This document shows, one piece after another, positions 1 to 64,000 of a stretch of 64,000 bases of DNA (position 1 is the stretch's first letter; each line of letters starts with the position of its first letter). The notes under the pieces were generated by a model. That model searched no databases, had not been told where the DNA came from, and saw nothing but the letters and a program-made list of their open reading frames with translations. This DNA is from Arthrobacter sp. ERGS1:01 (lineage in GTDB: Bacteria; Actinomycetota; Actinomycetes; Actinomycetales; Micrococcaceae), in NCBI RefSeq assembly GCF_001281315.1, contig NZ_CP012479.1, positions 3,966,318-4,030,317 of the forward strand. Direction: 5' to 3'. The position numbers were made by a program, and so were the translations under genes.

Positions 1-92
1 ACGGCAAAGAGCACGCAGAACACCCACGCGACCACGGCAAGCACCCGCGTGGGCCTCGAATACAGGGACTCGCGGCCCGTTACAGTCCCCAC
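1..92 (-). CDS. N-terminus of a possible membrane protein (cut by window edge)
   Basis: Reading leftwards from a GTG at 92, about 30 codons stay open to the window edge. They overlap the 3' end of the histidine phosphatase gene by 13 bases. The visible peptide has a short polar start (GTVTGRESLYSRPTR) followed by a hydrophobic run (VLAVVAWVFCVLFAV) that looks like the beginning of a membrane segment. The short overlap and shared strand suggest an operon with the upstream phosphatase. The family cannot be named from so little sequence. Confidence 0.35.
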   Translation of the reverse strand, partial: MGTVTGRESLYSRPTRVLAVVAWVFCVLFA

Positions 93-727
93 TGCTCCAC
101 AGCCGGGGTCATCTTGTCCCACCCGAGCGTGCAGACCTTGGCGGTGCCCAGCACAAAGTGCCTGCCTTCGCCGGCGTCGAGCCCCAACCAGCGGGCCGTG
201 AGGATGCGCAGGAAGTGACCGTGCGCCACGAGCAGCACGTTGGCCGCAACGCTGCCGTCGGGCTGGGGTGCGCGCACCCGGTCAACAATGGCGTCGGCGC
301 GGGCCGCCACCTGGGCCAGCGTCTCGCCGTTGGGCACGCCGCTGTCCCAGATCAGGTAGCCGGGGTTCTCGGCCCGCACCACGGCGCTGTTGATGCCTTC
401 ATAGTCGCCGTAGTTCCATTCGACGGCGTTGGGCTCCACCTCCGCGTCTGGGTAGCCGGCAAGTTCCGCGGTGCGGCGTGCGCGCTGCAGCGGCGAGGTG
501 AGCACCAGGTCGAAGTGGTTGCCGAGCAGGGCGGGCCGGGCCGAGCGGGCCTGCTCCTCTCCTTCTTCGGTGAGCGGCAGGTCCGTCAGGCCGGTGTACT
601 GGCCGCTGCGGGACCATTCGGTTTCGCCGTGGCGCAGCAGCCACAGTTTGGGCCCGCCGGGCACGGGGATGTGGCTCAACGGCGTCGACCCGGTGGGAAC
701 GGCTTCAGATGCAACTGCAGGGCTCAT
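80..727 (-). CDS. Histidine phosphatase family protein (phosphoglycerate mutase-like)
   Basis: 215 residues. The catalytic RHGET motif lies at residues 32-36, where His33 would be phosphorylated, and a second active-site histidine sits in the VAHGHFLRIL stretch near residue 170. This two-histidine layout defines the branch-1 histidine phosphatase superfamily, which includes cofactor-dependent phosphoglycerate mutases, alpha-ribazole phosphatases and acid phosphatases. No signal peptide is seen, so it should be cytosolic. The substrate cannot be read from sequence; the size and motifs suit a broad phosphomonoesterase rather than the glycolytic enzyme. It lies 54 bases downstream of the CCA-adding enzyme gene on the same strand, with a GC-rich hairpin between them. 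Confidence 0.85.
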   Translation of the reverse strand: MSPAVASEAVPTGSTPLSHIPVPGGPKLWLLRHGETEWSRSGQYTGLTDLPLTEEGEEQARSARPALLGNHFDLVLTSPLQRARRTAELAGYPDAEVEPNAVEWNYGDYEGINSAVVRAENPGYLIWDSGVPNGETLAQVAARADAIVDRVRAPQPDGSVAANVLLVAHGHFLRILTARWLGLDAGEGRHFVLGTAKVCTLGWDKMTPAVEQWGL

Positions 728-747
728 GCGTTGGTCCTCTTTTCTGG

Positions 748-771
748 GGGCCGGCCTGGTGCGGCCGGCCC
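748..771 (-). terminator. GC-rich hairpin between cca and the phosphatase gene
   Basis: Nine-base perfect arms GGGCCGGCC and GGCCGGCCC are separated by six bases. In the minus direction the stem is followed by CCAGAAAAG rather than a T run, so it is more likely an attenuator or RNA-stability element than a strong terminator. Confidence 0.4.
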
Positions 772-781
772 GGCGTTGCTC

Positions 782-2266
782 TTAGGGATTGTCCGTGGAC
801 GGAGCGGGTGAATCGGCTGTTTCAACGGGCGGCGCGGACTCGGGTTGTTCCGCCCACCAGGACTGCAGCGCCGCCACGGCGTCCGCATGGTCCAGCGGTC
901 CCTGGTCCATGCGAAGTTCCAGCAGGTGTTTGTAGGCACGCCCCACCACCGGCCCGGGCTTTAGTCCCAGCAGCTCCATGATGGCAGCACCGTCCAGGTC
1001 GGGGCGGATCGAGTCGAGCTCCTCCTGCTCGGCCAGCACGGCAATGCGCTCTTCCAGGTCGTCATAGGCAAAGGACAGCCTGTCCGCCTTGCGCTGGTTG
1101 CGGGTGGTGACGTCCGACCGGGTGAGCCGGTGCAAGCGCTCCAGGACGGGGCCGGCGTCGGTCACGTAACGGCGGACGGCCGAATCGGTCCAGCCCGCGT
1201 CGCCGTAGCCGTAAAAACGCATGTGCAGTTCCACCAGGCGGGCCACGGCCTTGATGGAATCGTTGTCAAAGCGCAATGCCTTCATGCGCTTTGCAGTCAG
1301 TTTGGCCCCGGCCAGGTCGTGGTGCCGGAAGCTGACGGCGCCGCCTGGCTCAAATCGGCGGGTCTTGGGCTTGCCGACGTCGTGCATCAGGGCAGCGAAC
1401 CGCAACACGAAGTCCGGGCCCGGAACGGGGCCGTCGGGGCCGGTTTCCAGGGCGGCCGCCTGCTCCAGGACCTGCAGGGAGTGCTGGTAGACGTCCTTGT
1501 GGCGGTGGTGCTCGTCGGTTTCCAGCTTCAACGCCGGCACCTCCGGGAGCACCAGATCGGCCAGCCCGGTCTCCACCAGGAGGTCGATGCCGGCCCGCGG
1601 GTGGGCGCCGCAAATGAGCTTCACGAGCTCGTCGCGGACACGCTCGGCGGAAATGATGCTGATGCGTTCGGCCATGCCGGTCATCGCCTGGCGCACGTCG
1701 GGATGCACGTCGAAGCCAAGTTGGGAGGCAAAGCGGGCAGCCCGCATCATGCGCAGCGGGTCATCGGAGAAGGACTGCTGCGGTGTGCCGGGGGTCCGCA
1801 GCACGCCGGCGGCGAGGTCTGCGGCGCCGCCGTAGGGATCCACGAGTTCCAGTCCGGGCAGGCGCAGCGCCATCGCATTGACGCTGAAGTCGCGGCGTTG
1901 CAGATCGTCCTCCAGGGACGCGCCAAACGCCACCTGGGGTTTGCGGGAGTCGGGGTCGTACGCCTCCGCACGGTACGTGGTGACCTCTATAAGGAGGACG
2001 TCCTTGTTCCGGTTGCGCTTGCGGAAGCCGATGGTGCCAAAGGCCCGGCCCATCTCCCAGTGTGAATCCGCCCATTTCTTGGCCACGGCCAGGATCTCAT
2101 CCGGGGTGGCGTTGGTGGTGAAGTCCAGGTCCGGGGAAATCCTGCCCAGGAACAGGTCGCGGACGGGGCCGCCCACCAGGGACAGTTCATATCCTGCGTC
2201 GGCAAAGAGGTGTCCCAGTTCAAGGACTACCGGGTCTAAATTCGAGGTATCGGGCACCATTTCCAT
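782..2266 (-). CDS. cca: CCA tRNA nucleotidyltransferase
   Basis: 494 residues, the usual actinobacterial length. It adds or repairs the 3'-terminal CCA of tRNAs using CTP and ATP. The N-terminal class II polymerase-beta-like head has the GG motif (LVGGPVRDLFLG) followed by the metal-binding DLD pair in SPDLDFTTNA. An HD domain follows (LMHDVGKPKTRR, about residue 290), giving possible phosphohydrolase activity as in other HD-containing CCA enzymes. The start ATG at 2266 lies directly downstream of the sequence shared with the divergent Nudix gene. Position next to a Nudix hydrolase and murJ is conserved in actinobacteria to the left of the origin (established gene order). Confidence 0.95.
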   Translation of the reverse strand: MEMVPDTSNLDPVVLELGHLFADAGYELSLVGGPVRDLFLGRISPDLDFTTNATPDEILAVAKKWADSHWEMGRAFGTIGFRKRNRNKDVLLIEVTTYRAEAYDPDSRKPQVAFGASLEDDLQRRDFSVNAMALRLPGLELVDPYGGAADLAAGVLRTPGTPQQSFSDDPLRMMRAARFASQLGFDVHPDVRQAMTGMAERISIISAERVRDELVKLICGAHPRAGIDLLVETGLADLVLPEVPALKLETDEHHRHKDVYQHSLQVLEQAAALETGPDGPVPGPDFVLRFAALMHDVGKPKTRRFEPGGAVSFRHHDLAGAKLTAKRMKALRFDNDSIKAVARLVELHMRFYGYGDAGWTDSAVRRYVTDAGPVLERLHRLTRSDVTTRNQRKADRLSFAYDDLEERIAVLAEQEELDSIRPDLDGAAIMELLGLKPGPVVGRAYKHLLELRMDQGPLDHADAVAALQSWWAEQPESAPPVETADSPAPSTDNP

Positions 2267-2383
2267 AGTCCCTTAAGAATGCCAGACTTTTTGCCGCCGC
2301 CACCGCCGCACGGCTGAACGCTTGCCCCGACGCGGCATGAAAACGGCGGATCCGCCCTGTCATCATCCCGGCCCAAAGATAGC

Positions 2384-2397
2384 TAGAGTGGACTCCA
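2384..2397 (+). promoter_or_regulatory. Leaderless-type -10 element of the Nudix gene
   Basis: TAGAGT at 2384-2389 ends seven bases before the ATG at 2397, and no ribosome binding site precedes the ATG. A transcript starting at or next to the A of ATG is expected, the geometry of leaderless actinobacterial mRNAs. Confidence 0.5.
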
Positions 2398-2936
2398 TGG
2401 TTCACCCAGTGCCGCGCGCGCCGAAAAGGAGCCCATTGCCGTCGGCAATGGGCGGCCAGAGCGCGCCCGCGGCACCAAGCTCCGCCAGCCAGCTGCCCAC
2501 GGTGGAGGAAATCTCCGCCGGCGGCGTCGTGGTGGAACGGCGCGACGGCGCATTGTGCGTTGCGATCATCGCCCGGATCAACCGCGGCGGCCGGCTGGAA
2601 TGGTGCCTGCCCAAGGGCCACCCGGAGGGCGTGGAAACGTACGCCGAGGCGGCCGTGCGTGAAATTGAGGAAGAGACCGGCATCGCCGGGGACATCCTGG
2701 CACCGCTGGGCAGCATCGACTACTGGTTCACCGTCAGCGGCCACCGGGTCCACAAGACCGTCCACCACTTCCTGCTGCGTGCCACGGGCGGCTTCCTGAC
2801 AATCGAGAACGATCCCGACCATGAAGCGGTCGACGTCGCCTGGGTTCCGCTGGCCGAACTGGACCGCAAACTGTCGTTCCCGAACGAACGGCGGATCACC
2901 GACCTGGCCCGGGATCTGCTGCCGGAATACTTCTAA
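2397..2936 (+). CDS. Nudix hydrolase
   Basis: 179 residues from ATG 2397, chosen because a -10 element lies seven bases upstream. An in-frame ATG at 2322 lies upstream of that promoter. The Nudix box is complete: G-x5-E-x7-REIEEETG in the segment starting GHPEGVETYAEAAVREIEEE, near residues 80-100. Such enzymes hydrolyse a nucleoside diphosphate linked to another group. Residues 1-40 are Pro/Ala/Ser-rich and probably disordered. The gene lies between cca and murJ, the same place as mutT-like Rv3908 in Mycobacterium tuberculosis. The exact substrate cannot be assigned. Confidence 0.9.
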   Translation: MVHPVPRAPKRSPLPSAMGGQSAPAAPSSASQLPTVEEISAGGVVVERRDGALCVAIIARINRGGRLEWCLPKGHPEGVETYAEAAVREIEEETGIAGDILAPLGSIDYWFTVSGHRVHKTVHHFLLRATGGFLTIENDPDHEAVDVAWVPLAELDRKLSFPNERRITDLARDLLPEYF

Positions 2937-2985
2937 GGCCCCTGTTCCAGCCCTTACCCGGCGTGCAGTGAGATGATGGGGAACG

Positions 2986-4737
2986 ATGTCTAATGAATCA
3001 AGGGTGAGAATCCCCGCCAAACCCACCATCCCGCCGTCGAGCCTCCCTGCCGGGATCAGGCGGCAGGGTGCAACCCCGGCACCGGCAAAGTTGCAGGGAG
3101 CCCGCTCCAGCGCGTCGATGGCGGTTGGCACCCTGATCTCACGCATCCTGGGCCTGGTCAAGGGCGTCGTGTTGGGTATTGCGATCGCCGGCACCACCGT
3201 GAGCGACGTGTTCGAGGGTTCCAACAACCTGCCCAACATCATCTTCCTGCTGGTGGCCGGCGGTGTGTTCAACGCCGTGCTGATCCCGCAGATCGTCAAG
3301 GCGAGCAGGCAGCCGGACAACGGCTCCGACTTCATCTCCCGGCTGCTCACCCTGGGCATCTCGGGTTTGCTCGCCCTGACGGCCGTTGTCATGGTCCTGG
3401 TGGTGCCCATTGTGGGCGCCTCGACGTCGTTCAGCGGCAAACAGCTTGAACTGGCCGTGACGTTTGGGCTGTTCCTGCTGCCGCAGATCTTCTTCTATGG
3501 CCTGTACACGCTTTTGGGCCAGATCCTCAACGCCCACAACTCGTTCAGGGCCTATGCCTGGGCCCCCGTGCTGAACAACGTGGTGGCAATCTCCGGGCTG
3601 CTGGTGTTCATCGCCGTGGCGGGCAGCTCGGCCAGGCACCAGCACACCGTGGACAACTGGACGGCCGGGCAGACCGTGATGCTGGCCGGAACGGCCACCT
3701 TGGGCATCGCCGTCCAGTCCCTGATCCTGATCATCCCGGTCAAGCGGCTGGGACTGCGATTGCGGCCCAAGTTCGGCTGGCGGGGCACGGGGCTCGGCGC
3801 CACGGCCAGGGTTGCCGGCTGGACCATGGGCACCATGATCATCGGCCAGCTCAGCTACCTGGTCATTTTGCGCATCGCCACGATTCCAACGGGCAGCAAG
3901 CCCGACGGCGCCCCCGACGTGGGCTCGGCCATTCCCGGCGTTTACGAGTTCAACCGGGCCACCGAGCTGTACATCATGCCGCACTCCATCATTGCGCTGT
4001 CCATCGCCACGGTGATGTTCACGGCCATGGCGCGCGCCGCCGCGGGCCGGGACTTCTCGGGCCTGCGCAGCTCGCTTTCCGCCGCGCTGCGCACCACGGG
4101 CGTGGCCACCGTGTTTGCAGCCATGGCCTTGATCGTGCTGGCGGGCCCGTTGGGCATGCTCTTTGGCGGCAACAGGGAATTCTCGGGCCGCCAGATCGCC
4201 ATCATCCTGGCCATCCTGGCCATCGGCGCCCCGTTCTTCAGCGTGTACTTCATCCTCAACCGGGTGTTCTACGCCCTGGAGGATGCCAGGACGCCGTTCA
4301 TCATCCAGTGCATCGTGGTGGTCACCAGCGTCATCATGGTCCTGATTGCGGCCCAGCTGCCGGCCCCGTTGATCATCTACGGCCTGGCGTGCACATATAC
4401 GGTCAACAACTTCCTGGGCCCGGTGCTGAGCAACTTCTATCTGCGCAAGCGGCTGGGGAACTACGGCGGCGGACTGATCCTGCGGGCCTATATGCGTTTC
4501 CTGTTCGCGGCACTCGTGGCCGGGGTGGCTGGCGTCCTTGCGCTGCGGCTGTTTGGCGGATCCTCCGCCGGCGGTTTCCTGTGGACCTCCATCTCGGCGT
4601 CCCTGGTGACGCTTGCCGTGGTGGGAACGTTCATGGCGTTGGTCTACGGGATCATGCTGAAGCTTTTGCGGGTCCGCGAACTGGACGACGTCCTGGAACC
4701 GCTACTGGGCAAAGTCCGGTCCCGCATCGCTCGCTGA
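2986..4737 (+). CDS. murJ: Lipid II flippase MurJ (MviN family)
   Basis: 583 residues with about fourteen hydrophobic segments, the MOP-superfamily flippase fold. MurJ moves lipid II across the cytoplasmic membrane for peptidoglycan synthesis. The family start appears as SMAVGTLISRILGLVKGVVL near residues 43-62, after a Pro/Ala-rich cytoplasmic leader. A GGGG-containing ribosome binding site sits just before ATG 2986. In mycobacteria the MurJ polypeptide continues into a pseudokinase and an extracellular domain; here the protein ends after the membrane part and the rest is a separate downstream gene. Confidence 0.93.
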   Translation: MSNESRVRIPAKPTIPPSSLPAGIRRQGATPAPAKLQGARSSASMAVGTLISRILGLVKGVVLGIAIAGTTVSDVFEGSNNLPNIIFLLVAGGVFNAVLIPQIVKASRQPDNGSDFISRLLTLGISGLLALTAVVMVLVVPIVGASTSFSGKQLELAVTFGLFLLPQIFFYGLYTLLGQILNAHNSFRAYAWAPVLNNVVAISGLLVFIAVAGSSARHQHTVDNWTAGQTVMLAGTATLGIAVQSLILIIPVKRLGLRLRPKFGWRGTGLGATARVAGWTMGTMIIGQLSYLVILRIATIPTGSKPDGAPDVGSAIPGVYEFNRATELYIMPHSIIALSIATVMFTAMARAAAGRDFSGLRSSLSAALRTTGVATVFAAMALIVLAGPLGMLFGGNREFSGRQIAIILAILAIGAPFFSVYFILNRVFYALEDARTPFIIQCIVVVTSVIMVLIAAQLPAPLIIYGLACTYTVNNFLGPVLSNFYLRKRLGNYGGGLILRAYMRFLFAALVAGVAGVLALRLFGGSSAGGFLWTSISASLVTLAVVGTFMALVYGIMLKLLRVRELDDVLEPLLGKVRSRIAR

Positions 4738-4803
4738 CGCGGCGCGGAGCGGATTGGATGGGTGCCCGTGGGCGTTAACCGGCGGAATCACTGCCCCGTC
4801 CGA

Positions 4804-4809
4804 TAGAAT
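4804..4809 (+). promoter_or_regulatory. Possible -10 element before the pseudokinase-like gene
   Basis: TAGAAT lies in the 158-base gap between murJ and the next gene. No good -35 is seen at 16-18 bases upstream. The leader would be about 80 bases and contains the strong site GAGGAGG at 4884-4890. Confidence 0.3.
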
Positions 4810-4895
4810 CAGTAAAATTACGGCCCAGCACACCATTCCCGTGCCGGGCCGCCGCGTCTGCGCTGCGCGCAGCAGCAAATCATGAGGAGGATTCG

Positions 4896-6350
4896 GTGCC
4901 ACAACCCATTGATGTGGGCTCCATCCTTGGCGGCCGTTACAAGGTGACCGGCCGCATTCTGGCCTCCGCCGAGGGCGACGTCATTTTGGACGGCCTGGAC
5001 CAGGTTTTGAACCGGCCTGTCAGTATCCTGGTGTCGGCGGTGGCGAATTCTGCGAACCTGACCCAAAGCGCCCGCGAGGTGGCCACCGGCGAACGGGTGT
5101 CGGGTGTTTCCATCCTTGACCTCGGTGCGGCCGACGGCGCCACCTACCTCATTGCCGCACGCACCACCCCCGCGGACCTGCTGGACCTGGTGGTCCCCAC
5201 GGAAGCGGTTGAGGAACCCGTCTACCGTGAACCGTTCTTCACCGACACGCTGGGCACGGAGATCTTCGGCTCGGCCCGCGACGTGGCACCGTCCATCAGC
5301 GCGTACGTCTACGAGGACGACTCTCCGCTGACCCCTGCCGCGCCGACGCCGGCGGTCCGGCGCACCCCGCAGCAACCTCCCGCCCGGCAGCAGGCCCCCC
5401 GGCCCGCGACCCCCACGGCGGCCGTGCCGGCCGCCGTCGTACCCCCCGTGGTGGTGCCGCCCGTGGTGGTGCCGCCCGCAGCAGCAACGCCCCGTGCTCC
5501 CGAGCCGGCCGCCGAACCCAAGGTGACCCTGTGGGACGACGAGGACTACGGCTTCATCAACGACGACCATGAGGCAACCGTCGGCCAGGCCCGCAAGGCC
5601 GGCACGTTCCCGGCCGAGGCCCGAGCGGCCAGCGACGACTACGAGGATTACGCGGCGGAACCGGAGCAGGATGAGGACGAGGACGACAACGCGCCCCGCA
5701 CCGGCGGACGCTGGCTTACCGGCGTCATTGTCACGGCCCTCGTGGCGGCGGCACTGATCTTTGCCATCACCCACATTGGCAGCCTGGTCAACGGCGGCAA
5801 CGTCGCGGAGACCGGGAAGAACACCCCGGCAGTCTCGGCGCCGGCCACCGGTGCCCAAACCACCGCCGTGAAGCCCCCCGTCGCCGTCGTGGTGCCCCCT
5901 TCCATCCAGGCCATCTCCGACATCACCGTCTACGCGCCCGGCGCCGAACACTACAACGAAATGTTCATCCCGCGCCTGAAGAACGCCTTCGACAACAACA
6001 AGGGCACCTACTGGCCCACGGTGGAGTTCTCCAACGACACCTTCGCCGGCGTCACGGACAGCATCGACCTGGCCGTGGAACTGAAAGCGGTGTCCAACAT
6101 CAGTTCCGTGACGATCAACCAGATCGGCGGCTCGGGCGGACAGTTCAACATCCTCACCAACAGCAAGCCGTCCCTTGATGGCGCGGTCAAGATCGGCAGC
6201 GGATCGTTCAGTTCGCCGGACTTCACCCTGAAGGCGGCCGACGGCGTGAAGGCCAAATACGTCATCATCAACTTCACCCAGCTGCCCAAGCTGCAACCGT
6301 TCCAGGCATACCCGTACGGGTTGAAAATTGCCGAGATCGACGTCAAGTAG
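4896..6350 (+). CDS. Membrane-anchored pseudokinase-like protein (split MviN C-terminal half)
   Basis: 484 residues from GTG 4896, six bases after a GAGGAGG site. Residues 1-110 resemble only the N-lobe of a protein kinase (ILGGRYKVTGRIL, then beta-strand-like segments). No HRD or DFG motif is present, so it cannot be an active kinase. A Pro/Ala-rich linker (about 150-210) and an acidic stretch follow, then one membrane helix (WLTGVIVTALVAAALIFAI, about 270-290), and an outer domain with a discoidin/galactose-binding-like pattern (DNNKGTYWPT, GLKIAEIDV at the end). Known: mycobacterial MviN fuses MurJ, a pseudokinase that binds FhaA, and an extracellular sugar-binding-like fold. Inference: this protein supplies those parts in trans to the preceding murJ. 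Confidence 0.75.
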   Translation: MPQPIDVGSILGGRYKVTGRILASAEGDVILDGLDQVLNRPVSILVSAVANSANLTQSAREVATGERVSGVSILDLGAADGATYLIAARTTPADLLDLVVPTEAVEEPVYREPFFTDTLGTEIFGSARDVAPSISAYVYEDDSPLTPAAPTPAVRRTPQQPPARQQAPRPATPTAAVPAAVVPPVVVPPVVVPPAAATPRAPEPAAEPKVTLWDDEDYGFINDDHEATVGQARKAGTFPAEARAASDDYEDYAAEPEQDEDEDDNAPRTGGRWLTGVIVTALVAAALIFAITHIGSLVNGGNVAETGKNTPAVSAPATGAQTTAVKPPVAVVVPPSIQAISDITVYAPGAEHYNEMFIPRLKNAFDNNKGTYWPTVEFSNDTFAGVTDSIDLAVELKAVSNISSVTINQIGGSGGQFNILTNSKPSLDGAVKIGSGSFSSPDFTLKAADGVKAKYVIINFTQLPKLQPFQAYPYGLKIAEIDVK

Positions 6351-6489
6351 CCGTGTGGAGCGCCCTCGCCGTGTGCGGGGGCGCTCCCCGCGGAATATTT
6401 TTTCACCCGTTTTAGTTGTGTAAGTCAAATGCCCCGCAGCATCCGCGCCAGTCGCGGCTGCACCCCCGAAGGAAGAGGAACACGCACCC

Positions 6490-7446
6490 GTGACCACGCA
6501 AGCGACCCCCGCCGGTGATATCCGCGACGTCATCATCGTAGGCTCCGGCCCGGCCGGCTACACGGCTGCCATCTACACCGCGCGGGCCGATCTCAAACCG
6601 TTGATGATCGCCGGTTCCGTCACTGCCGGTGGCGAGCTGATGAACACGACCGACGTTGAGAACTTCCCCGGTTTCCCCGACGGCATCATGGGCCCGGACC
6701 TGATGGAAAACTTCGGCAAGCAGGCAGAGCGCTTCGGCACCGAGGTCATGTACGACGACGTCACCTCCGTTGCGCTTGATGGTGCGGTGAAGACCGTGAC
6801 CCTGGCCGACGGCCGCGAGTTCAAGGCGCGCGCAATCATCCTCTCCACCGGCTCCGCTTACCGTGAGCTGGGCGTGGAGGGCGAGAAGCGCCTGGTGGGC
6901 CACGGCGTCAGCTCCTGTGCCACGTGCGACGGCTTCTTCTTCAAGGGCCACAACATCGCCGTCATTGGCGGCGGCGACTCCGCCATGGAGGAGGCCATCT
7001 TCCTGACGAAGTTTGCCGAGTCCGTAACCGTGGTGCACCGTCGCGAGACGCTGCGGGCCTCCAAGATCATGGCCGATCGCGCCCTGAACCACCCGAAGAT
7101 CAAGTTCGTTTGGAACTCCGAGGTGGTGGGCATTGACGGCGAGGACAAGGTCAACAACGTCCGCCTCAACAACCTGGTCACCGGCGAGAAGAGCGATCTC
7201 CCCGTCACCGGCGTATTCGTTGCCATAGGCAACGATCCCCGCGTTGACCTGGTCAAGGACGTCCTGAACCTCACCGACGCCGGGACCATTGCCGTCGAGG
7301 GCCGCTCCTCCAAGACCAGCCTCCCCGGCGTCTTCGCGGCCGGCGACGTCGTCGACCCCACCTACCGCCAGGCCATCACGGCCTCCGGCTCCGGCTGTGT
7401 GGCAGCCCTGGACGTGGAACATTTCCTCGCCGAGCTTGATTCCTAA
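6490..7446 (+). CDS. trxB: Thioredoxin-disulfide reductase
   Basis: 318 residues from GTG 6490 with GGAAGAGG upstream. The FAD-binding motif is IVGSGPAGYTAAIY near residue 17, the redox-active pair is in SSCATCDGFF (Cys-Ala-Thr-Cys, about residues 140-143), and the NADPH site is GGGDSAMEEA. The C-terminal second FAD motif is GVFAAGDVVDPTYRQA. The enzyme uses NADPH to reduce thioredoxin, encoded 16 bases downstream. trxB-trxA next to murJ and close to the origin is conserved in actinobacteria. Confidence 0.97.
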   Translation: MTTQATPAGDIRDVIIVGSGPAGYTAAIYTARADLKPLMIAGSVTAGGELMNTTDVENFPGFPDGIMGPDLMENFGKQAERFGTEVMYDDVTSVALDGAVKTVTLADGREFKARAIILSTGSAYRELGVEGEKRLVGHGVSSCATCDGFFFKGHNIAVIGGGDSAMEEAIFLTKFAESVTVVHRRETLRASKIMADRALNHPKIKFVWNSEVVGIDGEDKVNNVRLNNLVTGEKSDLPVTGVFVAIGNDPRVDLVKDVLNLTDAGTIAVEGRSSKTSLPGVFAAGDVVDPTYRQAITASGSGCVAALDVEHFLAELDS

Positions 7447-7462
7447 GAGAAAGCAGAATGAC

Positions 7463-7789
7463 ATGAGCAATGCAAAGAGCGCTACCGACGCAAGCTTCGC
7501 CGAAGACGTCCTGAATTCCGACAAGCCGGTCATCGTGGACTTCTGGGCCGAATGGTGCGGCCCCTGCCGGAAGATCGGCCCCATCCTCGACGAAATGTCG
7601 GTGGAGTACGCCGACAAGGTCCAGGTCGTCAAGGTCGACGTTGATGCCAACCCGGCCATCTCCGCCAAGTACGGAATCACCTCGATTCCGGCCGTCTACC
7701 TGTTCCAGGGTGGCGAGGTGAAGAGCACCGTGATCGGCGCCCGTCCCAAGCAGTACCTTGAAAAGGAATTCGCCGACTACCTGCAGTAA
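7463..7789 (+). CDS. trxA: Thioredoxin
   Basis: 108 residues from ATG 7463, preceded by GAGAAAG. The active site WCGPC lies near residues 32-36 in VIVDFWAEWCGPCRKIGP, and the cis-proline loop is SIPAVYLF. Length is standard for a cytosolic thioredoxin, and there is no signal peptide. It is the electron carrier for the reductase encoded immediately upstream, with which it clearly forms an operon. A perfect 20-base-pair hairpin ends the operon. Confidence 0.97.
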   Translation: MSNAKSATDASFAEDVLNSDKPVIVDFWAEWCGPCRKIGPILDEMSVEYADKVQVVKVDVDANPAISAKYGITSIPAVYLFQGGEVKSTVIGARPKQYLEKEFADYLQ

Positions 7790-7800
7790 GCGGCTTTGCC

Positions 7801-7846
7801 TTAACCACGTGTGGACCGGACTGATGTCCGGTCCACACGTGGTTAA
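7801..7846 (+). terminator. Perfect 20-bp hairpin after trxA
   Basis: Arms TTAACCACGTGTGGACCGGA and TCCGGTCCACACGTGGTTAA are perfectly complementary with a six-base loop (CTGATG). No T run follows, which is common for actinobacterial I-shaped terminators. It starts 11 bases after the trxA stop codon. Confidence 0.75.
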
Positions 7847-7949
7847 AGCGCTTCTCCCAGATTGATCCTAAGCGTCAAAAGTATGATCTGTATTCTGGCC
7901 GGATCCGTCGATTTTTGGCTTCCCCGGACCCCATTTCTCGAAACCGCAG

Positions 7950-7965
7950 CGTTTCACGTGAAACA
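7950..7965. promoter_or_regulatory. parS: parS site 1
   Basis: CGTTTCACGTGAAACA matches the bacterial parS consensus TGTTTCACGTGAAACA at 15 of 16 positions. It is the leftmost of seven sites, in the gap between trxA and the convergent pnkp gene. Confidence 0.9.
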
Positions 7966-8017
7966 GTGACGGCGTTCGTCTTTCGCGGCCATTGCCCACC
8001 GCATCGACAATTCGGAA

Positions 8018-10555
8018 TTACAGCCGGGGGTCCACGGCCTCGGACTCCATGGCGAGGACGGCAAACACCGCCTGATGGATCCGCCACAAGGGTTCGCCAC
8101 CCACCAGGCGTTCCACTGCTTCCAAGCCAAGCGCGTACTCCCTCGATGCCATCGACCGTTTGTGGGCCTCATTGCGATTTCGCAATCGCCCAAGATTGTG
8201 CGGCTCGGTATAGTCCGGGCCATAGATGATGCGCAGATACTCCCGCCCCCGCACCTTGATGCCCGGTTGGACCATGCCCTTGGTGCCACGCGACAGATTG
8301 GCCAGCGGTTTGACCACCATGCCCTCCCCTCCGCTTTCGGTCAGCTTCGTCCACCACAACGTTCCGGCATCGGTGGATGCCTGGTCCCGGACGTCCACAA
8401 CCATCGACTGCGTGGGCCGGATAAGTTCGGGATCGGCGGCCGCCAACCGTTCGGTGATGCCCAGGTGCCAGTCGTGGCCGGTGCGTGAGTAGCTCCTGCC
8501 CTCCGTCGCCAGAACCTGGAAAGGGGCCACTTGCACGCCCTCCAACCCCTCTGCCGGAGCACTGTAGCGCCTGTACGCGGCCACATAGTCGGCCGCGTTC
8601 TGCTCCCTCGCCACGGTCCGGGCCAGCAATTCGGCAACATCGGCACCGCCGTCGGCAGCCTGTTCCAGTGCAGTGACGGCCCGTCCCAGTGCCGTCGTGG
8701 CTGCGGCGCCGACGGCGGCATAGTGGTTGCGGATCATCTCGCCCGCCTTGAGTGACCAAGGCAGGAGTTCGGCGTCGAGGAGGATCCAGTCGGTGTCGAG
8801 CTCGGCCCATAGCCCCGCCCGTTCCATCGCATCGTCAAGCCGTGCGAGGAAAATATCCGTGGTCTCTGGTTGAAAGAACGGCCGGCCCGTGCGCGTGTAC
8901 ACCGTGCCGCGCCAGCCATCCGGAGCCGCGAACCTCGCGGCATTCCGGCTCAGGAGCACCACGACCCGCGAGCCCATGTGCTTCTCCTCGCAGACCACCT
9001 GCTCCACCCCGTCCTTGCGGTAGACGGCAAAGGCTTCGCCCGGGTGTTCCAGGTAGCCGTCCACTTCCGAGGCCGGGGCCGGCGTCATGGTGGGTGGAAG
9101 GTATGGCAGCCAGCGCGGATCAATCGCCCAGCGGCTCATCACCTCGAGGGCGCCGGCGGCGTACTGTTCCCGGATACCGATCCTTCCATGTGTGCCCGTT
9201 TCGATGACCTGACGGCCCAGCACGTCATCGATCCGCAGCATGTCGGCCGCGCGTTCCGGTTCCGCGCCGGGCGCCGGTGCCAAGGGCTTGACCGGCTCGC
9301 ACCAGATTCGCTCCGCCGGGACGGTGACGACCTCCTTTTCCGGGTAGCGCAGGGCTGTGAGCTTGCCGCCGAAGACGCAGCCCGTGTCCAGGCACATGGT
9401 CCCGTTGACCCACTCCGCGTCAACTGTCGGCGTGTGGCCGTAGAGCACGGTTGCTGCACCCCGGTAGTCCTCGGCCCACGGGTAGCGAACAGGAAGTCCG
9501 TAAACGTCCGTCTCCCCTGTTGTATCGCCATACAGGGCGAAGGCACGCACCCGGGCCGATGCGCGCCCGTGGTAGCTTTCGAGGAGTCCGGCGTGGGCCA
9601 CCACCAATTTGCCGCCGTCGAGCACCAGATGGGAGACGAGGCCCTCGCAGAAGCCCAGCACCTCTGCACGGAAGTCCGCCGGTTCCGAGGCCAGTTGGGC
9701 GAGCGTTTCGGCCAGGCCGTGGCCGGTCTGCACCTTCTTGCCGCGCAGCGCCCGCACCAGTTTGTCCTCGTGATTGCCCGGCACCGAACGGGCGTGGCCG
9801 TTGCGCACCATCCCCATGACGAGCCGCAGGACGCCGGGACTGTCGGGTCCGCGGTCCACCAGGTCACCGACAAATATCGCCTTGCGCCCCTCCGGATGCG
9901 CGGCGTCGGTGGCCCTGCCATCGGCATCCCGGTCGATCCGGTACCCCAGCTTGGCCAGTATTGCTTCCAGTTCGGCCAGGCATCCGTGGACGTCGCCGAT
10001 CACGTCGAAGGGCCCCACGTCCTGGCGGAAGTCATTGAGCAGTGGCTCGCGCTTGAAGGAGGCGGCGGCAACCTCGGCCTCGTTGTGCAGGACGTGGACC
10101 TTCCGGAAACCTTCCCTGCCCAGGCTCTTCAGGGAGCGGCGCAATTGGTCCGCCTGGCGCCGGATCACCCGGGCGCCCACCTGCCGGTCACTGCGCTGCG
10201 CGTCCCGCTCAATGCTTGTCGCCATGGGCAGGTCCAGCACCACGGCCACGGGCAGCACGTCATGGTCACGGGCCAGTCGAATCAATTCACGCCGGGACTC
10301 CGCTTGCACGCTGGTTGCGTCGACCACCGTCAACAGGCCGGCGTCGAGCCTCTTTCCTGCCACAAACATGAGGGACTCAAAGGCGGCCTTCGTGGCGCCC
10401 TGGTCGTTCTCATCATTGGAGACAAGCCCGCGGAAGAAGTCGCTTGAGAGCACTTCGAAGGGGTGGAAGTGCTGGCGGGCGAACGTGGACTTGCCGGCCC
10501 CGCTGGCACCCACCAGCACCAGCAGGCACAGTTGCGGAATTCCCAATTCAGCCAT
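8018..10555 (-). CDS. pnkp: Polynucleotide kinase-phosphatase of the bacterial RNA-repair system (Pnkp)
   Basis: 845 residues with three catalytic modules in the order of Clostridium thermocellum Pnkp. Kinase: P-loop GASGAGKST at 16-24 (Lys22), to phosphorylate 5'-OH RNA ends. Phosphatase: metallophosphoesterase motifs GDVHGC (Asp188, His190), GDLVDRGPDS and GNHE, to remove 2',3'-cyclic phosphate or 3'-phosphate. Adenylyltransferase/ligase: EEKHMGSR with the predicted nucleotidyl lysine at 525. In the known system Pnkp works with Hen1 to repair tRNAs cut by ribotoxins, Hen1 adding a 2'-O-methyl mark before sealing. The hen1 gene lies two bases upstream on the same strand, so the two are co-transcribed. 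All catalytic signatures look intact and there is no frameshift. Confidence 0.93.
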   Translation of the reverse strand: MAELGIPQLCLLVLVGASGAGKSTFARQHFHPFEVLSSDFFRGLVSNDENDQGATKAAFESLMFVAGKRLDAGLLTVVDATSVQAESRRELIRLARDHDVLPVAVVLDLPMATSIERDAQRSDRQVGARVIRRQADQLRRSLKSLGREGFRKVHVLHNEAEVAAASFKREPLLNDFRQDVGPFDVIGDVHGCLAELEAILAKLGYRIDRDADGRATDAAHPEGRKAIFVGDLVDRGPDSPGVLRLVMGMVRNGHARSVPGNHEDKLVRALRGKKVQTGHGLAETLAQLASEPADFRAEVLGFCEGLVSHLVLDGGKLVVAHAGLLESYHGRASARVRAFALYGDTTGETDVYGLPVRYPWAEDYRGAATVLYGHTPTVDAEWVNGTMCLDTGCVFGGKLTALRYPEKEVVTVPAERIWCEPVKPLAPAPGAEPERAADMLRIDDVLGRQVIETGTHGRIGIREQYAAGALEVMSRWAIDPRWLPYLPPTMTPAPASEVDGYLEHPGEAFAVYRKDGVEQVVCEEKHMGSRVVVLLSRNAARFAAPDGWRGTVYTRTGRPFFQPETTDIFLARLDDAMERAGLWAELDTDWILLDAELLPWSLKAGEMIRNHYAAVGAAATTALGRAVTALEQAADGGADVAELLARTVAREQNAADYVAAYRRYSAPAEGLEGVQVAPFQVLATEGRSYSRTGHDWHLGITERLAAADPELIRPTQSMVVDVRDQASTDAGTLWWTKLTESGGEGMVVKPLANLSRGTKGMVQPGIKVRGREYLRIIYGPDYTEPHNLGRLRNRNEAHKRSMASREYALGLEAVERLVGGEPLWRIHQAVFAVLAMESEAVDPRL

Positions 10556-10557
10556 CG

Positions 10558-11943
10558 TCAGCCCCTCCTAAAGAGCGCAAGTTGAGTGGGTGAACCCGCC
10601 TCGGGATCGACGTCGCCCACCGTGCGGAAGTCCACGTCGTAGCCGTGGGTGGCACCGACCGAGGACGCCCATGCCTGGAACTCATGCCGGGTCCACTCAA
10701 ATCTGTGATCCGGGTGGCGCCGCTGCCCCGCGCCAAGCCGCGGGTAGAGCACGTTGTATTCGACGTTGGGTGTCGTGACCACCACCGTCTGTGGGCGCGA
10801 GTATCCAAAGACGCTTTGCTCCAAAGCCGGCAGCCGTTCCGGATCAAGGTGCTCCACGACCTCCATGAGGACGGCGGCGTCCAACCCACGCAGCCTGTCG
10901 TCGAGGTAGGTGACGGAGGAATGGAGCAGCCGCACCCTGTCGCGGTGGCGCTCGGAGACCTCGTCGAGCCGCAGCCGCTGTGCCGCGTTCGCCAGGGCCC
11001 TGGCGGAAACGTCGGTGCCGATGATTTCCTCAAAGGCGGAATCACCCAGGAGCCGTTTGATCAGCGCACCTTCCCCGCAGCCCAGGTCCGCAACGCTGTG
11101 CGCGCCCACCTCCTTCAGTGCCGCCATGACGGCGTCGGCCCGGAGTCGGTGCAGCGGAACGATTGGAGCTTCGGCGTCCCCGTCGCTCGGCACTGCGGCA
11201 TCATGGTTAACCGGGAAGGCTTCGGTGGCGGCGTCCACCATGTCCCGCTGGTGGGCCAGGTAGCGGCGGGTGATCAGTTCCCGTTCGGGATGGTCGTTCA
11301 GCCATCCCTCCCCCGCACGGAGCAGCTTCGCCACCTCGTCGTCGCCCACCCAATAGTGTTTGGAGTCGTCCATGACCGGGAGTAGGACGTAGATCTGCCT
11401 CAGGGCGGCGGCGAGCCGGACCGTTCCGCGAAGCTGCAGGTTGACGTAGTCCGACGCACCCCAGCCGGGATCCTGGGGATCCAACGGTATGGACTCCTCC
11501 GCCACGTTCCAGCCAAGAGGCTCAAAGAGGCGCTGCGCCAGCCCGGACCCGCCCTTGACCGGAACCGCTGTCAGGGCGATCTCCAGCGGTATGGCGGAGG
11601 CAGCCAGTTCCGGGCGGGAGTCGCAGCGGCCGGTCATTGCCGTCCTAAACAATTGCCCGAGCGCCACGGCGGTCATGGAGGATGATGCGTAGGGCCGGTC
11701 GTTGACATAGTTGTCCAGGGAATCAGCGCCGGAGCCTCCCCGCAGATGCTTGTTCCTTGCAAGTGCCAACGCGTCGATCTCCAGGAGCATGGCGACCGTG
11801 CAGCGGGCTGCTTCCTTCTCGGGATAAAAGACATGGGCAGTGCCCACGCTCGTGTCGAATGCCTGGACCTTGCCGGGATGCTTGTGGAGGAGATATCCAA
11901 GATCGGTAGCGGCAGGACCCGTATAGGTGATGGTGACGAGCAA
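10558..11943 (-). CDS. hen1: 3'-terminal RNA ribose 2'-O-methyltransferase Hen1
   Basis: 461 residues. The start is TTG at 11943, preceded on the minus strand by GGGGGA; homologues begin at the same place (MLVTITYTGPAATDLGYLLH). The N-terminal half is the bacterial Hen1-specific region that contacts Pnkp and its ligase. The C-terminal half is the methyltransferase: SAM motif DLGCGEG from Asp286, metal-binding Glu361, Glu364 and His365 in EVVEH, and a further histidine pair in RHPDHRF (His410, His413). These match the catalytic set described for clostridial Hen1. It methylates the 2'-OH of the damaged 3' end so that the repaired junction resists re-cleavage. It forms an operon with pnkp. Confidence 0.93.
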   Translation of the reverse strand: MLVTITYTGPAATDLGYLLHKHPGKVQAFDTSVGTAHVFYPEKEAARCTVAMLLEIDALALARNKHLRGGSGADSLDNYVNDRPYASSSMTAVALGQLFRTAMTGRCDSRPELAASAIPLEIALTAVPVKGGSGLAQRLFEPLGWNVAEESIPLDPQDPGWGASDYVNLQLRGTVRLAAALRQIYVLLPVMDDSKHYWVGDDEVAKLLRAGEGWLNDHPERELITRRYLAHQRDMVDAATEAFPVNHDAAVPSDGDAEAPIVPLHRLRADAVMAALKEVGAHSVADLGCGEGALIKRLLGDSAFEEIIGTDVSARALANAAQRLRLDEVSERHRDRVRLLHSSVTYLDDRLRGLDAAVLMEVVEHLDPERLPALEQSVFGYSRPQTVVVTTPNVEYNVLYPRLGAGQRRHPDHRFEWTRHEFQAWASSVGATHGYDVDFRTVGDVDPEAGSPTQLALFRRG

Positions 11944-12698
11944 GGTATCCCCCGGTCAATATCAGTCAACGTTTCCGCCACTCTACCGCGCGGCGTTGGC
12001 ACGGTCTCGTTTCACGTGAAACAACCACTGCAGCCGGGGACCCCGTCCTCAGGTCCGGGACGCAACGCTGCCGCATTCCGGGCAATCCACCTGTTCCGGG
12101 CTCGACTCCCCGCTATCTGCTTTGAGGGCCATCGCGTCTCTCTCTCAACTCAGATCGACGGCTCAGTCTCCGTCAGCGAACAGACAGGCGGCGAGGATCA
12201 GATCCGTCGAATGCCTCGCGAAAAACGCCTGCCGAGATCACTGACTACTCACGGCCCAAAGGGCGGATTGTGGCGGGAGTAGTGGAGCCGCAGATCGAAC
12301 GCGGCGAGATCGTCGACGACGTTCGGATGGAACTCGCTGCGCCACACAGTCCAGCGAGCCGGCGGGCGACCTTGGCCCTGTTTCCTTCGAGTGACATGGT
12401 GGTGTCCTTCCATCAATGGGTGAATGTCATCGGCGCCCATGCGCCTGGTGATGCCTTGAAGACGTGAATTCCAGCAGAGATGTGAGGTCGGCAGGGATCC
12501 GGCCTCGGCATCCTTGGTTTGGAAGCCTTAGCTTGTCTCCGGCGGAACACCTCACGTTTCCAGGACTGGACGCGTCTACCTGGTATGGAGAGAGCGATGA
12601 CCGCAATGGCACTGCGGCAAGCACCGGCGGACCAGCGGCGCGGGCCCGTTGATTCCCACGAATGGTGGGACCAAACTTCACCACTACGTGGAGTGACG
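11944..12698. other. Divergent intergenic region between hen1 and the Ada/AlkB operon
   Basis: About 755 bases without a convincing gene. It holds parS site 2. Short open frames occur, such as 12249-12440 on the minus strand (63 codons), but none has a recognisable domain or a good ribosome binding site. Base composition is a little less GC-rich than the neighbours, and the stretch may be decayed coding DNA. Promoters for both divergent operons should lie here, but I could not place them with confidence. Confidence 0.5.
12008..12023. promoter_or_regulatory. parS: parS site 2
   Basis: CGTTTCACGTGAAACA, 15 of 16 matches to the consensus, 65 bases upstream of the hen1 start codon. Confidence 0.9.
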
Positions 12699-13022
12699 AT
12701 GAAACAGTATGAGCTGATCGGCACCGACGGCCGCCCCTATCCGTCCCCGGCCAAGGGGCTTTGGGGTGGCCACCGCGGCAACAAAATCTACGGGCTGATG
12801 GAGTGCCCCGCCGCGACCAGGGCGATTGCCCTCGGCAGCTATGTGAAGAGCCGGGTGTTCTTTGCTGATGAGTCCACGGCAATCGCTGCCGGTTACCGGC
12901 CTTGTGGAGTCTGCCTGCGCGAGAAGTACCTCATCTGGAAGCATGAACGACGTGAAGGAGGCATCTATTGTGCACTCCCCCCGGATCGACGAGCTGATAA
13001 TTCCTCCTGCCGGATTGGATAA
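12699..13022 (+). CDS. Ada-type metal-binding domain protein
   Basis: 107 residues from ATG 12699. The pattern HRGNKIYGLMEC followed by GYRPCGVC resembles the N-terminal zinc domain of Ada, in which cysteines bind zinc and one accepts methyl groups from DNA phosphotriesters. Here three cysteines of the expected four are visible (one in MECPAA, two in RPCGVC), so methyl transfer is uncertain. Small stand-alone members with this layout are known in actinobacteria. There is no HTH or AGT domain. It overlaps the next gene by 53 bases and heads an operon ending in alkB, which supports a role in alkylation sensing or repair. Confidence 0.75.
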   Translation: MKQYELIGTDGRPYPSPAKGLWGGHRGNKIYGLMECPAATRAIALGSYVKSRVFFADESTAIAAGYRPCGVCLREKYLIWKHERREGGIYCALPPDRRADNSSCRIG

Positions 13023-13263
13023 CGCCGTCGCCCCGCCGACGTCTCCGGCAGTGATAGACATGCTCGTTGTCCTTGCCCACCAATGGGGAGCAACTACCGT
13101 CACCATCGGGCCCGGGTCCGCAAGCGCTGGAGGCGTGTTGGGTGGGCGTCGTAGACTGGCCCGAGTCGGCGGCGTCCTTGACGGACTGGCGGGACCGTTT
13201 GAATTCAACAAGATCTGGCGCATCCGCGACGATGCGTTCATATTCGAAGGAATACCCACATGA
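12970..13263 (+). CDS. Small protein of unknown function in the alkB operon
   Basis: 97 residues from GTG 12970, chosen because GAAGGAGG at 12954-12961 stands eight bases upstream; an in-frame ATG at 12943 has only a weak site. I do not recognise the family. Visible: a mixed polar/hydrophobic N-terminus, a hydrophobic helix-like run (AVIDMLVVLAHQWGATTVTI), a glycine-rich turn (GPGSASAGGVLGGRRRL) and a C-terminal segment rich in aromatic and charged residues (FEFNKIWRIRDDAFIFEG). No cysteines and no signal peptide. Its stop codon overlaps the alkB start (ATGA), so translation is coupled and a joint function with AlkB is likely. Confidence 0.65.
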   Translation: MHSPRIDELIIPPAGLDNAVAPPTSPAVIDMLVVLAHQWGATTVTIGPGSASAGGVLGGRRRLARVGGVLDGLAGPFEFNKIWRIRDDAFIFEGIPT

Positions 13264-13934
13264 ACTACCTGTTCGGCGACGACTTCATCGCCCGGCCCCG
13301 CCGCGAGTTGGCGCCCGGGGCCGTGCATGTTCCAAACTGGCTGACTCTGGAACAACAACAGTGGATCGTCGCCCGGTTCAAGGAATGGGCCAACGGGCCG
13401 GTGCCCATCCGCTCGGCAAGGGTCGGCGGCCACGAAATGTCCGTGAAGACGGTCTGTCTCGGCTGGCACTGGCACCCTTACCAATACACGCGAAACGCCG
13501 TTGACGTAAACGGCAACCGCGTGCTCGACTTCCCCGACTGGATGGTCCGGCTCGGCAGGAAGGCCATCGTCGAGGCATCCGGCGACCCTAATGCCGGCGA
13601 TGACTACACCCCCGACACGGCCCTGTTGAACTACTACGACGCGACTGCTCGCATGGGAATGCATCAGGACAAGGATGAGCTCTCCAATGCCCCCGTGGTG
13701 TCCCTGTCTATCGGCGACACCTCCACGTTCCGCTTTGGAAACACAACAAACAGGTCGAAGCCCTACGAAGATATCACCCTGGCCTCCGGAGACCTGTTCG
13801 TCTTCGGCGGTGCCTCACGCCTGGCCTACCACGGCATTACCCGCATCCACCCGGGCACGGCACCCGCCGACTGTGGGCTGAATGCCGGACGTATCAACAT
13901 CACCATGCGCGTCACCGGATTGAACGATCAATGA
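13260..13934 (+). CDS. alkB: AlkB-family alpha-ketoglutarate/Fe(II) dioxygenase
   Basis: 224 residues from ATG 13260, overlapping the previous stop as ATGA. The Fe(II) ligands are His135 and Asp137 (GMHQDKDE) and His191 (AYHGITR). The 2-oxoglutarate and substrate signature is GRINITMR with Arg211 and Arg217. AlkB removes methyl groups oxidatively from 1-methyladenine and 3-methylcytosine in DNA; the Escherichia coli enzyme also acts on RNA (established). The motif spacing is typical for the bacterial AlkB group. It ends the three-gene operon divergent from the Pnkp-Hen1 RNA-repair genes. Confidence 0.93.
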   Translation: MNYLFGDDFIARPRRELAPGAVHVPNWLTLEQQQWIVARFKEWANGPVPIRSARVGGHEMSVKTVCLGWHWHPYQYTRNAVDVNGNRVLDFPDWMVRLGRKAIVEASGDPNAGDDYTPDTALLNYYDATARMGMHQDKDELSNAPVVSLSIGDTSTFRFGNTTNRSKPYEDITLASGDLFVFGGASRLAYHGITRIHPGTAPADCGLNAGRINITMRVTGLNDQ

Positions 13935-14261
13935 GTACGGCCGGACCTATCGCCGGCGACGGCGGAGCTACCGTCCAGTAGGCGCAGACCGAAACCGCCC
14001 GGATCTCCCGGCGATCGGCCCAACATCACATTCCTCCGTCACACGCGCCCGCGCCCCTGGAAGCCCCAGGAGCGCCCTGTGGCACCTCGGGACGGCCCTG
14101 GCACTCTCCAAGCCGTTATCGAGGCGATCAGGGCGCTCAGAGGCCGTGCAGGGCTCCCAGCCGCACCGGGCCGTGAGGTTGGCGACTCGGCGGTCTTGTT
14201 AATTGGAAGGACCCCGGGGGTTAATGGAACTGCCTAAGCCTTCACGGTCCGGAGATTCCTT
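13935..14261. other. Intergenic region between alkB and the transposase remnant
   Basis: About 330 bases. GC-rich with short direct similarity (repeated GCGCCC, CCTGG and AGCGCCCT pieces) but no credible gene or RNA. No clean inverted repeat that could be the left end of the insertion sequence was identified. Confidence 0.4.
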
Positions 14262-14764
14262 CTGACTCACGCAAATGCCAGGCTCACGATTCTTGGAGGA
14301 GCTTTGTTGGTGCGGCAGCCGTCCGGAGGCGGCCGTCCTGTCGCTCATGTCACCAGGGAACTCGGGATCTCGCGCCAGACGGCGTCCCGCCGGGCCCACC
14401 GCTACATTGCAAAAGGCGCCACCGGGCTATGCGATCGCTCCAGCCGCCCACACGCCAGCCCCACCCTGGAACGAGTCATCAGCGACGGCGCCTTCGCCCA
14501 CCGGAATGCAACAGTATTCAAGGCCGCCATCGCCGAACTCGGGGCGGTACAGAAATTCATCAAACCATACTGTCCCTGGGCCAACGGCAATATCGCTCCC
14601 TGGCCACCGAATGGGTCCGACCGGTGCCCGGACGCCAGCAGTACCGAACGCGCCCATGACCCTGACCCCTGGCTCACCCCACTACAACAATGAACGCATC
14701 CACGCCGTCATCGGAACGACACCCATCGCCCGAGTGCCACCAATCTCATGGCCACGTACACCTA
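14262..14764 (+). pseudogene. IS481-family transposase remnant
   Basis: Translating from 14262 gives THANARLTILGGALLVRQ and then GRPVAHVTRELGISRQTASR, the typical IS481 helix-turn-helix start. After about 60 residues most of the DDE core is missing. The frame then resumes near the end of the catalytic domain (FIKPYCPWANGN), and the C-terminal part (HYNNERIHAVIGTTPIARVPP) is in another frame. No start codon remains at the expected place (CTG). An internal deletion and at least one frameshift make this a dead fragment. It lies between alkB and a pair of parS sites, a sign of past insertion here. Confidence 0.75.
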
Positions 14765-14807
14765 ACAGAGCCAGACCAGTCCGGTCCCGAGTTCATGCGC
14801 CGATGCT

Positions 14808-14823
14808 TGTTTCACGTGAAACA
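14808..14823. promoter_or_regulatory. parS: parS site 3
   Basis: TGTTTCACGTGAAACA, a perfect 16-base match to the consensus, in the gene-free stretch downstream of parB. Confidence 0.95.
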
Positions 14824-14975
14824 CACGCACCGAATTTAGTGTGCCGATAGATCTCACTTGGCGATGTAACTGGAACGCGAAGAGTTCAGGGGAAACATCG
14901 AGTTCGCCGACCACGCCCAGACTGTGACGGTCCCACCGTTATCCACATCCTCATGTTTCGTCGGCGGTGCGCGAC

Positions 14976-14991
14976 CGTTTCACGTGAAACA
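14976..14991. promoter_or_regulatory. parS: parS site 4
   Basis: CGTTTCACGTGAAACA, 15 of 16 matches to the consensus. Confidence 0.92.
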
Positions 14992-15156
14992 TGACGCACG
15001 GTTCGCTTCGATGCATCGCTCCGCTTATTGATGCTGCATTCAATGACCCGTTCAATACGTGCCGAATCTTGCCCCGTTAGCGGTGAATCCCAGGAAATTG
15101 GCAACATCTTTTGATGTCTTAGGATCATTCCAGGAGAACCCGGACATTGACAAAAA

Positions 15157-15194
15157 GGGGGTGTCGTTGTTTCACGTGAAACAACGACACCCCC
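15157..15194 (-). terminator. parS: parB intrinsic terminator containing parS site 5
   Basis: A 38-base perfect palindrome: GGGGGTGTCGTTG on the left, a full TGTTTCACGTGAAACA at 15168-15183 in the centre, and the mirror arm on the right. Read on the minus strand, downstream of parB, the stem is followed directly by TTTTTGTC, so the RNA form is a classical intrinsic terminator. The same bases are a perfect parS for ParB binding. It starts 13 bases after the parB stop codon. Confidence 0.88.
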
Positions 15195-15207
15195 TAGGTG
15201 CGACGTC

Positions 15208-16251
15208 TTAGTTTGTGTCCGGGGACAGGACATCCATAATTCGGTTCAGGTCCTCCACCGAGGCGAACTCAATGCTGACCTTGCCCTTACGGGCTCCCAA
15301 TGAGATCTTCACGTTCGTGTCCAAACGGTCCGACAGCGAACTGGCAAGAAAATCAAGACGCTCATGCCGAGGGCTGGGCTTCGCCGGCGCAACCCGCTTT
15401 GCCGCATCGGGAGCCTGGTACAACTGCACGGCCTCCTCCGTCGCACGAACGGACATGCCCTCGGCGACGATCTTCTGGGCCAAGCGCTCCATGGAGTCCA
15501 CATCGGGAAGGGCCAACAGGGCACGGGCGTGGCCTGCCGAGAGCACCCCTGCCGCGACACGGCGTTGAACGACGGGCGGCAGTTTGAGCAGGCGCAGGGT
15601 GTTGGAGACCTGCGGTCGGGAACGCCCGATCTTGTCGGCAAGCTGCTCGTGGGTGGTGCCAAAGTCTTCCAGCAACTGCTGGTACGCGGCAGCCTCTTCC
15701 AACGGATTCAGCTGGCTGCGATGCAGGTTCTCCAGCAACGCGTCGCGCAACAAGTTGTCATCGGTGGTTTCTCGGACAATAACCGGAATTGTCTGAAGAC
15801 CCGCCGCCTGGGAGGCGCGCCAGCGGCGCTCACCCATAACCAATTCGTACGGTTGGTCGCTCTTTTCGGAGGACTTGCGCACCACGATTGGCTGCAGGAC
15901 ACCGATTTCCCGGACGGAATGGACCAATTCGGCCATATCGTCTTCATCGAAAATGGTACGCGGCTGCTTGCGGTTGGGGTGAATGTCCCCCACGGGCAAT
16001 TCCATGAACCGGGCGCCGGGTACTTCCACCAGCTCCGGTCCGGAAACAGGAGCCGGCTCCGAATCCACAACCGGCTTCTTTGTTTCACGTGAAACTGCGG
16101 GCTTCCGGCTCTTGGGCTCGGGGAAGAACAAATCCACCGGGCGCGTCGGCTGCGAGGATGCACCGGAGTCGTCGGACGCCGAGCTGGGAATCAAGGCACC
16201 CAAGCCGCGACCAAGGCCTCTACGCTTATCGGTCATTGAAATGTCCTCCAT
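15208..16251 (-). CDS. parB: Chromosome partitioning protein ParB
   Basis: 347 residues. The N-terminal CTPase/ParB-Srx domain shows IHPNRKQPRTIF and the GERRWRAS motif (about residue 140). The central helix-turn-helix that reads parS is in LADKIGRSRPQVSNTLRLLK, and a C-terminal dimerisation domain follows. ParB loads on parS, slides as a CTP-gated clamp and organises the origin region for ParA-driven segregation. A perfect-core parS lies inside the gene at 16081-16096 and encodes the VSRET peptide of the disordered N-terminal region. It is transcribed with parA, 83 bases upstream. Confidence 0.96.
   Translation of the reverse strand: MEDISMTDKRRGLGRGLGALIPSSASDDSGASSQPTRPVDLFFPEPKSRKPAVSRETKKPVVDSEPAPVSGPELVEVPGARFMELPVGDIHPNRKQPRTIFDEDDMAELVHSVREIGVLQPIVVRKSSEKSDQPYELVMGERRWRASQAAGLQTIPVIVRETTDDNLLRDALLENLHRSQLNPLEEAAAYQQLLEDFGTTHEQLADKIGRSRPQVSNTLRLLKLPPVVQRRVAAGVLSAGHARALLALPDVDSMERLAQKIVAEGMSVRATEEAVQLYQAPDAAKRVAPAKPSPRHERLDFLASSLSDRLDTNVKISLGARKGKVSIEFASVEDLNRIMDVLSPDTN
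16081..16096. promoter_or_regulatory. parS: parS site 6, inside parB
   Basis: TGTTTCACGTGAAACT, 15 of 16 matches, within the coding sequence for the poorly conserved N-terminal linker of ParB. Confidence 0.88.
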
Positions 16252-16334
16252 TGAACGAGCCCTTGGTACTGCCGGGCCGGATATTTTGCCTACGTAAAAT
16301 TGTCGAACACGCGAACGCGTTCCATGTATGAAGT

Positions 16335-17408
16335 CTAGCGTTCAGCCAGTTCTGCGGCGGCTTCCAAGTAGGACAACGCGCCGGTGGACGACGGATCGTA
16401 CGTCATGACGGTCTGCTGGTAGCTGGGCGCCTCGGAAATACGCACCGAACGCGGAATGAGGGCCTGCAGGACCTGCTTGGGGAAGTGTTCGCGCACATCC
16501 GCGGCCACATGGGCGGCCAGGTTGGTCCTGCCGTCATACATGGTCAACAGGATCGTGGAGACCACCAGATCGGAATTCAGGTGTTTTTGGATCATCTCAA
16601 TGTTTTTCAACAACTGGCTGAGTCCCTCAAGTGCATAGTATTCGCACTGAATTGGGATCATGACCTCATTGGCGGCGCAGAACGCGTTGACGGTCAGCAA
16701 TCCCAGGCTCGGCGGGCAGTCAATAAAGATGAAGTCCAGGCGCTCTTCACCGTTGGCTTCGCGATACTTGACGTATCCGTCGATGGCGCGGCGCAGGCGC
16801 TGTTCACGCGCCACCAGGGAAACCAGCTCAATTTCGGCGCCGGCAAGGTGGATGGTGGCCGGCGCGCAATACAGATTGTCGATGTCGGGGCACTGTTGCA
16901 CCACATCGGACATGGCGAAGTCGTTGATCAACACATCGTAGATGCTGTCGATTTCCGCATGATGGGGAACACCCAGTGCCGTGGACGCGTTGCCTTGGGG
17001 GTCGATGTCGATGACCAGAACCTGAAGCCCCGCCGACGCGAGGGCGGCGGCAATGTTGACCGTGGTGGTGGTCTTGCCAACGCCACCCTTTTGGTTGGCA
17101 ACAGTCAGGATCCGCGTGTGGCTGGGGCGCGGCAACTTGCGGCCCAACAGTCGCTCGCGGCGCTTGGTCTCACTGACCAGCTGGCTGGCAATGGGACTAC
17201 TCTCGTCAAAGTCGTTGCCAAAAGCGGAGACATCACTTGCTGTTGTTTCACGTGAAACATGACGCTCGTTTGATGAATCAACCGTTTTAGGTTGATTTAT
17301 AAGTCGGGCGCCGAACTGGGTTCCGATCGCGCCGTTTGCATCAGATCGTGCCGACCCCAACGACATGAACGGAGGGATCCGTTGCGAAGCTGCTTCGCTA
17401 CTGGTCAC
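16335..17408 (-). CDS. parA: Chromosome partitioning ATPase ParA
   Basis: 357 residues from GTG 17408; a later ATG at 17366 is also possible. The deviant Walker A motif is KGGVGKTTTTVN (about residue 110), and the Walker B region is FIFIDCPPSLGLLTVNA. The first 100 residues are a variable extension that contains the peptide HVSRET encoded by a parS site. ParA binds DNA non-specifically in its ATP form and moves ParB-parS complexes. The gene is upstream of parB in one operon and downstream of rsmG, the usual actinobacterial order. Confidence 0.95.
   Translation of the reverse strand: MTSSEAASQRIPPFMSLGSARSDANGAIGTQFGARLINQPKTVDSSNERHVSRETTASDVSAFGNDFDESSPIASQLVSETKRRERLLGRKLPRPSHTRILTVANQKGGVGKTTTTVNIAAALASAGLQVLVIDIDPQGNASTALGVPHHAEIDSIYDVLINDFAMSDVVQQCPDIDNLYCAPATIHLAGAEIELVSLVAREQRLRRAIDGYVKYREANGEERLDFIFIDCPPSLGLLTVNAFCAANEVMIPIQCEYYALEGLSQLLKNIEMIQKHLNSDLVVSTILLTMYDGRTNLAAHVAADVREHFPKQVLQALIPRSVRISEAPSYQQTVMTYDPSSTGALSYLEAAAELAER
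17244..17259. promoter_or_regulatory. parS: parS site 7, inside parA
   Basis: TGTTTCACGTGAAACA, a perfect consensus match, within the variable N-terminal coding part of parA. It is the rightmost site, about 5.5 kb from the dnaA-dnaN gap. Confidence 0.94.
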
Positions 17409-17482
17409 GCTGACACACTCACTTTCATCTGGCCGTATTTGCCACTCACTAGCCTATCGGTTCTCATGCCGGGCCTGGCGGA

Positions 17483-18121
17483 TCAGCGCCGAGCCACCTT
17501 CACGCGAACCACCGTGGTGGGTTCTTCAAGAATGTCGGCACCGGCAACCAGCACCTCGGTCTGGACGCCGCCAAGCTTCTTGATGGTCTTGGCCGCCTTG
17601 GTGATTTCCTCGGCCGCACTGCGTCCCTTGATGGCCAGCAGTTCGCCCTGCCCGCCAAGCAGCGGAATGGTCAGCGGCGCCAGGGTATTGAGGGCGGAAA
17701 CGGCGCGTGCCGTCACCACGGAGCATTCAACCTTGCCGATCGCGGCCTCTGCCCGTGCTCGGACAATCTCCACATTGTGCAGGCCCAGGTCCATGACCAC
17801 TTCCTCGAGCCATATGACCCTGCGTTCAAGCGGTTCGATCAGAGTGAGGTACAGGTCCGGGCGGGCGATCGCCAGGCACAGGCCCGGCAGGCCGGCGCCG
17901 CTTCCCACGTCGGCGACTTTCGCGCCGTCGTCGATCAGCTCGGCCACAACCGCACAGTTGAGCACGTGCCGGCTCCACAGCCGGGGAACTTCCCGCGGGC
18001 CGATCAAGCCACGTTCGATGCCGGACGTGGCCAGGTGCTCAACGTAGCGCTTGGCCAGCTCCAGCCGGTCGCCGAAGATCCGCTCTGCGGCAATGGTCTC
18101 TTCGGCAGTTAGCTCTACCAC
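17483..18121 (-). CDS. rsmG: 16S rRNA (guanine-527-N7)-methyltransferase RsmG
   Basis: 212 residues from GTG 18121, chosen because GAGGGGA stands eight bases before it; the longer frame to 18154 would start inside an intergenic hairpin. The SAM-binding motif is VADVGSGAGLPGLCLAI (about residue 70). RsmG methylates G527 of 16S rRNA in the 530 loop, and loss gives low-level streptomycin resistance in many bacteria. It lies between khpB/jag and parA in the conserved origin cluster. Confidence 0.95.
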   Translation of the reverse strand: MVELTAEETIAAERIFGDRLELAKRYVEHLATSGIERGLIGPREVPRLWSRHVLNCAVVAELIDDGAKVADVGSGAGLPGLCLAIARPDLYLTLIEPLERRVIWLEEVVMDLGLHNVEIVRARAEAAIGKVECSVVTARAVSALNTLAPLTIPLLGGQGELLAIKGRSAAEEITKAAKTIKKLGGVQTEVLVAGADILEEPTTVVRVKVARR

Positions 18122-18141
18122 TTTAGGTATCCCCTCGCGAG

Positions 18142-18181
18142 CGGTCCCGTCCACTTGCCGAAGGGCAGGTGAACGGGACCG
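18142..18181 (-). terminator. 18-bp hairpin between khpB/jag and rsmG
   Basis: Arms CGGTCCCGTCCACTTGCC and GGCAGGTGAACGGGACCG pair with one mismatch and one G-T pair around a four-base loop. No T run follows on the minus strand. It probably separates or tunes expression of the upstream yidC-khpB block and rsmG. Confidence 0.6.
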
Positions 18182-18206
18182 TCAATTTTCAAACTCTTAG
18201 GTGTTG

Positions 18207-18737
18207 TTACTGTGCCGGCGTGACGACGATGTGGCGGCTGGCGCCTTCGCCCTCGGACTCTGATTCCAAGCCCAGCCCGGCAATGGCGTCGTGCACGATC
18301 TTGCGTTCGTAGGCGCCCATGGGCTCCAATGCCACCGAGGTGCTGCCGGCGGCAATCTTCTCCGCCGCGTCCTTGGCGATCTTTGCCAGTTCAACGTTGC
18401 GGCGGTCCCGGTAACCGGAAATATCCAGGACCAACCGTGAACGGTTCTCGGTGGCCGAGAGCACGCTCAAGCGGGTCAGTTCCTGCAGGGCGTCGAGGAC
18501 TTCGCCGTCGTTCCCCACCAGGTCCTTCAGGGAGTCCGTCTCCTCATCGGCAACGATGGAGATGTAGGTGCGGCCGTTGCGGACTTCAATGTCGATGTCG
18601 CCGTCGATGTCGGCGATGTCCAGCAGTTCCTCCAGGTAGTCCGCGGCAATGTCGCCCTCTTCTTCGAGGCGGCTTGCTCCCGTTGTAACTTCTTCGGCAA
18701 CGGTTTCTTCGGGGACAATCTCGGTTTCAGCAGGCAT
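18207..18737 (-). CDS. khpB: KH/R3H RNA-binding protein KhpB (Jag family)
   Basis: 176 residues. The KH-like segment has a GNDG loop (DLVGNDGEVLDALQELTRL), and the R3H domain near the C-terminus has AYERKIVHDAI with the Arg-x3-His signature. The acidic N-terminus lacks the Jag_N domain of firmicutes. KhpB-type proteins bind many RNAs and affect cell division and envelope growth. Its ATG overlaps the yidC stop codon by one base, so the two are translated in tandem. Confidence 0.9.
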   Translation of the reverse strand: MPAETEIVPEETVAEEVTTGASRLEEEGDIAADYLEELLDIADIDGDIDIEVRNGRTYISIVADEETDSLKDLVGNDGEVLDALQELTRLSVLSATENRSRLVLDISGYRDRRNVELAKIAKDAAEKIAAGSTSVALEPMGAYERKIVHDAIAGLGLESESEGEGASRHIVVTPAQ

Positions 18738-19699
18738 TATTTCTTCTTCCTGTTCTTACGTTGAGGCTGGACGCGCTGGACCTTGGGCTCGGGAACTTCT
18801 TCGATCTCCGCGACGATGCTCTTCTTAGAGGCACCGAGCAACGGCAGGCCCTTGGCCTCGCGGCGCTTCTGGTACTCCTTGTAGGCGGGGGATCCGGGGG
18901 TGGGCATCCGGCGGATCACGAAGAACTGCTGGCCCATGGTCCAAATGTTCGTGGTGGTCCAGTAGATCAGGACACCGATCGGGAAGTTCACACCACCGAT
19001 ACCGAACACGAGGGGCAGTACGTACAGCATCATCTTCTGCTGCTTCATGAACGGGCCGGCCATGGCCTCTTCGGACATGTTCTTGCTCATGATCTGCTTC
19101 TGCGTGATGAACTGCGAGGCGATCATGGCAATGATCATGATCAGCGACAGCACCACAACGGCCATGTTGAGATCGCCACCCTGCAGCTGCGGCAGGAACG
19201 CTGCGGAGAGCGGGGCTCCGAAGATGGAGGCGTGGTCGAACTGTGCCACCTGGTCATGGCTCATCGCGCCGATGCCGGAGCCGGTGCCGTTGGCCTTTGA
19301 AACACCGGAAAGCACCTGGAACAGGGAGAAGAAGAACGGCATCTGGATCAGCATGGGCAGGCAGGCGGAGAACGGGTTGGTGCCGTGCTCCTTGTACAGT
19401 GCCATCTGTTCCTGCGCCATGGCCTGGCGGGAGAGCTGGTCGGTCTTGCCCTTGTACTTGGCCTGCAACTTCTTCATGTCCGGCTGCAATGCCTGCATGC
19501 CGCGCTGAGCCTTGATCTGCTTGACGAAGACCGGGATCAGGGCCGCACGAATCACCAGCACCAGGCCGATGATCGCCAGGGTCCAGGTAACACCGGAGGC
19601 TGCCGGCAGGCCCAGGAAGGTCAGCCCGTCATGGAACAGCACCATGATCCATGAAACGAGCCATTTGAAGGGAGCCAGAATCGTCCCGAAGAAGTCCAT
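18737..19699 (-). CDS. yidC: Membrane protein insertase YidC
   Basis: 320 residues with the YidC/Oxa1 core: a first helix near LVSWIMVLFHDGL, a long charged cytoplasmic hairpin (IKAQRGMQALQPDMKKLQAK), then further helices, and a Lys/Arg-rich C-terminal tail (RVQPQRKNRKKK) that can contact ribosomes. It inserts membrane proteins alone or with SecYEG. The large periplasmic domain of Gram-negative YidC is absent, as in other Gram-positive bacteria. Confidence 0.95.
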   Translation of the reverse strand: MDFFGTILAPFKWLVSWIMVLFHDGLTFLGLPAASGVTWTLAIIGLVLVIRAALIPVFVKQIKAQRGMQALQPDMKKLQAKYKGKTDQLSRQAMAQEQMALYKEHGTNPFSACLPMLIQMPFFFSLFQVLSGVSKANGTGSGIGAMSHDQVAQFDHASIFGAPLSAAFLPQLQGGDLNMAVVVLSLIMIIAMIASQFITQKQIMSKNMSEEAMAGPFMKQQKMMLYVLPLVFGIGGVNFPIGVLIYWTTTNIWTMGQQFFVIRRMPTPGSPAYKEYQKRREAKGLPLLGASKKSIVAEIEEVPEPKVQRVQPQRKNRKKK

Positions 19700-19717
19700 A
19701 TTACTTTTCTATTCTCC

Positions 19718-20113
19718 TCAAGCCGCCGGGCGGCCTTGTGTATCCGTCTGAGCCGGAAGAAAGACGTCCGGGTGGTTCAGCTGGACAATGAAGGGGACCT
19801 TGGAGGGATCGTCCCAGTGGACGTGAGCCGGTGCGGGCACCGGATCGATGCCGCCGGAATTCCAAGGATGGCACCGCACTATGCGACGGGCCGCATACCA
19901 GCTGCCTTTAACTGCCCCATGAACGGTGACCGCCTCCAGGGCATAGGCCGAACATGACGGAAAAAACCGGCACACCTGCCCATAAATGGGTGAGATGAGT
20001 CGCCGGTACAGTTTCAATACAACTATCAAGATGTTGCGGGGAAGATGCCAGATGAAGCGTCCGACGACGGCCGGGCTGCCCATTGCGCGACGCTCAAGCC
20101 TTGCTTGGGTCAC
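19718..20113 (-). CDS. yidD: Membrane protein insertion efficiency factor YidD
   Basis: 131 residues from GTG 20113, selected because AAAGGAG lies nine bases upstream; two ATG codons just before it sit too close to that site. The family signature is LYRRLISPIYGQVCRFFPSCSAYA with the CxxFPSCS cysteines, and WNSGGIDPVP follows. YidD is an amphipathic helper of YidC. The gene overlaps the end of rnpA by 20 bases. The C-terminal extension beyond the core (about 45 residues) is variable and probably disordered. Confidence 0.9.
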   Translation of the reverse strand: MTQARLERRAMGSPAVVGRFIWHLPRNILIVVLKLYRRLISPIYGQVCRFFPSCSAYALEAVTVHGAVKGSWYAARRIVRCHPWNSGGIDPVPAPAHVHWDDPSKVPFIVQLNHPDVFLPAQTDTQGRPAA

Positions 20114-20537
20114 GGACATCATCTCCTTTCGACACGTTGGCCTTCACAACTGCCGTTGGTGGGGCGTCCTGGCGAGCACTTTCCCCAGGCTGCTCCGCTA
20201 TGCGGGAGGCTGCCTTGGAAAATGCCCTGTTGTAATCGTTGACCAGTTCGCCCCACGCGGCGTTTGCGGACGCGGGCAGGGCCCGGACCACAACGTTGAT
20301 ACCGAATGGATGGCGGCGAACCGTTTCAAACGCTATTTCTCTTAGTCTCCTCTTAACGAGGTTGCGAGTCACAGCGTTCCCAACGGTCTTCGCGACGATG
20401 AAACCAATTTGGGTTGGTTCGTCGTCGGAAGTGGACACCACAGATAACACTAAGTTCCGGCGTCCATTGCGGACGCCGGAACGTACAGTATGTGAGAAGT
20501 TGGCGGATGTCCGCATTCTGTTTCTGGTGGCTAGCAC
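20094..20537 (-). CDS. rnpA: Ribonuclease P protein component
   Basis: 147 residues from GTG 20537. The conserved RNR motif is AVTRNLVKRRLREI (about residues 55-68), preceded by IGFIVAKTVGNA. RnpA binds the catalytic RNA that trims the 5' ends of tRNA precursors. The protein has a C-terminal tail of about 35 residues beyond the usual fold. It follows rpmH by 55 bases in the standard rpmH-rnpA-yidD-yidC operon. Confidence 0.95.
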   Translation of the reverse strand: MLATRNRMRTSANFSHTVRSGVRNGRRNLVLSVVSTSDDEPTQIGFIVAKTVGNAVTRNLVKRRLREIAFETVRRHPFGINVVVRALPASANAAWGELVNDYNRAFSKAASRIAEQPGESARQDAPPTAVVKANVSKGDDVRDPSKA

Positions 20538-20592
20538 CCTGCGACCAACGCTACTTCTGTTAAGGCTCGACGGATCGTCAAGCAGTTATTGG

Positions 20593-20730
20593 TTAGGCCG
20601 ACAGCTCGACGCGACCCTTGCCACGGCGGGCGGCCAAAATGGCGCGGCCGGCGCGGGTGCGCATGCGAAGGCGGAAGCCGTGCTTCTTGGCACGACGGCG
20701 GTTGTTCGGCTGAAAAGTCCGCTTGCTCAC
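20593..20730 (-). CDS. rpmH: 50S ribosomal protein L34
   Basis: 45 residues from GTG 20730: [20 protein letters not shown] at the start, then [18 protein letters not shown], the almost invariant bL34 sequence. It sits deep in the 50S subunit. It is divergent from dnaA, the hallmark of bacterial chromosome origins. Confidence 0.97.
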
Positions 20731-21300
20731 GGTAGTTACTCCAAGACAATCTAAAGATGCGCCTTGCCCGAAGCTAAGTAAGGGGAAGAACAGGCCGACG
20801 CTAAGTATATGGATGCCCGCTTATCGCTTCCAGTAATAGGAAGCATGCGCAGGTGCGCAAAGCAGACACATGGGACTTCACAACATTAGGTCATTTTGGC
20901 CCCCACAGTCAAACCGCGGCGGGCGCCGCCCCTTCCCGGAGGGGTGCTGTGGTGCCATATTTTCGCGGCACCCATCCACGGCTGCCTGTGCACAGTTCCG
21001 TGGATAACCCGTGGACAAACCGTGGACAAACTGTGCGCAACGCCTCCCGCTCCGGCCCCATGTGTGACATTTATCCACAAGCCGTTTTCCCAGCTATCTT
21101 CTACCCTTTTCATCCTTTAGGCTAGGCCCGTAGCAAGTTATCCACTGGTTGTGAATAACTCTGTGGATGACGGATGTTGATCGTCCCCGGCCATCGACGC
21201 CGCGAGCGGCGCATATGTAAGGGAAGTCACTCACAGTGAGCGCACAAATACGAGATGCCGGCCCGGGAGCGGGCCACCGGCAGTAAGGGTGGACCAGTCA
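20731..21300. other. rpmH-dnaA intergenic region with a DnaA-box cluster
   Basis: 570 bases without a gene. DnaA-box-like 9-mers appear at 20999-21007 (CGTGGATAA), 21010-21018 and 21021-21029 (CGTGGACAA twice, 11 bases apart), 21071-21079 (TTATCCACA, perfect), 21138-21146 (TTATCCACT), 21150-21158 (TGTGAATAA) and 21162-21170 (TGTGGATGA). These can serve DnaA autoregulation and form the left half of a two-part origin. Divergent promoters of rpmH and dnaA must lie here. Confidence 0.75.
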
Positions 21301-22737
21301 ATGAGCACTGAGGAGATCAATGACGTTGGAAGTTCCTGGCGCCGGGTCATTCGAATTCTGGAACAAGATGAACGGGTATCCCCGCGCCAGCGCGGATTCG
21401 TCGTCCTGACCCAACCGCAGGGCCTGATCGGCAACACCTTGCTGGTGGCTGTTCCCAATGAACTGACCCGCGAGGTCCTCCAAACCCAACTTAACACCGC
21501 CCTCAACGATGCCCTGCGCCAGGTTTTCCCCGAAGAAATCGGCTGTGCCTTCAGCGTCAATGCCGATCTGGTACCCCCCGTCAAGGAAGAGGAAGCCGCG
21601 GCGGAGCCCGCTCCCCTTCGTTCCGAGCGGATCGAACGCCCGGAACCTGCCGAGCAGGCTTCCAAGCCGTCACCCACCCTGCCGAGCACCTCGCAGGAGT
21701 TTGGCCGGCTCAACCCGAAGTACGTTTTTGACTCCTTCGTGATCGGTTCCTCGAACCGTTTTGCCCACGCAGCGGCCGTGGCAGTGGCGGAGGCGCCGGC
21801 GAAGGCCTACAACCCGCTGTTTATCTACGGGGATTCCGGGCTCGGAAAAACCCACCTCCTGCACGCCATTGGCCACTACGCACGCCGGCTCTACAACGGA
21901 ATCCGTGTTCGGTACGTCAATTCCGAGGAGTTCACGAACGACTTCATCAACTCCATCCGGGACGACGAAGGCGCCAGCTTCAAACAGCTCTACCGCAACG
22001 TGGACATCCTGCTTATCGACGACATCCAGTTCCTGGCGAACAAGGACGCCACCCAGGAGGAGTTCTTCCACACCTTCAACGCCCTGCACAACCACAACAA
22101 GCAGGTTGTCATCACCTCCGACCTTCCGCCGAAGCGCCTGCAGGGCTTTGAGGAACGCATGCGCTCACGATTCGAGTGGGGCCTGCTGACCGACGTTCAG
22201 CCGCCGGAATTGGAAACCCGTATCGCGATCCTGCGCAAAAAGGCCATTGGGGAAGGTCTTTCGGCGCCCGATGACGCCCTTGAATACATTGCCTCGAAGA
22301 TCTCCACCAACATCCGTGAACTTGAGGGGGCACTGATCCGGGTCACGGCCTTCGCCAGCTTGAACCGGCAGCCGGTGGATGTGGGACTTGCCGAAATGGT
22401 GTTGAAGGACCTCATCACCGACGACGGCGCACAGGAAATTACCTCGACCGCGATCCTCGGACAGACCGCCGCGTACTTCAACATCTCCCTGGAGGAGCTC
22501 TGCAGCAAATCCCGTACGCGGACTTTGGTGACGGCCCGGCAAATTGCCATGTACCTGTGCCGTGAGCTTACCGACATGTCCCTGCCAAAGATTGGGCAGG
22601 AATTTGGTGGCCGTGACCACACCACGGTGATCCACGCCGACCGCAAAATCAGGGAACTGATGGCCGAACGACGCGCCATCTACAACCAGGTCACCGAACT
22701 GACCAACAAGATCAAGCAGCAGCAGCGCGAAGGCTAG
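21301..22737 (+). CDS. dnaA: Chromosomal replication initiator protein DnaA
   Basis: 478 residues from ATG 21301; an in-frame GTG at 21289 is the alternative. Domain I is at the N-terminus (SWRRVIRILEQ), followed by a Pro/Glu-rich linker. The AAA+ domain III has Walker A GDSGLGKTHLLHA and Walker B LLIDDIQFLANK. The DNA-binding domain IV ends with the DnaA signature GGRDHTTVIHADRKI. DnaA-ATP binds DnaA boxes on both sides of this gene and melts the origin. Confidence 0.97.
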   Translation: MSTEEINDVGSSWRRVIRILEQDERVSPRQRGFVVLTQPQGLIGNTLLVAVPNELTREVLQTQLNTALNDALRQVFPEEIGCAFSVNADLVPPVKEEEAAAEPAPLRSERIERPEPAEQASKPSPTLPSTSQEFGRLNPKYVFDSFVIGSSNRFAHAAAVAVAEAPAKAYNPLFIYGDSGLGKTHLLHAIGHYARRLYNGIRVRYVNSEEFTNDFINSIRDDEGASFKQLYRNVDILLIDDIQFLANKDATQEEFFHTFNALHNHNKQVVITSDLPPKRLQGFEERMRSRFEWGLLTDVQPPELETRIAILRKKAIGEGLSAPDDALEYIASKISTNIRELEGALIRVTAFASLNRQPVDVGLAEMVLKDLITDDGAQEITSTAILGQTAAYFNISLEELCSKSRTRTLVTARQIAMYLCRELTDMSLPKIGQEFGGRDHTTVIHADRKIRELMAERRAIYNQVTELTNKIKQQQREG

Positions 22738-23203
22738 TCCGCGCAGCGGACGAAAATTTTTTGTGAATTAACAGGTGTGGATAATCCTGTGGATAGTTAA
22801 GTGCACAACCGCCCCTACCCTGCGGATAACTACACACCCCGCTGTGGATCCCTGAATTGGCGGGAAAAGTTCTCCACCGCCTTCCACATCCCGTTACGGG
22901 CCAGCCCCACAAACTGTGCACAGGGCAGATCGGTGCGATGCCGCGGTGCAGCGGGGTTATCCACAGTATCCACAGGACTTATTAACACTACGAATCCCAA
23001 GAATTCTTCGTTTCAAACAACATTTTCCTCTCCACCCATCCCCGGCCCCCTTGGACCGAATGACAATGTTCGGCTGGGCCGCTCAAAGGGCTAAGCTGTC
23101 TCCAAGCATGTAATTCCATTCGTGGAAGTCCCGGCCCACAAGCCCAGGGATTCCACCCCCAGGCACCACACACTTTTCGCATGATGAAAGGCGGCACCCT
23201 TCC
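22738..23203. other. oriC: Predicted replication origin (oriC), dnaA-dnaN gap
   Basis: 466 bases holding DnaA boxes at 22776-22784 (TGTGGATAA, perfect), 22788-22796 (TGTGGATAG), 22821-22829 (TGCGGATAA), 22843-22851 (TGTGGATCC), 22957-22965 (TTATCCACA, perfect) and 22966-22974 (GTATCCACA). They are followed by an AT-richer stretch at about 22977-23030 that could be the unwinding element. The dnaA-dnaN gap is the experimentally known origin in Streptomyces and Mycobacterium. Confidence 0.88.
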
Positions 23204-24327
23204 GTGAAGTTCCGAGTCGAACGGGATGTTCTGACCGAAGCAGTCAGTTGGGCCGCACGTTCGCTGTCGCCCCGGCCCCCGGTTCCTGTCCTTTCAGGTC
23301 TGCTGCTCAAGGCCGAAGCCGGCACCTTGAGCCTCGCCAGCTTTGACTATGAGATTTCCGCACGTCTGGAAATCCCTGCGGACATCACTGAAGAGGGCAC
23401 CATCCTGGTCTCCGGACGGTTGCTGGCCGATATTTGCCGCAGCCTTCCCGCCGCACCGGTTGAGGTGGAGACCGACGGATCGAAAGTCACCCTCACCTGC
23501 CGCAGCAGTCGTTTCCACCTGGCCACCATGCCGGTCAACGACTATCCGGAACTTCCGGCCCTGCCCGAGCTGAGCGGAACCGTCGACGGCGAAGCCTTCG
23601 CCCAGGCTGTTTCCCAGGTCATCATTGCCTCCAGCAAGGACGACACCCTGCCCATCCTCACCGGCGTGAAGATGGAAATTGAAGGTGACCTGATCACCTT
23701 GCTGGCCACCGACCGTTACCGGCTGGCCCTGCGGGAAATCCGCTGGAACCCCACCTCCCGGGAATCTCCACCGGAGCCCTGGTCAAGGCCAAAACGTTGA
23801 GCGAAGTCGCCAAAACCCTCGGTGGCGCCGGAAACATCAACATCGCGCTCTCCGAAAACAGCGAACTTATCGGCTTTGAAAGTGGCGGACGCCGCACCAC
23901 TTCGCTGCTCGTGGATGGGGATTACCCCAAGATCCGTTCGCTGTTCCCGGACAACACGCCTATCTACGCCACAGTGGAAACCCACGCCCTGGCCGAGGCC
24001 GTACGTCGCGTATCCCTCGTGGCCGAACGCAACACTCCTGTCAGGTTGATCTTCACGGACGGCCAGCTCACCCTCGACGCCGGAACCGGCGAGGATGCGC
24101 AGGCATCGGAAAACCTTGAGGCGGCACTTGTCGGCGAGGAAATCACCGTCGCGTTCAACCCGCACTACCTGAGCGAAGGTTTGAGCGCTTTCGATAGCAA
24201 GTACGTGAGGTTCTCCTTCACCTCCGCACCCAAGCCGGCCATGTTGACGGCCCAGGACGACATCGACGGTGACAATCGTGACGACTACCGCTACCTGGTC
24301 ATGCCGGTGAGGCTGCCCAACCAGTAG
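23204..24327 (+). CDS. dnaN: DNA polymerase III sliding clamp beta subunit (frameshifted)
   Basis: Two frames together make the full clamp. Residues 1-185 (from MKFRVERDVLTEAVSW) read from 23204, and the rest (from about GISTGALVKAKTLSEVAKTL) reads in the +1-shifted frame to the stop at 24327. The break is at the CCC run 23757-23759; adding one C there restores WNPTSPGISTGALVK and a 374-residue protein, the normal family length. The clamp encircles DNA and tethers polymerase III, so a dead copy should be lethal. The shift is probably a sequencing or assembly error, less likely a real mutation with another copy elsewhere. Confidence 0.92.
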
Positions 24328-24377
24328 TTCACACCTGAAGTTTTAGCTCCACACCTCTACCGGAAAAGAGAAACGCC

Positions 24378-25265
24378 GTGCACATCGGACTTGTCGGACT
24401 TGGAAAAATGGGCTTCAACATGCGGGCACGCCTGCGGGCTGCGCAGATTGACGTCACTGGTTTTGACAGCAACCCCGATGTCACCGATGTGCCTTCCCTC
24501 GCCGGGCTCGTAGCGGCAGTTCCGGCACCCCGACTGATCTGGGTCATGGTCCCTTCCGGAGACATCACCGACTCTGTCATCACCGAATTGTCGAACCACA
24601 TGGAGCCCGGCGACCTACTCATCGACGGCGGCAATTCCCGCTTCACCGAAGACCAGAAGCACGGCGCCAAGCTGGCCGAAAAGGGCATTGGCTTCATGGA
24701 TGTTGGCGTCTCCGGTGGTGTCTGGGGACTGAAGAACGGGTACGGCCTGATGGCCGGCGGCTCCGTCGAGGATGTCACCCGGGCCATGCCGGTTCTGGAT
24801 GCACTTCGTCCCGAGGGTGACCGTGCCGACAGCTTTGTCCATGTGGGCGGAGTCGGTGCGGGGCACTACGCAAAAATGGTCCATAACGGCATTGAATACG
24901 GCCTCATGCAGGCCTATGCCGAGGGTTATGAGCTGTTGATGAAGAAGGACATCATCGAGGATCTGCCCGGTACTTTCCGGGCGTGGCAAAAGGGCACGGT
25001 TGTCCGGTCCTGGCTCTTGGACCTCATGGTCAAGGCCCTGGATGAGGATCCGGGCCTGGAATCCATTGACGACTACGTCGAGGATTCGGGCGAGGGCCGC
25101 TGGACCGTGGAAGAGGCCATTGCCAACGCAGTGCCCGCCCCCGCCATCACGGCCGCACTTTTTGCCCGCTTCTCCTCGCGTGAAGACAATTCCCCAGCCA
25201 TGAAAATGGTGTCGGCGCTGCGCCACCAGTTTGGTGGACATGCCACCAAACCCGCCGGTTCCTAA
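24378..25265 (+). CDS. gnd: 6-phosphogluconate dehydrogenase, decarboxylating, short (NAD-type) form
   Basis: 295 residues from GTG 24378. The N-terminal Rossmann motif is IGLVGLGKMGFNMRARL, the substrate region includes DVGVSGGVWGLKNGYGLMAGG, and GAGHYAKMVHNGIEYGLMQAY carries the catalytic Lys and the His-Asn pair. The length is that of the short GndA-type enzymes, not the 470-residue form. It converts 6-phosphogluconate to ribulose 5-phosphate and CO2. A position between dnaN and recF is conserved in actinobacteria. Confidence 0.93.
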   Translation: MHIGLVGLGKMGFNMRARLRAAQIDVTGFDSNPDVTDVPSLAGLVAAVPAPRLIWVMVPSGDITDSVITELSNHMEPGDLLIDGGNSRFTEDQKHGAKLAEKGIGFMDVGVSGGVWGLKNGYGLMAGGSVEDVTRAMPVLDALRPEGDRADSFVHVGGVGAGHYAKMVHNGIEYGLMQAYAEGYELLMKKDIIEDLPGTFRAWQKGTVVRSWLLDLMVKALDEDPGLESIDDYVEDSGEGRWTVEEAIANAVPAPAITAALFARFSSREDNSPAMKMVSALRHQFGGHATKPAGS

Positions 25266-25291
25266 GACACAAAGAAAAGCCGGCAGTACCC

Positions 25292-26488
25292 GTGTTTCTT
25301 GAACATCTTTCCCTGACAGACTTTCGCAGCTACGAGCACATCGACCTTGCGCTCAAACCCGGCGTGACGGTCCTGGTCGGCTCCAACGGATTGGGTAAAA
25401 CCAACCTGGTGGAGTCGATCGGGTACCTGTCCACCCTGTCCTCGCACCGCGTCAGTGCCGATGGCCCGCTGCTTCGCTTTGGCACCGAGCGGGCATTGAT
25501 CCGCGCACAGCTGGTCCGTGGTGAGCAAAAAGTCATGGTGGAAGTGGAGATCAACGCATCGCGGGCGAACCGGGCCAGGATCAACCGGGCCAACCCGATT
25601 CGGGCCCGGGATGTCCTGGGCATCTGCCGCACGGTGATTTTTGCCCCCGAGGACCTTGCCCTGGTCAAGGGCGACCCGTCCAGCCGGCGTCGTTTTCTCG
25701 ATGAACTGCTGGTGGTCCTGCTGCCCAAGCATGCCGCGACGCGATCCGAGTACGACAGGGTGCTCAAGCAGCGCAATGCCTTGCTGAAATCGGCCCGAGC
25801 CGCGCATTTCTCCCGCAACGGTGTCGGTGAAGGCCACTTGTCGACCCTCGATGTGTGGGACCAGCACATGGCCGACGCAGCGGCGAAACTGCTCGAGGCC
25901 CGGCTCGATTTGCTCAACCGGCTGCGCCCGCACATGTCCGAGGCCTACGCCCAATTGACGGACGGCTCCAAATTGCTGCGGGCGGTCTACCGCAGCAGCC
26001 TTGACGCGGAACTTGACGACGCCGGCCTGCCGGGCACCGCCGTCGAGCCGGAGGACCTGTCCCTGAGCAGCCTGGACGAGCTCCGGGAAAAATACGTTGC
26101 GGCCCTGGCTGCCTCACGGACCCGGGAATTGGAACGCGGCATGTCGCTGGTGGGTCCGCACCGCGACGAACTCGAGCTTTTGCTCGGCGCGGCACCGGCC
26201 CGCGGGTATGCTTCGCACGGCGAATCGTGGTCGGTGGCGCTGGCCCTGCGGCTCGCATCCTTCCACGTGTTGGGGGAGGACGACCACATCGCCGGAAACC
26301 AGCCAATCCTGATCCTCGATGACGTTTTTGCCGAATTGGACACCCAACGGAGGCGAAAGCTGGCAGCCATGGTCGCCACGGCCGAACAGGTCCTGGTGAC
26401 GGCCGCGGTGGGCGAGGACATTCCGGCCGAACTGGTGGGGGCGCAGCTTCAGGTGATTCCGGGCGCCGTGGTGTCCCATGCCGACTGA
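25292..26488 (+). CDS. recF: DNA replication/repair protein RecF
   Basis: 398 residues from GTG 25292. SMC-like ATPase: Walker A GSNGLGKTNLVESI at about residue 30, signature region near ALALRLASFHVL, and Walker B LILDDVFAELDTQRR at about residue 340. RecF helps load RecA at single-strand gaps with RecO and RecR. Its end overlaps the start of the DciA-like gene by 11 bases, indicating translational coupling. Confidence 0.96.
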   Translation: MFLEHLSLTDFRSYEHIDLALKPGVTVLVGSNGLGKTNLVESIGYLSTLSSHRVSADGPLLRFGTERALIRAQLVRGEQKVMVEVEINASRANRARINRANPIRARDVLGICRTVIFAPEDLALVKGDPSSRRRFLDELLVVLLPKHAATRSEYDRVLKQRNALLKSARAAHFSRNGVGEGHLSTLDVWDQHMADAAAKLLEARLDLLNRLRPHMSEAYAQLTDGSKLLRAVYRSSLDAELDDAGLPGTAVEPEDLSLSSLDELREKYVAALAASRTRELERGMSLVGPHRDELELLLGAAPARGYASHGESWSVALALRLASFHVLGEDDHIAGNQPILILDDVFAELDTQRRRKLAAMVATAEQVLVTAAVGEDIPAELVGAQLQVIPGAVVSHAD

Positions 26489-27071
26489 GCAGCCCCCCAG
26501 TAGTGGCGTTCCGCACGACGCCACCGGCAAGAAAAGCCGCCTGGCCGCGCAGGCACAAGACCATGTGACCGAAGTCGATGCGCCCCAGGCCGCCCTGAAC
26601 AGGATGCGCGGCATCGCCAAAAGCCGCGGCGAATTGCGGATTCCGCGCAGCCGGCTCGGCGAAAAGGCCACCCCGAAGGCGAAGCGGCAGCCGTTCCTTG
26701 ACGTCAAGGATGGCGGCCGGGACCCCCTGGGGTTGGGCAATGTTGTCAGCCGGCTTGTCTCGGACCGGGGATGGAGCTCGCCGCTGGCGGTTGGTTCGGT
26801 CATGGCGCAGTGGGACACCTTGGTGGGGGCGGACATCGCCGCGCACTGCCAGCCCGAAAGTTTTGAGGTCACCACCTTGCACGTGCGGTGTGACTCAACG
26901 AGCTGGGCCACCCAGTTGCGGCTGCTTTCGTCGTCGCTGCTTGCCAAGTTTGACGCCGAACTGGGCGCCGGCGTGGTGACCAAGATCCTGGTCCTGGGAC
27001 CCACGGCTCCGAGCTGGCGAAAGGGCTTCCGAAGCGTCAAGGGCCGGGGACCGCGGGATACCTACGGATAG
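26478..27071 (+). CDS. dciA: DciA-like DUF721 protein (replicative helicase loader family)
   Basis: 197 residues from ATG 26478. The N-terminal 70 residues are charged and low in complexity. The DUF721 fold follows (VMAQWDTLVGADIAAHCQPE, then TSWATQLRLLSSSLLAKF and VVTKILVLGP). DciA is the ancestral loader or operator of the DnaB helicase in bacteria lacking DnaC or DnaI (established). Position in the recF-dciA-gyrB block supports that assignment. Confidence 0.88.
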   Translation: MPTEQPPSSGVPHDATGKKSRLAAQAQDHVTEVDAPQAALNRMRGIAKSRGELRIPRSRLGEKATPKAKRQPFLDVKDGGRDPLGLGNVVSRLVSDRGWSSPLAVGSVMAQWDTLVGADIAAHCQPESFEVTTLHVRCDSTSWATQLRLLSSSLLAKFDAELGAGVVTKILVLGPTAPSWRKGFRSVKGRGPRDTYG

Positions 27072-29511
<2,440 letters not shown>

Positions 29512-29586
29512 GCTGAACGGAAGATCATCTTCCGCAACTTACATATATCAAACGGGACATATATTGGGATTGGAATATAAAAGACT

Positions 29587-32256
29587 ATGAGTGACGAAAC
29601 ACCCGAGAATCCGGGCAATGAGATGGAGCCCGCGGACGCCGCGATCGAAGGCGCCGTGCTCCACGACCGCGTGGAGCAGATCGACCTGCAGGAAGAAATG
29701 CAGCGTTCGTACCTCGACTACGCCATGGCAGTCATCGTTGGCCGCGCGCTGCCGGATGTCCGCGACGGGCTCAAGCCCGTGCACCGCCGCGTGCTGTACG
29801 CGATGTTCGACGGCGGCTACCGCCCCGAGCGCTCCTTCAACAAGTGCGCCCGCGTGGTGGGTGAGGTCATGGGCCAGTACCACCCGCACGGTGACTCGGC
29901 CATCTACGATGCCCTGGTCCGCCTGATCCAGGACTGGACCATGCGCTACCCGCTGGCGCTGGGACAGGGTAATTTCGGTTCCCCCGGCAACGACGGCGCG
30001 GCCGCCCCCCGTTACACGGAAACCAAAATGGCCCCGCTGGCCATGGAAATGGTCCGGGACATCGACGAGGAAACCGTCGACTTCCAGGACAACTACGACG
30101 GCAAGAACCAGGAACCAACCATCTTGCCGGCCCGTTTCCCGAACCTTTTGGTCAACGGCTCCTCGGGTATCGCCGTGGGTATGGCCACCAACATTCCGCC
30201 GCACAACCTCCGCGAGGTCGCGGAGGGTGTGCAGTGGTACCTGGCCAACCCCAATGTCAGCCGCGAAGAGCTGCTTGAGGCGCTGATCGAGCGCATCAAG
30301 GGACCCGACTTCCCCACCGGGGCGCAGATCCTGGGCCGCAAGGGCATCGAAGACGCCTACCGCACGGGTCGCGGCTCCATCACCATGCGCGCCGTGGTCA
30401 ATGTGGAGGAAATCCAGGGACGCACCTGCCTGGTGGTCACCGAGCTGCCCTACCAGGCCAACCCGGACAACCTGGCCATCAAGATCGCCGAACTCGTCAA
30501 GGACGGCAAGATCGCCGGCATCGCCGACCTCCGCGATGAGACCTCCGGACGCACCGGCCAGCGCCTCGTCGTCGTGCTCAAGCGCGACGCCGTCGCCAAG
30601 GTGGTGCTGAACAACCTCTACAAGCACACGCAGCTGCAGGACAACTTCAGCGCCAACATGCTGGCGATCGTCGACGGCGTGCCCCGCACGCTGCCGCTGG
30701 ACGCGTTCATTCGGCACTGGGTCACCCACCAGATGGACGTCATCGTCCGCCGCACCCGGTTCCGGCTGCGCAAGGCCGAGGAGGAGCAGCACATCCAGCG
30801 CGCCCTCCTGAAGGCCCTGGGTGCCCTGGACGAGGTCATTGCGCTGATCCGCCGCTCCTCCACCACGGAGGAGGCCCGTGACGGCCTGATGGCCCTGCTT
30901 GAGATCGACGAGATCCAGGCGAAGGCCATTCTCGACATGCAGCTGCGACGCCTGGCAGCCCTGGAACACCAGAAGATCCAGGACCGCAGCGACGTGCTCG
31001 AAACCATGATCGTGGAATTCAACCGGATCCTTGCCGATCCCGAGGTCCAGCGCGGCATCGTCAGCGAGGAACTGGCCGAGATCACGGCCAAGTACGGCGA
31101 TGACCGGCGCACCGAAATCATGATGGGCTACGACCCCAACATGAGCATGGAAGACCTGATTCCCGAAGAGGAAATGGTCGTCACGATCACCCGCGGCGGC
31201 TACGTCAAGCGGACCCGCAGCGACAACTACCGTTCACAGCACCGCGGCGGCAAGGGCATCAAGGGCGCCCAGCTGCGCGGGGACGACGTCGTCGAGCATT
31301 TCTTTGTCACCACCACCCACCACTGGTTGCTGTTCTTCACCAACCTGGGCCGCGTCTACCGCGCCAAGGCCTACGAGCTGGCGGAAGCCGGCCGTGACGC
31401 CAAGGGCCAGCACGTGGCGAACCTGATGGCCTTCCAGCCCGATGAGAAGATTGCCCAGGTCATGGACCTGCGCGACTACCAGCAGTCCCCGTACCTGGTG
31501 CTGGCCACCAAGAGCGGGCTCGTCAAGAAGACCCGGTTGGAGGACTACGACACCAACCGTTCGGCCGGTGTCATCGCCATCAACCTGCGCGACGACGACG
31601 AGCTCGTCTCCGCGCAGCTGGTCTCCGAAACCGACGACCTGCTGCTGGTCTCCCGCAAGGGTCAGTCCATCCGGTTCACGGCGTCCAACGAGGCCCTGCG
31701 CCCCATGGGCCGGGCCACCTCGGGCGTGACCGGAATGAAGTTCCGCGATACGGATGAGCTGCTGGCCGCCGATGTGGTCACCGACGATTCCTTCGTATTC
31801 GTTGTGACGGAGGGCGGCTACGCCAAGCGCACCGCCGTCGACGAATACCGTCTGCAGGGACGAGGCGGCCTCGGCATCAAGGTGGCCAAGCTCGTCGAGG
31901 ACCGTGGCGACCTGGTGGGCGCCCTGATCGTGAAGGAAGACGACGAGGTACTCGTGGTCATGAGCGGCGGCAAGGTGGTCCGCTCCAACGTCTCGGAGGT
32001 GCCGGCCAAGGGTCGCGACACCATGGGCGTCATCTTCGCCAAGCCGGATAAGAACGACCGCATCATCGAAGTGGCGCGCAACAGCGAACGCGGGCTCGAA
32101 CAAGACGATGACGCGGAAAATCCCGAGGACGCCGAAGGCGCCACGGAGACTGCCATTGACGGTGACGGCAGCGCTGAGACTGCTCTCGGAGCAAACAATC
32201 AGATAGATGAAGTACCGTTAAACGACGATGACGCTACAAATGGAGGCACCGATTGA
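29587..32256 (+). CDS. gyrA: DNA gyrase subunit A
   Basis: 889 residues from ATG 29587. The breakage-reunion domain includes the quinolone-resistance region ([15 protein letters not shown]) with Ser and Asp at the usual sensitive positions, and the catalytic tyrosine in [11 protein letters not shown]. The C-terminal beta-pinwheel carries the GyrA box QHRGGKG. A long acidic tail ([15 protein letters not shown]) ends the protein. The 75-base gap after gyrB is AT-rich with ACATATAT repeated twice (29541-29548 and 29557-29564). The ribosome binding site is weak. The end overlaps the DUF3566 start as TTGA. Confidence 0.97.
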
Positions 32257-32777
32257 GCACGAATAACCCGAATCCGCGGCCCGGTACCGCCCCCAGGGTA
32301 AGTGCACCCGCCCGCCCGCCGCAGCGGCCGGGAACGTCGTCGGCGCCAACAGCCGTGAAGCGCCCGGCCCCGGCCCGCCCGCCGCTGGTCAAGCCCGCTC
32401 CCAAGGCCAAGGCGCGCCGCGCCCGCCTCCTGGTGAGCAAGGTTGAGCCGTGGTCCGTACTGAAGATGGCGTTCCTGCTGTCCGTGGCACTGGGCATCAT
32501 CACCGTGGTGGCCTCGATCGTGCTGTGGAGCGTCCTGGACGTGATCGGCCTGTTCGACAAGGTCAACGCGCTCATGACGGATATCCAGGGCTCCGAGGGC
32601 GGTGCCGCGTTCGACCTGATGAAGTACGCCTCGCTGGGCCAGGTGGCGTCCTACGCGACCATCATCGCCGTCGTCAACGTGGTGCTGCTGACCGCGCTGT
32701 CCATGCTCTCGGCAGTGCTGTACAACATCTCCGCCACCCTGGTGGGTGGCATTGGCGTGACCCTTACCGACGACTAA
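32253..32777 (+). CDS. DUF3566 transmembrane protein
   Basis: 174 residues from TTG 32253, overlapping the gyrA stop. The first 65 residues are Pro/Ala/Arg-rich and cytoplasmic. Two membrane helices follow ([21 protein letters not shown] and [20 protein letters not shown]), and the DUF3566 end is [19 protein letters not shown]. It is constantly linked to gyrA in actinobacteria. Function is not established; its position suggests an origin-proximal membrane role. Confidence 0.9.
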
Positions 32778-32900
32778 GACCGTCCGGAAAGGCCCAAAAT
32801 TCCGCGAATTGGCGGGTTCAACAACTGATTGGACCCGCCGATTTGTGAGTTTGGGAAAGTGTGGGGTAAAGTTTTATCTCGGCCCGATGAGGGCCGATGA

Positions 32901-32974
32901 GGGCGCATAGCTCAGGCGGTTAGAGCGCTTCGCTGATAACGAAGAGGTCCCAGGTTCAAGTCCTGGTGCGCCCA
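32901..32974 (+). tRNA. tRNA-Ile (GAT)
   Basis: 74 bases with acceptor arms GGGCGCA and TGCGCCC, D-arm AGCTCAGGCGGTTAGAGC, anticodon loop CTGATAA with anticodon GAT, and T-arm CAGGTTCAAGTCCTG. CCA is not encoded. It lies after gyrA, as in other actinobacteria. Confidence 0.97.
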
Positions 32975-33010
32975 CGGAACCTGCCGGTTCTTAGGGATGG
33001 AAGGTGTGGA

Positions 33011-33130
33011 GTGAAGAAGTTGCTGATCTTGGTCGCAGCTCTTGGCGCCGCGGTCTTGCTGAACAAGAAGTGGCAAGAATCCAAAGTTGCGAAGGCAACC
33101 TGGAGCAAGGCGACGGATTCCGTCAAATAG
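33011..33130 (+). CDS. DLW-39 family protein
   Basis: 39 residues from GTG 33011 (AAGGTGTGGA upstream). The sequence is a short hydrophobic helix (KKLLILVAALGAAVLLNKK) and a basic amphipathic tail (WQESKVAKATWSKATDSVK). Both the length and the place between tRNA-Ile and tRNA-Ala match the actinobacterial DLW-39 family. Function is unknown; a single membrane-anchored micro-protein is likely. Confidence 0.88.
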   Translation: MKKLLILVAALGAAVLLNKKWQESKVAKATWSKATDSVK

Positions 33131-33156
33131 CTCCGGAAATACTGAACCACCCTCAC

Positions 33157-33229
33157 GGGGGCATGGCGCAATTGGTAGCGCACCTGCTTTGCAAGCAGGG
33201 GGTTCGGGGTTCGAGTCCCCGTGCCTCCA
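33157..33229 (+). tRNA. tRNA-Ala (TGC)
   Basis: 73 bases with acceptor arms GGGGGCA and TGCCTCC, anticodon stem CCTGC...GCAGG with anticodon TGC, and T-arm CGGGGTTCGAGTCCCCG. CCA is not encoded. A strong terminator follows eight bases later. Confidence 0.97.
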
Positions 33230-33236
33230 CCGTGAG

Positions 33237-33275
33237 AATCACCCCGGTCTTCTGGACCGGGGTGATTTTGTTTTA
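33237..33275 (+). terminator. Intrinsic terminator after tRNA-Ala
   Basis: Perfect 13-base arms AATCACCCCGGTC and GACCGGGGTGATT, a five-base loop, then TTGTTTT. Confidence 0.92.
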
Positions 33276-33331
33276 AGTGAACTTCCCCGCAAAGTTCTTG
33301 CCCGGCCTTCGGCATCACCTACTGTTGAACG

Positions 33332-34213
33332 GTGATCTTGCTCCTGGCCGTAGTCGGCATTCTCGGTGTTTCGGCGTCCGGGCCGATCATGGCCGCCACC
33401 GCCGCTCCAGCCCTCACCATCGCCTTCTGGCGCAATGCGCTCGGCGCACTGACCATGGGCACCCCCGTGCTGTTGGGCAACCGGGACGGGCTGAAGAACC
33501 TGACACGCGCCGAGCTTAAATACTCGGCCATTGCGGCCACGGCCCTGGCCCTGCACTTTGCCTGCTTCGTGACCAGCGTGAAACTGACCAGTGTTGCTGC
33601 CGCGACGGCCCTGGTATGCCTTCAGGCGGCCTGGATAGCCCTGTTCCAGTGGATTAGGGGCCGAAAGCCCCCACGCCCCATCGTGCTGGGCCTGGGGATC
33701 GCCCTGGGCGGCGTGGTGGTCATTACCGGCTTCGACGTGGGGGTCTCCCCCCAGGCGCTGCTGGGCGATGTCCTGGCCCTGGCCGGAGGCGCCCTGGCCG
33801 CCATCTACACGATGGCCGGCGCGCGGGCCCGCAAGAGCATGTCCACCACCTTGTACACAAGTATTTGCTACAGCATCGCCTCGCTGATCCTGCTGGCCAT
33901 GTGCCTGGTCTTCGGCCAGCCCCTCATCAATCTCCCCGCCGAGGCGTGGTGGGGCATCCTTGGCGTGACGATTGCCGCGCAAATCCTGGGCCACACCATC
34001 TTCAACCACCTGCTCGCCACCATTTCGCCATTGGTTGTCTCCATGATGATCCTGTTGGAGATTCCCGGAGCCGCCGTCCTGGCCGCCGTCTTCCTCGGTG
34101 AGGAGCTGCCGTCCGGAACCTATGCCGGTCTTGGCCTGATCATCGCCGGCCTCGCCGTGGTGGTCCTGTACCAGGGCCGCAGCGGCCTGAAATCGGCCAA
34201 AGAGTCCACATAA
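33332..34213 (+). CDS. DMT-superfamily (EamA) transporter
   Basis: 293 residues from GTG 33332 with about ten hydrophobic helices in two EamA repeats (first from ILLLAVVGILGVSASGPIMA, second from LLGDVLALAGGALAAIYTMA). Such proteins export amino acids, nucleobases or other metabolites; the substrate cannot be read here. A -10-like TACTGT at 33320-33325 ends six bases before the GTG and no ribosome binding site is seen, so the mRNA may be leaderless. It is transcribed towards the 11-mer-repeat gene and shares a bidirectional terminator with it. Confidence 0.88.
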   Translation: MILLLAVVGILGVSASGPIMAATAAPALTIAFWRNALGALTMGTPVLLGNRDGLKNLTRAELKYSAIAATALALHFACFVTSVKLTSVAAATALVCLQAAWIALFQWIRGRKPPRPIVLGLGIALGGVVVITGFDVGVSPQALLGDVLALAGGALAAIYTMAGARARKSMSTTLYTSICYSIASLILLAMCLVFGQPLINLPAEAWWGILGVTIAAQILGHTIFNHLLATISPLVVSMMILLEIPGAAVLAAVFLGEELPSGTYAGLGLIIAGLAVVVLYQGRSGLKSAKEST

Positions 34214-34255
34214 CAAGGCAGGCCCCGGATCCAGTGATCCGGGGCCTGCCTTGTT
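34212..34255. terminator. Bidirectional 20-bp hairpin terminator
   Basis: Perfect arms AACAAGGCAGGCCCCGGATC and GATCCGGGGCCTGCCTTGTT with a four-base loop, between two convergent genes. On the plus strand it is flanked by AACAAGG and CCTTGTT, giving a short T-rich end in both directions. Confidence 0.85.
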
Positions 34256-34287
34256 ACGGGGCCTGTGGGCCCGCAACTGTTAGTTGA

Positions 34288-35247
34288 CTACTTGTTGGGA
34301 GCCTTCGGCTTGGGTGTCGCGTCCTTGACCGCGTCCTTGGCATCCTCCACCACGTCGGCGGCCTTCTCCTGCAGGTGCTTGGCAGTTTCCTTGACGGTGT
34401 CCGCGGCAGCCTTTGCCGTGTCCTCGACCTTGTCCTTGACGGTTTCGACGGCGTCCTTGGCGGCGTCCTTCGCCTCTTCGACAGTGGCCGGAACCTTGGC
34501 CTCCGCGGGCGGGGCGGACACTACCGGTGCCGGGTGAACCGGTGCCGGAGTCTTCCAGGGATCCTGTACGGGTTTGGAAGCCTTCCACACCGCGACGCCG
34601 GCCGCCGAGGCTGCGATGACCAGGCCCACCACAACCCAACCCTTGTGGCCCTTCTTCTGGCTGCGCTTGAGATCTGTGGCTGCCTTCTTGGCGGCTTCCG
34701 CCGCGTCCTTTTGGGCCTTGGCAAGCGCCTTCTTGCTCACCTGCAGCTTTCCCTTTACCGAGGCTGCCACGGCGTCGGCGCGGTCCGCGGCCTGGGAAGT
34801 GTCCAGGGCTGAGCCAACCGCCTGTGCGGCGTCGCCCAACTTCTCCGAGAACATCGGAATGTACTCGCCCACCACCTTGTCCTTGGCGGAGTGGATGGCG
34901 GGGGTGGCCCGGTCAAGGGCCTGGTGCATGCGTGGCGCGGCCTCGTCGACGGCGTCGGAAATTCTCGGAGCCAGCTTCTCCAACCCTTCCTGGATCCTTG
35001 GGGTGACGGCTGCGACGCCGTCGGCCGTGTACTGGGCGGCCTTGCGCAGGCCGTCCTGGACCTTCGGCGAGGCGGTCTCGAAACCCTTTTCCAGGCGCGG
35101 TGCGGCCCAGCCCCAGGCGGCTTCAACCCGCGGTGTGGTCCATTCCAGGGCGCTTTCCACACGGGGACCTGCCCAATCGCGGGCGTTGTCCACCCCGGTG
35201 TTCAGCGACTCTTCCAGACCATGGGTAAAGCGGTCTACTGTCTTCAC
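34288..35247 (-). CDS. Membrane protein built of 11-residue helical repeats
   Basis: 319 residues. Residues 27-125 are nine consecutive 11-residue units, most starting with a small residue then Pro-Arg (GPRVESALEWT, TPRVEAAWGWA, APRLEKGFETA, TPRIQEGLEKL, APRISDAVDEA, APRMHQALDRA). A basic Ala/Lys-rich helix and a single membrane helix follow (WVVVGLVIAASAAGVAVW, about 205-222), then a Pro-rich spacer and a second set of 11-mers of LEA type (VKDKVEDTAKA, AADTVKETAKH). Such repeats form amphipathic helices that bind membranes or protect proteins. I do not know a named function; proteins with this layout occur near this place in other actinobacteria (DUF5324-like). Confidence 0.8.
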   Translation of the reverse strand: MKTVDRFTHGLEESLNTGVDNARDWAGPRVESALEWTTPRVEAAWGWAAPRLEKGFETASPKVQDGLRKAAQYTADGVAAVTPRIQEGLEKLAPRISDAVDEAAPRMHQALDRATPAIHSAKDKVVGEYIPMFSEKLGDAAQAVGSALDTSQAADRADAVAASVKGKLQVSKKALAKAQKDAAEAAKKAATDLKRSQKKGHKGWVVVGLVIAASAAGVAVWKASKPVQDPWKTPAPVHPAPVVSAPPAEAKVPATVEEAKDAAKDAVETVKDKVEDTAKAAADTVKETAKHLQEKAADVVEDAKDAVKDATPKPKAPNK

Positions 35248-35375
35248 GGTTCTCCTCCAGGTGTCTGCGTCTTCTTCTTCAGCCTACGTCCTGTGCCTGT
35301 GCGCTTGCCATCATTTGGCAGTTCGCCCCGCGCGGAATGTGTGGACTTGTCAGGAAAATTGCCAGTCGGGCGTGG

Positions 35376-35388
35376 CAGAATGGCGCCA
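35376..35388 (+). promoter_or_regulatory. Leaderless-type -10 element of the cyclophilin gene
   Basis: CAGAAT at 35376-35381 ends six bases before the ATG at 35388, which has no purine-rich site before it. Confidence 0.4.
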
Positions 35389-35930
35389 TGACTGCTATCC
35401 CAACCGCAAAAGCAACTATCAGCACCAGCCTGGGCGACATCGTCGTTAACCTTTTCGGTAACCACGCTCCCAAGACTGTCAACAACTTCGTGGGCCTGGC
35501 CACCGGTGCCATCGAATGGACCCACCCGGCAACCGGCGAGAAGACCACCGCCCCGCTGTACAACGGCACCATCTTCCACCGCATCATCAAGGACTTCATG
35601 ATCCAGGGTGGCGATCCCCTGGGCCGCGGCGTTGGCGGTCCCGGTTTCCAGTTCGACGACGAGATCCACCCGGAACTGAACTTCAACGACCCCTACAAGT
35701 TCGCCATGGCCAACGCCGGCATCCAGGGCGGTCGCGGCACCAACGGTTCACAGTTCTTCATCACCACGGTGAACACGAGCTGGCTCCAGGGCAAGCACAC
35801 CATCTTCGGTGAAGTGACCGACGCCGACTCCAAGGCCGTCGTCGACGCCATCGAGGCTGTCGCCACGGGTCCCGGCGACAAGCCGCGTGAAGACGTCGTC
35901 ATCAACTCCGTCACGGTGGAGCAGCTCTAA
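35388..35930 (+). CDS. ppiA: Peptidyl-prolyl cis-trans isomerase (cyclophilin)
   Basis: 180 residues from ATG 35388; the longer open frame from 35337 lacks support and would start upstream of the likely promoter. Cyclophilin signatures are present: TIFHRIIKDFMIQGGD with the catalytic Arg, GRGTNGSQFFITTVNTSWLQGKHTIFGEV spread over about residues 112-141, and Trp in the cyclosporin-binding position. No signal peptide, so it is cytosolic. It speeds proline isomerisation in protein folding. A ppiA gene followed by a rhomboid gene after gyrA is conserved in actinobacteria. Confidence 0.95.
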   Translation: MTAIPTAKATISTSLGDIVVNLFGNHAPKTVNNFVGLATGAIEWTHPATGEKTTAPLYNGTIFHRIIKDFMIQGGDPLGRGVGGPGFQFDDEIHPELNFNDPYKFAMANAGIQGGRGTNGSQFFITTVNTSWLQGKHTIFGEVTDADSKAVVDAIEAVATGPGDKPREDVVINSVTVEQL

Positions 35931-35943
35931 GCAAAGTTTGTGG

Positions 35944-35985
35944 CGGGCCCGGCCCCTGGGAGCACCCGGGGCCGGGCCCGTTGTT
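35944..35985 (+). terminator. Terminator after ppiA
   Basis: Perfect 13-base arms CGGGCCCGGCCCC and GGGGCCGGGCCCG, then TTGTTTT. Confidence 0.88.
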
Positions 35986-36027
35986 TTACCCGCTGCCGTT
36001 GACGCAACTTTTCTAGGAATCCACGCC

Positions 36028-36891
36028 ATGAGTTCTGCCTATCCAAGCGCCGGCGCCCCCGTGGGCGCCCCGGTTTGCCCCCGCCACCCTGACAGGGTCT
36101 CCTATGTGAGCTGCCAGCGGTGTGGCCGGCCAACCTGCCCGGAATGCCAGCGCAGCGCCGCCGTTGGCATCCAGTGCGTGGATTGCGTCAAGGAATCAGC
36201 CCGGGCCATGCCGACCAGGAGGACCATTTTTGGCGGGGCCGTGACCACGGGCCGGCCGGTGGTCACCATCACCATGATGGCCATCTGCGTGGTGCTCTTT
36301 GCCCTGGACTGGATCATCCCCAACGGCTTTATCTTCAACAACCTTGCCTACGCGCCGTTCTTCACGGAGTCCGAGCCGTGGCGGATGCTGACGTCGGCGT
36401 TCCTGCACTCCACCGACATCCTGCACATCGCCTTTAACATGTACGCCTTGTGGATTTTGGGCAACGCCCTGGAACCGGCATTTGGCCGCCTGAGATTCCT
36501 CTCCGTTTACCTCATCAGCGCCCTCGGCGGATCCGTGGGGGTGCTGCTGCTCTCCCCCATCGACACCGCCGTCGTGGGTGCCTCAGGCGCCGTCTTCGGC
36601 CTCTTCGGGGCACTGTTCGTGGTTCAAAAGAAGCGGGGCGGCGATCTTCGCCAGATCGTTGTCCTGTTGCTCATCAACGCCGCACTCGGCTTCATCATCC
36701 CCAACATCTCCTGGCAGGCCCACCTGGGCGGCCTGATCACCGGCGCCCTGTGCACGGCAGCCATTGCCTATGCCCCGGCCATCAAGAACCGCAACCTGGT
36801 CCAGTGGGGTGGCATGGCCGCCGTCGTGGTCATCCTGGCGGCACTGACCGTCTACAAGGTCTCCACTTTCCCGCCGTTCATCATCGGCTAG
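36028..36891 (+). CDS. Rhomboid-family intramembrane serine protease with N-terminal zinc ribbon
   Basis: 287 residues from ATG 36028. The N-terminus has four Cys pairs and a His in a B-box/zinc-ribbon-like pattern (CPRHPDRVSYVSCQRCGRPT, then CPECQRSA and CVDCVKES, about residues 16-58). Six or more membrane helices follow, with the catalytic serine in GASGAVFGLFG and the catalytic histidine in SWQAHLGGLITG. Rhomboids cut membrane proteins within the bilayer. The zinc domain may bind substrates or partners. The 3' end overlaps the convergent flavin reductase-like gene by four bases. Confidence 0.92.
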   Translation: MSSAYPSAGAPVGAPVCPRHPDRVSYVSCQRCGRPTCPECQRSAAVGIQCVDCVKESARAMPTRRTIFGGAVTTGRPVVTITMMAICVVLFALDWIIPNGFIFNNLAYAPFFTESEPWRMLTSAFLHSTDILHIAFNMYALWILGNALEPAFGRLRFLSVYLISALGGSVGVLLLSPIDTAVVGASGAVFGLFGALFVVQKKRGGDLRQIVVLLLINAALGFIIPNISWQAHLGGLITGALCTAAIAYAPAIKNRNLVQWGGMAAVVVILAALTVYKVSTFPPFIIG

Positions 36892-37439
36892 GGCTTGATC
36901 TTCCGGTAGTCACCGGCATAGTGGAGCAACGGGCCCAGGCCCGGATGCCACGGAACCCCACTGCCCATGCCCACCACATTTCCCACCACCAGCAAATGCG
37001 TGGCCGCCTCATGAACGGCCGTTGTGGCGACCTCAAAATACGCCAGCCCGCCCTCAATGACGGCGTTTCCAGTGGCTGGCCCGCGCCTAAAAGGCACCTG
37101 GCTCAGGAGCCCCTCAAGGGGCGTGCCCGGACTTGCCAGCCAATTGGCCTCCCGCTGTTGATCCGCCGTCAGCAACGTCAACGCCCACTGTCCGGACGAC
37201 GCCACGGCCTGCGCGATCCGTGAACCCTCATAGAGGCTCACCAGGAGTGTCGGAGGGTCGTAGGACACTGAGAGGTACGCGGAGACCGTGGCCGCGTAAT
37301 CACGCCCGCGCCACACCGTGCTGACGATGCCCACACCGGCGGCCTGTTCGGCGCTCAGCCGGCGGTATTCATCGATGTCACTTTGGCTCGGTGCCTGTGG
37401 GGAAATACGAACTGAGTCGAGTGGATCGGAGATTTCCAT
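36888..37439 (-). CDS. Flavin reductase-like domain protein
   Basis: 183 residues from ATG 37439 (the frame extends upstream to 37508, into the DnaA-box region, which is unlikely to be coding). The FMN-binding split-barrel pattern is visible: AAGVGIVSTVWRGRDYAATV, then DPPTLLVSLYEGSRIAQAV and NWLASPG with EVATTAVHEAATHLLVVGNV. Members reduce free flavin with NAD(P)H, often for a monooxygenase, or bind FMN for other oxidations. No partner gene is adjacent, so the physiological role is open. Confidence 0.83.
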   Translation of the reverse strand: MEISDPLDSVRISPQAPSQSDIDEYRRLSAEQAAGVGIVSTVWRGRDYAATVSAYLSVSYDPPTLLVSLYEGSRIAQAVASSGQWALTLLTADQQREANWLASPGTPLEGLLSQVPFRRGPATGNAVIEGGLAYFEVATTAVHEAATHLLVVGNVVGMGSGVPWHPGLGPLLHYAGDYRKIKP

Positions 37440-37942
37440 GCGTTCATCGTCCCACGCATCCACAGTTGTCCACAGGACTATCCACACATGGGCATAACTT
37501 ACAGACATGTAGTTCTAGTAGTTGAAACTTCGTCGTACACATCCTTTTCCACAAGGATGTACACATTGTTAATAAGTTACACACATGTAATTCCACAGCT
37601 GTGGATTACTTTCGGAGGGCACTTCCGCGTCTTTTAAGCGAAAGTGGGGCAAAAGTTATCCACTTCTGTGGATAACGTTGTGAACAACTCGCTATGGCCC
37701 CACCTTCGAAGACCGCCTGTGGATAGTTCGAACAAGTTGTCAACGGCAGTGGATAAGTTTCAGTTCTTCCCCCACGAGATCCACACCATGTGGATAAGGC
37801 TGGGGATAGTCTGTGCACAGCGGTCGCGCGACGCCGGTTTTGGAGGGCCCGGAGCAACGTGTCACTATTCCGGGTTTCGTGTCATCCGACGCATACCCGT
37901 GAGTACTTTGGGACCCTCATCCGATCAGGTTGGTGGGACAGA
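37440..37942. promoter_or_regulatory. Gene-free DnaA-box cluster
   Basis: About 500 bases without a credible gene. DnaA-box-like 9-mers: 37456-37464 (GCATCCACA), 37466-37474 (TTGTCCACA), 37478-37486 (CTATCCACA), 37545-37553 (TTTTCCACA), 37600-37608 (TGTGGATTA), 37656-37664 (TTATCCACT), 37667-37675 (TGTGGATAA, perfect), 37718-37726 (TGTGGATAG), 37748-37756 (AGTGGATAA), 37777-37785 (AGATCCACA) and 37789-37797 (TGTGGATAA, perfect). Density and box types match the two clusters around dnaA. An AT-rich stretch lies at 37490-37600. It may titrate or reload DnaA or control nearby genes. Confidence 0.72.
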
Positions 37943-38410
37943 CTATGGCAGCGCGCCAACCACCGCGGCGAGCTGAAGGAGCATTGCGGCCAGGACCATT
38001 GCCGTGCGGATGTAGTGCAAGCGGTGCCACTGGCGGCGAATGTCCGCCCAGTTCGACGGCGGCGCACCTGCCTCCCAGTTGTGCACAGTCCTATTGATCG
38101 GGACAACACGCGCAATGGTGAGCACGGTAGCGGCTGCAATCAGCGCAATCGCGAGAATTGAGAGTGCGAATTGGGCCGGCTGCGTAGCGAACGAGATCGC
38201 AAGGAGCGTTCCGGTGCCGATCGCAGCGAACACCAGGATGCGGTATCTGATTGTCCCGAGCGCCGTGTTCGCCTGTTCGGACTCGATGTAGGCCGATGCG
38301 GAGAGCCGATTTTGTGCGGGGACCAGCACAAGTGCGCCGTCGACGTACGCTCCGGCGAGGATGCCCATCGTCGCGAGGGCCAGAAGCCGGATGATGCCCG
38401 GATACAGCAT
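37943..38410 (-). CDS. DUF1772 membrane protein
   Basis: 155 residues with four hydrophobic helices. The conserved polar segment VPINRTVHNWEAGAPPSNWA followed by RRQWHRLHYIRT is typical of DUF1772 (anthrone-oxygenase-like) proteins. Biochemical function in bacteria is not established. It directly follows a TetR regulator gene (stop and start almost touching), so it is probably part of the regulated operon. Confidence 0.82.
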   Translation of the reverse strand: MLYPGIIRLLALATMGILAGAYVDGALVLVPAQNRLSASAYIESEQANTALGTIRYRILVFAAIGTGTLLAISFATQPAQFALSILAIALIAAATVLTIARVVPINRTVHNWEAGAPPSNWADIRRQWHRLHYIRTAMVLAAMLLQLAAVVGALP

Positions 38411-39004
38411 CTATCTTCCTCCCACTGTCAGTTCGACCAAGTGCTCGAGGTAGCGGTCCGTGTCTACCGGTCTGACGGAGTCCATGCCGAGTACGCGCTG
38501 CAGCAAGATGAATGACATCAGGCTTCCGAAGAACGATCTCGCGCTGAGGTAGCCCTCGTCCGCGTTTTTGGCGACCCCACGCTGTGCCAGCTGCTCGCCG
38601 AGCGCAGACGCTGCACGGTCGATGAAGCCGGCAAAGCGGGCATCCTGAACCTCTGCGTGGTTGCCGACGAGGATCAGGATGAGGTCGAGGTTGGCGGTGA
38701 TCCGCTCCAGGAATCCACGGCCGAGGCGCAGGAGGAGCTGCTCTGTTGGAAGTGCGGCCATTCGTTCGAGCGGAGGCAACGAACTGAACGTCTCGATTGC
38801 CTGGGTGACCACGAAGTCAAGCAAGTCCCGCTTGTTGGCAAAATGCCGATACAGCAACGCGTCGCTGACACCAGCGGCTCGGGCAAGTTCGCGCGTGGTC
38901 GTCGCATGGTAGCCATTCGTCGCAAACAGGGAACGCGCTGCACCTGAAATCTCCGCCCTCCGGTCATCGGCACTTAACCGGCGCCTGGGGCTGGGCTCAG
39001 TCAC
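38411..39004 (-). CDS. TetR/AcrR-family transcriptional regulator
   Basis: 197 residues from GTG 39004, with CAGGAGGG upstream. The N-terminal helix-turn-helix is AARSLFATNGYHATTTRELA followed by AAGVSDALLYRHFANKRDLL (residues about 22-61), and an all-helical ligand domain follows. GTGA overlap couples it to the membrane protein upstream. A 24-base inverted repeat just before the operon start is a candidate operator, suggesting autorepression relieved by an unknown ligand. Confidence 0.92.
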   Translation of the reverse strand: MTEPSPRRRLSADDRRAEISGAARSLFATNGYHATTTRELARAAGVSDALLYRHFANKRDLLDFVVTQAIETFSSLPPLERMAALPTEQLLLRLGRGFLERITANLDLILILVGNHAEVQDARFAGFIDRAASALGEQLAQRGVAKNADEGYLSARSFFGSLMSFILLQRVLGMDSVRPVDTDRYLEHLVELTVGGR

Positions 39005-39405
39005 GCTGCCCTCCTGCGAATCATCTTCAGGAACCACAGCCCGCTTCCCATGTTCAGCAGCCCTAAGGGGATCCAGTACAAACCATTTTGTGCTCCGATG
39101 GGGGACGCAGGATCGAAGATGAGCAGTCCGATGATGAAGAGTGTTGTGACTTTGACACAAATCGACAGAATCAGGAATCCGATTGGACCGTGGCCCGATT
39201 GGGCAAGGACCATCACTGCCACGGACCATCCTGCGACAACGAGTACAAGAATCGGCACGGGCAGCGCGGCGAACGATGTTGCCAGCGTGGCGATTCCAGC
39301 CACCAGCAAGACCGCTGCCGTCCATCGCCGCGCCGGCACCCACAGCGGCACCGCCTGGCTGGCAGGGGAACGAGGATTCTGGTTTTTCGTCGAAACGGTA
39401 TCCAT
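39001..39405 (-). CDS. Small four-helix membrane protein
   Basis: 134 residues from ATG 39405. The polar N-terminus (MDTVSTKNQNPRSPASQ) is followed by four hydrophobic helices (first VLLVAGIATLATSFAALPVP, last NGLYWIPLGLLNMGSGLWFL). I do not recognise a named family. It is the first gene of the TetR-DUF1772 operon and its stop overlaps the TetR start codon (GTGA). A role linked to the same unknown signal or compound is inferred. Confidence 0.75.
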   Translation of the reverse strand: MDTVSTKNQNPRSPASQAVPLWVPARRWTAAVLLVAGIATLATSFAALPVPILVLVVAGWSVAVMVLAQSGHGPIGFLILSICVKVTTLFIIGLLIFDPASPIGAQNGLYWIPLGLLNMGSGLWFLKMIRRRAA

Positions 39406-39749
39406 AGATCAATAGTAAGCGTTCGCCCACTTACTAGTAAAGGCTTTGGTCAATCCACCTCATTGATCTTGAACTTTCCGGCGTTCTCGGCAGCGACGGT
39501 TTTGCATGTGTGGAGTTGCTCGCCTTGGCACCACATAACTCCGGTCAACGCGGAGCGCCCATGCTGACATGGCGTGTTCCCGCCCCTAGATCGGAGCTGG
39601 TGGAAAAGGGGAACGGTAGTGGGCGTATTCCATGAGAACCGGCCAGTCGCCAAAATACGGTGATCGCCGGTTTGCCCAACACGCTGCCGGTTGGCAATTC
39701 CGCCCAAACATCCACGGATGCGGGGCACTCGATCATCTAGGCTGGGTCC
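39406..39749. other. Divergent promoter region between the TetR operon and the GltB-like gene
   Basis: 344 bases. It holds the candidate TetR operator near 39413-39436 and the -10 element of the plus-strand gene. An open frame at 39450-39728 on the minus strand (92 codons) has no known domain or good start context, and I do not consider it a gene. Confidence 0.45.
39413..39436. promoter_or_regulatory. Candidate TetR operator
   Basis: TAGTAAG, ten bases, CTTACTA: seven-base perfect arms in a 24-base element, eight bases upstream of the first codon of the operon (minus strand). TetR regulators usually bind such palindromes over their own promoters. Confidence 0.55.
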
Positions 39750-39750
39750 A
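39738..39750 (+). promoter_or_regulatory. Leaderless-type -10 element of the GltB-like gene
   Basis: TAGGCT at 39738-39743 ends six bases before the ATG at 39750; no ribosome binding site is present. Confidence 0.45.
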
Positions 39751-41363
39751 TGCTCAGGGTTTCAGTGGTGTCCTTGATGTTCCTTCTGACCGTCGCTTCG
39801 GTGCTGTTGCTGGTCTTCTTCGGGCCGGGCTGGTGGGTCGCCGTGGTGGTTTTTGCGGGGCTCCTGGTCCTTGCCCTGGTCGATGTGACACAGAAACGGC
39901 ACTCAATCCTGCGCAACTACCCGGTGCTGGGCCACTTGCGGTTCGCACTCGAATACATCCGCCCGGAACTGCAGCAGTACTTCATCGAGCGCAACTATGA
40001 CGGCCGCCCCTTTGACAGGGACACGCGTTCACTCATCTATGAGCGCGCCAAGGGCACCAACCAGGAACAGGCCTTCGGGACCGAGCGGGACGTCAACGAG
40101 GTGGGGTACGAGTACCTGATGCATTCGACGGCGCCACTGGAACCGCCCGCCGAACCACCCAGGGTGCGGATCGGCGGGCCGGACTGCACCCAGCCCTACG
40201 ACATGTCGCTGCTGAACGTGTCGGCCATGAGCTTTGGCGCCCTGTCCGCCAACGCCATCCTGGCCCTTAACAAGGGTGCGTCAATGGGCGGATTTGCCCA
40301 CGATACCGGGGAGGGTGGGCTGACCGAATACCATCTCCGCAACGGTGGAGACCTGGTGTGGGAGATCGGTAGCGGCTATTTCGGCGCACGCACCAAGGAC
40401 GGCCGCTTTGACCCGCAAATGTTCGCCGACAAGGCAGCCCACCCGGCAGTGAAGTGCCTTTCCCTCAAGCTCAGCCAGGGTGCCAAACCGGGCATTGGCG
40501 GGGTGCTGCCGGCCGCGAAGGTCACCGCCGAGATCGCCGCGGCCCGCAACGTGCCCGAGGGTGTGAAGTGTGTCAGCCCGGCGGCCCACACCGTATTCAC
40601 CACTCCGCGTGAACTGATCCGTTTCATGGGAACCATGCGCCAACTCGCCCGGGGGAAACCCGTGGGATTCAAATTGTGTGTGGGGTCCCGTGTCGACGTT
40701 TTGGCCATCTGCAAGGCCATGCTGGATGAGGGAGTCACGCCCGATTTCATCGTCGTCGACGGTTCCGAGGGCGGCACCGGTGCGGCTCCGATGGAATATG
40801 AGGACCACATGGGCACCCCGCTCACGGAGGGGCTGATGTTGGTGCACAACGCACTTGTGGGAACCGGTCTGCGCGAGCGGATTCGGATTGGCGCCGCGGG
40901 GAAGGTGGCAACGGGCACCGATATCGTCAAGAGGATTATTCAGGGTGCGGACTACACGAACGCCGCCAGGGCCATGATGATGGCCACGGGCTGCATCCAG
41001 GCCCAACGTTGCCACACCAACGAATGCCCCGTGGGCGTGGCCACCCAGGATCCACGCAAGGCACGCGCCCTGGACGTGGAAAATAAAAGCCTTCGCGTGC
41101 AACGTTTCCAGCAAGCCACGGTCAGCGAGGCGCTGCGCATGATGGCCTCCATGGGCGCCGAAGGTCCCGGACAGCTCACCCCGTTGATGATGCGGCGCCG
41201 GATCGGCCACATGGATACAAAGTCCTATGCGGAGCTCTATCACTGGATGGAACCAGGTGAATTATTGGCCGAGACCCCGGAATCCTGGGCTGCGGATTGG
41301 GCCGCTGCGGACCCCGATTCCTTCATGCCCCAGCGCGGATATAACGGAAGAATGCTGAACTGA
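39750..41363 (+). CDS. FMN-binding glutamate synthase family protein
   Basis: 537 residues from ATG 39750. Two membrane helices at the N-terminus (VSVVSLMFLLTVASVLLLVF, WWVAVVVFAGLLVLALV) anchor a cytosolic TIM-barrel of the GltB central/FMN domain. Motifs: MSFGALSANAILALNKGA, GEGGLTEYH, SLKLSQGAKPGIGG, and the 3Fe-4S cysteine cluster in CIQAQRCHTNECPVGVATQ. It lacks the glutaminase domain of full glutamate synthase. Proteins of this type are widespread, and the true substrate is not settled. It is not in an operon with nitrogen genes here. Confidence 0.9.
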   Translation: MLRVSVVSLMFLLTVASVLLLVFFGPGWWVAVVVFAGLLVLALVDVTQKRHSILRNYPVLGHLRFALEYIRPELQQYFIERNYDGRPFDRDTRSLIYERAKGTNQEQAFGTERDVNEVGYEYLMHSTAPLEPPAEPPRVRIGGPDCTQPYDMSLLNVSAMSFGALSANAILALNKGASMGGFAHDTGEGGLTEYHLRNGGDLVWEIGSGYFGARTKDGRFDPQMFADKAAHPAVKCLSLKLSQGAKPGIGGVLPAAKVTAEIAAARNVPEGVKCVSPAAHTVFTTPRELIRFMGTMRQLARGKPVGFKLCVGSRVDVLAICKAMLDEGVTPDFIVVDGSEGGTGAAPMEYEDHMGTPLTEGLMLVHNALVGTGLRERIRIGAAGKVATGTDIVKRIIQGADYTNAARAMMMATGCIQAQRCHTNECPVGVATQDPRKARALDVENKSLRVQRFQQATVSEALRMMASMGAEGPGQLTPLMMRRRIGHMDTKSYAELYHWMEPGELLAETPESWAADWAAADPDSFMPQRGYNGRMLN

Positions 41364-41382
41364 ATGACGAGAAAACGTCATT
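41363..41382 (+). terminator. Small hairpin after the GltB-like gene
   Basis: Seven-base arms AATGACG and CGTCATT with a six-base loop, followed by TGTACTT. Weak. Confidence 0.4.
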
Positions 41383-41523
41383 TGTACTTCGGCGTTCAGT
41401 GGAAACATCGACTAACTGCTTCCAAATCCATAGACTGAGGATACTTGTGCAAAGTGTTTGAAATGTGGGGTTTCAAGCAAGGTTCTTTTTCGTCGCGGCT
41501 AATTTACTTTGTTGGTCAGACGT

Positions 41524-44190
41524 ATGAAATGGGGGAAGTTGGCACGGCGCGCGAATGTTGGGGACATTGTTGCCCAGCTCAAGGACAAATCGTCCCGGGG
41601 CGTTCTTGTCGTGGGTCCACGGGGTGCCGGCAAGACCTGGATGCTCGGACAAGTCCTCGCCGCACTCGGGTCGGGATCGGTAACGATTAGGCTCTCCCCC
41701 AGCAAGGCCCTGTCCTCGGTGCCGTTTGGCGCGGTCAACGCAAGGGTGGGCCCCAACCTGGTCCGCAGCAGCGACTACTACGAGGTGCTCAACGGGCTCC
41801 TGGGACAGATCCGCGCCGGATTTGAGGCCGCGGAAAGTGTCTTCCTCATGGTGGACAACGGGGACCAAATCGACGAACAAAGTGCCGCCGTCATCATGCA
41901 GGTGATCATGTCCACGGACGCCAAGCTGATTCTGGTCGACCAACCGGGCAGCCACCACACCTATTTGCGTGAATTGTGGCGTGACGGCCACCTGGCCCGG
42001 TTTGAACTTGAATCCCTCAAAACACAGGACGTACAACTCTTTCTTGAGGGCGTCCTTGACGGCAAAGTGGCCTCCACCGCCGCGAATTACCTTTCGAGCC
42101 GCTCAGCGGGAAACCCCCTGGTCCTGAAGGGCCTTGTGGCGGGCGCCATGGAAGAGGGATCCCTGCACCAGGTGGACGGCGTCTGGATGCTTGACCACCC
42201 CGGCGACAAACTCGGTTCCGAATCCCGGGACTTCCTGCAAATGGAACTTGACCACCTGAGCCCGGAGTCGCGGCGCATTGTCGATATCCTGGCGCTGGCC
42301 GGCCCGTTGCCCCTTGACGTCCTGCTGGATTTGACCGATGCGGAGTCCGTCGATGACATCCAGCAGCGGGACCTGGTGGATATCGACTCCGGCACCACCT
42401 TGACCATGAGGCTGGCCCGTCCCGCGACGGCCGGCCCCATCCGCAAGATGATTCCGGTGGGCCGCAGCCGGAAACTGTTGGCCGAGGTTTCCAACGTTTT
42501 CCTTCCGGCCGACAACGCCGGGCCGGAGCTGCTCATCAACTTCACCCGGTGGGCCGTGGACTGCGGGGTACCTGTCAGTGACGTGCGCGTCGTTGCCGCC
42601 GCCACCTGGGCCAATCAACTGGTGCGGGTCCAGGACGCCCTGCAAATCAGCAGCCTCCAGGTGGGGCCGGAAAGTGTCGCAGCATTGTTGGCGCAGCAGG
42701 CAATTGCGTACATGAACTATAAGTCGGGTGATCAGGCCCGGGCTCTTGCCTCCAGGAGCCTTGAGCTGGCTGCGACGGCCGACGTCGGCGCATCGGCCCT
42801 GCGTGCCGTGCACGCCGCCAATTTTGCGGACCCGGACTACAAGAAACACTTTGAGGAGGCCCTGGCGACATACGAAGCCAAATTTGGCGCCGTGCACAGG
42901 GGGCGGAAGGCAAAGCGGGCCGACATTGAAGTCCAGCTCCTCGAAGCCATGGCAGCTGTCACCTTGGGCGAAACGGCCGATGCCTCCAAACGGATCAATG
43001 AGCTGCTCATTCATCCATTGACGGCCAACCGGATCGATCAGACCTTGCTGAAGTCGATGCTGTGCGAGGTGCTCTCGACCACCGGACGCATGGATGCCGC
43101 GTCGGCGTTGGCCTTCGAGGTGATCGCCGAACTTGAAGCCCCGGACGGGTTCCCACGCCCCGACATCGCCATCCTGGCCTACGCCCGGGCAGTGTCGGCC
43201 TTCATTTATGACGGCAAATGGGACATCGTGCGCCAGGCGCTGGAACCGTCAGTATTTACGAATCCGGATTTGATGCTGTTCTCCGGAGGATTGCGTGACC
43301 TTGGTTCGGCCATGATGCACACCCGGCGCGGCCATATCGATGAGGCGATTGCCGTTCTGGGACCCTCCATCGCGGCGTTGACGGATTATGATCCCTGGCT
43401 CGTATTGCCCTCGGCGCTGGGCCTGTTGGCCTACGGGCTGGTGATGCGCGGCGATCCCGACGGCGCGCAGCTCCCCCTGGAAAGGTTGCAGTCGACGAAT
43501 CGGCGCTTCAGCAGGTTCTACCAGGTGGAAGGGTACGCCTACGCGGCGGCGGCCATGGCCATGTCCGGCCACGCCGCCGCGGGCGTGAAGCAATTGCATT
43601 CCCTCGCCCAGGAATGCCAGCAACACGGATATCTGGGTACCGAAATGACAGTGCTTTCCTTGTTGGTCCGGGTGGGTGAATTGCAGGTTGTGCCAAGGAT
43701 GGCGGAGGTCGCCGGGCGCATTGAATCCAGTTCCAAGGCCTACTACACGGAGTGGGCCGAAGCCCTGCTGTCCCAGGACCCCATCATCCTGGACCGCGCC
43801 AGCGTCACGGCCATGGATTATGGGTTCGAGCTGGTGGCCGTGGAACTGGCCACCCAGGCACAAAAGCGGTTCGACGACGACGGCAAGGTCCATCGCAGCC
43901 GGAAAACCGCCAGCAAGGTTGTGTCCATGCGGGAACAGATCCCCGGACTTATCTCTCCGGTCTTCCAGGCCGTTGACCGGCCCAAGATGACCCGCAGGGA
44001 GCATGAAATAGCGTTGCTGGTGGCCAGGGGTGAATCAAACAATGCCATTGCGGAACGGCTCAACGTTTCCCTGCGCACCGTGGAGGGCCACCTGTACCGC
44101 ACCTTCATCAAACTGGATTTGCAGTCACGGGAGCAACTGGCAGAGTTGATCAACGCGGACCGCTCGGGTGAACGGGTTTTCTCGGCCTAA
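41524..44190 (+). CDS. Large ATP-binding LuxR-family regulator (LAL/MalT-like)
   Basis: 888 residues from ATG 41524 (a TTG at 41509 is possible; neither has a strong ribosome binding site). The P-loop GPRGAGKTWMLG lies near residue 32, a Walker B-like VFLMVDNGDQID near 105, and helical TPR-like repeats fill about 380-800. The C-terminal LuxR helix-turn-helix is REHEIALLVARGESNNAIAE followed by RLNVSLRTVEGHLYRTFIKL. These STAND-type regulators oligomerise on ATP and an inducer to activate genes. The inducer and targets cannot be read; neighbours are unrelated, so it may act elsewhere. An imperfect TTTGAAA/TTTCAAG repeat lies at about 41456-41476 upstream. Confidence 0.88.
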   Translation: MKWGKLARRANVGDIVAQLKDKSSRGVLVVGPRGAGKTWMLGQVLAALGSGSVTIRLSPSKALSSVPFGAVNARVGPNLVRSSDYYEVLNGLLGQIRAGFEAAESVFLMVDNGDQIDEQSAAVIMQVIMSTDAKLILVDQPGSHHTYLRELWRDGHLARFELESLKTQDVQLFLEGVLDGKVASTAANYLSSRSAGNPLVLKGLVAGAMEEGSLHQVDGVWMLDHPGDKLGSESRDFLQMELDHLSPESRRIVDILALAGPLPLDVLLDLTDAESVDDIQQRDLVDIDSGTTLTMRLARPATAGPIRKMIPVGRSRKLLAEVSNVFLPADNAGPELLINFTRWAVDCGVPVSDVRVVAAATWANQLVRVQDALQISSLQVGPESVAALLAQQAIAYMNYKSGDQARALASRSLELAATADVGASALRAVHAANFADPDYKKHFEEALATYEAKFGAVHRGRKAKRADIEVQLLEAMAAVTLGETADASKRINELLIHPLTANRIDQTLLKSMLCEVLSTTGRMDAASALAFEVIAELEAPDGFPRPDIAILAYARAVSAFIYDGKWDIVRQALEPSVFTNPDLMLFSGGLRDLGSAMMHTRRGHIDEAIAVLGPSIAALTDYDPWLVLPSALGLLAYGLVMRGDPDGAQLPLERLQSTNRRFSRFYQVEGYAYAAAAMAMSGHAAAGVKQLHSLAQECQQHGYLGTEMTVLSLLVRVGELQVVPRMAEVAGRIESSSKAYYTEWAEALLSQDPIILDRASVTAMDYGFELVAVELATQAQKRFDDDGKVHRSRKTASKVVSMREQIPGLISPVFQAVDRPKMTRREHEIALLVARGESNNAIAERLNVSLRTVEGHLYRTFIKLDLQSREQLAELINADRSGERVFSA

Positions 44191-44276
44191 AAGGGCATGG
44201 CCGGTGACAGTACCTGCCCTAGTCAAGTGTCCGCACCAGGAATTAGAGTGGCGCCACTGCCGAATAGAGTGGGGGC

Positions 44277-44495
44277 CCGCATAAAAGTCGAGTGTCCACC
44301 ACTCGGGAATCCTGCGCCCAAAGCTCCATATCATGATGGTGCACGCCCCGTGCGTGGCTGCGTACAGCGCAGCAAAGGCTCCCCGGTGCAGCGAGTGTGC
44401 CGGGGAACCAGCGGCAGTCCAGTCCCCCAGCTGGGTGCCGCAGTGCAGAAAAGCAAGGACCCCCGCCTTCCCCCGGCGGGGGTCCTTCTGTCTTG
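44277..44495 (+). ncRNA. Candidate structured small RNA
   Basis: After TAGAGT at 44265-44270, a transcript from about 44277 would contain stems GCTGCG/CGCAGC (44357-44373), CCCCGG/CCGGGG (44381-44405) and GCGGCA/TGCCGC (44411-44441), followed by a perfect 13-base terminator stem. I could not match it to SRP RNA, tmRNA, RNase P RNA or a riboswitch class. It could also be an untranslated tail of the LuxR mRNA. Confidence 0.35.
44455..44495 (+). terminator. Strong hairpin terminator
   Basis: Perfect arms AAGGACCCCCGCC and GGCGGGGGTCCTT with a seven-base loop, then CTGTCTT. It lies 265 bases after the LuxR stop codon. Confidence 0.8.
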
Positions 44496-44626
44496 GGCCG
44501 ATCCACTGCGTTTGCTCCAACAGTCTGTGATCGGGCGGTCCGGCAGCCTAGACTGAACGATACGCGGAACAAGAAACGGCTGCCGGACGGCAACCGCCAA
44601 TGGAACAGTGGAAAGTGGGCCGGACC

Positions 44627-44953
44627 ATGTCAGGGCAGCACGTCAATGAGGAACCACAGGACAACGACGCCGATGCGCCGGAAGACCATGGACGTTACGT
44701 CGAGGGCGCCTATGGGAAGGCGGGCGCCGAAGCCGGCCACCACGTCGCCGACGCACACGGACGCTACGTTGAAGGGGATTACGGTGCCACGGGCACGGAG
44801 GACGCCAGCACCAGCGAAGCGTCCGGCCGCTTCGTGGAGGCCGACTACGGCACTGCCGGAGATGTGCCCGGGCATGCCGACAAAGACCCCAAGGGCGATT
44901 ACGTGACCGGGGATTACGGCGATGCCCCGAAGAGCGGTAAGAAAGAGGACTAA
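44627..44953 (+). CDS. Acidic GRYVE-repeat protein
   Basis: 108 residues from ATG 44627 (an in-frame ATG at 44600 would add nine residues). Four repeats of a nine-residue unit are spaced about 22 residues apart: GRYVEGAYG, GRYVEGDYG, GRFVEADYG and GDYVTGDYG. Between them are acidic, Ala/His-rich linkers, and the C-terminus is lysine-rich. No cysteine, membrane helix or signal peptide. The protein is probably disordered. I do not recognise a characterised family. It is convergent with crgA. Confidence 0.75.
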   Translation: MSGQHVNEEPQDNDADAPEDHGRYVEGAYGKAGAEAGHHVADAHGRYVEGDYGATGTEDASTSEASGRFVEADYGTAGDVPGHADKDPKGDYVTGDYGDAPKSGKKED

Positions 44954-44957
44954 GCCT

Positions 44958-45212
44958 TTAGCTGCGCCAGCGTGTCGTCATCATGAAACCGGACAGGGCA
45001 ATGGCAAAACCAATGCCAATGTTCCAGTTATTGATGTCCGGAATGGGGAACCGGCCATCGGAAATGTAATACGTGATGATCCACAACAGCCCCACCAGCA
45101 TCAGGGTGACCATGACGGGCAGGAACCATGCGGCGTTGGGCTTCTGTACCTTCGAAGAGGGCGTTTCGGCCGGGCCCTTGGTGGGGCGGCGACGCGATTT
45201 TGACTCGGGCAC
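44958..45212 (-). CDS. crgA: Cell division protein CrgA
   Basis: 84 residues from GTG 45212, with AAGGAG five bases upstream; the long open frame extending to 45722 is spurious. A basic N-terminus (PESKSRRRPTKG) is followed by two membrane helices (WFLPVMVTLMLVGLLWIITY and NIGIGFAIALSGFMM), the CrgA signature. CrgA regulates FtsZ-ring assembly and recruits divisome proteins in Streptomyces and Mycobacterium. Next to sortase, pabA and pknB is its conserved place (Rv0011c in M. tuberculosis). Confidence 0.95.
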   Translation of the reverse strand: MPESKSRRRPTKGPAETPSSKVQKPNAAWFLPVMVTLMLVGLLWIITYYISDGRFPIPDINNWNIGIGFAIALSGFMMTTRWRS

Positions 45213-45402
45213 AGGAGCTCCTTGACATGTCGAACGGCACCAGTTCGTGCCGGGGCTGGGAAGGCTGTCCAAAACCAGTGGTGTTGCAGGGTGAATTCTT
45301 CCCCGGTACTGGACTGCCGGTATTGTTGACGTAATTCTAGCTGTAAATGGTGCAGCCGAAGTTTGCATGACCTTACCCGACGCATTCAGGAGGATCCCTC
45401 GC

Positions 45403-46254
45403 GTGGTTCGATCGCCAGAGCATGTCGAATCCGCCGTTGGCGTGGATGAACTAATTTCCGGAAATGGTGCGGCACGCGGCCGCGCGGCCCGGAATCGCCG
45501 TCGGGAACGGGCCAAGCGGCCCAAACAGGGCTTCTTCCGCACGCTCATCCAGGTGCTCGGCGAACTCCTCATCACCGCCGGTGTGATCTTGTTGTTGTTC
45601 GTAGTGTGGGAATTGTGGTGGACAAACATTGACGCCAACAACGCCCAACAGCACGCGGTGACCCAGTTCGCCCACGATTTCAAGGGCCCCGTGACACCGC
45701 CGGCACCCAACGCGCCCACCAACTACGGTCCGCCCAAGGTCATGGCCGCCCCGGAGGTTCCCGGGACAATCTTTGGCGTGGTGTACATTCCCCGTTTCGG
45801 CAAAACCTACAGCCGCCCGCTGGTGGAGGGCACGACGTCGGCCCAGCTGGACACCTACGGACTGGGCCGTTACGACAGCTCCACGATGCCCGGCGGCATT
45901 GGCAACTTTGCCGTGGCCGGGCACCGGCAGACGCACGGCGCCGTGCTTGACGCGATCCACACCCTGGTGCCGGGCGACAAGATCTACGTCCAGACCCAGG
46001 ACGGCTACTACACGTATGTGTTCCGCAACAACGAGATCGTGTTGCCCACCCGTGCCGACGTGCTCCTGCCCGTCCCCACGCAAAAGGGTGCCAAGCCCAC
46101 GGAACGCTTCATGACCATGACCAGCTGCAACCCCCGGTTCGGTTCCGAGGAACGCATCATCGCCTACTCGGTGATGACGTCCTGGCAGCCGGCCAGCGCA
46201 GGCCCGCCGGCAGCGATCGCCGCCCAGGTCGCCGCGAACAAGTCGAAAGGCTAG
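45403..46254 (+). CDS. srtE: Class E sortase
   Basis: 283 residues from GTG 45403, chosen because CAGGAGG lies eight bases upstream (a longer frame starts at 45367). A basic cytoplasmic tail precedes one membrane helix (LGELLITAGVILLLFVVWEL). The extracellular sortase barrel follows, with catalytic His in AVAGHRQTHG, catalytic Cys in TMTSCNPRF and the Arg a few residues later. Class E sortases attach proteins with LAxTG-type signals to the cell wall in high-GC Gram-positives. Confidence 0.93.
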   Translation: MVRSPEHVESAVGVDELISGNGAARGRAARNRRRERAKRPKQGFFRTLIQVLGELLITAGVILLLFVVWELWWTNIDANNAQQHAVTQFAHDFKGPVTPPAPNAPTNYGPPKVMAAPEVPGTIFGVVYIPRFGKTYSRPLVEGTTSAQLDTYGLGRYDSSTMPGGIGNFAVAGHRQTHGAVLDAIHTLVPGDKIYVQTQDGYYTYVFRNNEIVLPTRADVLLPVPTQKGAKPTERFMTMTSCNPRFGSEERIIAYSVMTSWQPASAGPPAAIAAQVAANKSKG

Positions 46255-46256
46255 CC

Positions 46257-46427
46257 ATGTACGGATGGATTTTCCGACACCTGCCCGGGCCGCTGTGGTT
46301 CCGCATCATCACCTCGGTGCTGTTTGTGGTCGCCGCAGTGCTGGTGCTGATGCAGTATGTGTTCCCCTGGCTCTCACAATTCAACCCGCTGACTGACTCA
46401 ACGATTGGTGGTAGTCCCCAGCCATGA
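46257..46427 (+). CDS. Small conserved membrane protein between sortase and pabA
   Basis: 56 residues from ATG 46257, two bases after the sortase stop. The N-terminus MYGWIFRHLPGPLWFRIITS leads into one hydrophobic helix (VLFVVAAVLVLMQYVFPWL) and a short polar tail. The stop overlaps the pabA start (ATGA). Its place matches the conserved small membrane gene near Rv0012 in mycobacteria. No function is known; coupling suggests co-expression with the neighbours. Confidence 0.83.
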   Translation: MYGWIFRHLPGPLWFRIITSVLFVVAAVLVLMQYVFPWLSQFNPLTDSTIGGSPQP

Positions 46428-47062
46428 CCACACGCATTCTGGTGATCGATAATTACGACAGCTTCGTCTACACCCTGGTCGGCTATCTGCAGCAGCTTGG
46501 CGCCGAAACCACTGTGGTCAGGAACGACGACGTCACCCTGGCCGAAGCGGTGGAGCTCGCCGCAGCACGCGACGGGGTCCTGGTCTCCCCCGGGCCGGGA
46601 ACGCCCGCCGAGGCCGGTGTCTGCATTGAGCTGATCAAGTGGTGCGGGGAAAACGCCAAGCCCATGTTTGGGGTGTGCCTGGGCCACCAGGCCCTGGCCG
46701 AAGCCTACGGGGGTGTCGTCACGCACGCCGAACAGCTCATGCACGGCAAGACCAGTGAGGTCCTCCACCACGGGACCAACGTTTTTGCCGGCCTTCCCAG
46801 CCCGGTCACGGCGACCCGCTACCATTCACTGGCCGCCGTTCGATCGACCATCCCGGATTCGCTCGAGATCACCGCCGAAACGGCCGACGGCGTCATCATG
46901 GGTCTTGCTCACAAGAGTGCACCCTTGTGCGGGGTCCAGTTCCACCCGGAATCTGTGCTGACCCAGGGCGGCTACCAGATGGTGGGCAACTGGCTTGAAT
47001 CAGTGGGCCTGGCCGGAGCAGCCGCACACGCGGCCACCCTCAGTCCCCTCATCAACAACTAG
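46424..47062 (+). CDS. pabA: Aminodeoxychorismate/anthranilate synthase glutaminase component
   Basis: 212 residues from ATG 46424. Class I glutamine amidotransferase: LVIDNYDSFVYTLVGYLQQL at the start, the oxyanion motif VSPGPGTPAEAG, the catalytic cysteine in FGVCLGHQALAE (about residue 82), and the His-x-Glu pair in GVQFHPESVLTQGG. It releases ammonia from glutamine for p-aminobenzoate (folate) or anthranilate (tryptophan) synthesis. The origin-near copy linked to pknB is usually called pabA or trpG. The 3' end overlaps the convergent pknB gene by four bases. Confidence 0.93.
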   Translation: MTTRILVIDNYDSFVYTLVGYLQQLGAETTVVRNDDVTLAEAVELAAARDGVLVSPGPGTPAEAGVCIELIKWCGENAKPMFGVCLGHQALAEAYGGVVTHAEQLMHGKTSEVLHHGTNVFAGLPSPVTATRYHSLAAVRSTIPDSLEITAETADGVIMGLAHKSAPLCGVQFHPESVLTQGGYQMVGNWLESVGLAGAAAHAATLSPLINN

Positions 47063-48987
47063 TTCGCGGGGCCCGGGTCCGGGGCCGACGTCGGGGCGGT
47101 AGCCGCCGGATCCGGCGTCGGTGTTGGGGTGGCTGTGGGCGAGGGAGTCGGTGATTCCGGCTCGGGCGCCTTGGCCAGTGTTACCGTGATGACGCTTCGC
47201 TGCGGGACCTCGGTACCGGCCGGCTCGGACTGCCGTATCACCATGCCGGGCGTCACGGCGGCGTTGACGTCCTCCTCGAACTTCACCTGCAGCAGCGGGG
47301 ATGCCTTCTTCAGCGCGGCCTCCACCGCCTTCCTGACCGCCGTGGGGTCCTTTGCCAGGTCAAAGAGTGACGGCATGAGGACCTGGCCGTTGGAAATCTT
47401 CAAGGTGACAGTGGTGCCGACAGGCACGGTTTTCCCCAGCTGCGGATCGGTGGTGACCACAAGATAGGCCTGGATCTGCGGATCGTCGACAAACTGGTTC
47501 GGCCCAATATCCAGGTTCAGCGCGGTCAACTCCGCCCTCACCTCGGATTCGGTCTTGCCGGCCAGGTCGGTGGGGATCTTGACCTCCGAGGGACCCTTGG
47601 ACACCACCACGTCCACCGACGAGTGAATGTCGACCATTGTCCCGGAGTGGGGGTTGGTGCTGATCACTTCACCCACGTCAACCGTGGACGAATAGTCCTC
47701 CGTGCTGTGGGGTTCCAGGCTCAAGCCGCTCAAGATGGCCATGGCGTCTTCCACGGGCATCTTCGTCACCGACGGGACCTGAACCTGCGCGATGGCCGGG
47801 GGCTTGGCGTTGAGAAGATTGAATCCGATGACGCCGCCGGCGGCCAGGATGATGGCCAGAAGGACAAAAAGCGTGGTGATCCAGGCACGGCGCCGGCGCT
47901 TGACCGCACGGCCCGGCTCGTCCGGGACCTCCGGCGTCCCGCCGCCGCGTGAGGTCAGGGTGTTGCTCGCCATGACCCTTGCCATGCCGTGGGTGCCGGG
48001 GCCGTCGTCGTTCGTCAGGGGCGCGGCCAGGGGGGCGGTGCGCTCCGGCTCGGCCGGAGGCGAAAAGAGTGCGGGGGCAGCCGGGACCGTGACGCCGGCC
48101 CGGGCAAGCGGCGCCAGAGTGACGCCGGTGCGGGCGGCGCGCAGGGCGCGTCGGAAGGATGCGGCGTCCTGGAAGCGGTCCTGGCGGTCCTTGAGCAGGG
48201 CCCGCATGAGCACGCTGTCCAGGGCGGGGGAAATTCGTGGATTGAAAACGCTGGGCTCCGGCGGAACCTCACGGACGTGCTGGTAGGCCACGGAAACGGG
48301 AGAGTCGCCCGTGAAGGGCGGCCGGCTGGCCAGCATTTCGTAGAGCAGGCAGGCAGCCGAATACAGGTCGCTGCGGGCGTCGACGGTTTCGCCGCGAGCC
48401 TGTTCGGGTGAGAGGTACTGTGCCGTTCCCATGACCGTCTGCGTTTGGGTCATGGTGGCGGCCGAATCGGACATGGTCCGGGCAATGCCAAAGTCCATGA
48501 CCTTGACATCCCCCAACCGGCCGTCCTCGGTCTCGGTGACCATCACGTTGGCCGGCTTGATGTCGCGGTGCACAATGCCGGCGCGGTGGCTGTATTCCAG
48601 CGCGGACAAAACGCCCAGGGTGAAGTCGATGGCGCGGTCGATGCTGATGGCGTCCTCACGCACCAGTTCCCGCAGCGTTTTGCCTTTGACGTATTCCATG
48701 ACGATGTACGGCAGGGCAGAGCCGTCCTGGCGAAGGTCGCCGGTGGCATGTTCGCCCGTGTCATAGACGGCGACAATGGCGGGATGGTTCAGCCCGGCCA
48801 CGGCCTGGGCCTCGCGCCGGAAACGGGCCTGGAGCTGGGAGTCGCGGGCCACGTCACCACGCAAAAGCTTGATGGCCACCGTGCGGCCAAGGCGAATGTC
48901 GCGGGCCATGTAAACATCGGCCATTCCACCGCGGCCCAACAGCTCGCCGATCTCATACCGTCCATTGAGGACGCGCGGAACACTCAT
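47059..48987 (-). CDS. pknB: Serine/threonine protein kinase PknB with PASTA repeats
   Basis: 642 residues. The kinase domain (1-280) has the glycine loop LLGRGGMADVY, the invariant Lys in AIKLL, the catalytic loop HRDIKPANVMV and DFG in VMDFGIAR. After a juxtamembrane linker and one helix (WITTLFVLLAIILAAGGVIG, about 375-395) come three PASTA repeats (starting VQVPSVTKMPVEDA, VKIPTDLAGKTESE, VLMPSLFDLAKDPT) and a Pro/Thr tail outside the cell. PASTA repeats sense muropeptides or lipid II. The kinase controls growth and division and is opposed by PstP, encoded in the same cluster. Confidence 0.95.
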   Translation of the reverse strand: MSVPRVLNGRYEIGELLGRGGMADVYMARDIRLGRTVAIKLLRGDVARDSQLQARFRREAQAVAGLNHPAIVAVYDTGEHATGDLRQDGSALPYIVMEYVKGKTLRELVREDAISIDRAIDFTLGVLSALEYSHRAGIVHRDIKPANVMVTETEDGRLGDVKVMDFGIARTMSDSAATMTQTQTVMGTAQYLSPEQARGETVDARSDLYSAACLLYEMLASRPPFTGDSPVSVAYQHVREVPPEPSVFNPRISPALDSVLMRALLKDRQDRFQDAASFRRALRAARTGVTLAPLARAGVTVPAAPALFSPPAEPERTAPLAAPLTNDDGPGTHGMARVMASNTLTSRGGGTPEVPDEPGRAVKRRRRAWITTLFVLLAIILAAGGVIGFNLLNAKPPAIAQVQVPSVTKMPVEDAMAILSGLSLEPHSTEDYSSTVDVGEVISTNPHSGTMVDIHSSVDVVVSKGPSEVKIPTDLAGKTESEVRAELTALNLDIGPNQFVDDPQIQAYLVVTTDPQLGKTVPVGTTVTLKISNGQVLMPSLFDLAKDPTAVRKAVEAALKKASPLLQVKFEEDVNAAVTPGMVIRQSEPAGTEVPQRSVITVTLAKAPEPESPTPSPTATPTPTPDPAATAPTSAPDPGPAN

Positions 48988-49047
48988 CGGTGTTTGATGT
49001 CCTTTCGGGTGGTGGGAGGGGAAAGCTGGAGGGCCGTGGCGATGGTG

Positions 49048-50865
49048 CTACGGCGCCGCGGGTGCGGTGGCGGTATCCGTGGCCGCGTCTGTCGGCGGAG
49101 CCTCGGTGGCCGGGGGCGGTCCCGTGGTGGACACGTAGTAGGTCACCACGGATCCCTTGGGCGCCTGCACCCCGGCGTTGGGGGTACTGCGAATAACGTT
49201 GCCCTTGGCGACGGTCGACGACGGTTCGTCCACCTGGGCGGGCTCAAAGCCCGCCGCCACGAGCGCTGCGTTGTAGGCGGCGGCCGTCTGCCCCGAGAAG
49301 GACGGCACGGTTGCCATTTCCGGTCCCTTGGAAACCGTCACGGTCACCTCGGTGCCGGGTGCCAGCGGGCCGGTGGGGCCCAAGTCGATGACCGAACCGG
49401 CGGGTACGGTGGCGCTGAAGTCGTCGGTACGGACCACCTTCAGTTTCATATCCTCCAGCTGGGTCCGCACCTGGTCAAAGGGCTGGCCCTTGAACTGGTC
49501 CGCGTAGACCGTCACGTCCTTGGGAGTCTCGGTGGTGGGCTCCTGCGTGGGGGTTTCGGGCAGCGTTGCCTCCGGCGTCGTCTCCGTCGGTGAGGGGCTT
49601 GCCGACGTTGACGTTGTTGCCGTGGTGGCCGGGGTCGGCTTTGAGTCAAAGACACCCCAGCTCTGGAGCAGGAGCGCGCCGACGGCAAAGAGCAGCAGGG
49701 CGATCAAGGCAACCGCCGGCCAGGTCCACGGGCTGCGTCCACGCTTCGCCGGCGCGGGCGGCTCCTCCTCGGAATCAAACTCGTCCAACACGCCGCCATC
49801 CGGGTCGATTGCCTCGTCCCAGGCACGCTCGGCGCTGAGGGCGTCGGCGCGTGAGAGCTCGGTGGTCGCGGCACCCGCGTCGACGGCGTCGGCACTGACA
49901 GTGGGCAGCGCCGTCGTGCTTGGTTCCGGAACATTGCCCACCACCGTGGTGGCGGCTGTGGCATTGAGGTCCACGGGCGCCGTGATGGGGCCGGTGCTGG
50001 ATTCAAACAACAGCATGCCGGGCACGGCGGCGTGTGCGGCCTTGATGTCGCCCACGCGAATGGCCTCGGCGGCATCGGCAAGCTTCAACGCGTTCGCCGG
50101 ACGGTTCGCCGGGTCCTTGGCCAACATGGACATGAGCAGGGCGCGCACCGGGGTGGGCAGCGTGTCCGGCAGCGGCGGCGGCGCGTCATTGACCTGGGCC
50201 AGGGCAATGGCGATCTGCGACTCGCCCGAGAACGGGCGGTGGCCGGTGATGCACTCATAACCTATGACGCCCAGGGAATATATGTCGCTGGATCCGGTTG
50301 CCACCTGGCCGGTGGCCTGTTCCGGTGCCAGGTACTGGGCTGTGCCCATGACCTGTCCGGTCTGGGTGAGCGGAACCTGGTCGGCGAGCCGGGCAATGCC
50401 GAAGTCGGTGATCTTCACGCGCCCCTCGGGCGTGATCAGCAGGTTTCCGGGCTTGACGTCGCGGTGCACCAGGCCCTGCGCGTGGGCCACGGCAAGGGCG
50501 CGGGCGGTCTGGGCGATCATGGACAGGGTCCAGTCGGCCGACAACACATGCTCGCGTTCAATCAGCGCGGACAAGGGCTCGCCGGGCACCAGTTCCATGA
50601 CCAGGTAGGCGGAACCGTCCTCCTCGCCGTAGTCAAAGACGTTGGCGATTCCCACATGGTTCAGCAGTGCCGTGTGCTTGGCCTCTGCCCGGAACCGGGC
50701 ACGGAAACCGGGGTCCCCCGTGTATTCGTCCTTGAGGATCTTGATTGCGACAATCCGGCCCAGAACCAGGTCCTGTGCCTTCCAAACCTCCCCCATGCCG
50801 CCAATGGCAATGCGTGAGGTTAGTTGGAATCTGCCGCCTAAGGTGATTCCTGAAGTAGGCCTCAC
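49048..50865 (-). CDS. pknA: Serine/threonine protein kinase PknA-like, with PASTA repeats
   Basis: 605 residues. The kinase domain has [12 protein letters not shown], the Lys in [18 protein letters not shown] and DFG in [10 protein letters not shown] long acidic Ala/Thr-rich linker, one membrane helix ([20 protein letters not shown], about 405-425), a Thr/Ser-rich spacer and then two PASTA repeats ([16 protein letters not shown] and [15 protein letters not shown]) follow. Mycobacterial PknA has no PASTA repeats, so this copy differs. It overlaps pbpA by four bases and lies in the pstP-rodA-pbpA-pknA-pknB operon. Confidence 0.93.
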
Positions 50866-52319
50866 TTTTTCAACACCGCCTTGAAGAGTTTGCTTGCATT
50901 GGGACTTGTTAATTGTGCCCCGGTCGGGACATCAACATTTGGCATAACGATCGTGACCACCACTTGGGGGTCGTCCGCGGGCGCGAACCCGGTGAACCAC
51001 GCGTTGTTCAGGCCCGTGTCCCCCACCTCCGCGGTACCTGTCTTGGCGGCCACCTTGACGCCGGGTACGGCGGCCGCGGCCGCGATGCCGTTATCGACCA
51101 CACTGACCATCCAATCGGTCATTTGCGCGGCAATGGCGGGCGTCGTGGACTGGCGCAGTTCTACCGGGGTCAGGCTTGACACCGTCTTGAGGTCGGGCGT
51201 GCGGACGGTTTGCACCAGGTTTGGCTTCATCTGCTTGCCCCCGTTGGCAATCGCCGCGGTCATCATGGAGATCTGCAGGGGTGTTGCCACCACGTTGCGC
51301 TGGCCAATGGCGCTTTGGGCCAGTGCCGGCTGGTCGAGGACGCCCTGGCTGCCCGGGAAGCGGCTGGTCTCGACGCCCATGGGGAACTGCAGCGAGGAGT
51401 CATTGAAGCCGAACTTGTCCGCCTGGGCCTTGATGGCATCCTGACCCAGGTCAAGGGCGATGCTGGCAAACGGGGTGTTGCACGAGTTTTCCAGGGCAAA
51501 GGCGAAGGTGGCCTTCGTCTGCGTGTAGCACTGGCCGTACAGGTAGTTGGGCAGCGAGTAGTCAATGCCGGGGAACGTCAGGTTTGCCGGGTTGGGCAGC
51601 ACGCTGTCCTTGTTGTATTTCCCGGATTCCAGGGCCGCCGCCGTGTCGACGAGCTTGAACACCGAACCCGGAGCGTAGACCTGCCGGAAAGCAGGCGAAC
51701 CAAAGAGGTTGATGCTCGGTTCATTGACCAGCTGGCCGTAGGACTTGGCCACTGCCGCGGGACTGTGGCTGGCCATCAGGTTCGTGTCGTACGACGGCTT
51801 GGACGCCATGGCGATGATGGCCCCGGTCTTGGGGTTCTCCACCACGATCGAGCCGGCAATGCCGTCCGGGATCATGTCGTAGGCCATCTTCTGGATGGCC
51901 GGGTCAATGGTCAGCTCCACGGAGCGGCCCTGCGGTGCGGCACCCGTGAAGGCCTGGGCGATCTTGTCGAACAAGGCATCGCTGGACGTTCCGAGAAGAT
52001 CGTCCTTCATGGCCGCCTCGATGCCGTACGCGCCGTTCTTCTGGCTGAAGAAGCCCGTCAACCCCGCGTAAAGGTAGGGGTCGCTGTACTTGCGCTGGTA
52101 CTTGCAGTCCGAATCCGTGGCCACCGACTCCGCGATCGGGTGGCCGCCCACCAGGATGGGGCCGCGGTTGCTGCAAAAGGTTTGCAACAACTGACGATTG
52201 TTGTTGGGGTTGTTGTTCAACGCATCAACGGCAAAGAACTGCACGTAAGTGATGGCGCCAAAGAGCACCGCAAACAAGGCGATGGCCACTATCCAGGAAC
52301 TGCGAATCGCTTGGTTCAT
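50862..52319 (-). CDS. pbpA: Class B penicillin-binding protein PbpA
   Basis: 485 residues. One N-terminal membrane helix ([20 protein letters not shown]) is followed by a short pedestal and the transpeptidase domain: SxxK in PGSVFKLVD, SxN in ENSCNTPF and KTG in [10 protein letters not shown]. It cross-links peptidoglycan with the SEDS glycosyltransferase RodA, encoded upstream and overlapping by four bases. Targets of beta-lactams. Confidence 0.95.
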
Positions 52320-53680
52320 GCTGCCGACACCTCCGAAGTGGTTTCTTGGCGTGGTTCCGCGGAGACGTCGATCGGGCGCCGCGCGGCATCTGAAATCTTA
52401 AGGATCAAGGCAACGATGATCCAGTTGGCCAGCAGGGATGACCCACCCGCGGCAAGGAACGGCGTCGTGAGGCCGGTCAGCGGGATCAGCCGGGTGACTC
52501 CGCCAATGATGACGAAGCACTGCAGGGCCACGGCGAAGGCCAGGCCAACGGCCAGCAGCTTCCCGAATGAGTCCCTGGTGCCGAGGGCTGCCCGGAATCC
52601 GCGCGCAATCAGCAAGGCATAGAGGCAGAGGATCGCGAACAGGCCCACCAGGCCCAGTTCCTCGCCAATGCTGGCCACGATCATGTCGCTGTTGGCCAGG
52701 GGGACGCTGTTGGGGTTTCCCCTGCCCAGCCCGGTGCCCAACAGGCCGCCGTTGGCCATGCCAAACAAGCCCTGGACAACCTGGTAGCTGCCGTCGGCGA
52801 TGTAGTCCGGGCTGAAAGCGTAGATCCACGTATTGATGCGCTTCGTGACGTGCGGGAAAATATGGTACGCGGCAAAACCGCCCACCACCATCAAAACCAT
52901 GCCGATGAAGACCCAGCTGATACGGCTCGTGGCCACATAGATCATGACCATGAACAGGCCGAAGAACAGAATGGATGTGCCGAGGTCGTGCTGGAACACC
53001 AGGACGCCCACGCTCGCCAACCAGGCGATAACCATGGGGGCAAGGTCGCGCACCCGCGGCAGCTGCAGGGGGCCGATCTTCTTTCCGGCCAGCAGGATCA
53101 GGTCACGGTTGGAAGAAAGATACCCGGCAAAGAATATGGCGAGCGTGATCTTGGCGATTTCGCCCGGCTGGAACGTGAACGGGCCCAGTTTGATCCAGAC
53201 GGTTGCACCATTCACGTCACCGGCCGAGACGCCGGGGACCAGCGGCAGTAGCAGCAGGACCACGGAGACCACGAGGGAGATGTACGTATAGCGGCGCAGG
53301 ATCCGGTGGTCCTTCAGCAGCCAGATGACGGCCACGGCGGCGGCCACGGCCAGGCCGGTCCACAGCCATTGGCGTTGCCCGGCGTTGTCGCCCGAGGCAA
53401 GGTCAAGGCGGTGAATGACGGCCAAACCGATGCCGTTGAGGGCAACCACAACGGGCAATATAACCGGGTCGGCATATTTTGCCCGAAAGCGCAGGGAAAC
53501 ATGGACCGCCAGGGAAAGGAATGCCAAAACTGCGGCCTGGGTATAGAAATCCTTGTCAAAGGCGCGACCGAGGTCAAGGTTTACGAGCGCGTTGGCCATG
53601 ATGCCGACGGCGAGGGCCAGAACCAGCAAAAGCAGCTCAATGTTTCGTCGCGGCCGGGGCACTGTCAATAGTTGGCTCAT
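52316..53680 (-). CDS. rodA: SEDS peptidoglycan polymerase RodA/FtsW family
   Basis: 454 residues from ATG 53680, with GGAGGTGGGC just upstream (the longer frame to 53896 lies in the pstP gene). About twelve membrane helices; the SEDS signature is in the large loop region (YAFSPDYIADGSYQVVQGLF then NGGLLGTGLGRGNPN) and near the end (IGGVTRLIPLTGLTTPFLAAG). It polymerises lipid II glycan strands together with PbpA. ATGA overlap with pstP couples the genes. Confidence 0.94.
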   Translation of the reverse strand: MSQLLTVPRPRRNIELLLLVLALAVGIMANALVNLDLGRAFDKDFYTQAAVLAFLSLAVHVSLRFRAKYADPVILPVVVALNGIGLAVIHRLDLASGDNAGQRQWLWTGLAVAAAVAVIWLLKDHRILRRYTYISLVVSVVLLLLPLVPGVSAGDVNGATVWIKLGPFTFQPGEIAKITLAIFFAGYLSSNRDLILLAGKKIGPLQLPRVRDLAPMVIAWLASVGVLVFQHDLGTSILFFGLFMVMIYVATSRISWVFIGMVLMVVGGFAAYHIFPHVTKRINTWIYAFSPDYIADGSYQVVQGLFGMANGGLLGTGLGRGNPNSVPLANSDMIVASIGEELGLVGLFAILCLYALLIARGFRAALGTRDSFGKLLAVGLAFAVALQCFVIIGGVTRLIPLTGLTTPFLAAGGSSLLANWIIVALILKISDAARRPIDVSAEPRQETTSEVSAA

Positions 53681-55407
53681 TGCCCACCTCCTGGTGTGCA
53701 GCTTGGGGTGGCGGACGGGACGGCTATGGTCGTTGCAGGCGAGGTGGGCTTTGCGCTTGCCTTGGCCGCAGCTGTCGGCTTGGAGGTTGCGGAAGCCGAA
53801 GCAGTCGGCTTGGCCGAGGCTGTGGCCTTCGTGGTAGCCGAGGACTTGGCGGTGGCGGACGGTGCAGGCGCCGTGGTTGCCGCAATACGTTGGCACGGCG
53901 GCGTGCTGGAACCGGTTCCGAGCTGGAGGTCGCTCACGATCTGTTCGGCGTTGGCAAGACTCGCGGCCGGCATGGTCTGGGCAACCAGCTGTTGGGAGTA
54001 TTCGGGCAACGATGAGACGGTGATGTCCGTTTCATGCTGTAGGTGCGAAAGCGTGATCGGGCCAAGGTTCTGCGAGACGCCCTGGTAGATGGCGACGTTT
54101 CCGTTGGAAACACCCACAAAGTACTGGGTTTGGGTCCAGGCATAGGCAATCCAGGCGCCCGCCACAATGGCGATGACCACCAGTGCACCCACCACGGCAA
54201 GGACCATCGGGCGGTAGCCGGCCCGCGGCAAGGATTCCTCGGTGTCGTCGACGATGGCCGCGGCGTCGCTTGGCTTGTGCGTGAGGACGGTGGCGGCACG
54301 ACGGGTGGCGGGGTGATGGGCCAGCTGGGGTATTTTGCCCTCTTCGTTTGCCGTGACGGCTGCGCCGACCAGTTCGTGCGGGCGGCGTGAGAGCTCTTCC
54401 CGAACGACGGCGGCACGGATGTGGGCGTCAAGGTCCTCGGCGGGCGTCTCGGAGTCGTCGTCCGAGGCTGTCGTCGGATCGGAGGTTGCCGAGGTTTCTG
54501 GTTTGTGCGGCTTCACTGACTCCGTCACGGCCTCGGCGGTGGCCGTCGCAGCGTCCCCGGGGCGGGCATGCGCCGATAGCGCCGGCAGGTCGTGCTCGTC
54601 GGGAACCGTGCCGCCGGCGTTGACGGAGGCGGAAATTGTGTCCAGCGCAGCCGTGGAGGTGTCTTCCGGGGTGGGTTCGACGACGTCGAAAACCACTACG
54701 GTGACGTTGTCGGGAGAGCCGGCCGCCAGCGTCAACTCAATGAGGGTGTCTGCGGCAGCGCCCAAACTCTTCGTGTGGCGGATGACTTCCTCGATCATCT
54801 CGGCCCGGACAAAGTTCAATCCGTCGCTGCACAGCAGCCAGCGTTCGCCTACGGTGGCGTCAAAGTACTTCAGGTCCAATTCGGGGGACGCATCCACGTC
54901 CCCCAGGACGCGCATCAGCACGTTCTTGTGCGGGTGCACCTCGGCTTCGGCCTCGGTCATCCGGCCTTCATCGATCATGCGCTGCACAAAGGTGTGATCG
55001 GTGCTCATCTGTTCAAAGACGTCGTCCTTGAGTCGATAGGCGCGTGAGTCGCCGATGTGGGCGTAGGCAAGGCGTTCACCGGAGAGCAGCAGTGCCGTCA
55101 CCGTCGTGCCCATGCCGGCCAGTTTTGGGTTGACGTGAACCAGTTCCGAAAGGAGCGAATTGGCCGTCTGGATCTCATCGGCAAGGTGTGCGCCGGCGTC
55201 GGCTTCGTGACCGTCGTGGTCAAGGTGGATCAAGTCAAGGACTGTGGAGGCGCTGGCGACATCGCCGCCGGCATGGCCGCCCATGCCGTCGGCAACGACG
55301 GCCAGGTAGTGGCCGGCGTAGGCGGAATCGTCGTTCTTCGCCCTGACCAGGCCCACGTGCGATCTCGCGGCATACCGCAGGATCAGCGGGTGTGCGGGCA
55401 TGCTCAC
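53677..55407 (-). CDS. pstP: PP2C-family serine/threonine phosphatase PstP
   Basis: 576 residues from GTG 55407, which overlaps the previous stop as GTGA. The PP2C domain (about 8-240) has RAKNDDSAY, VADGMGGHAGGDVAS, the metal-binding Asp in LCSDGLNF and GSPDNVTVVVFDV. An acidic linker leads to one membrane helix (MVLAVVGALVVIAIVAGAWI, about 395-415), and the outer tail is extremely rich in Ala, Thr, Lys and Ser. It removes phosphates placed by PknA and PknB, closing the control loop on cell-wall growth. Confidence 0.95.
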   Translation of the reverse strand: MSMPAHPLILRYAARSHVGLVRAKNDDSAYAGHYLAVVADGMGGHAGGDVASASTVLDLIHLDHDGHEADAGAHLADEIQTANSLLSELVHVNPKLAGMGTTVTALLLSGERLAYAHIGDSRAYRLKDDVFEQMSTDHTFVQRMIDEGRMTEAEAEVHPHKNVLMRVLGDVDASPELDLKYFDATVGERWLLCSDGLNFVRAEMIEEVIRHTKSLGAAADTLIELTLAAGSPDNVTVVVFDVVEPTPEDTSTAALDTISASVNAGGTVPDEHDLPALSAHARPGDAATATAEAVTESVKPHKPETSATSDPTTASDDDSETPAEDLDAHIRAAVVREELSRRPHELVGAAVTANEEGKIPQLAHHPATRRAATVLTHKPSDAAAIVDDTEESLPRAGYRPMVLAVVGALVVIAIVAGAWIAYAWTQTQYFVGVSNGNVAIYQGVSQNLGPITLSHLQHETDITVSSLPEYSQQLVAQTMPAASLANAEQIVSDLQLGTGSSTPPCQRIAATTAPAPSATAKSSATTKATASAKPTASASATSKPTAAAKASAKPTSPATTIAVPSATPSCTPGGGQ

Positions 55408-55889
55408 GGCCTCAATTCAATGACCGTTTTGCCGATCCGAACCGGGACGCCAAGTTCCACGGGGAGGGCGCGGGTAAGTTGCGCGCCGCCAAGGTAGGTG
55501 CCATTGGTTGAGCCAAGGTCTTCAATGAACCAGCGGGTTCCCTGGGGGAACAGGCGTGCATGGCGGCCCGACGCGTAGTCGTCCTCGAGCACCAGCGTTG
55601 CCTCCTGCGCGCGGCCCAGGAGAATCGGGGTCCCGGAGAGTTCCAGGGTGGTGCCCGTCAGAGGTCCTTCGGTGACCACAAGGTGGCCGGCCTGGACCTT
55701 GGTGGGTGCTGCGGCAGGAAGCAGTTCCGGATGCTTGCGGGCCTGCCGGGCCGTGGGTGCGCCCACCTTTGCCTTGCGCCCAATAACCAGGTCGCGGCGC
55801 ATGGCGGCAACAACACTGAAGACCATGACCCACATCAGGACCAGGAACCCAAAACGCAAAATGGTGACTATCAGGCTCATATCATTCAT
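55404..55889 (-). CDS. fhaB: FHA-domain protein FhaB (FipA partner type)
   Basis: 161 residues. An N-terminal membrane helix (LIVTILRFGFLVLMWVMVFS) is followed by a basic linker and a C-terminal FHA domain (PILLGRAQEATLVLEDDYAS, GRHARLF, LGSTNGTYL). FHA domains bind phosphothreonine, here most likely on the kinases of the same operon. It overlaps pstP and fhaA (ATGA), indicating one transcript. Confidence 0.93.
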   Translation of the reverse strand: MNDMSLIVTILRFGFLVLMWVMVFSVVAAMRRDLVIGRKAKVGAPTARQARKHPELLPAAAPTKVQAGHLVVTEGPLTGTTLELSGTPILLGRAQEATLVLEDDYASGRHARLFPQGTRWFIEDLGSTNGTYLGGAQLTRALPVELGVPVRIGKTVIELRP

Positions 55890-56698
55890 GGACGCCCACC
55901 GTTTCGTGCCGGCAAAATGCGGAAAGTGATCTCGGTCCGGCCCATGGTGATGGTGGAACCGTCGGTCAGTTCGGCGCTGCCGTGCACGCGGTTGCCGTTG
56001 ACGTAGCTCCCGTTTGTGGAGCCAAGATCGACGGCGGTGCTGGCGCCATTGCTGGTGCGAATCTCCAAGTGCTTGCGGGAGACGCCCGTGTCATCGATAA
56101 GGATGTCCGCCTCGGAGGACCTGCCCAGGGTGATCGAGCTGGCGTTCAGCGAGTACCGCTGTCCGTCGATGTCCAGGACGGGCTGGCCGGATGCCGCTGG
56201 AGGAGGTGACTGCGGGGCTTGCCGTTTGTACACGGGAGCCGGTGCTGGTGCGGCGGGGGCGGGTCGCTGGGCCGGAGCCATGGCGGGAACGGCAGGAGGC
56301 CGTCCCAGGCCGGACGGGGCCGCCGCGTTGTCCCGCTCCGTGGCGGAGGAAACGTCAAAGTGTCCCGGACGCAGCTCGGCCTGGTGGTTGAACGCCACAC
56401 GGACAGGCCCCTGCAGTACATAGCCTTGGCTGCGGGAATGGTTGATGACTACATCGCACAGTTCCTCTGCCAGCGTGAAGCCCCAGGAGCGGGCACGTTC
56501 AAAGTCGGAGTCACCCAACTGAATGTTGAAAACGTTGGGTGCCAGGGTGCGGCCGGCATCAAGGGTCATGGCCTTGTCATCGAGCTCGCGCCGCAGCGCG
56601 CTGGCCATTTCTACCGGCTGGAGGGCTTTGGATCCGCGGGAGAAGGCGCCGCGGACTGCCTTTTCAATGCTCTTTTCAACGTTGTCAAACAATCCCAT
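55886..56698 (-). CDS. fhaA: FhaA: DUF3662 and FHA domain protein
   Basis: 270 residues from ATG 56698 (GAGAGGAGA upstream). The N-terminal DUF3662 domain (NVEKSIEKAVRGAFSRGSKA to about residue 120) is followed by a Pro/Ala-rich linker and a C-terminal FHA domain (SITLGRSSEADILIDDTGVS, RKHLEIR, LGSTNGSYVNGNRV). Mycobacterial FhaA binds the phosphorylated pseudokinase domain of MviN and limits wall synthesis. Here the corresponding pseudokinase-like protein is encoded at 4.9-6.35 kb. First gene of the envelope signalling operon. Confidence 0.94.
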   Translation of the reverse strand: MGLFDNVEKSIEKAVRGAFSRGSKALQPVEMASALRRELDDKAMTLDAGRTLAPNVFNIQLGDSDFERARSWGFTLAEELCDVVINHSRSQGYVLQGPVRVAFNHQAELRPGHFDVSSATERDNAAAPSGLGRPPAVPAMAPAQRPAPAAPAPAPVYKRQAPQSPPPAASGQPVLDIDGQRYSLNASSITLGRSSEADILIDDTGVSRKHLEIRTSNGASTAVDLGSTNGSYVNGNRVHGSAELTDGSTITMGRTEITFRILPARNGGRP

Positions 56699-57111
56699 GA
56701 TGTCTCCTCTCTATAGCTGCTCTATAGCTGCGGTACCTCATCTATAGGTACCCATGCGTTCCTGGCCTTGTGGTGGGGCCCTCAACCGCCTGAAAATAAG
56801 CGTTCTTGGGCAGTTGTCCGTCCCGCGGGCAACCTTCCACAGAGTTGATACTACTGGGCGACTCTTGGAAAAACCTTATTGAAGCGGCCCGATGGGGCGG
56901 ATTTCATACCCCGGTATGGTGTTCGGGAAGAAATTCTTGACAGCTCAAAAACCGCTAGATTCAGCGGATTCTGACGGTGTCTTGATGGCTTGGGGCAGTG
57001 TGTGCCACGCCCATGGCAACCCTCGTTTTGGCATTTGGCAAAGTCTCCTATATGCTTGATCTCGCTGTTCCACTGAAACCCGAAAGGGAAACGGTGGAGA
57101 CCAGTGAAAAC
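56699..57111. other. Divergent region between fhaA and tRNA-Leu
   Basis: 413 bases without a gene. Near fhaA an 11-base unit TCTATAGCTGC is repeated in tandem (56710-56720, 56721-56731), with TCTATAGGTACC at 56741. The fhaA promoter should be in this gap; the tRNA promoter is listed separately. Confidence 0.5.
57028..57056 (+). promoter_or_regulatory. Promoter of tRNA-Leu
   Basis: TTGGCA at 57028-57033 and TATGCT at 57051-57056 are 17 bases apart, placing the start near 57063, about 49 bases before the tRNA. Confidence 0.5.
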
Positions 57112-57194
57112 GCGCGAGTGGCGGAACGGCAGACGCGCTGGCTTCAGGTGCCAGTGTCCGAAAGGGCGTGGGGGTTCAAATCCCCCCTCGCGCA
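57112..57194 (+). tRNA. tRNA-Leu (CAG)
   Basis: 83 bases, class II tRNA with a long variable arm (TGTCCGAAAGGGCG). Acceptor arms GCGCGAG and CTCGCGC, anticodon stem CTGGC...GCCAG with anticodon CAG, T-arm GGGGGTTCAAATCCCCC. CCA is not encoded. Confidence 0.97.
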
Positions 57195-57202
57195 CGTTTT
57201 TG

Positions 57203-57250
57203 AAAGATCCCCGATGGAACCAATGGTTCTGTCGGGGATCTTTTTGTTTT
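57203..57250 (+). terminator. Intrinsic terminator after tRNA-Leu
   Basis: Twelve-base arms AAAGATCCCCGA and TCGGGGATCTTT around a 17-base loop, followed by TTGTTTT. Confidence 0.88.
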
Positions 57251-57313
57251 CCGCGCATGGTTCTCCGTGCGTAACTGGTGCGGACCACACGCGTGCCGCA
57301 TAGGATCGGGCTT

Positions 57314-57685
57314 ATGAAGAACTTCCTGATTGGCATTGGACTGCACCTTGGCACCTCCGCAGTGGCAATCATCGTTGCCGCCCTGCTCCTGCGTGACTTC
57401 CGGCTGCACTTCCTTGGCTTCCTCATGGCAGTGGTGGTCTTCACCGTCGCCCAAGCTCTCTTGAGTGGGCTGGTCACCAAGCTCGCCCAAAATCATGCGC
57501 CCAGTATTGCCGGCGCCGCATCCCTGATCTCCACCTTCCTTGCGCTCGTCATTGCCAACCTGTTCCGCGGCGTGGAAATCCACAGGTTCACCACTTGGAT
57601 TTTTGCGACGTTGATCGTCTGGGTGGTCACGGCGGCGGGCGCGCTGCTCCGGCCCAAGATCATGGGCAAGGTCGAGGCTAAATAG
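57314..57685 (+). CDS. Small four-helix membrane protein
   Basis: 123 residues from ATG 57314. Four hydrophobic helices span the sequence (LIGIGLHLGTSAVAIIVAAL, FLMAVVVFTVAQALLSGLV, AGAASLISTFLALVIANLF, TTWIFATLIVWVVTAAGALL). The pattern fits short membrane proteins annotated as phage-holin-like or DUF proteins in Arthrobacter; I do not assign a family. TAGGAT at 57302-57307 ends six bases before the ATG and no ribosome binding site is present, so the mRNA is probably leaderless. Confidence 0.75.
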   Translation: MKNFLIGIGLHLGTSAVAIIVAALLLRDFRLHFLGFLMAVVVFTVAQALLSGLVTKLAQNHAPSIAGAASLISTFLALVIANLFRGVEIHRFTTWIFATLIVWVVTAAGALLRPKIMGKVEAK

Positions 57686-57696
57686 CCGAGCGCTCA

Positions 57697-57761
57697 CTCC
57701 TTATATATAGAGCAGGTTCCCGCTCCTTATATAAGGGGTTGTCCTCCTTATATATAGGGAG
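57697..57761. repeat. Three CTCCTTATATA repeats upstream of the rRNA operon
   Basis: CTCCTTATATATAG (57697-57710), CTCCTTATATAAGG (57723-57736) and CTCCTTATATATAGGGAG (57744-57761). The shared 11-base core CTCCTTATATA recurs at 26- and 21-base steps. The TTATATAA core is self-complementary and the third copy nearly palindromic. In a GC-rich genome these AT islands stand out. Confidence 0.7.
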
Positions 57762-58320
57762 CTGCGGCAAGGAGCCCAAGCACGCTGATCGCCGCGGGCC
57801 GCGACCCCAACACTTTCCGAACCCAGGGCCCGGTTTCGCGGGCCCCATCGTGGCTGTTCGGTAAGCCGAAGGCGGGCTCGCTTGGCCGGCATGAGGGGGT
57901 GGTGGATTTGCGTGTTGGTGGAAAGGTGTGTATTGTTTTTCGAGTTGCCCCGGTGTTCGGGGGACGGAATTCCTGTTTATGAAGGCCGGTTTTGCCGGTT
58001 CTTTTGGCGTGTTGTGGGTGGTTGGTTCACTGTTTGGTGGATTTGCTTTCCGGGATATGTTCGGGTAAGCTTGAAAAGTTGCCTCGGCACTGATCGTCGT
58101 GAACAAACTGGTTTTGTTTGGGTGTGTTGGCTGGGTGTGGTTGTTGTTTGAGAACTCAATAGTGTGCCAAGTTTTATTGATACCAATTTATTGTATTGAA
58201 TTGGTTATTTGGTTGGTTGTTGCCGCCCCTGTGGTGATGACTGGCCGTTTAGCTGGTTTCGAATTTAGTGCATGACTTCATCATCTTTTTCCGGTGTGTT
58301 GTTGTGTGTCTGTTTAGTTA
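57762..58320 (+). promoter_or_regulatory. rRNA operon promoter and leader region
   Basis: About 560 bases with no gene. A possible promoter is TTGGTG (58034-58039) with TATGTT (58056-58061), 16 bases apart, but others are possible. The conserved actinobacterial antitermination element TTGTTTGAGAACTCAATAGTG starts at 58144. The leader after it is AT-rich and should pair with the spacer for RNase III processing. Confidence 0.6.
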
Positions 58321-63529
<5,209 letters not shown>

Positions 63530-63849
63530 CACACAAGTATCACCACCACGGAGTGCGAATAAACCTTCAAAAGCTATTCACACCCCAGGTACCGATACAA
63601 CACACTGCTCACGTTCACTATGTGGTTCCCAACCAACAAACCCACCCCCGAACCTAACGGGGGCCGGCACGTTCGGTACACACGGGAAACCAAACACCAC
63701 CAGGATCAAACCCGGTAGTGACCAAACCCACCCCGGTGGGCACGGCACCACCAGCAACGATCCTGTAAACTAAATATTGTTGTTCCAACAAGAACACCCA
63801 ACAAGCCACCCACCCGAATACCAGCAATGGAACCGGGATTGGGGAACGA
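63530..63849 (+). other. 23S-5S spacer
   Basis: About 320 bases, A/C-rich on the plus strand, with no tRNA and no gene. It should form the 23S processing stem and the 5S leader. Confidence 0.6.
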
Positions 63850-63970
63850 GTTACGGTGGTCATAGCGTGGGGGAAACGCCCGGTCCCATTCCGAACCCGG
63901 AAGCTAAGACCCACAGCGCGATGGTACTGCATTCGTGAGGATGTGGGAGAGTAGGACACCGCCGGACAAC
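63850..63970 (+). rRNA. rrf: 5S ribosomal RNA
   Basis: About 120 bases from GTTACGGTGGTCATAGCG to CACCGCCGGACAAC; the central CCATTCCGAACCCGGAAGCT is diagnostic. The terminal helix pairs GGTGG with CCGCC. Ends may be off by a base or two. The 30 bases after it to the window edge hold nothing recognisable. Confidence 0.95.
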
Positions 63971-64000
63971 ACCAAAAAGGGTAGAGGCCCCGCACACACA

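Follow-up and report, generated by a model that had tools for sequence, protein, structure and literature searches.

A putative DnaA-binding control locus between the rhomboid and crgA genes near the replication origin of Arthrobacter sp. ERGS1:01

Comparison of sequences across the class leads us to lean towards the view that a DnaA-box cluster close to oriC in Arthrobacter sp. ERGS1:01 represents a control locus, bound by DnaA and situated near oriC, that the Actinomycetes inherited from an ancestor; it is anchored by the rhomboid and crgA genes and would restrain initiation. A role of the titration (datA) type is the best fit among those proposed for the cluster at the outset, with the reservation that titration, ATP hydrolysis, reactivation and unwinding are inseparable on the present sequence data. 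The cluster lies in what we call the window, the whole 64-kb stretch of DNA analysed (G000:C3:3966318-4030317 of the 4.94-Mb genome), both strands of which were scored against the consensus TTRTCCACA for perfect boxes, boxes with at most one mismatch and boxes with at most two.

Results and Discussion

A dense box cluster in gene-free DNA

The element as a whole (37456..37820, no strand assigned) carries ten boxes with at most one mismatch, two palindromes and an AT-rich centre. Three of the boxes are perfect, at 37466(+), 37667(-) and 37789(-), and the seven with one mismatch start at 37478, 37545, 37600, 37656, 37679, 37718 and 37748; when two mismatches are allowed, the count over both strands rises to 22. 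A preliminary description of this DNA had listed at least eleven box-like 9-mers, two of them perfect. The cluster itself stands, with ten or 22 members depending on stringency, but there are three perfect boxes: the two copies of TGTGGATAA seen earlier are those at 37667 and 37789, and TTGTCCACA at 37466 is the third. Among 1000 Markov shuffles of the same stretch, the mean was 0.3 boxes with at most one mismatch and the maximum three, as against ten in the real sequence. The densest 350-bp stretches in the 64 kb contain ten boxes at the element, seven upstream of dnaA (20991) and five between dnaA and dnaN (22771), followed by one; the density, which had been thought equal to that of the clusters around dnaA, is thus higher. 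Two marks of an oriC-proximal cluster were found, namely a short run of non-coding DNA away from oriC with multiple DnaA boxes, and a position near the origin, the distance to the dnaA-dnaN boxes in the window being 14.5 kb, as first estimated.

The gene order is dnaA (21289-22737), gyrA, ppiA, rhomboid and flavin reductase, after which the stretch with the element begins at 37440. The left anchor of the conserved locus is ppiA (35337..35930, +), encoding a cyclophilin-type peptidyl-prolyl isomerase; it is followed by the rhomboid protease gene (35887..36891, +), which reads towards the element, and in this genus by a flavin reductase gene (36888..37439, -), which lies between rhomboid and the element and whose 5' end abuts the latter. 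The right anchor, crgA (PF06781; 44964..45209, -), also reads towards the element. In substance the stretch is gene-free, as had been stated, since it is bounded by the start of the flavin reductase gene (-) at 37439 and the end of the next likely gene (-) at 37943. Mechanically called open reading frames reach into the element at 36888-37508(-), which uses an earlier start, at 37644-37976(+), with 110 amino acids, and at 37790-38161(+); neither of the last two matched a Pfam family at E 0.1. An Rfam search of 37440-37940 gave no family at gathering score, and hence no RNA element was found there.

Conservation in the genus and family

At the DNA level the element was matched in 21 of 22 same-genus relatives, in 4 of 13 sampled genomes from other genera of the family, and in none of 22 genomes from other families of the order. 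The same 21 relatives keep the dnaA-dnaN region, at 70-80% identity, and the element is therefore about as well conserved as oriC; in all 21 the two are separated by 14.2-15.8 kb. Twenty of the 22 matching genus loci, our own included, were aligned (G010 and G017 also matched and were left out). Mean column identity over these loci was 0.951 for the boxes, 0.959 for the palindromes and 0.763 for the rest of the element, while the flanks gave 0.777 (flavin reductase codons) and 0.524 (right flank). Eight of the ten boxes have at most one mismatch in every aligned locus, and the other two do so in 16 and 18.

The left part of the element begins with the perfect box TTGTCCACA (37466..37474, +), which is perfect in 20/20 loci, and CTATCCACA (37478..37486, +), with at most one mismatch in 20/20. 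The first palindrome, TTACAGACATGTAG (37499..37512, +), follows; it conforms to YTACA-N4-TGTAR. Beyond it are the box TTTTCCACA (37545..37553, +), kept at one mismatch or better in 16/20 loci, and the second palindrome, TTACACACATGTAA (37577..37590, +), all of which except the last base is inside the 16-bp run AAGTTACACACATGTA, invariant in 20/20 genus loci. Nine base pairs past this palindrome lies TAATCCACA (37600..37608, -), identical in 20/20. Further right, TTATCCACT (37656..37664, +; at most one mismatch in 20/20) and the perfect box TTATCCACA (37667..37675, -; identical in 20/20) stand head to head with 2 bp between them, and next to them is TTGTTCACA (37679..37687, -), again identical in 20/20. 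Three further boxes complete the element: a second CTATCCACA (37718..37726, -), with at most one mismatch in 20/20; a second TTATCCACT (37748..37756, -), likewise in 18/20; and a second TTATCCACA (37789..37797, -), perfect in the window and in 13/20 loci and with at most one mismatch in 20/20.

Four loci from the family that have no flavin reductase match (L021-L024) still carry the cluster after rhomboid, with 4-7 boxes. A flavin reductase promoter was consequently rejected as a general explanation, the element being present where the gene is absent.

The rhomboid-crgA interval across the class

A search for CrgA in 148 genomes spread over the class was positive in 141, of which 60 were taken by family spread and contig size before any boxes were scored. 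The interval scored ran from rhomboid (ppiA in one case) to crgA. Five loci were dropped, four because they had no rhomboid or ppiA match and one (L128) because it is rearranged, with both genes on the other side of crgA. In the remaining 55 of the 60 loci the rhomboid (or ppiA) and crgA genes converge across the interval, convergence being a condition for scoring.

These 55 intervals contain 180 boxes with at most one mismatch, where shuffles of the same intervals predict 10.2, and the remaining 751 kb of the same loci contain 145. Perfect boxes number 66 in the 60.6 kb of intervals versus 17 in the other 751 kb. Of three scrambled control words, one had a single perfect match in the intervals and the other two had none; with one mismatch allowed, the three matched there 17, 14 and 4 times. 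At least one box is present in 54/55 intervals, at least two in 48/55, and at least three within 350 bp in 36/55, and 125 boxes fall in the 15.0 kb made up by the short intervals (up to 800 bp, 39/55). The interval contains the densest cluster of its fetched locus in 42/55 cases; in the other 13 an equal or denser group lies elsewhere in the locus or the interval cluster is too small to count, and in seven of the 55 genomes the interval has at most a single box. The preliminary description had proposed looking for conservation after ppiA and rhomboid in relatives, and this conservation proved to be strong both in the genus and across the class loci. Four loci of family f37, probably Streptomyces (L089, L090, L091 and L129), have 4-6 boxes in the interval. 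By eye, the intervals of these four share another word near the boxes, approximately TCACACCGGCGTCAAC.

The same data bear on the suggestion that DnaA acts here on a promoter or operator of the neighbouring genes, namely the flavin reductase gene and a LuxR-type gene of divergent orientation in L027. In this genus the element is upstream of the flavin reductase gene and abuts its start, the LuxR-type gene diverges on the other side in L027, and the palindromes look like operators. However, flavin reductase was matched in none of the 60 class loci and a LuxR-type gene in one of 60, yet the boxes persist between convergent genes, and sigma-70-type promoter matches in 36850-38450 number zero, with 0.6 expected. 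Class-wide, the cluster was not found to lie upstream of a conserved regulated gene (five of the 60 loci were not scorable), and because the flanking genes converge on the interval in the 55 scored loci, what these loci have in common is not a promoter function. We thus regard this explanation, one of those raised at the outset, as weakened and on the whole unlikely.

A palindrome at a near-fixed distance from the boxes

The element holds two copies of TTACA-N4-TGTAR, which are the window's only matches to TTACANNNNTGTAA at up to one mismatch, and TTACACGCGTGTAA is the counterpart of the second one in other families. With two mismatches allowed, 28 of 120 family genomes, belonging to 9 of 32 genera, have a single match to TTACACANATGTARTTCCACANNTGTGGAT each, and the other 92 have none; its reversed control had no match among the 120. 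When the species collection was scanned for exact matches to TTACACRCRTGTAATN{0,2}CACAG, 60 loci were returned, and rhomboid and/or crgA is present in the fetched piece of 56 of them (both in 39). Most of these loci come from Arthrobacter and close kin, for which reason the hits are not independent, and the others include Jiangella, Sediminivirga and a Pseudonocardiales MAG. The four loci with neither gene are L153, L161, L194 (Actinomyces vulturis) and L196; L153, a gammaproteobacterial MAG, has no boxes, and its match is probably due to chance.

A forward box is found within 60 bp upstream of the palindrome in 57/60 pattern loci, the gaps being 10-12 bp for 46 boxes, 22-24 bp for 41 and 46 bp for 11, and a reverse box is found downstream in 55/60, at a gap of 9 bp in 50 and 19 bp in five. 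These flanking boxes are outside the search pattern, and the 60 hits are mutually related. In the class set, a relaxed form of the palindrome has 14 matches in the 55 intervals versus one in the remaining 751 kb; the four f37 loci have none, despite their boxes.

We take the palindrome to be a putative operator of a separate conserved protein. MtrA was considered as the binder and set aside, as its published motif, in the accessible part of the source, is a direct repeat (PMC6265350) and the site here is inverted. The spacing of the site also appears not to fit the consensus of an NrdR box or a BldD box.

The palindrome at nrdR-nrdJ and whiB-type genes

Matches to YTACACNCRTGTAR number 49 and are spread over 41 of the 148 class genomes; its reversed control occurs in 13 of 148, and single hits can therefore be chance. 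All but one of the places (G156:C1:210358) were included in the sequence inspection. Fifteen of the 49 are at the rhomboid/crgA locus (crgA positions together with L242 and L243). Another ten are at nrdR-nrdJ upstream regions or, judged by neighbouring sequence, apparently so; this context is confirmed by Pfam for L237, L253 and L255, read from sequence for L240 and L270, and assigned by likeness only for the other five. Each of the ten is accompanied by 2-5 DnaA boxes at a distance of up to 200 bp. The joint presence of boxes and palindrome before nrdR-nrdJ in several families suggests shared control of ribonucleotide reduction.

At twelve places the locus includes a whiB-type gene, a glycosyltransferase gene or both (whiB Pfam-confirmed for L246 and L248, by sequence for L265, L266, L272 and L273, and by flanking genes or likeness for the other six). 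In the six named loci, TTACACGCGTGTAA or TTACACCCGTGTAA stands near the start of the whiB-type gene, beside the glycosyltransferase; in L246 and L265 the palindrome lies, by eye, over what could well be a -10 region. The last 12 of the 49 places lie elsewhere or in surroundings that are hard to classify; by eye, L263, L264, L268 and L271, at least, fall inside reading frames. In our own genome TTACANNNNTGTAR is present at two further places, one of which, C3:396796, appears by eye to be the counterpart of the G031 locus.

We infer that one protein may act at the rhomboid/crgA, nrdR-nrdJ and whiB-type places. Tentatively, and with less confidence than we have in the restraining locus itself, the element could then be an actinobacterial composite cell-cycle element of ancestral origin, in which boxes are set at near-fixed spacing to the operator of a protein that also controls whiB-type and nrdR-nrdJ genes. 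If this were true, the operator protein would tie the availability of DnaA at the origin to septation and dNTP supply, and the rhomboid-crgA element would be an actinobacterial counterpart of datA/DARS with a dedicated partner.

The element could also be imagined as an architectural or segregation site, where the origin region would be tethered or folded by DnaA together with the protein on the palindrome, so as to couple replication to division. The recurrence of the palindrome upstream of whiB-type and nrdR-nrdJ genes fits such a role, as do the genes around the element, which include crgA, two PASTA-type kinases and a penicillin-binding protein. This neighbourhood may simply reflect a conserved origin region, however, and we give the idea of bridging only a slender chance.

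The AT-rich centre and strand composition

By nearest-neighbour energy, the 100 bp from 37493 (37493..37592, no strand) have the lowest duplex stability in the whole 64 kb and form a possible unwinding stretch, which agrees with the AT-rich part pointed out beforehand. It is conceivable that DnaA opens this stretch, in which case the element would be a further site of unwinding or belong to a split origin. In 32 of 33 class loci (from the 36 with at least three clustered boxes), a 100-bp stretch falls in the lowest 5% of G+C of its locus. Moreover, the cumulative GC-skew minimum of the window is at 37787. When coding strand and replichore were fitted apart in the window and in 200 kb each of G003 and G016, the element was a better switch point than oriC in all three sequences, with residuals of 122.3 vs 158.9 (window), 496.4 vs 510.8 (G003) and 499.0 vs 505.5 (G016). 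The coding-strand term (-0.11 to -0.15) nevertheless exceeds the replichore term (0.02-0.06); since the coding term dominates and the genes separating oriC from the element are the same orthologues in all three, the fits are neither free of confounding nor independent of one another, and our main reading makes no use of them. Also against unwinding, the raw skew minimum of G003 is near oriC (3403174), the best switch in G016 is 60 kb away (2934501), and the functional origin of the actinobacteria studied is dnaA-dnaN. A DnaA-trio, sought as a run of at least three TAR trinucleotides, was found neither in 37440-37940 nor in the regions flanking dnaA, and because the latter also have none, its absence from the element carries little weight. 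All in all, we consider opening of the DNA at this site improbable. As compared with bacterial oriC, the element is similar in box density, AT-rich stretch and conservation, and the skew fits are compatible with this likeness; it differs in not being beside dnaA or dnaN and in having no TAR runs.

Relation to known DnaA-binding loci

The best-matching known systems are the DnaA-box clusters of S. coelicolor (Smulczyk-Krawczyszyn et al. 2006) and B. subtilis (Okumura et al. 2012), which two other papers mention in passing as repressing untimely initiation. The kind of element studied here, an oriC-proximal DnaA-box cluster, is thus already known, including in actinobacteria, and the earlier statement that nothing of the sort had been described in this group must be withdrawn in view of the S. 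coelicolor clusters reported in 2006. The f37 loci (probably Streptomyces) carry boxes in the rhomboid-crgA interval; the passing mentions of the S. coelicolor clusters say nothing of class-wide conservation or of a palindrome. The B. subtilis clusters are near oriC, and this bacterium belongs to a different phylum.

The names H69, H24 and D78 are said to have been given to the S. coelicolor clusters by Smulczyk-Krawczyszyn and colleagues. H69 may be located on the crgA-bearing cosmid, in which case it would be the rhomboid-crgA element. The class-wide address, the layout and the palindrome were not found in the open-access literature, which is short of most subscription papers and was mostly queried without crgA or rhomboid, and no paper in the open-access literature was found to treat DnaA boxes together with crgA; two papers, in their accessible parts, do not link DnaA boxes to crgA (PMC6265350, PMC3937824).

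A further functional model is datA of E. coli, a non-coding locus with DnaA boxes that governs initiation through its copy number and through the binding of IHF, according to the accessible part of the source (PMC5742627). Both datA and the element are non-coding DnaA-box loci; the accessory protein of datA is IHF, while the element has the palindrome as its second type of site. Actinobacteria are not known to have a classical IHF, nor the E. coli set of datA, DARS, SeqA and Hda. In the restraining locus that we favour, DnaA would bind the boxes with high affinity, and the fork would pass the locus within about 15 kb of leaving the origin. The early doubling of the locus would quickly take up or inactivate DnaA, so that re-initiation would be restrained in a datA-like manner, and a separate conserved protein on the palindrome might tune the DnaA complex, as IHF does at datA and DARS2. 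Titration alone needs neither a palindrome nor rigid spacing and accounts for only part of the conservation. Other points that speak against the restraining locus are the class genomes with few boxes or with their densest cluster elsewhere, the small number of palindromes in the class intervals and in the family, the kinship among the 60 pattern hits, and the skew fits, which would suit a role like that of an origin.

Alternatively, the element might promote ADP-to-ATP exchange on DnaA and so stimulate initiation, as a DARS does. DARS2 is described, in the accessible part of the source, as having a core of three DnaA boxes with further boxes and sites for IHF and Fis (PMC4585315), a plan that compact boxes with a conserved accessory site resemble, and the head-to-head pair at 37656 and 37667, with its 2-bp gap, would suit it. 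The element thus shares with DARS1 and DARS2 of E. coli a DnaA-box core and accessory sites, but DARS activates, whereas the element is proposed to restrain. The clusters of S. coelicolor and B. subtilis are said to repress initiation, and a place adjacent to oriC would suit a negative element that is doubled early. We therefore rate a DARS-like function as unlikely.

How actinobacteria limit replication to once per cycle is, to our knowledge, largely an open question. A single fixed address, rhomboid-crgA, in most sampled genomes of the class makes replication control testable in any tractable member, and the palindrome provides a handle for finding a candidate origin-control protein.

Other DnaA-box groups and minor observations

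Across the whole genome 62 perfect boxes were counted, as against 29 hits for the reversed word. Trios of perfect boxes within 350 bp stand out at three places: the element, C3:3904880-3904978 and C3:3583543-3583691. The description of the element as a third cluster next to those around dnaA is accordingly right for the window and wrong for the genome, where two more groups of three perfect boxes exist elsewhere. One of these, extended to C3:3904880-3904988 (L134:4881-4989), has three perfect and four near boxes; it immediately precedes dnaB, some 83 kb to the left of dnaA, and this stretch is matched in 22/22 same-genus relatives. The other (L133:4544-4692) has its three perfect boxes about 405 kb to the left of oriC and about 0.9 kb from a reading frame that resembles, by eye, a serine resolvase. 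A lone perfect box, TTATCCACA, is present at 14939 of the window, about 6 kb to the left of dnaA.

To the right of the element, a 44-bp stretch (37841-37884) is wholly or mostly repeated elsewhere in four genus genomes at 84-92% identity, and it seems to belong to a repeat or a mobile element. Finally, dnaN (23204-24327 of the window) is read in two frames, the starts of which are 593 nt apart, compared with 594 nt between the matching tblastn starts in L027; this split of an essential gene is probably a sequencing or assembly error.
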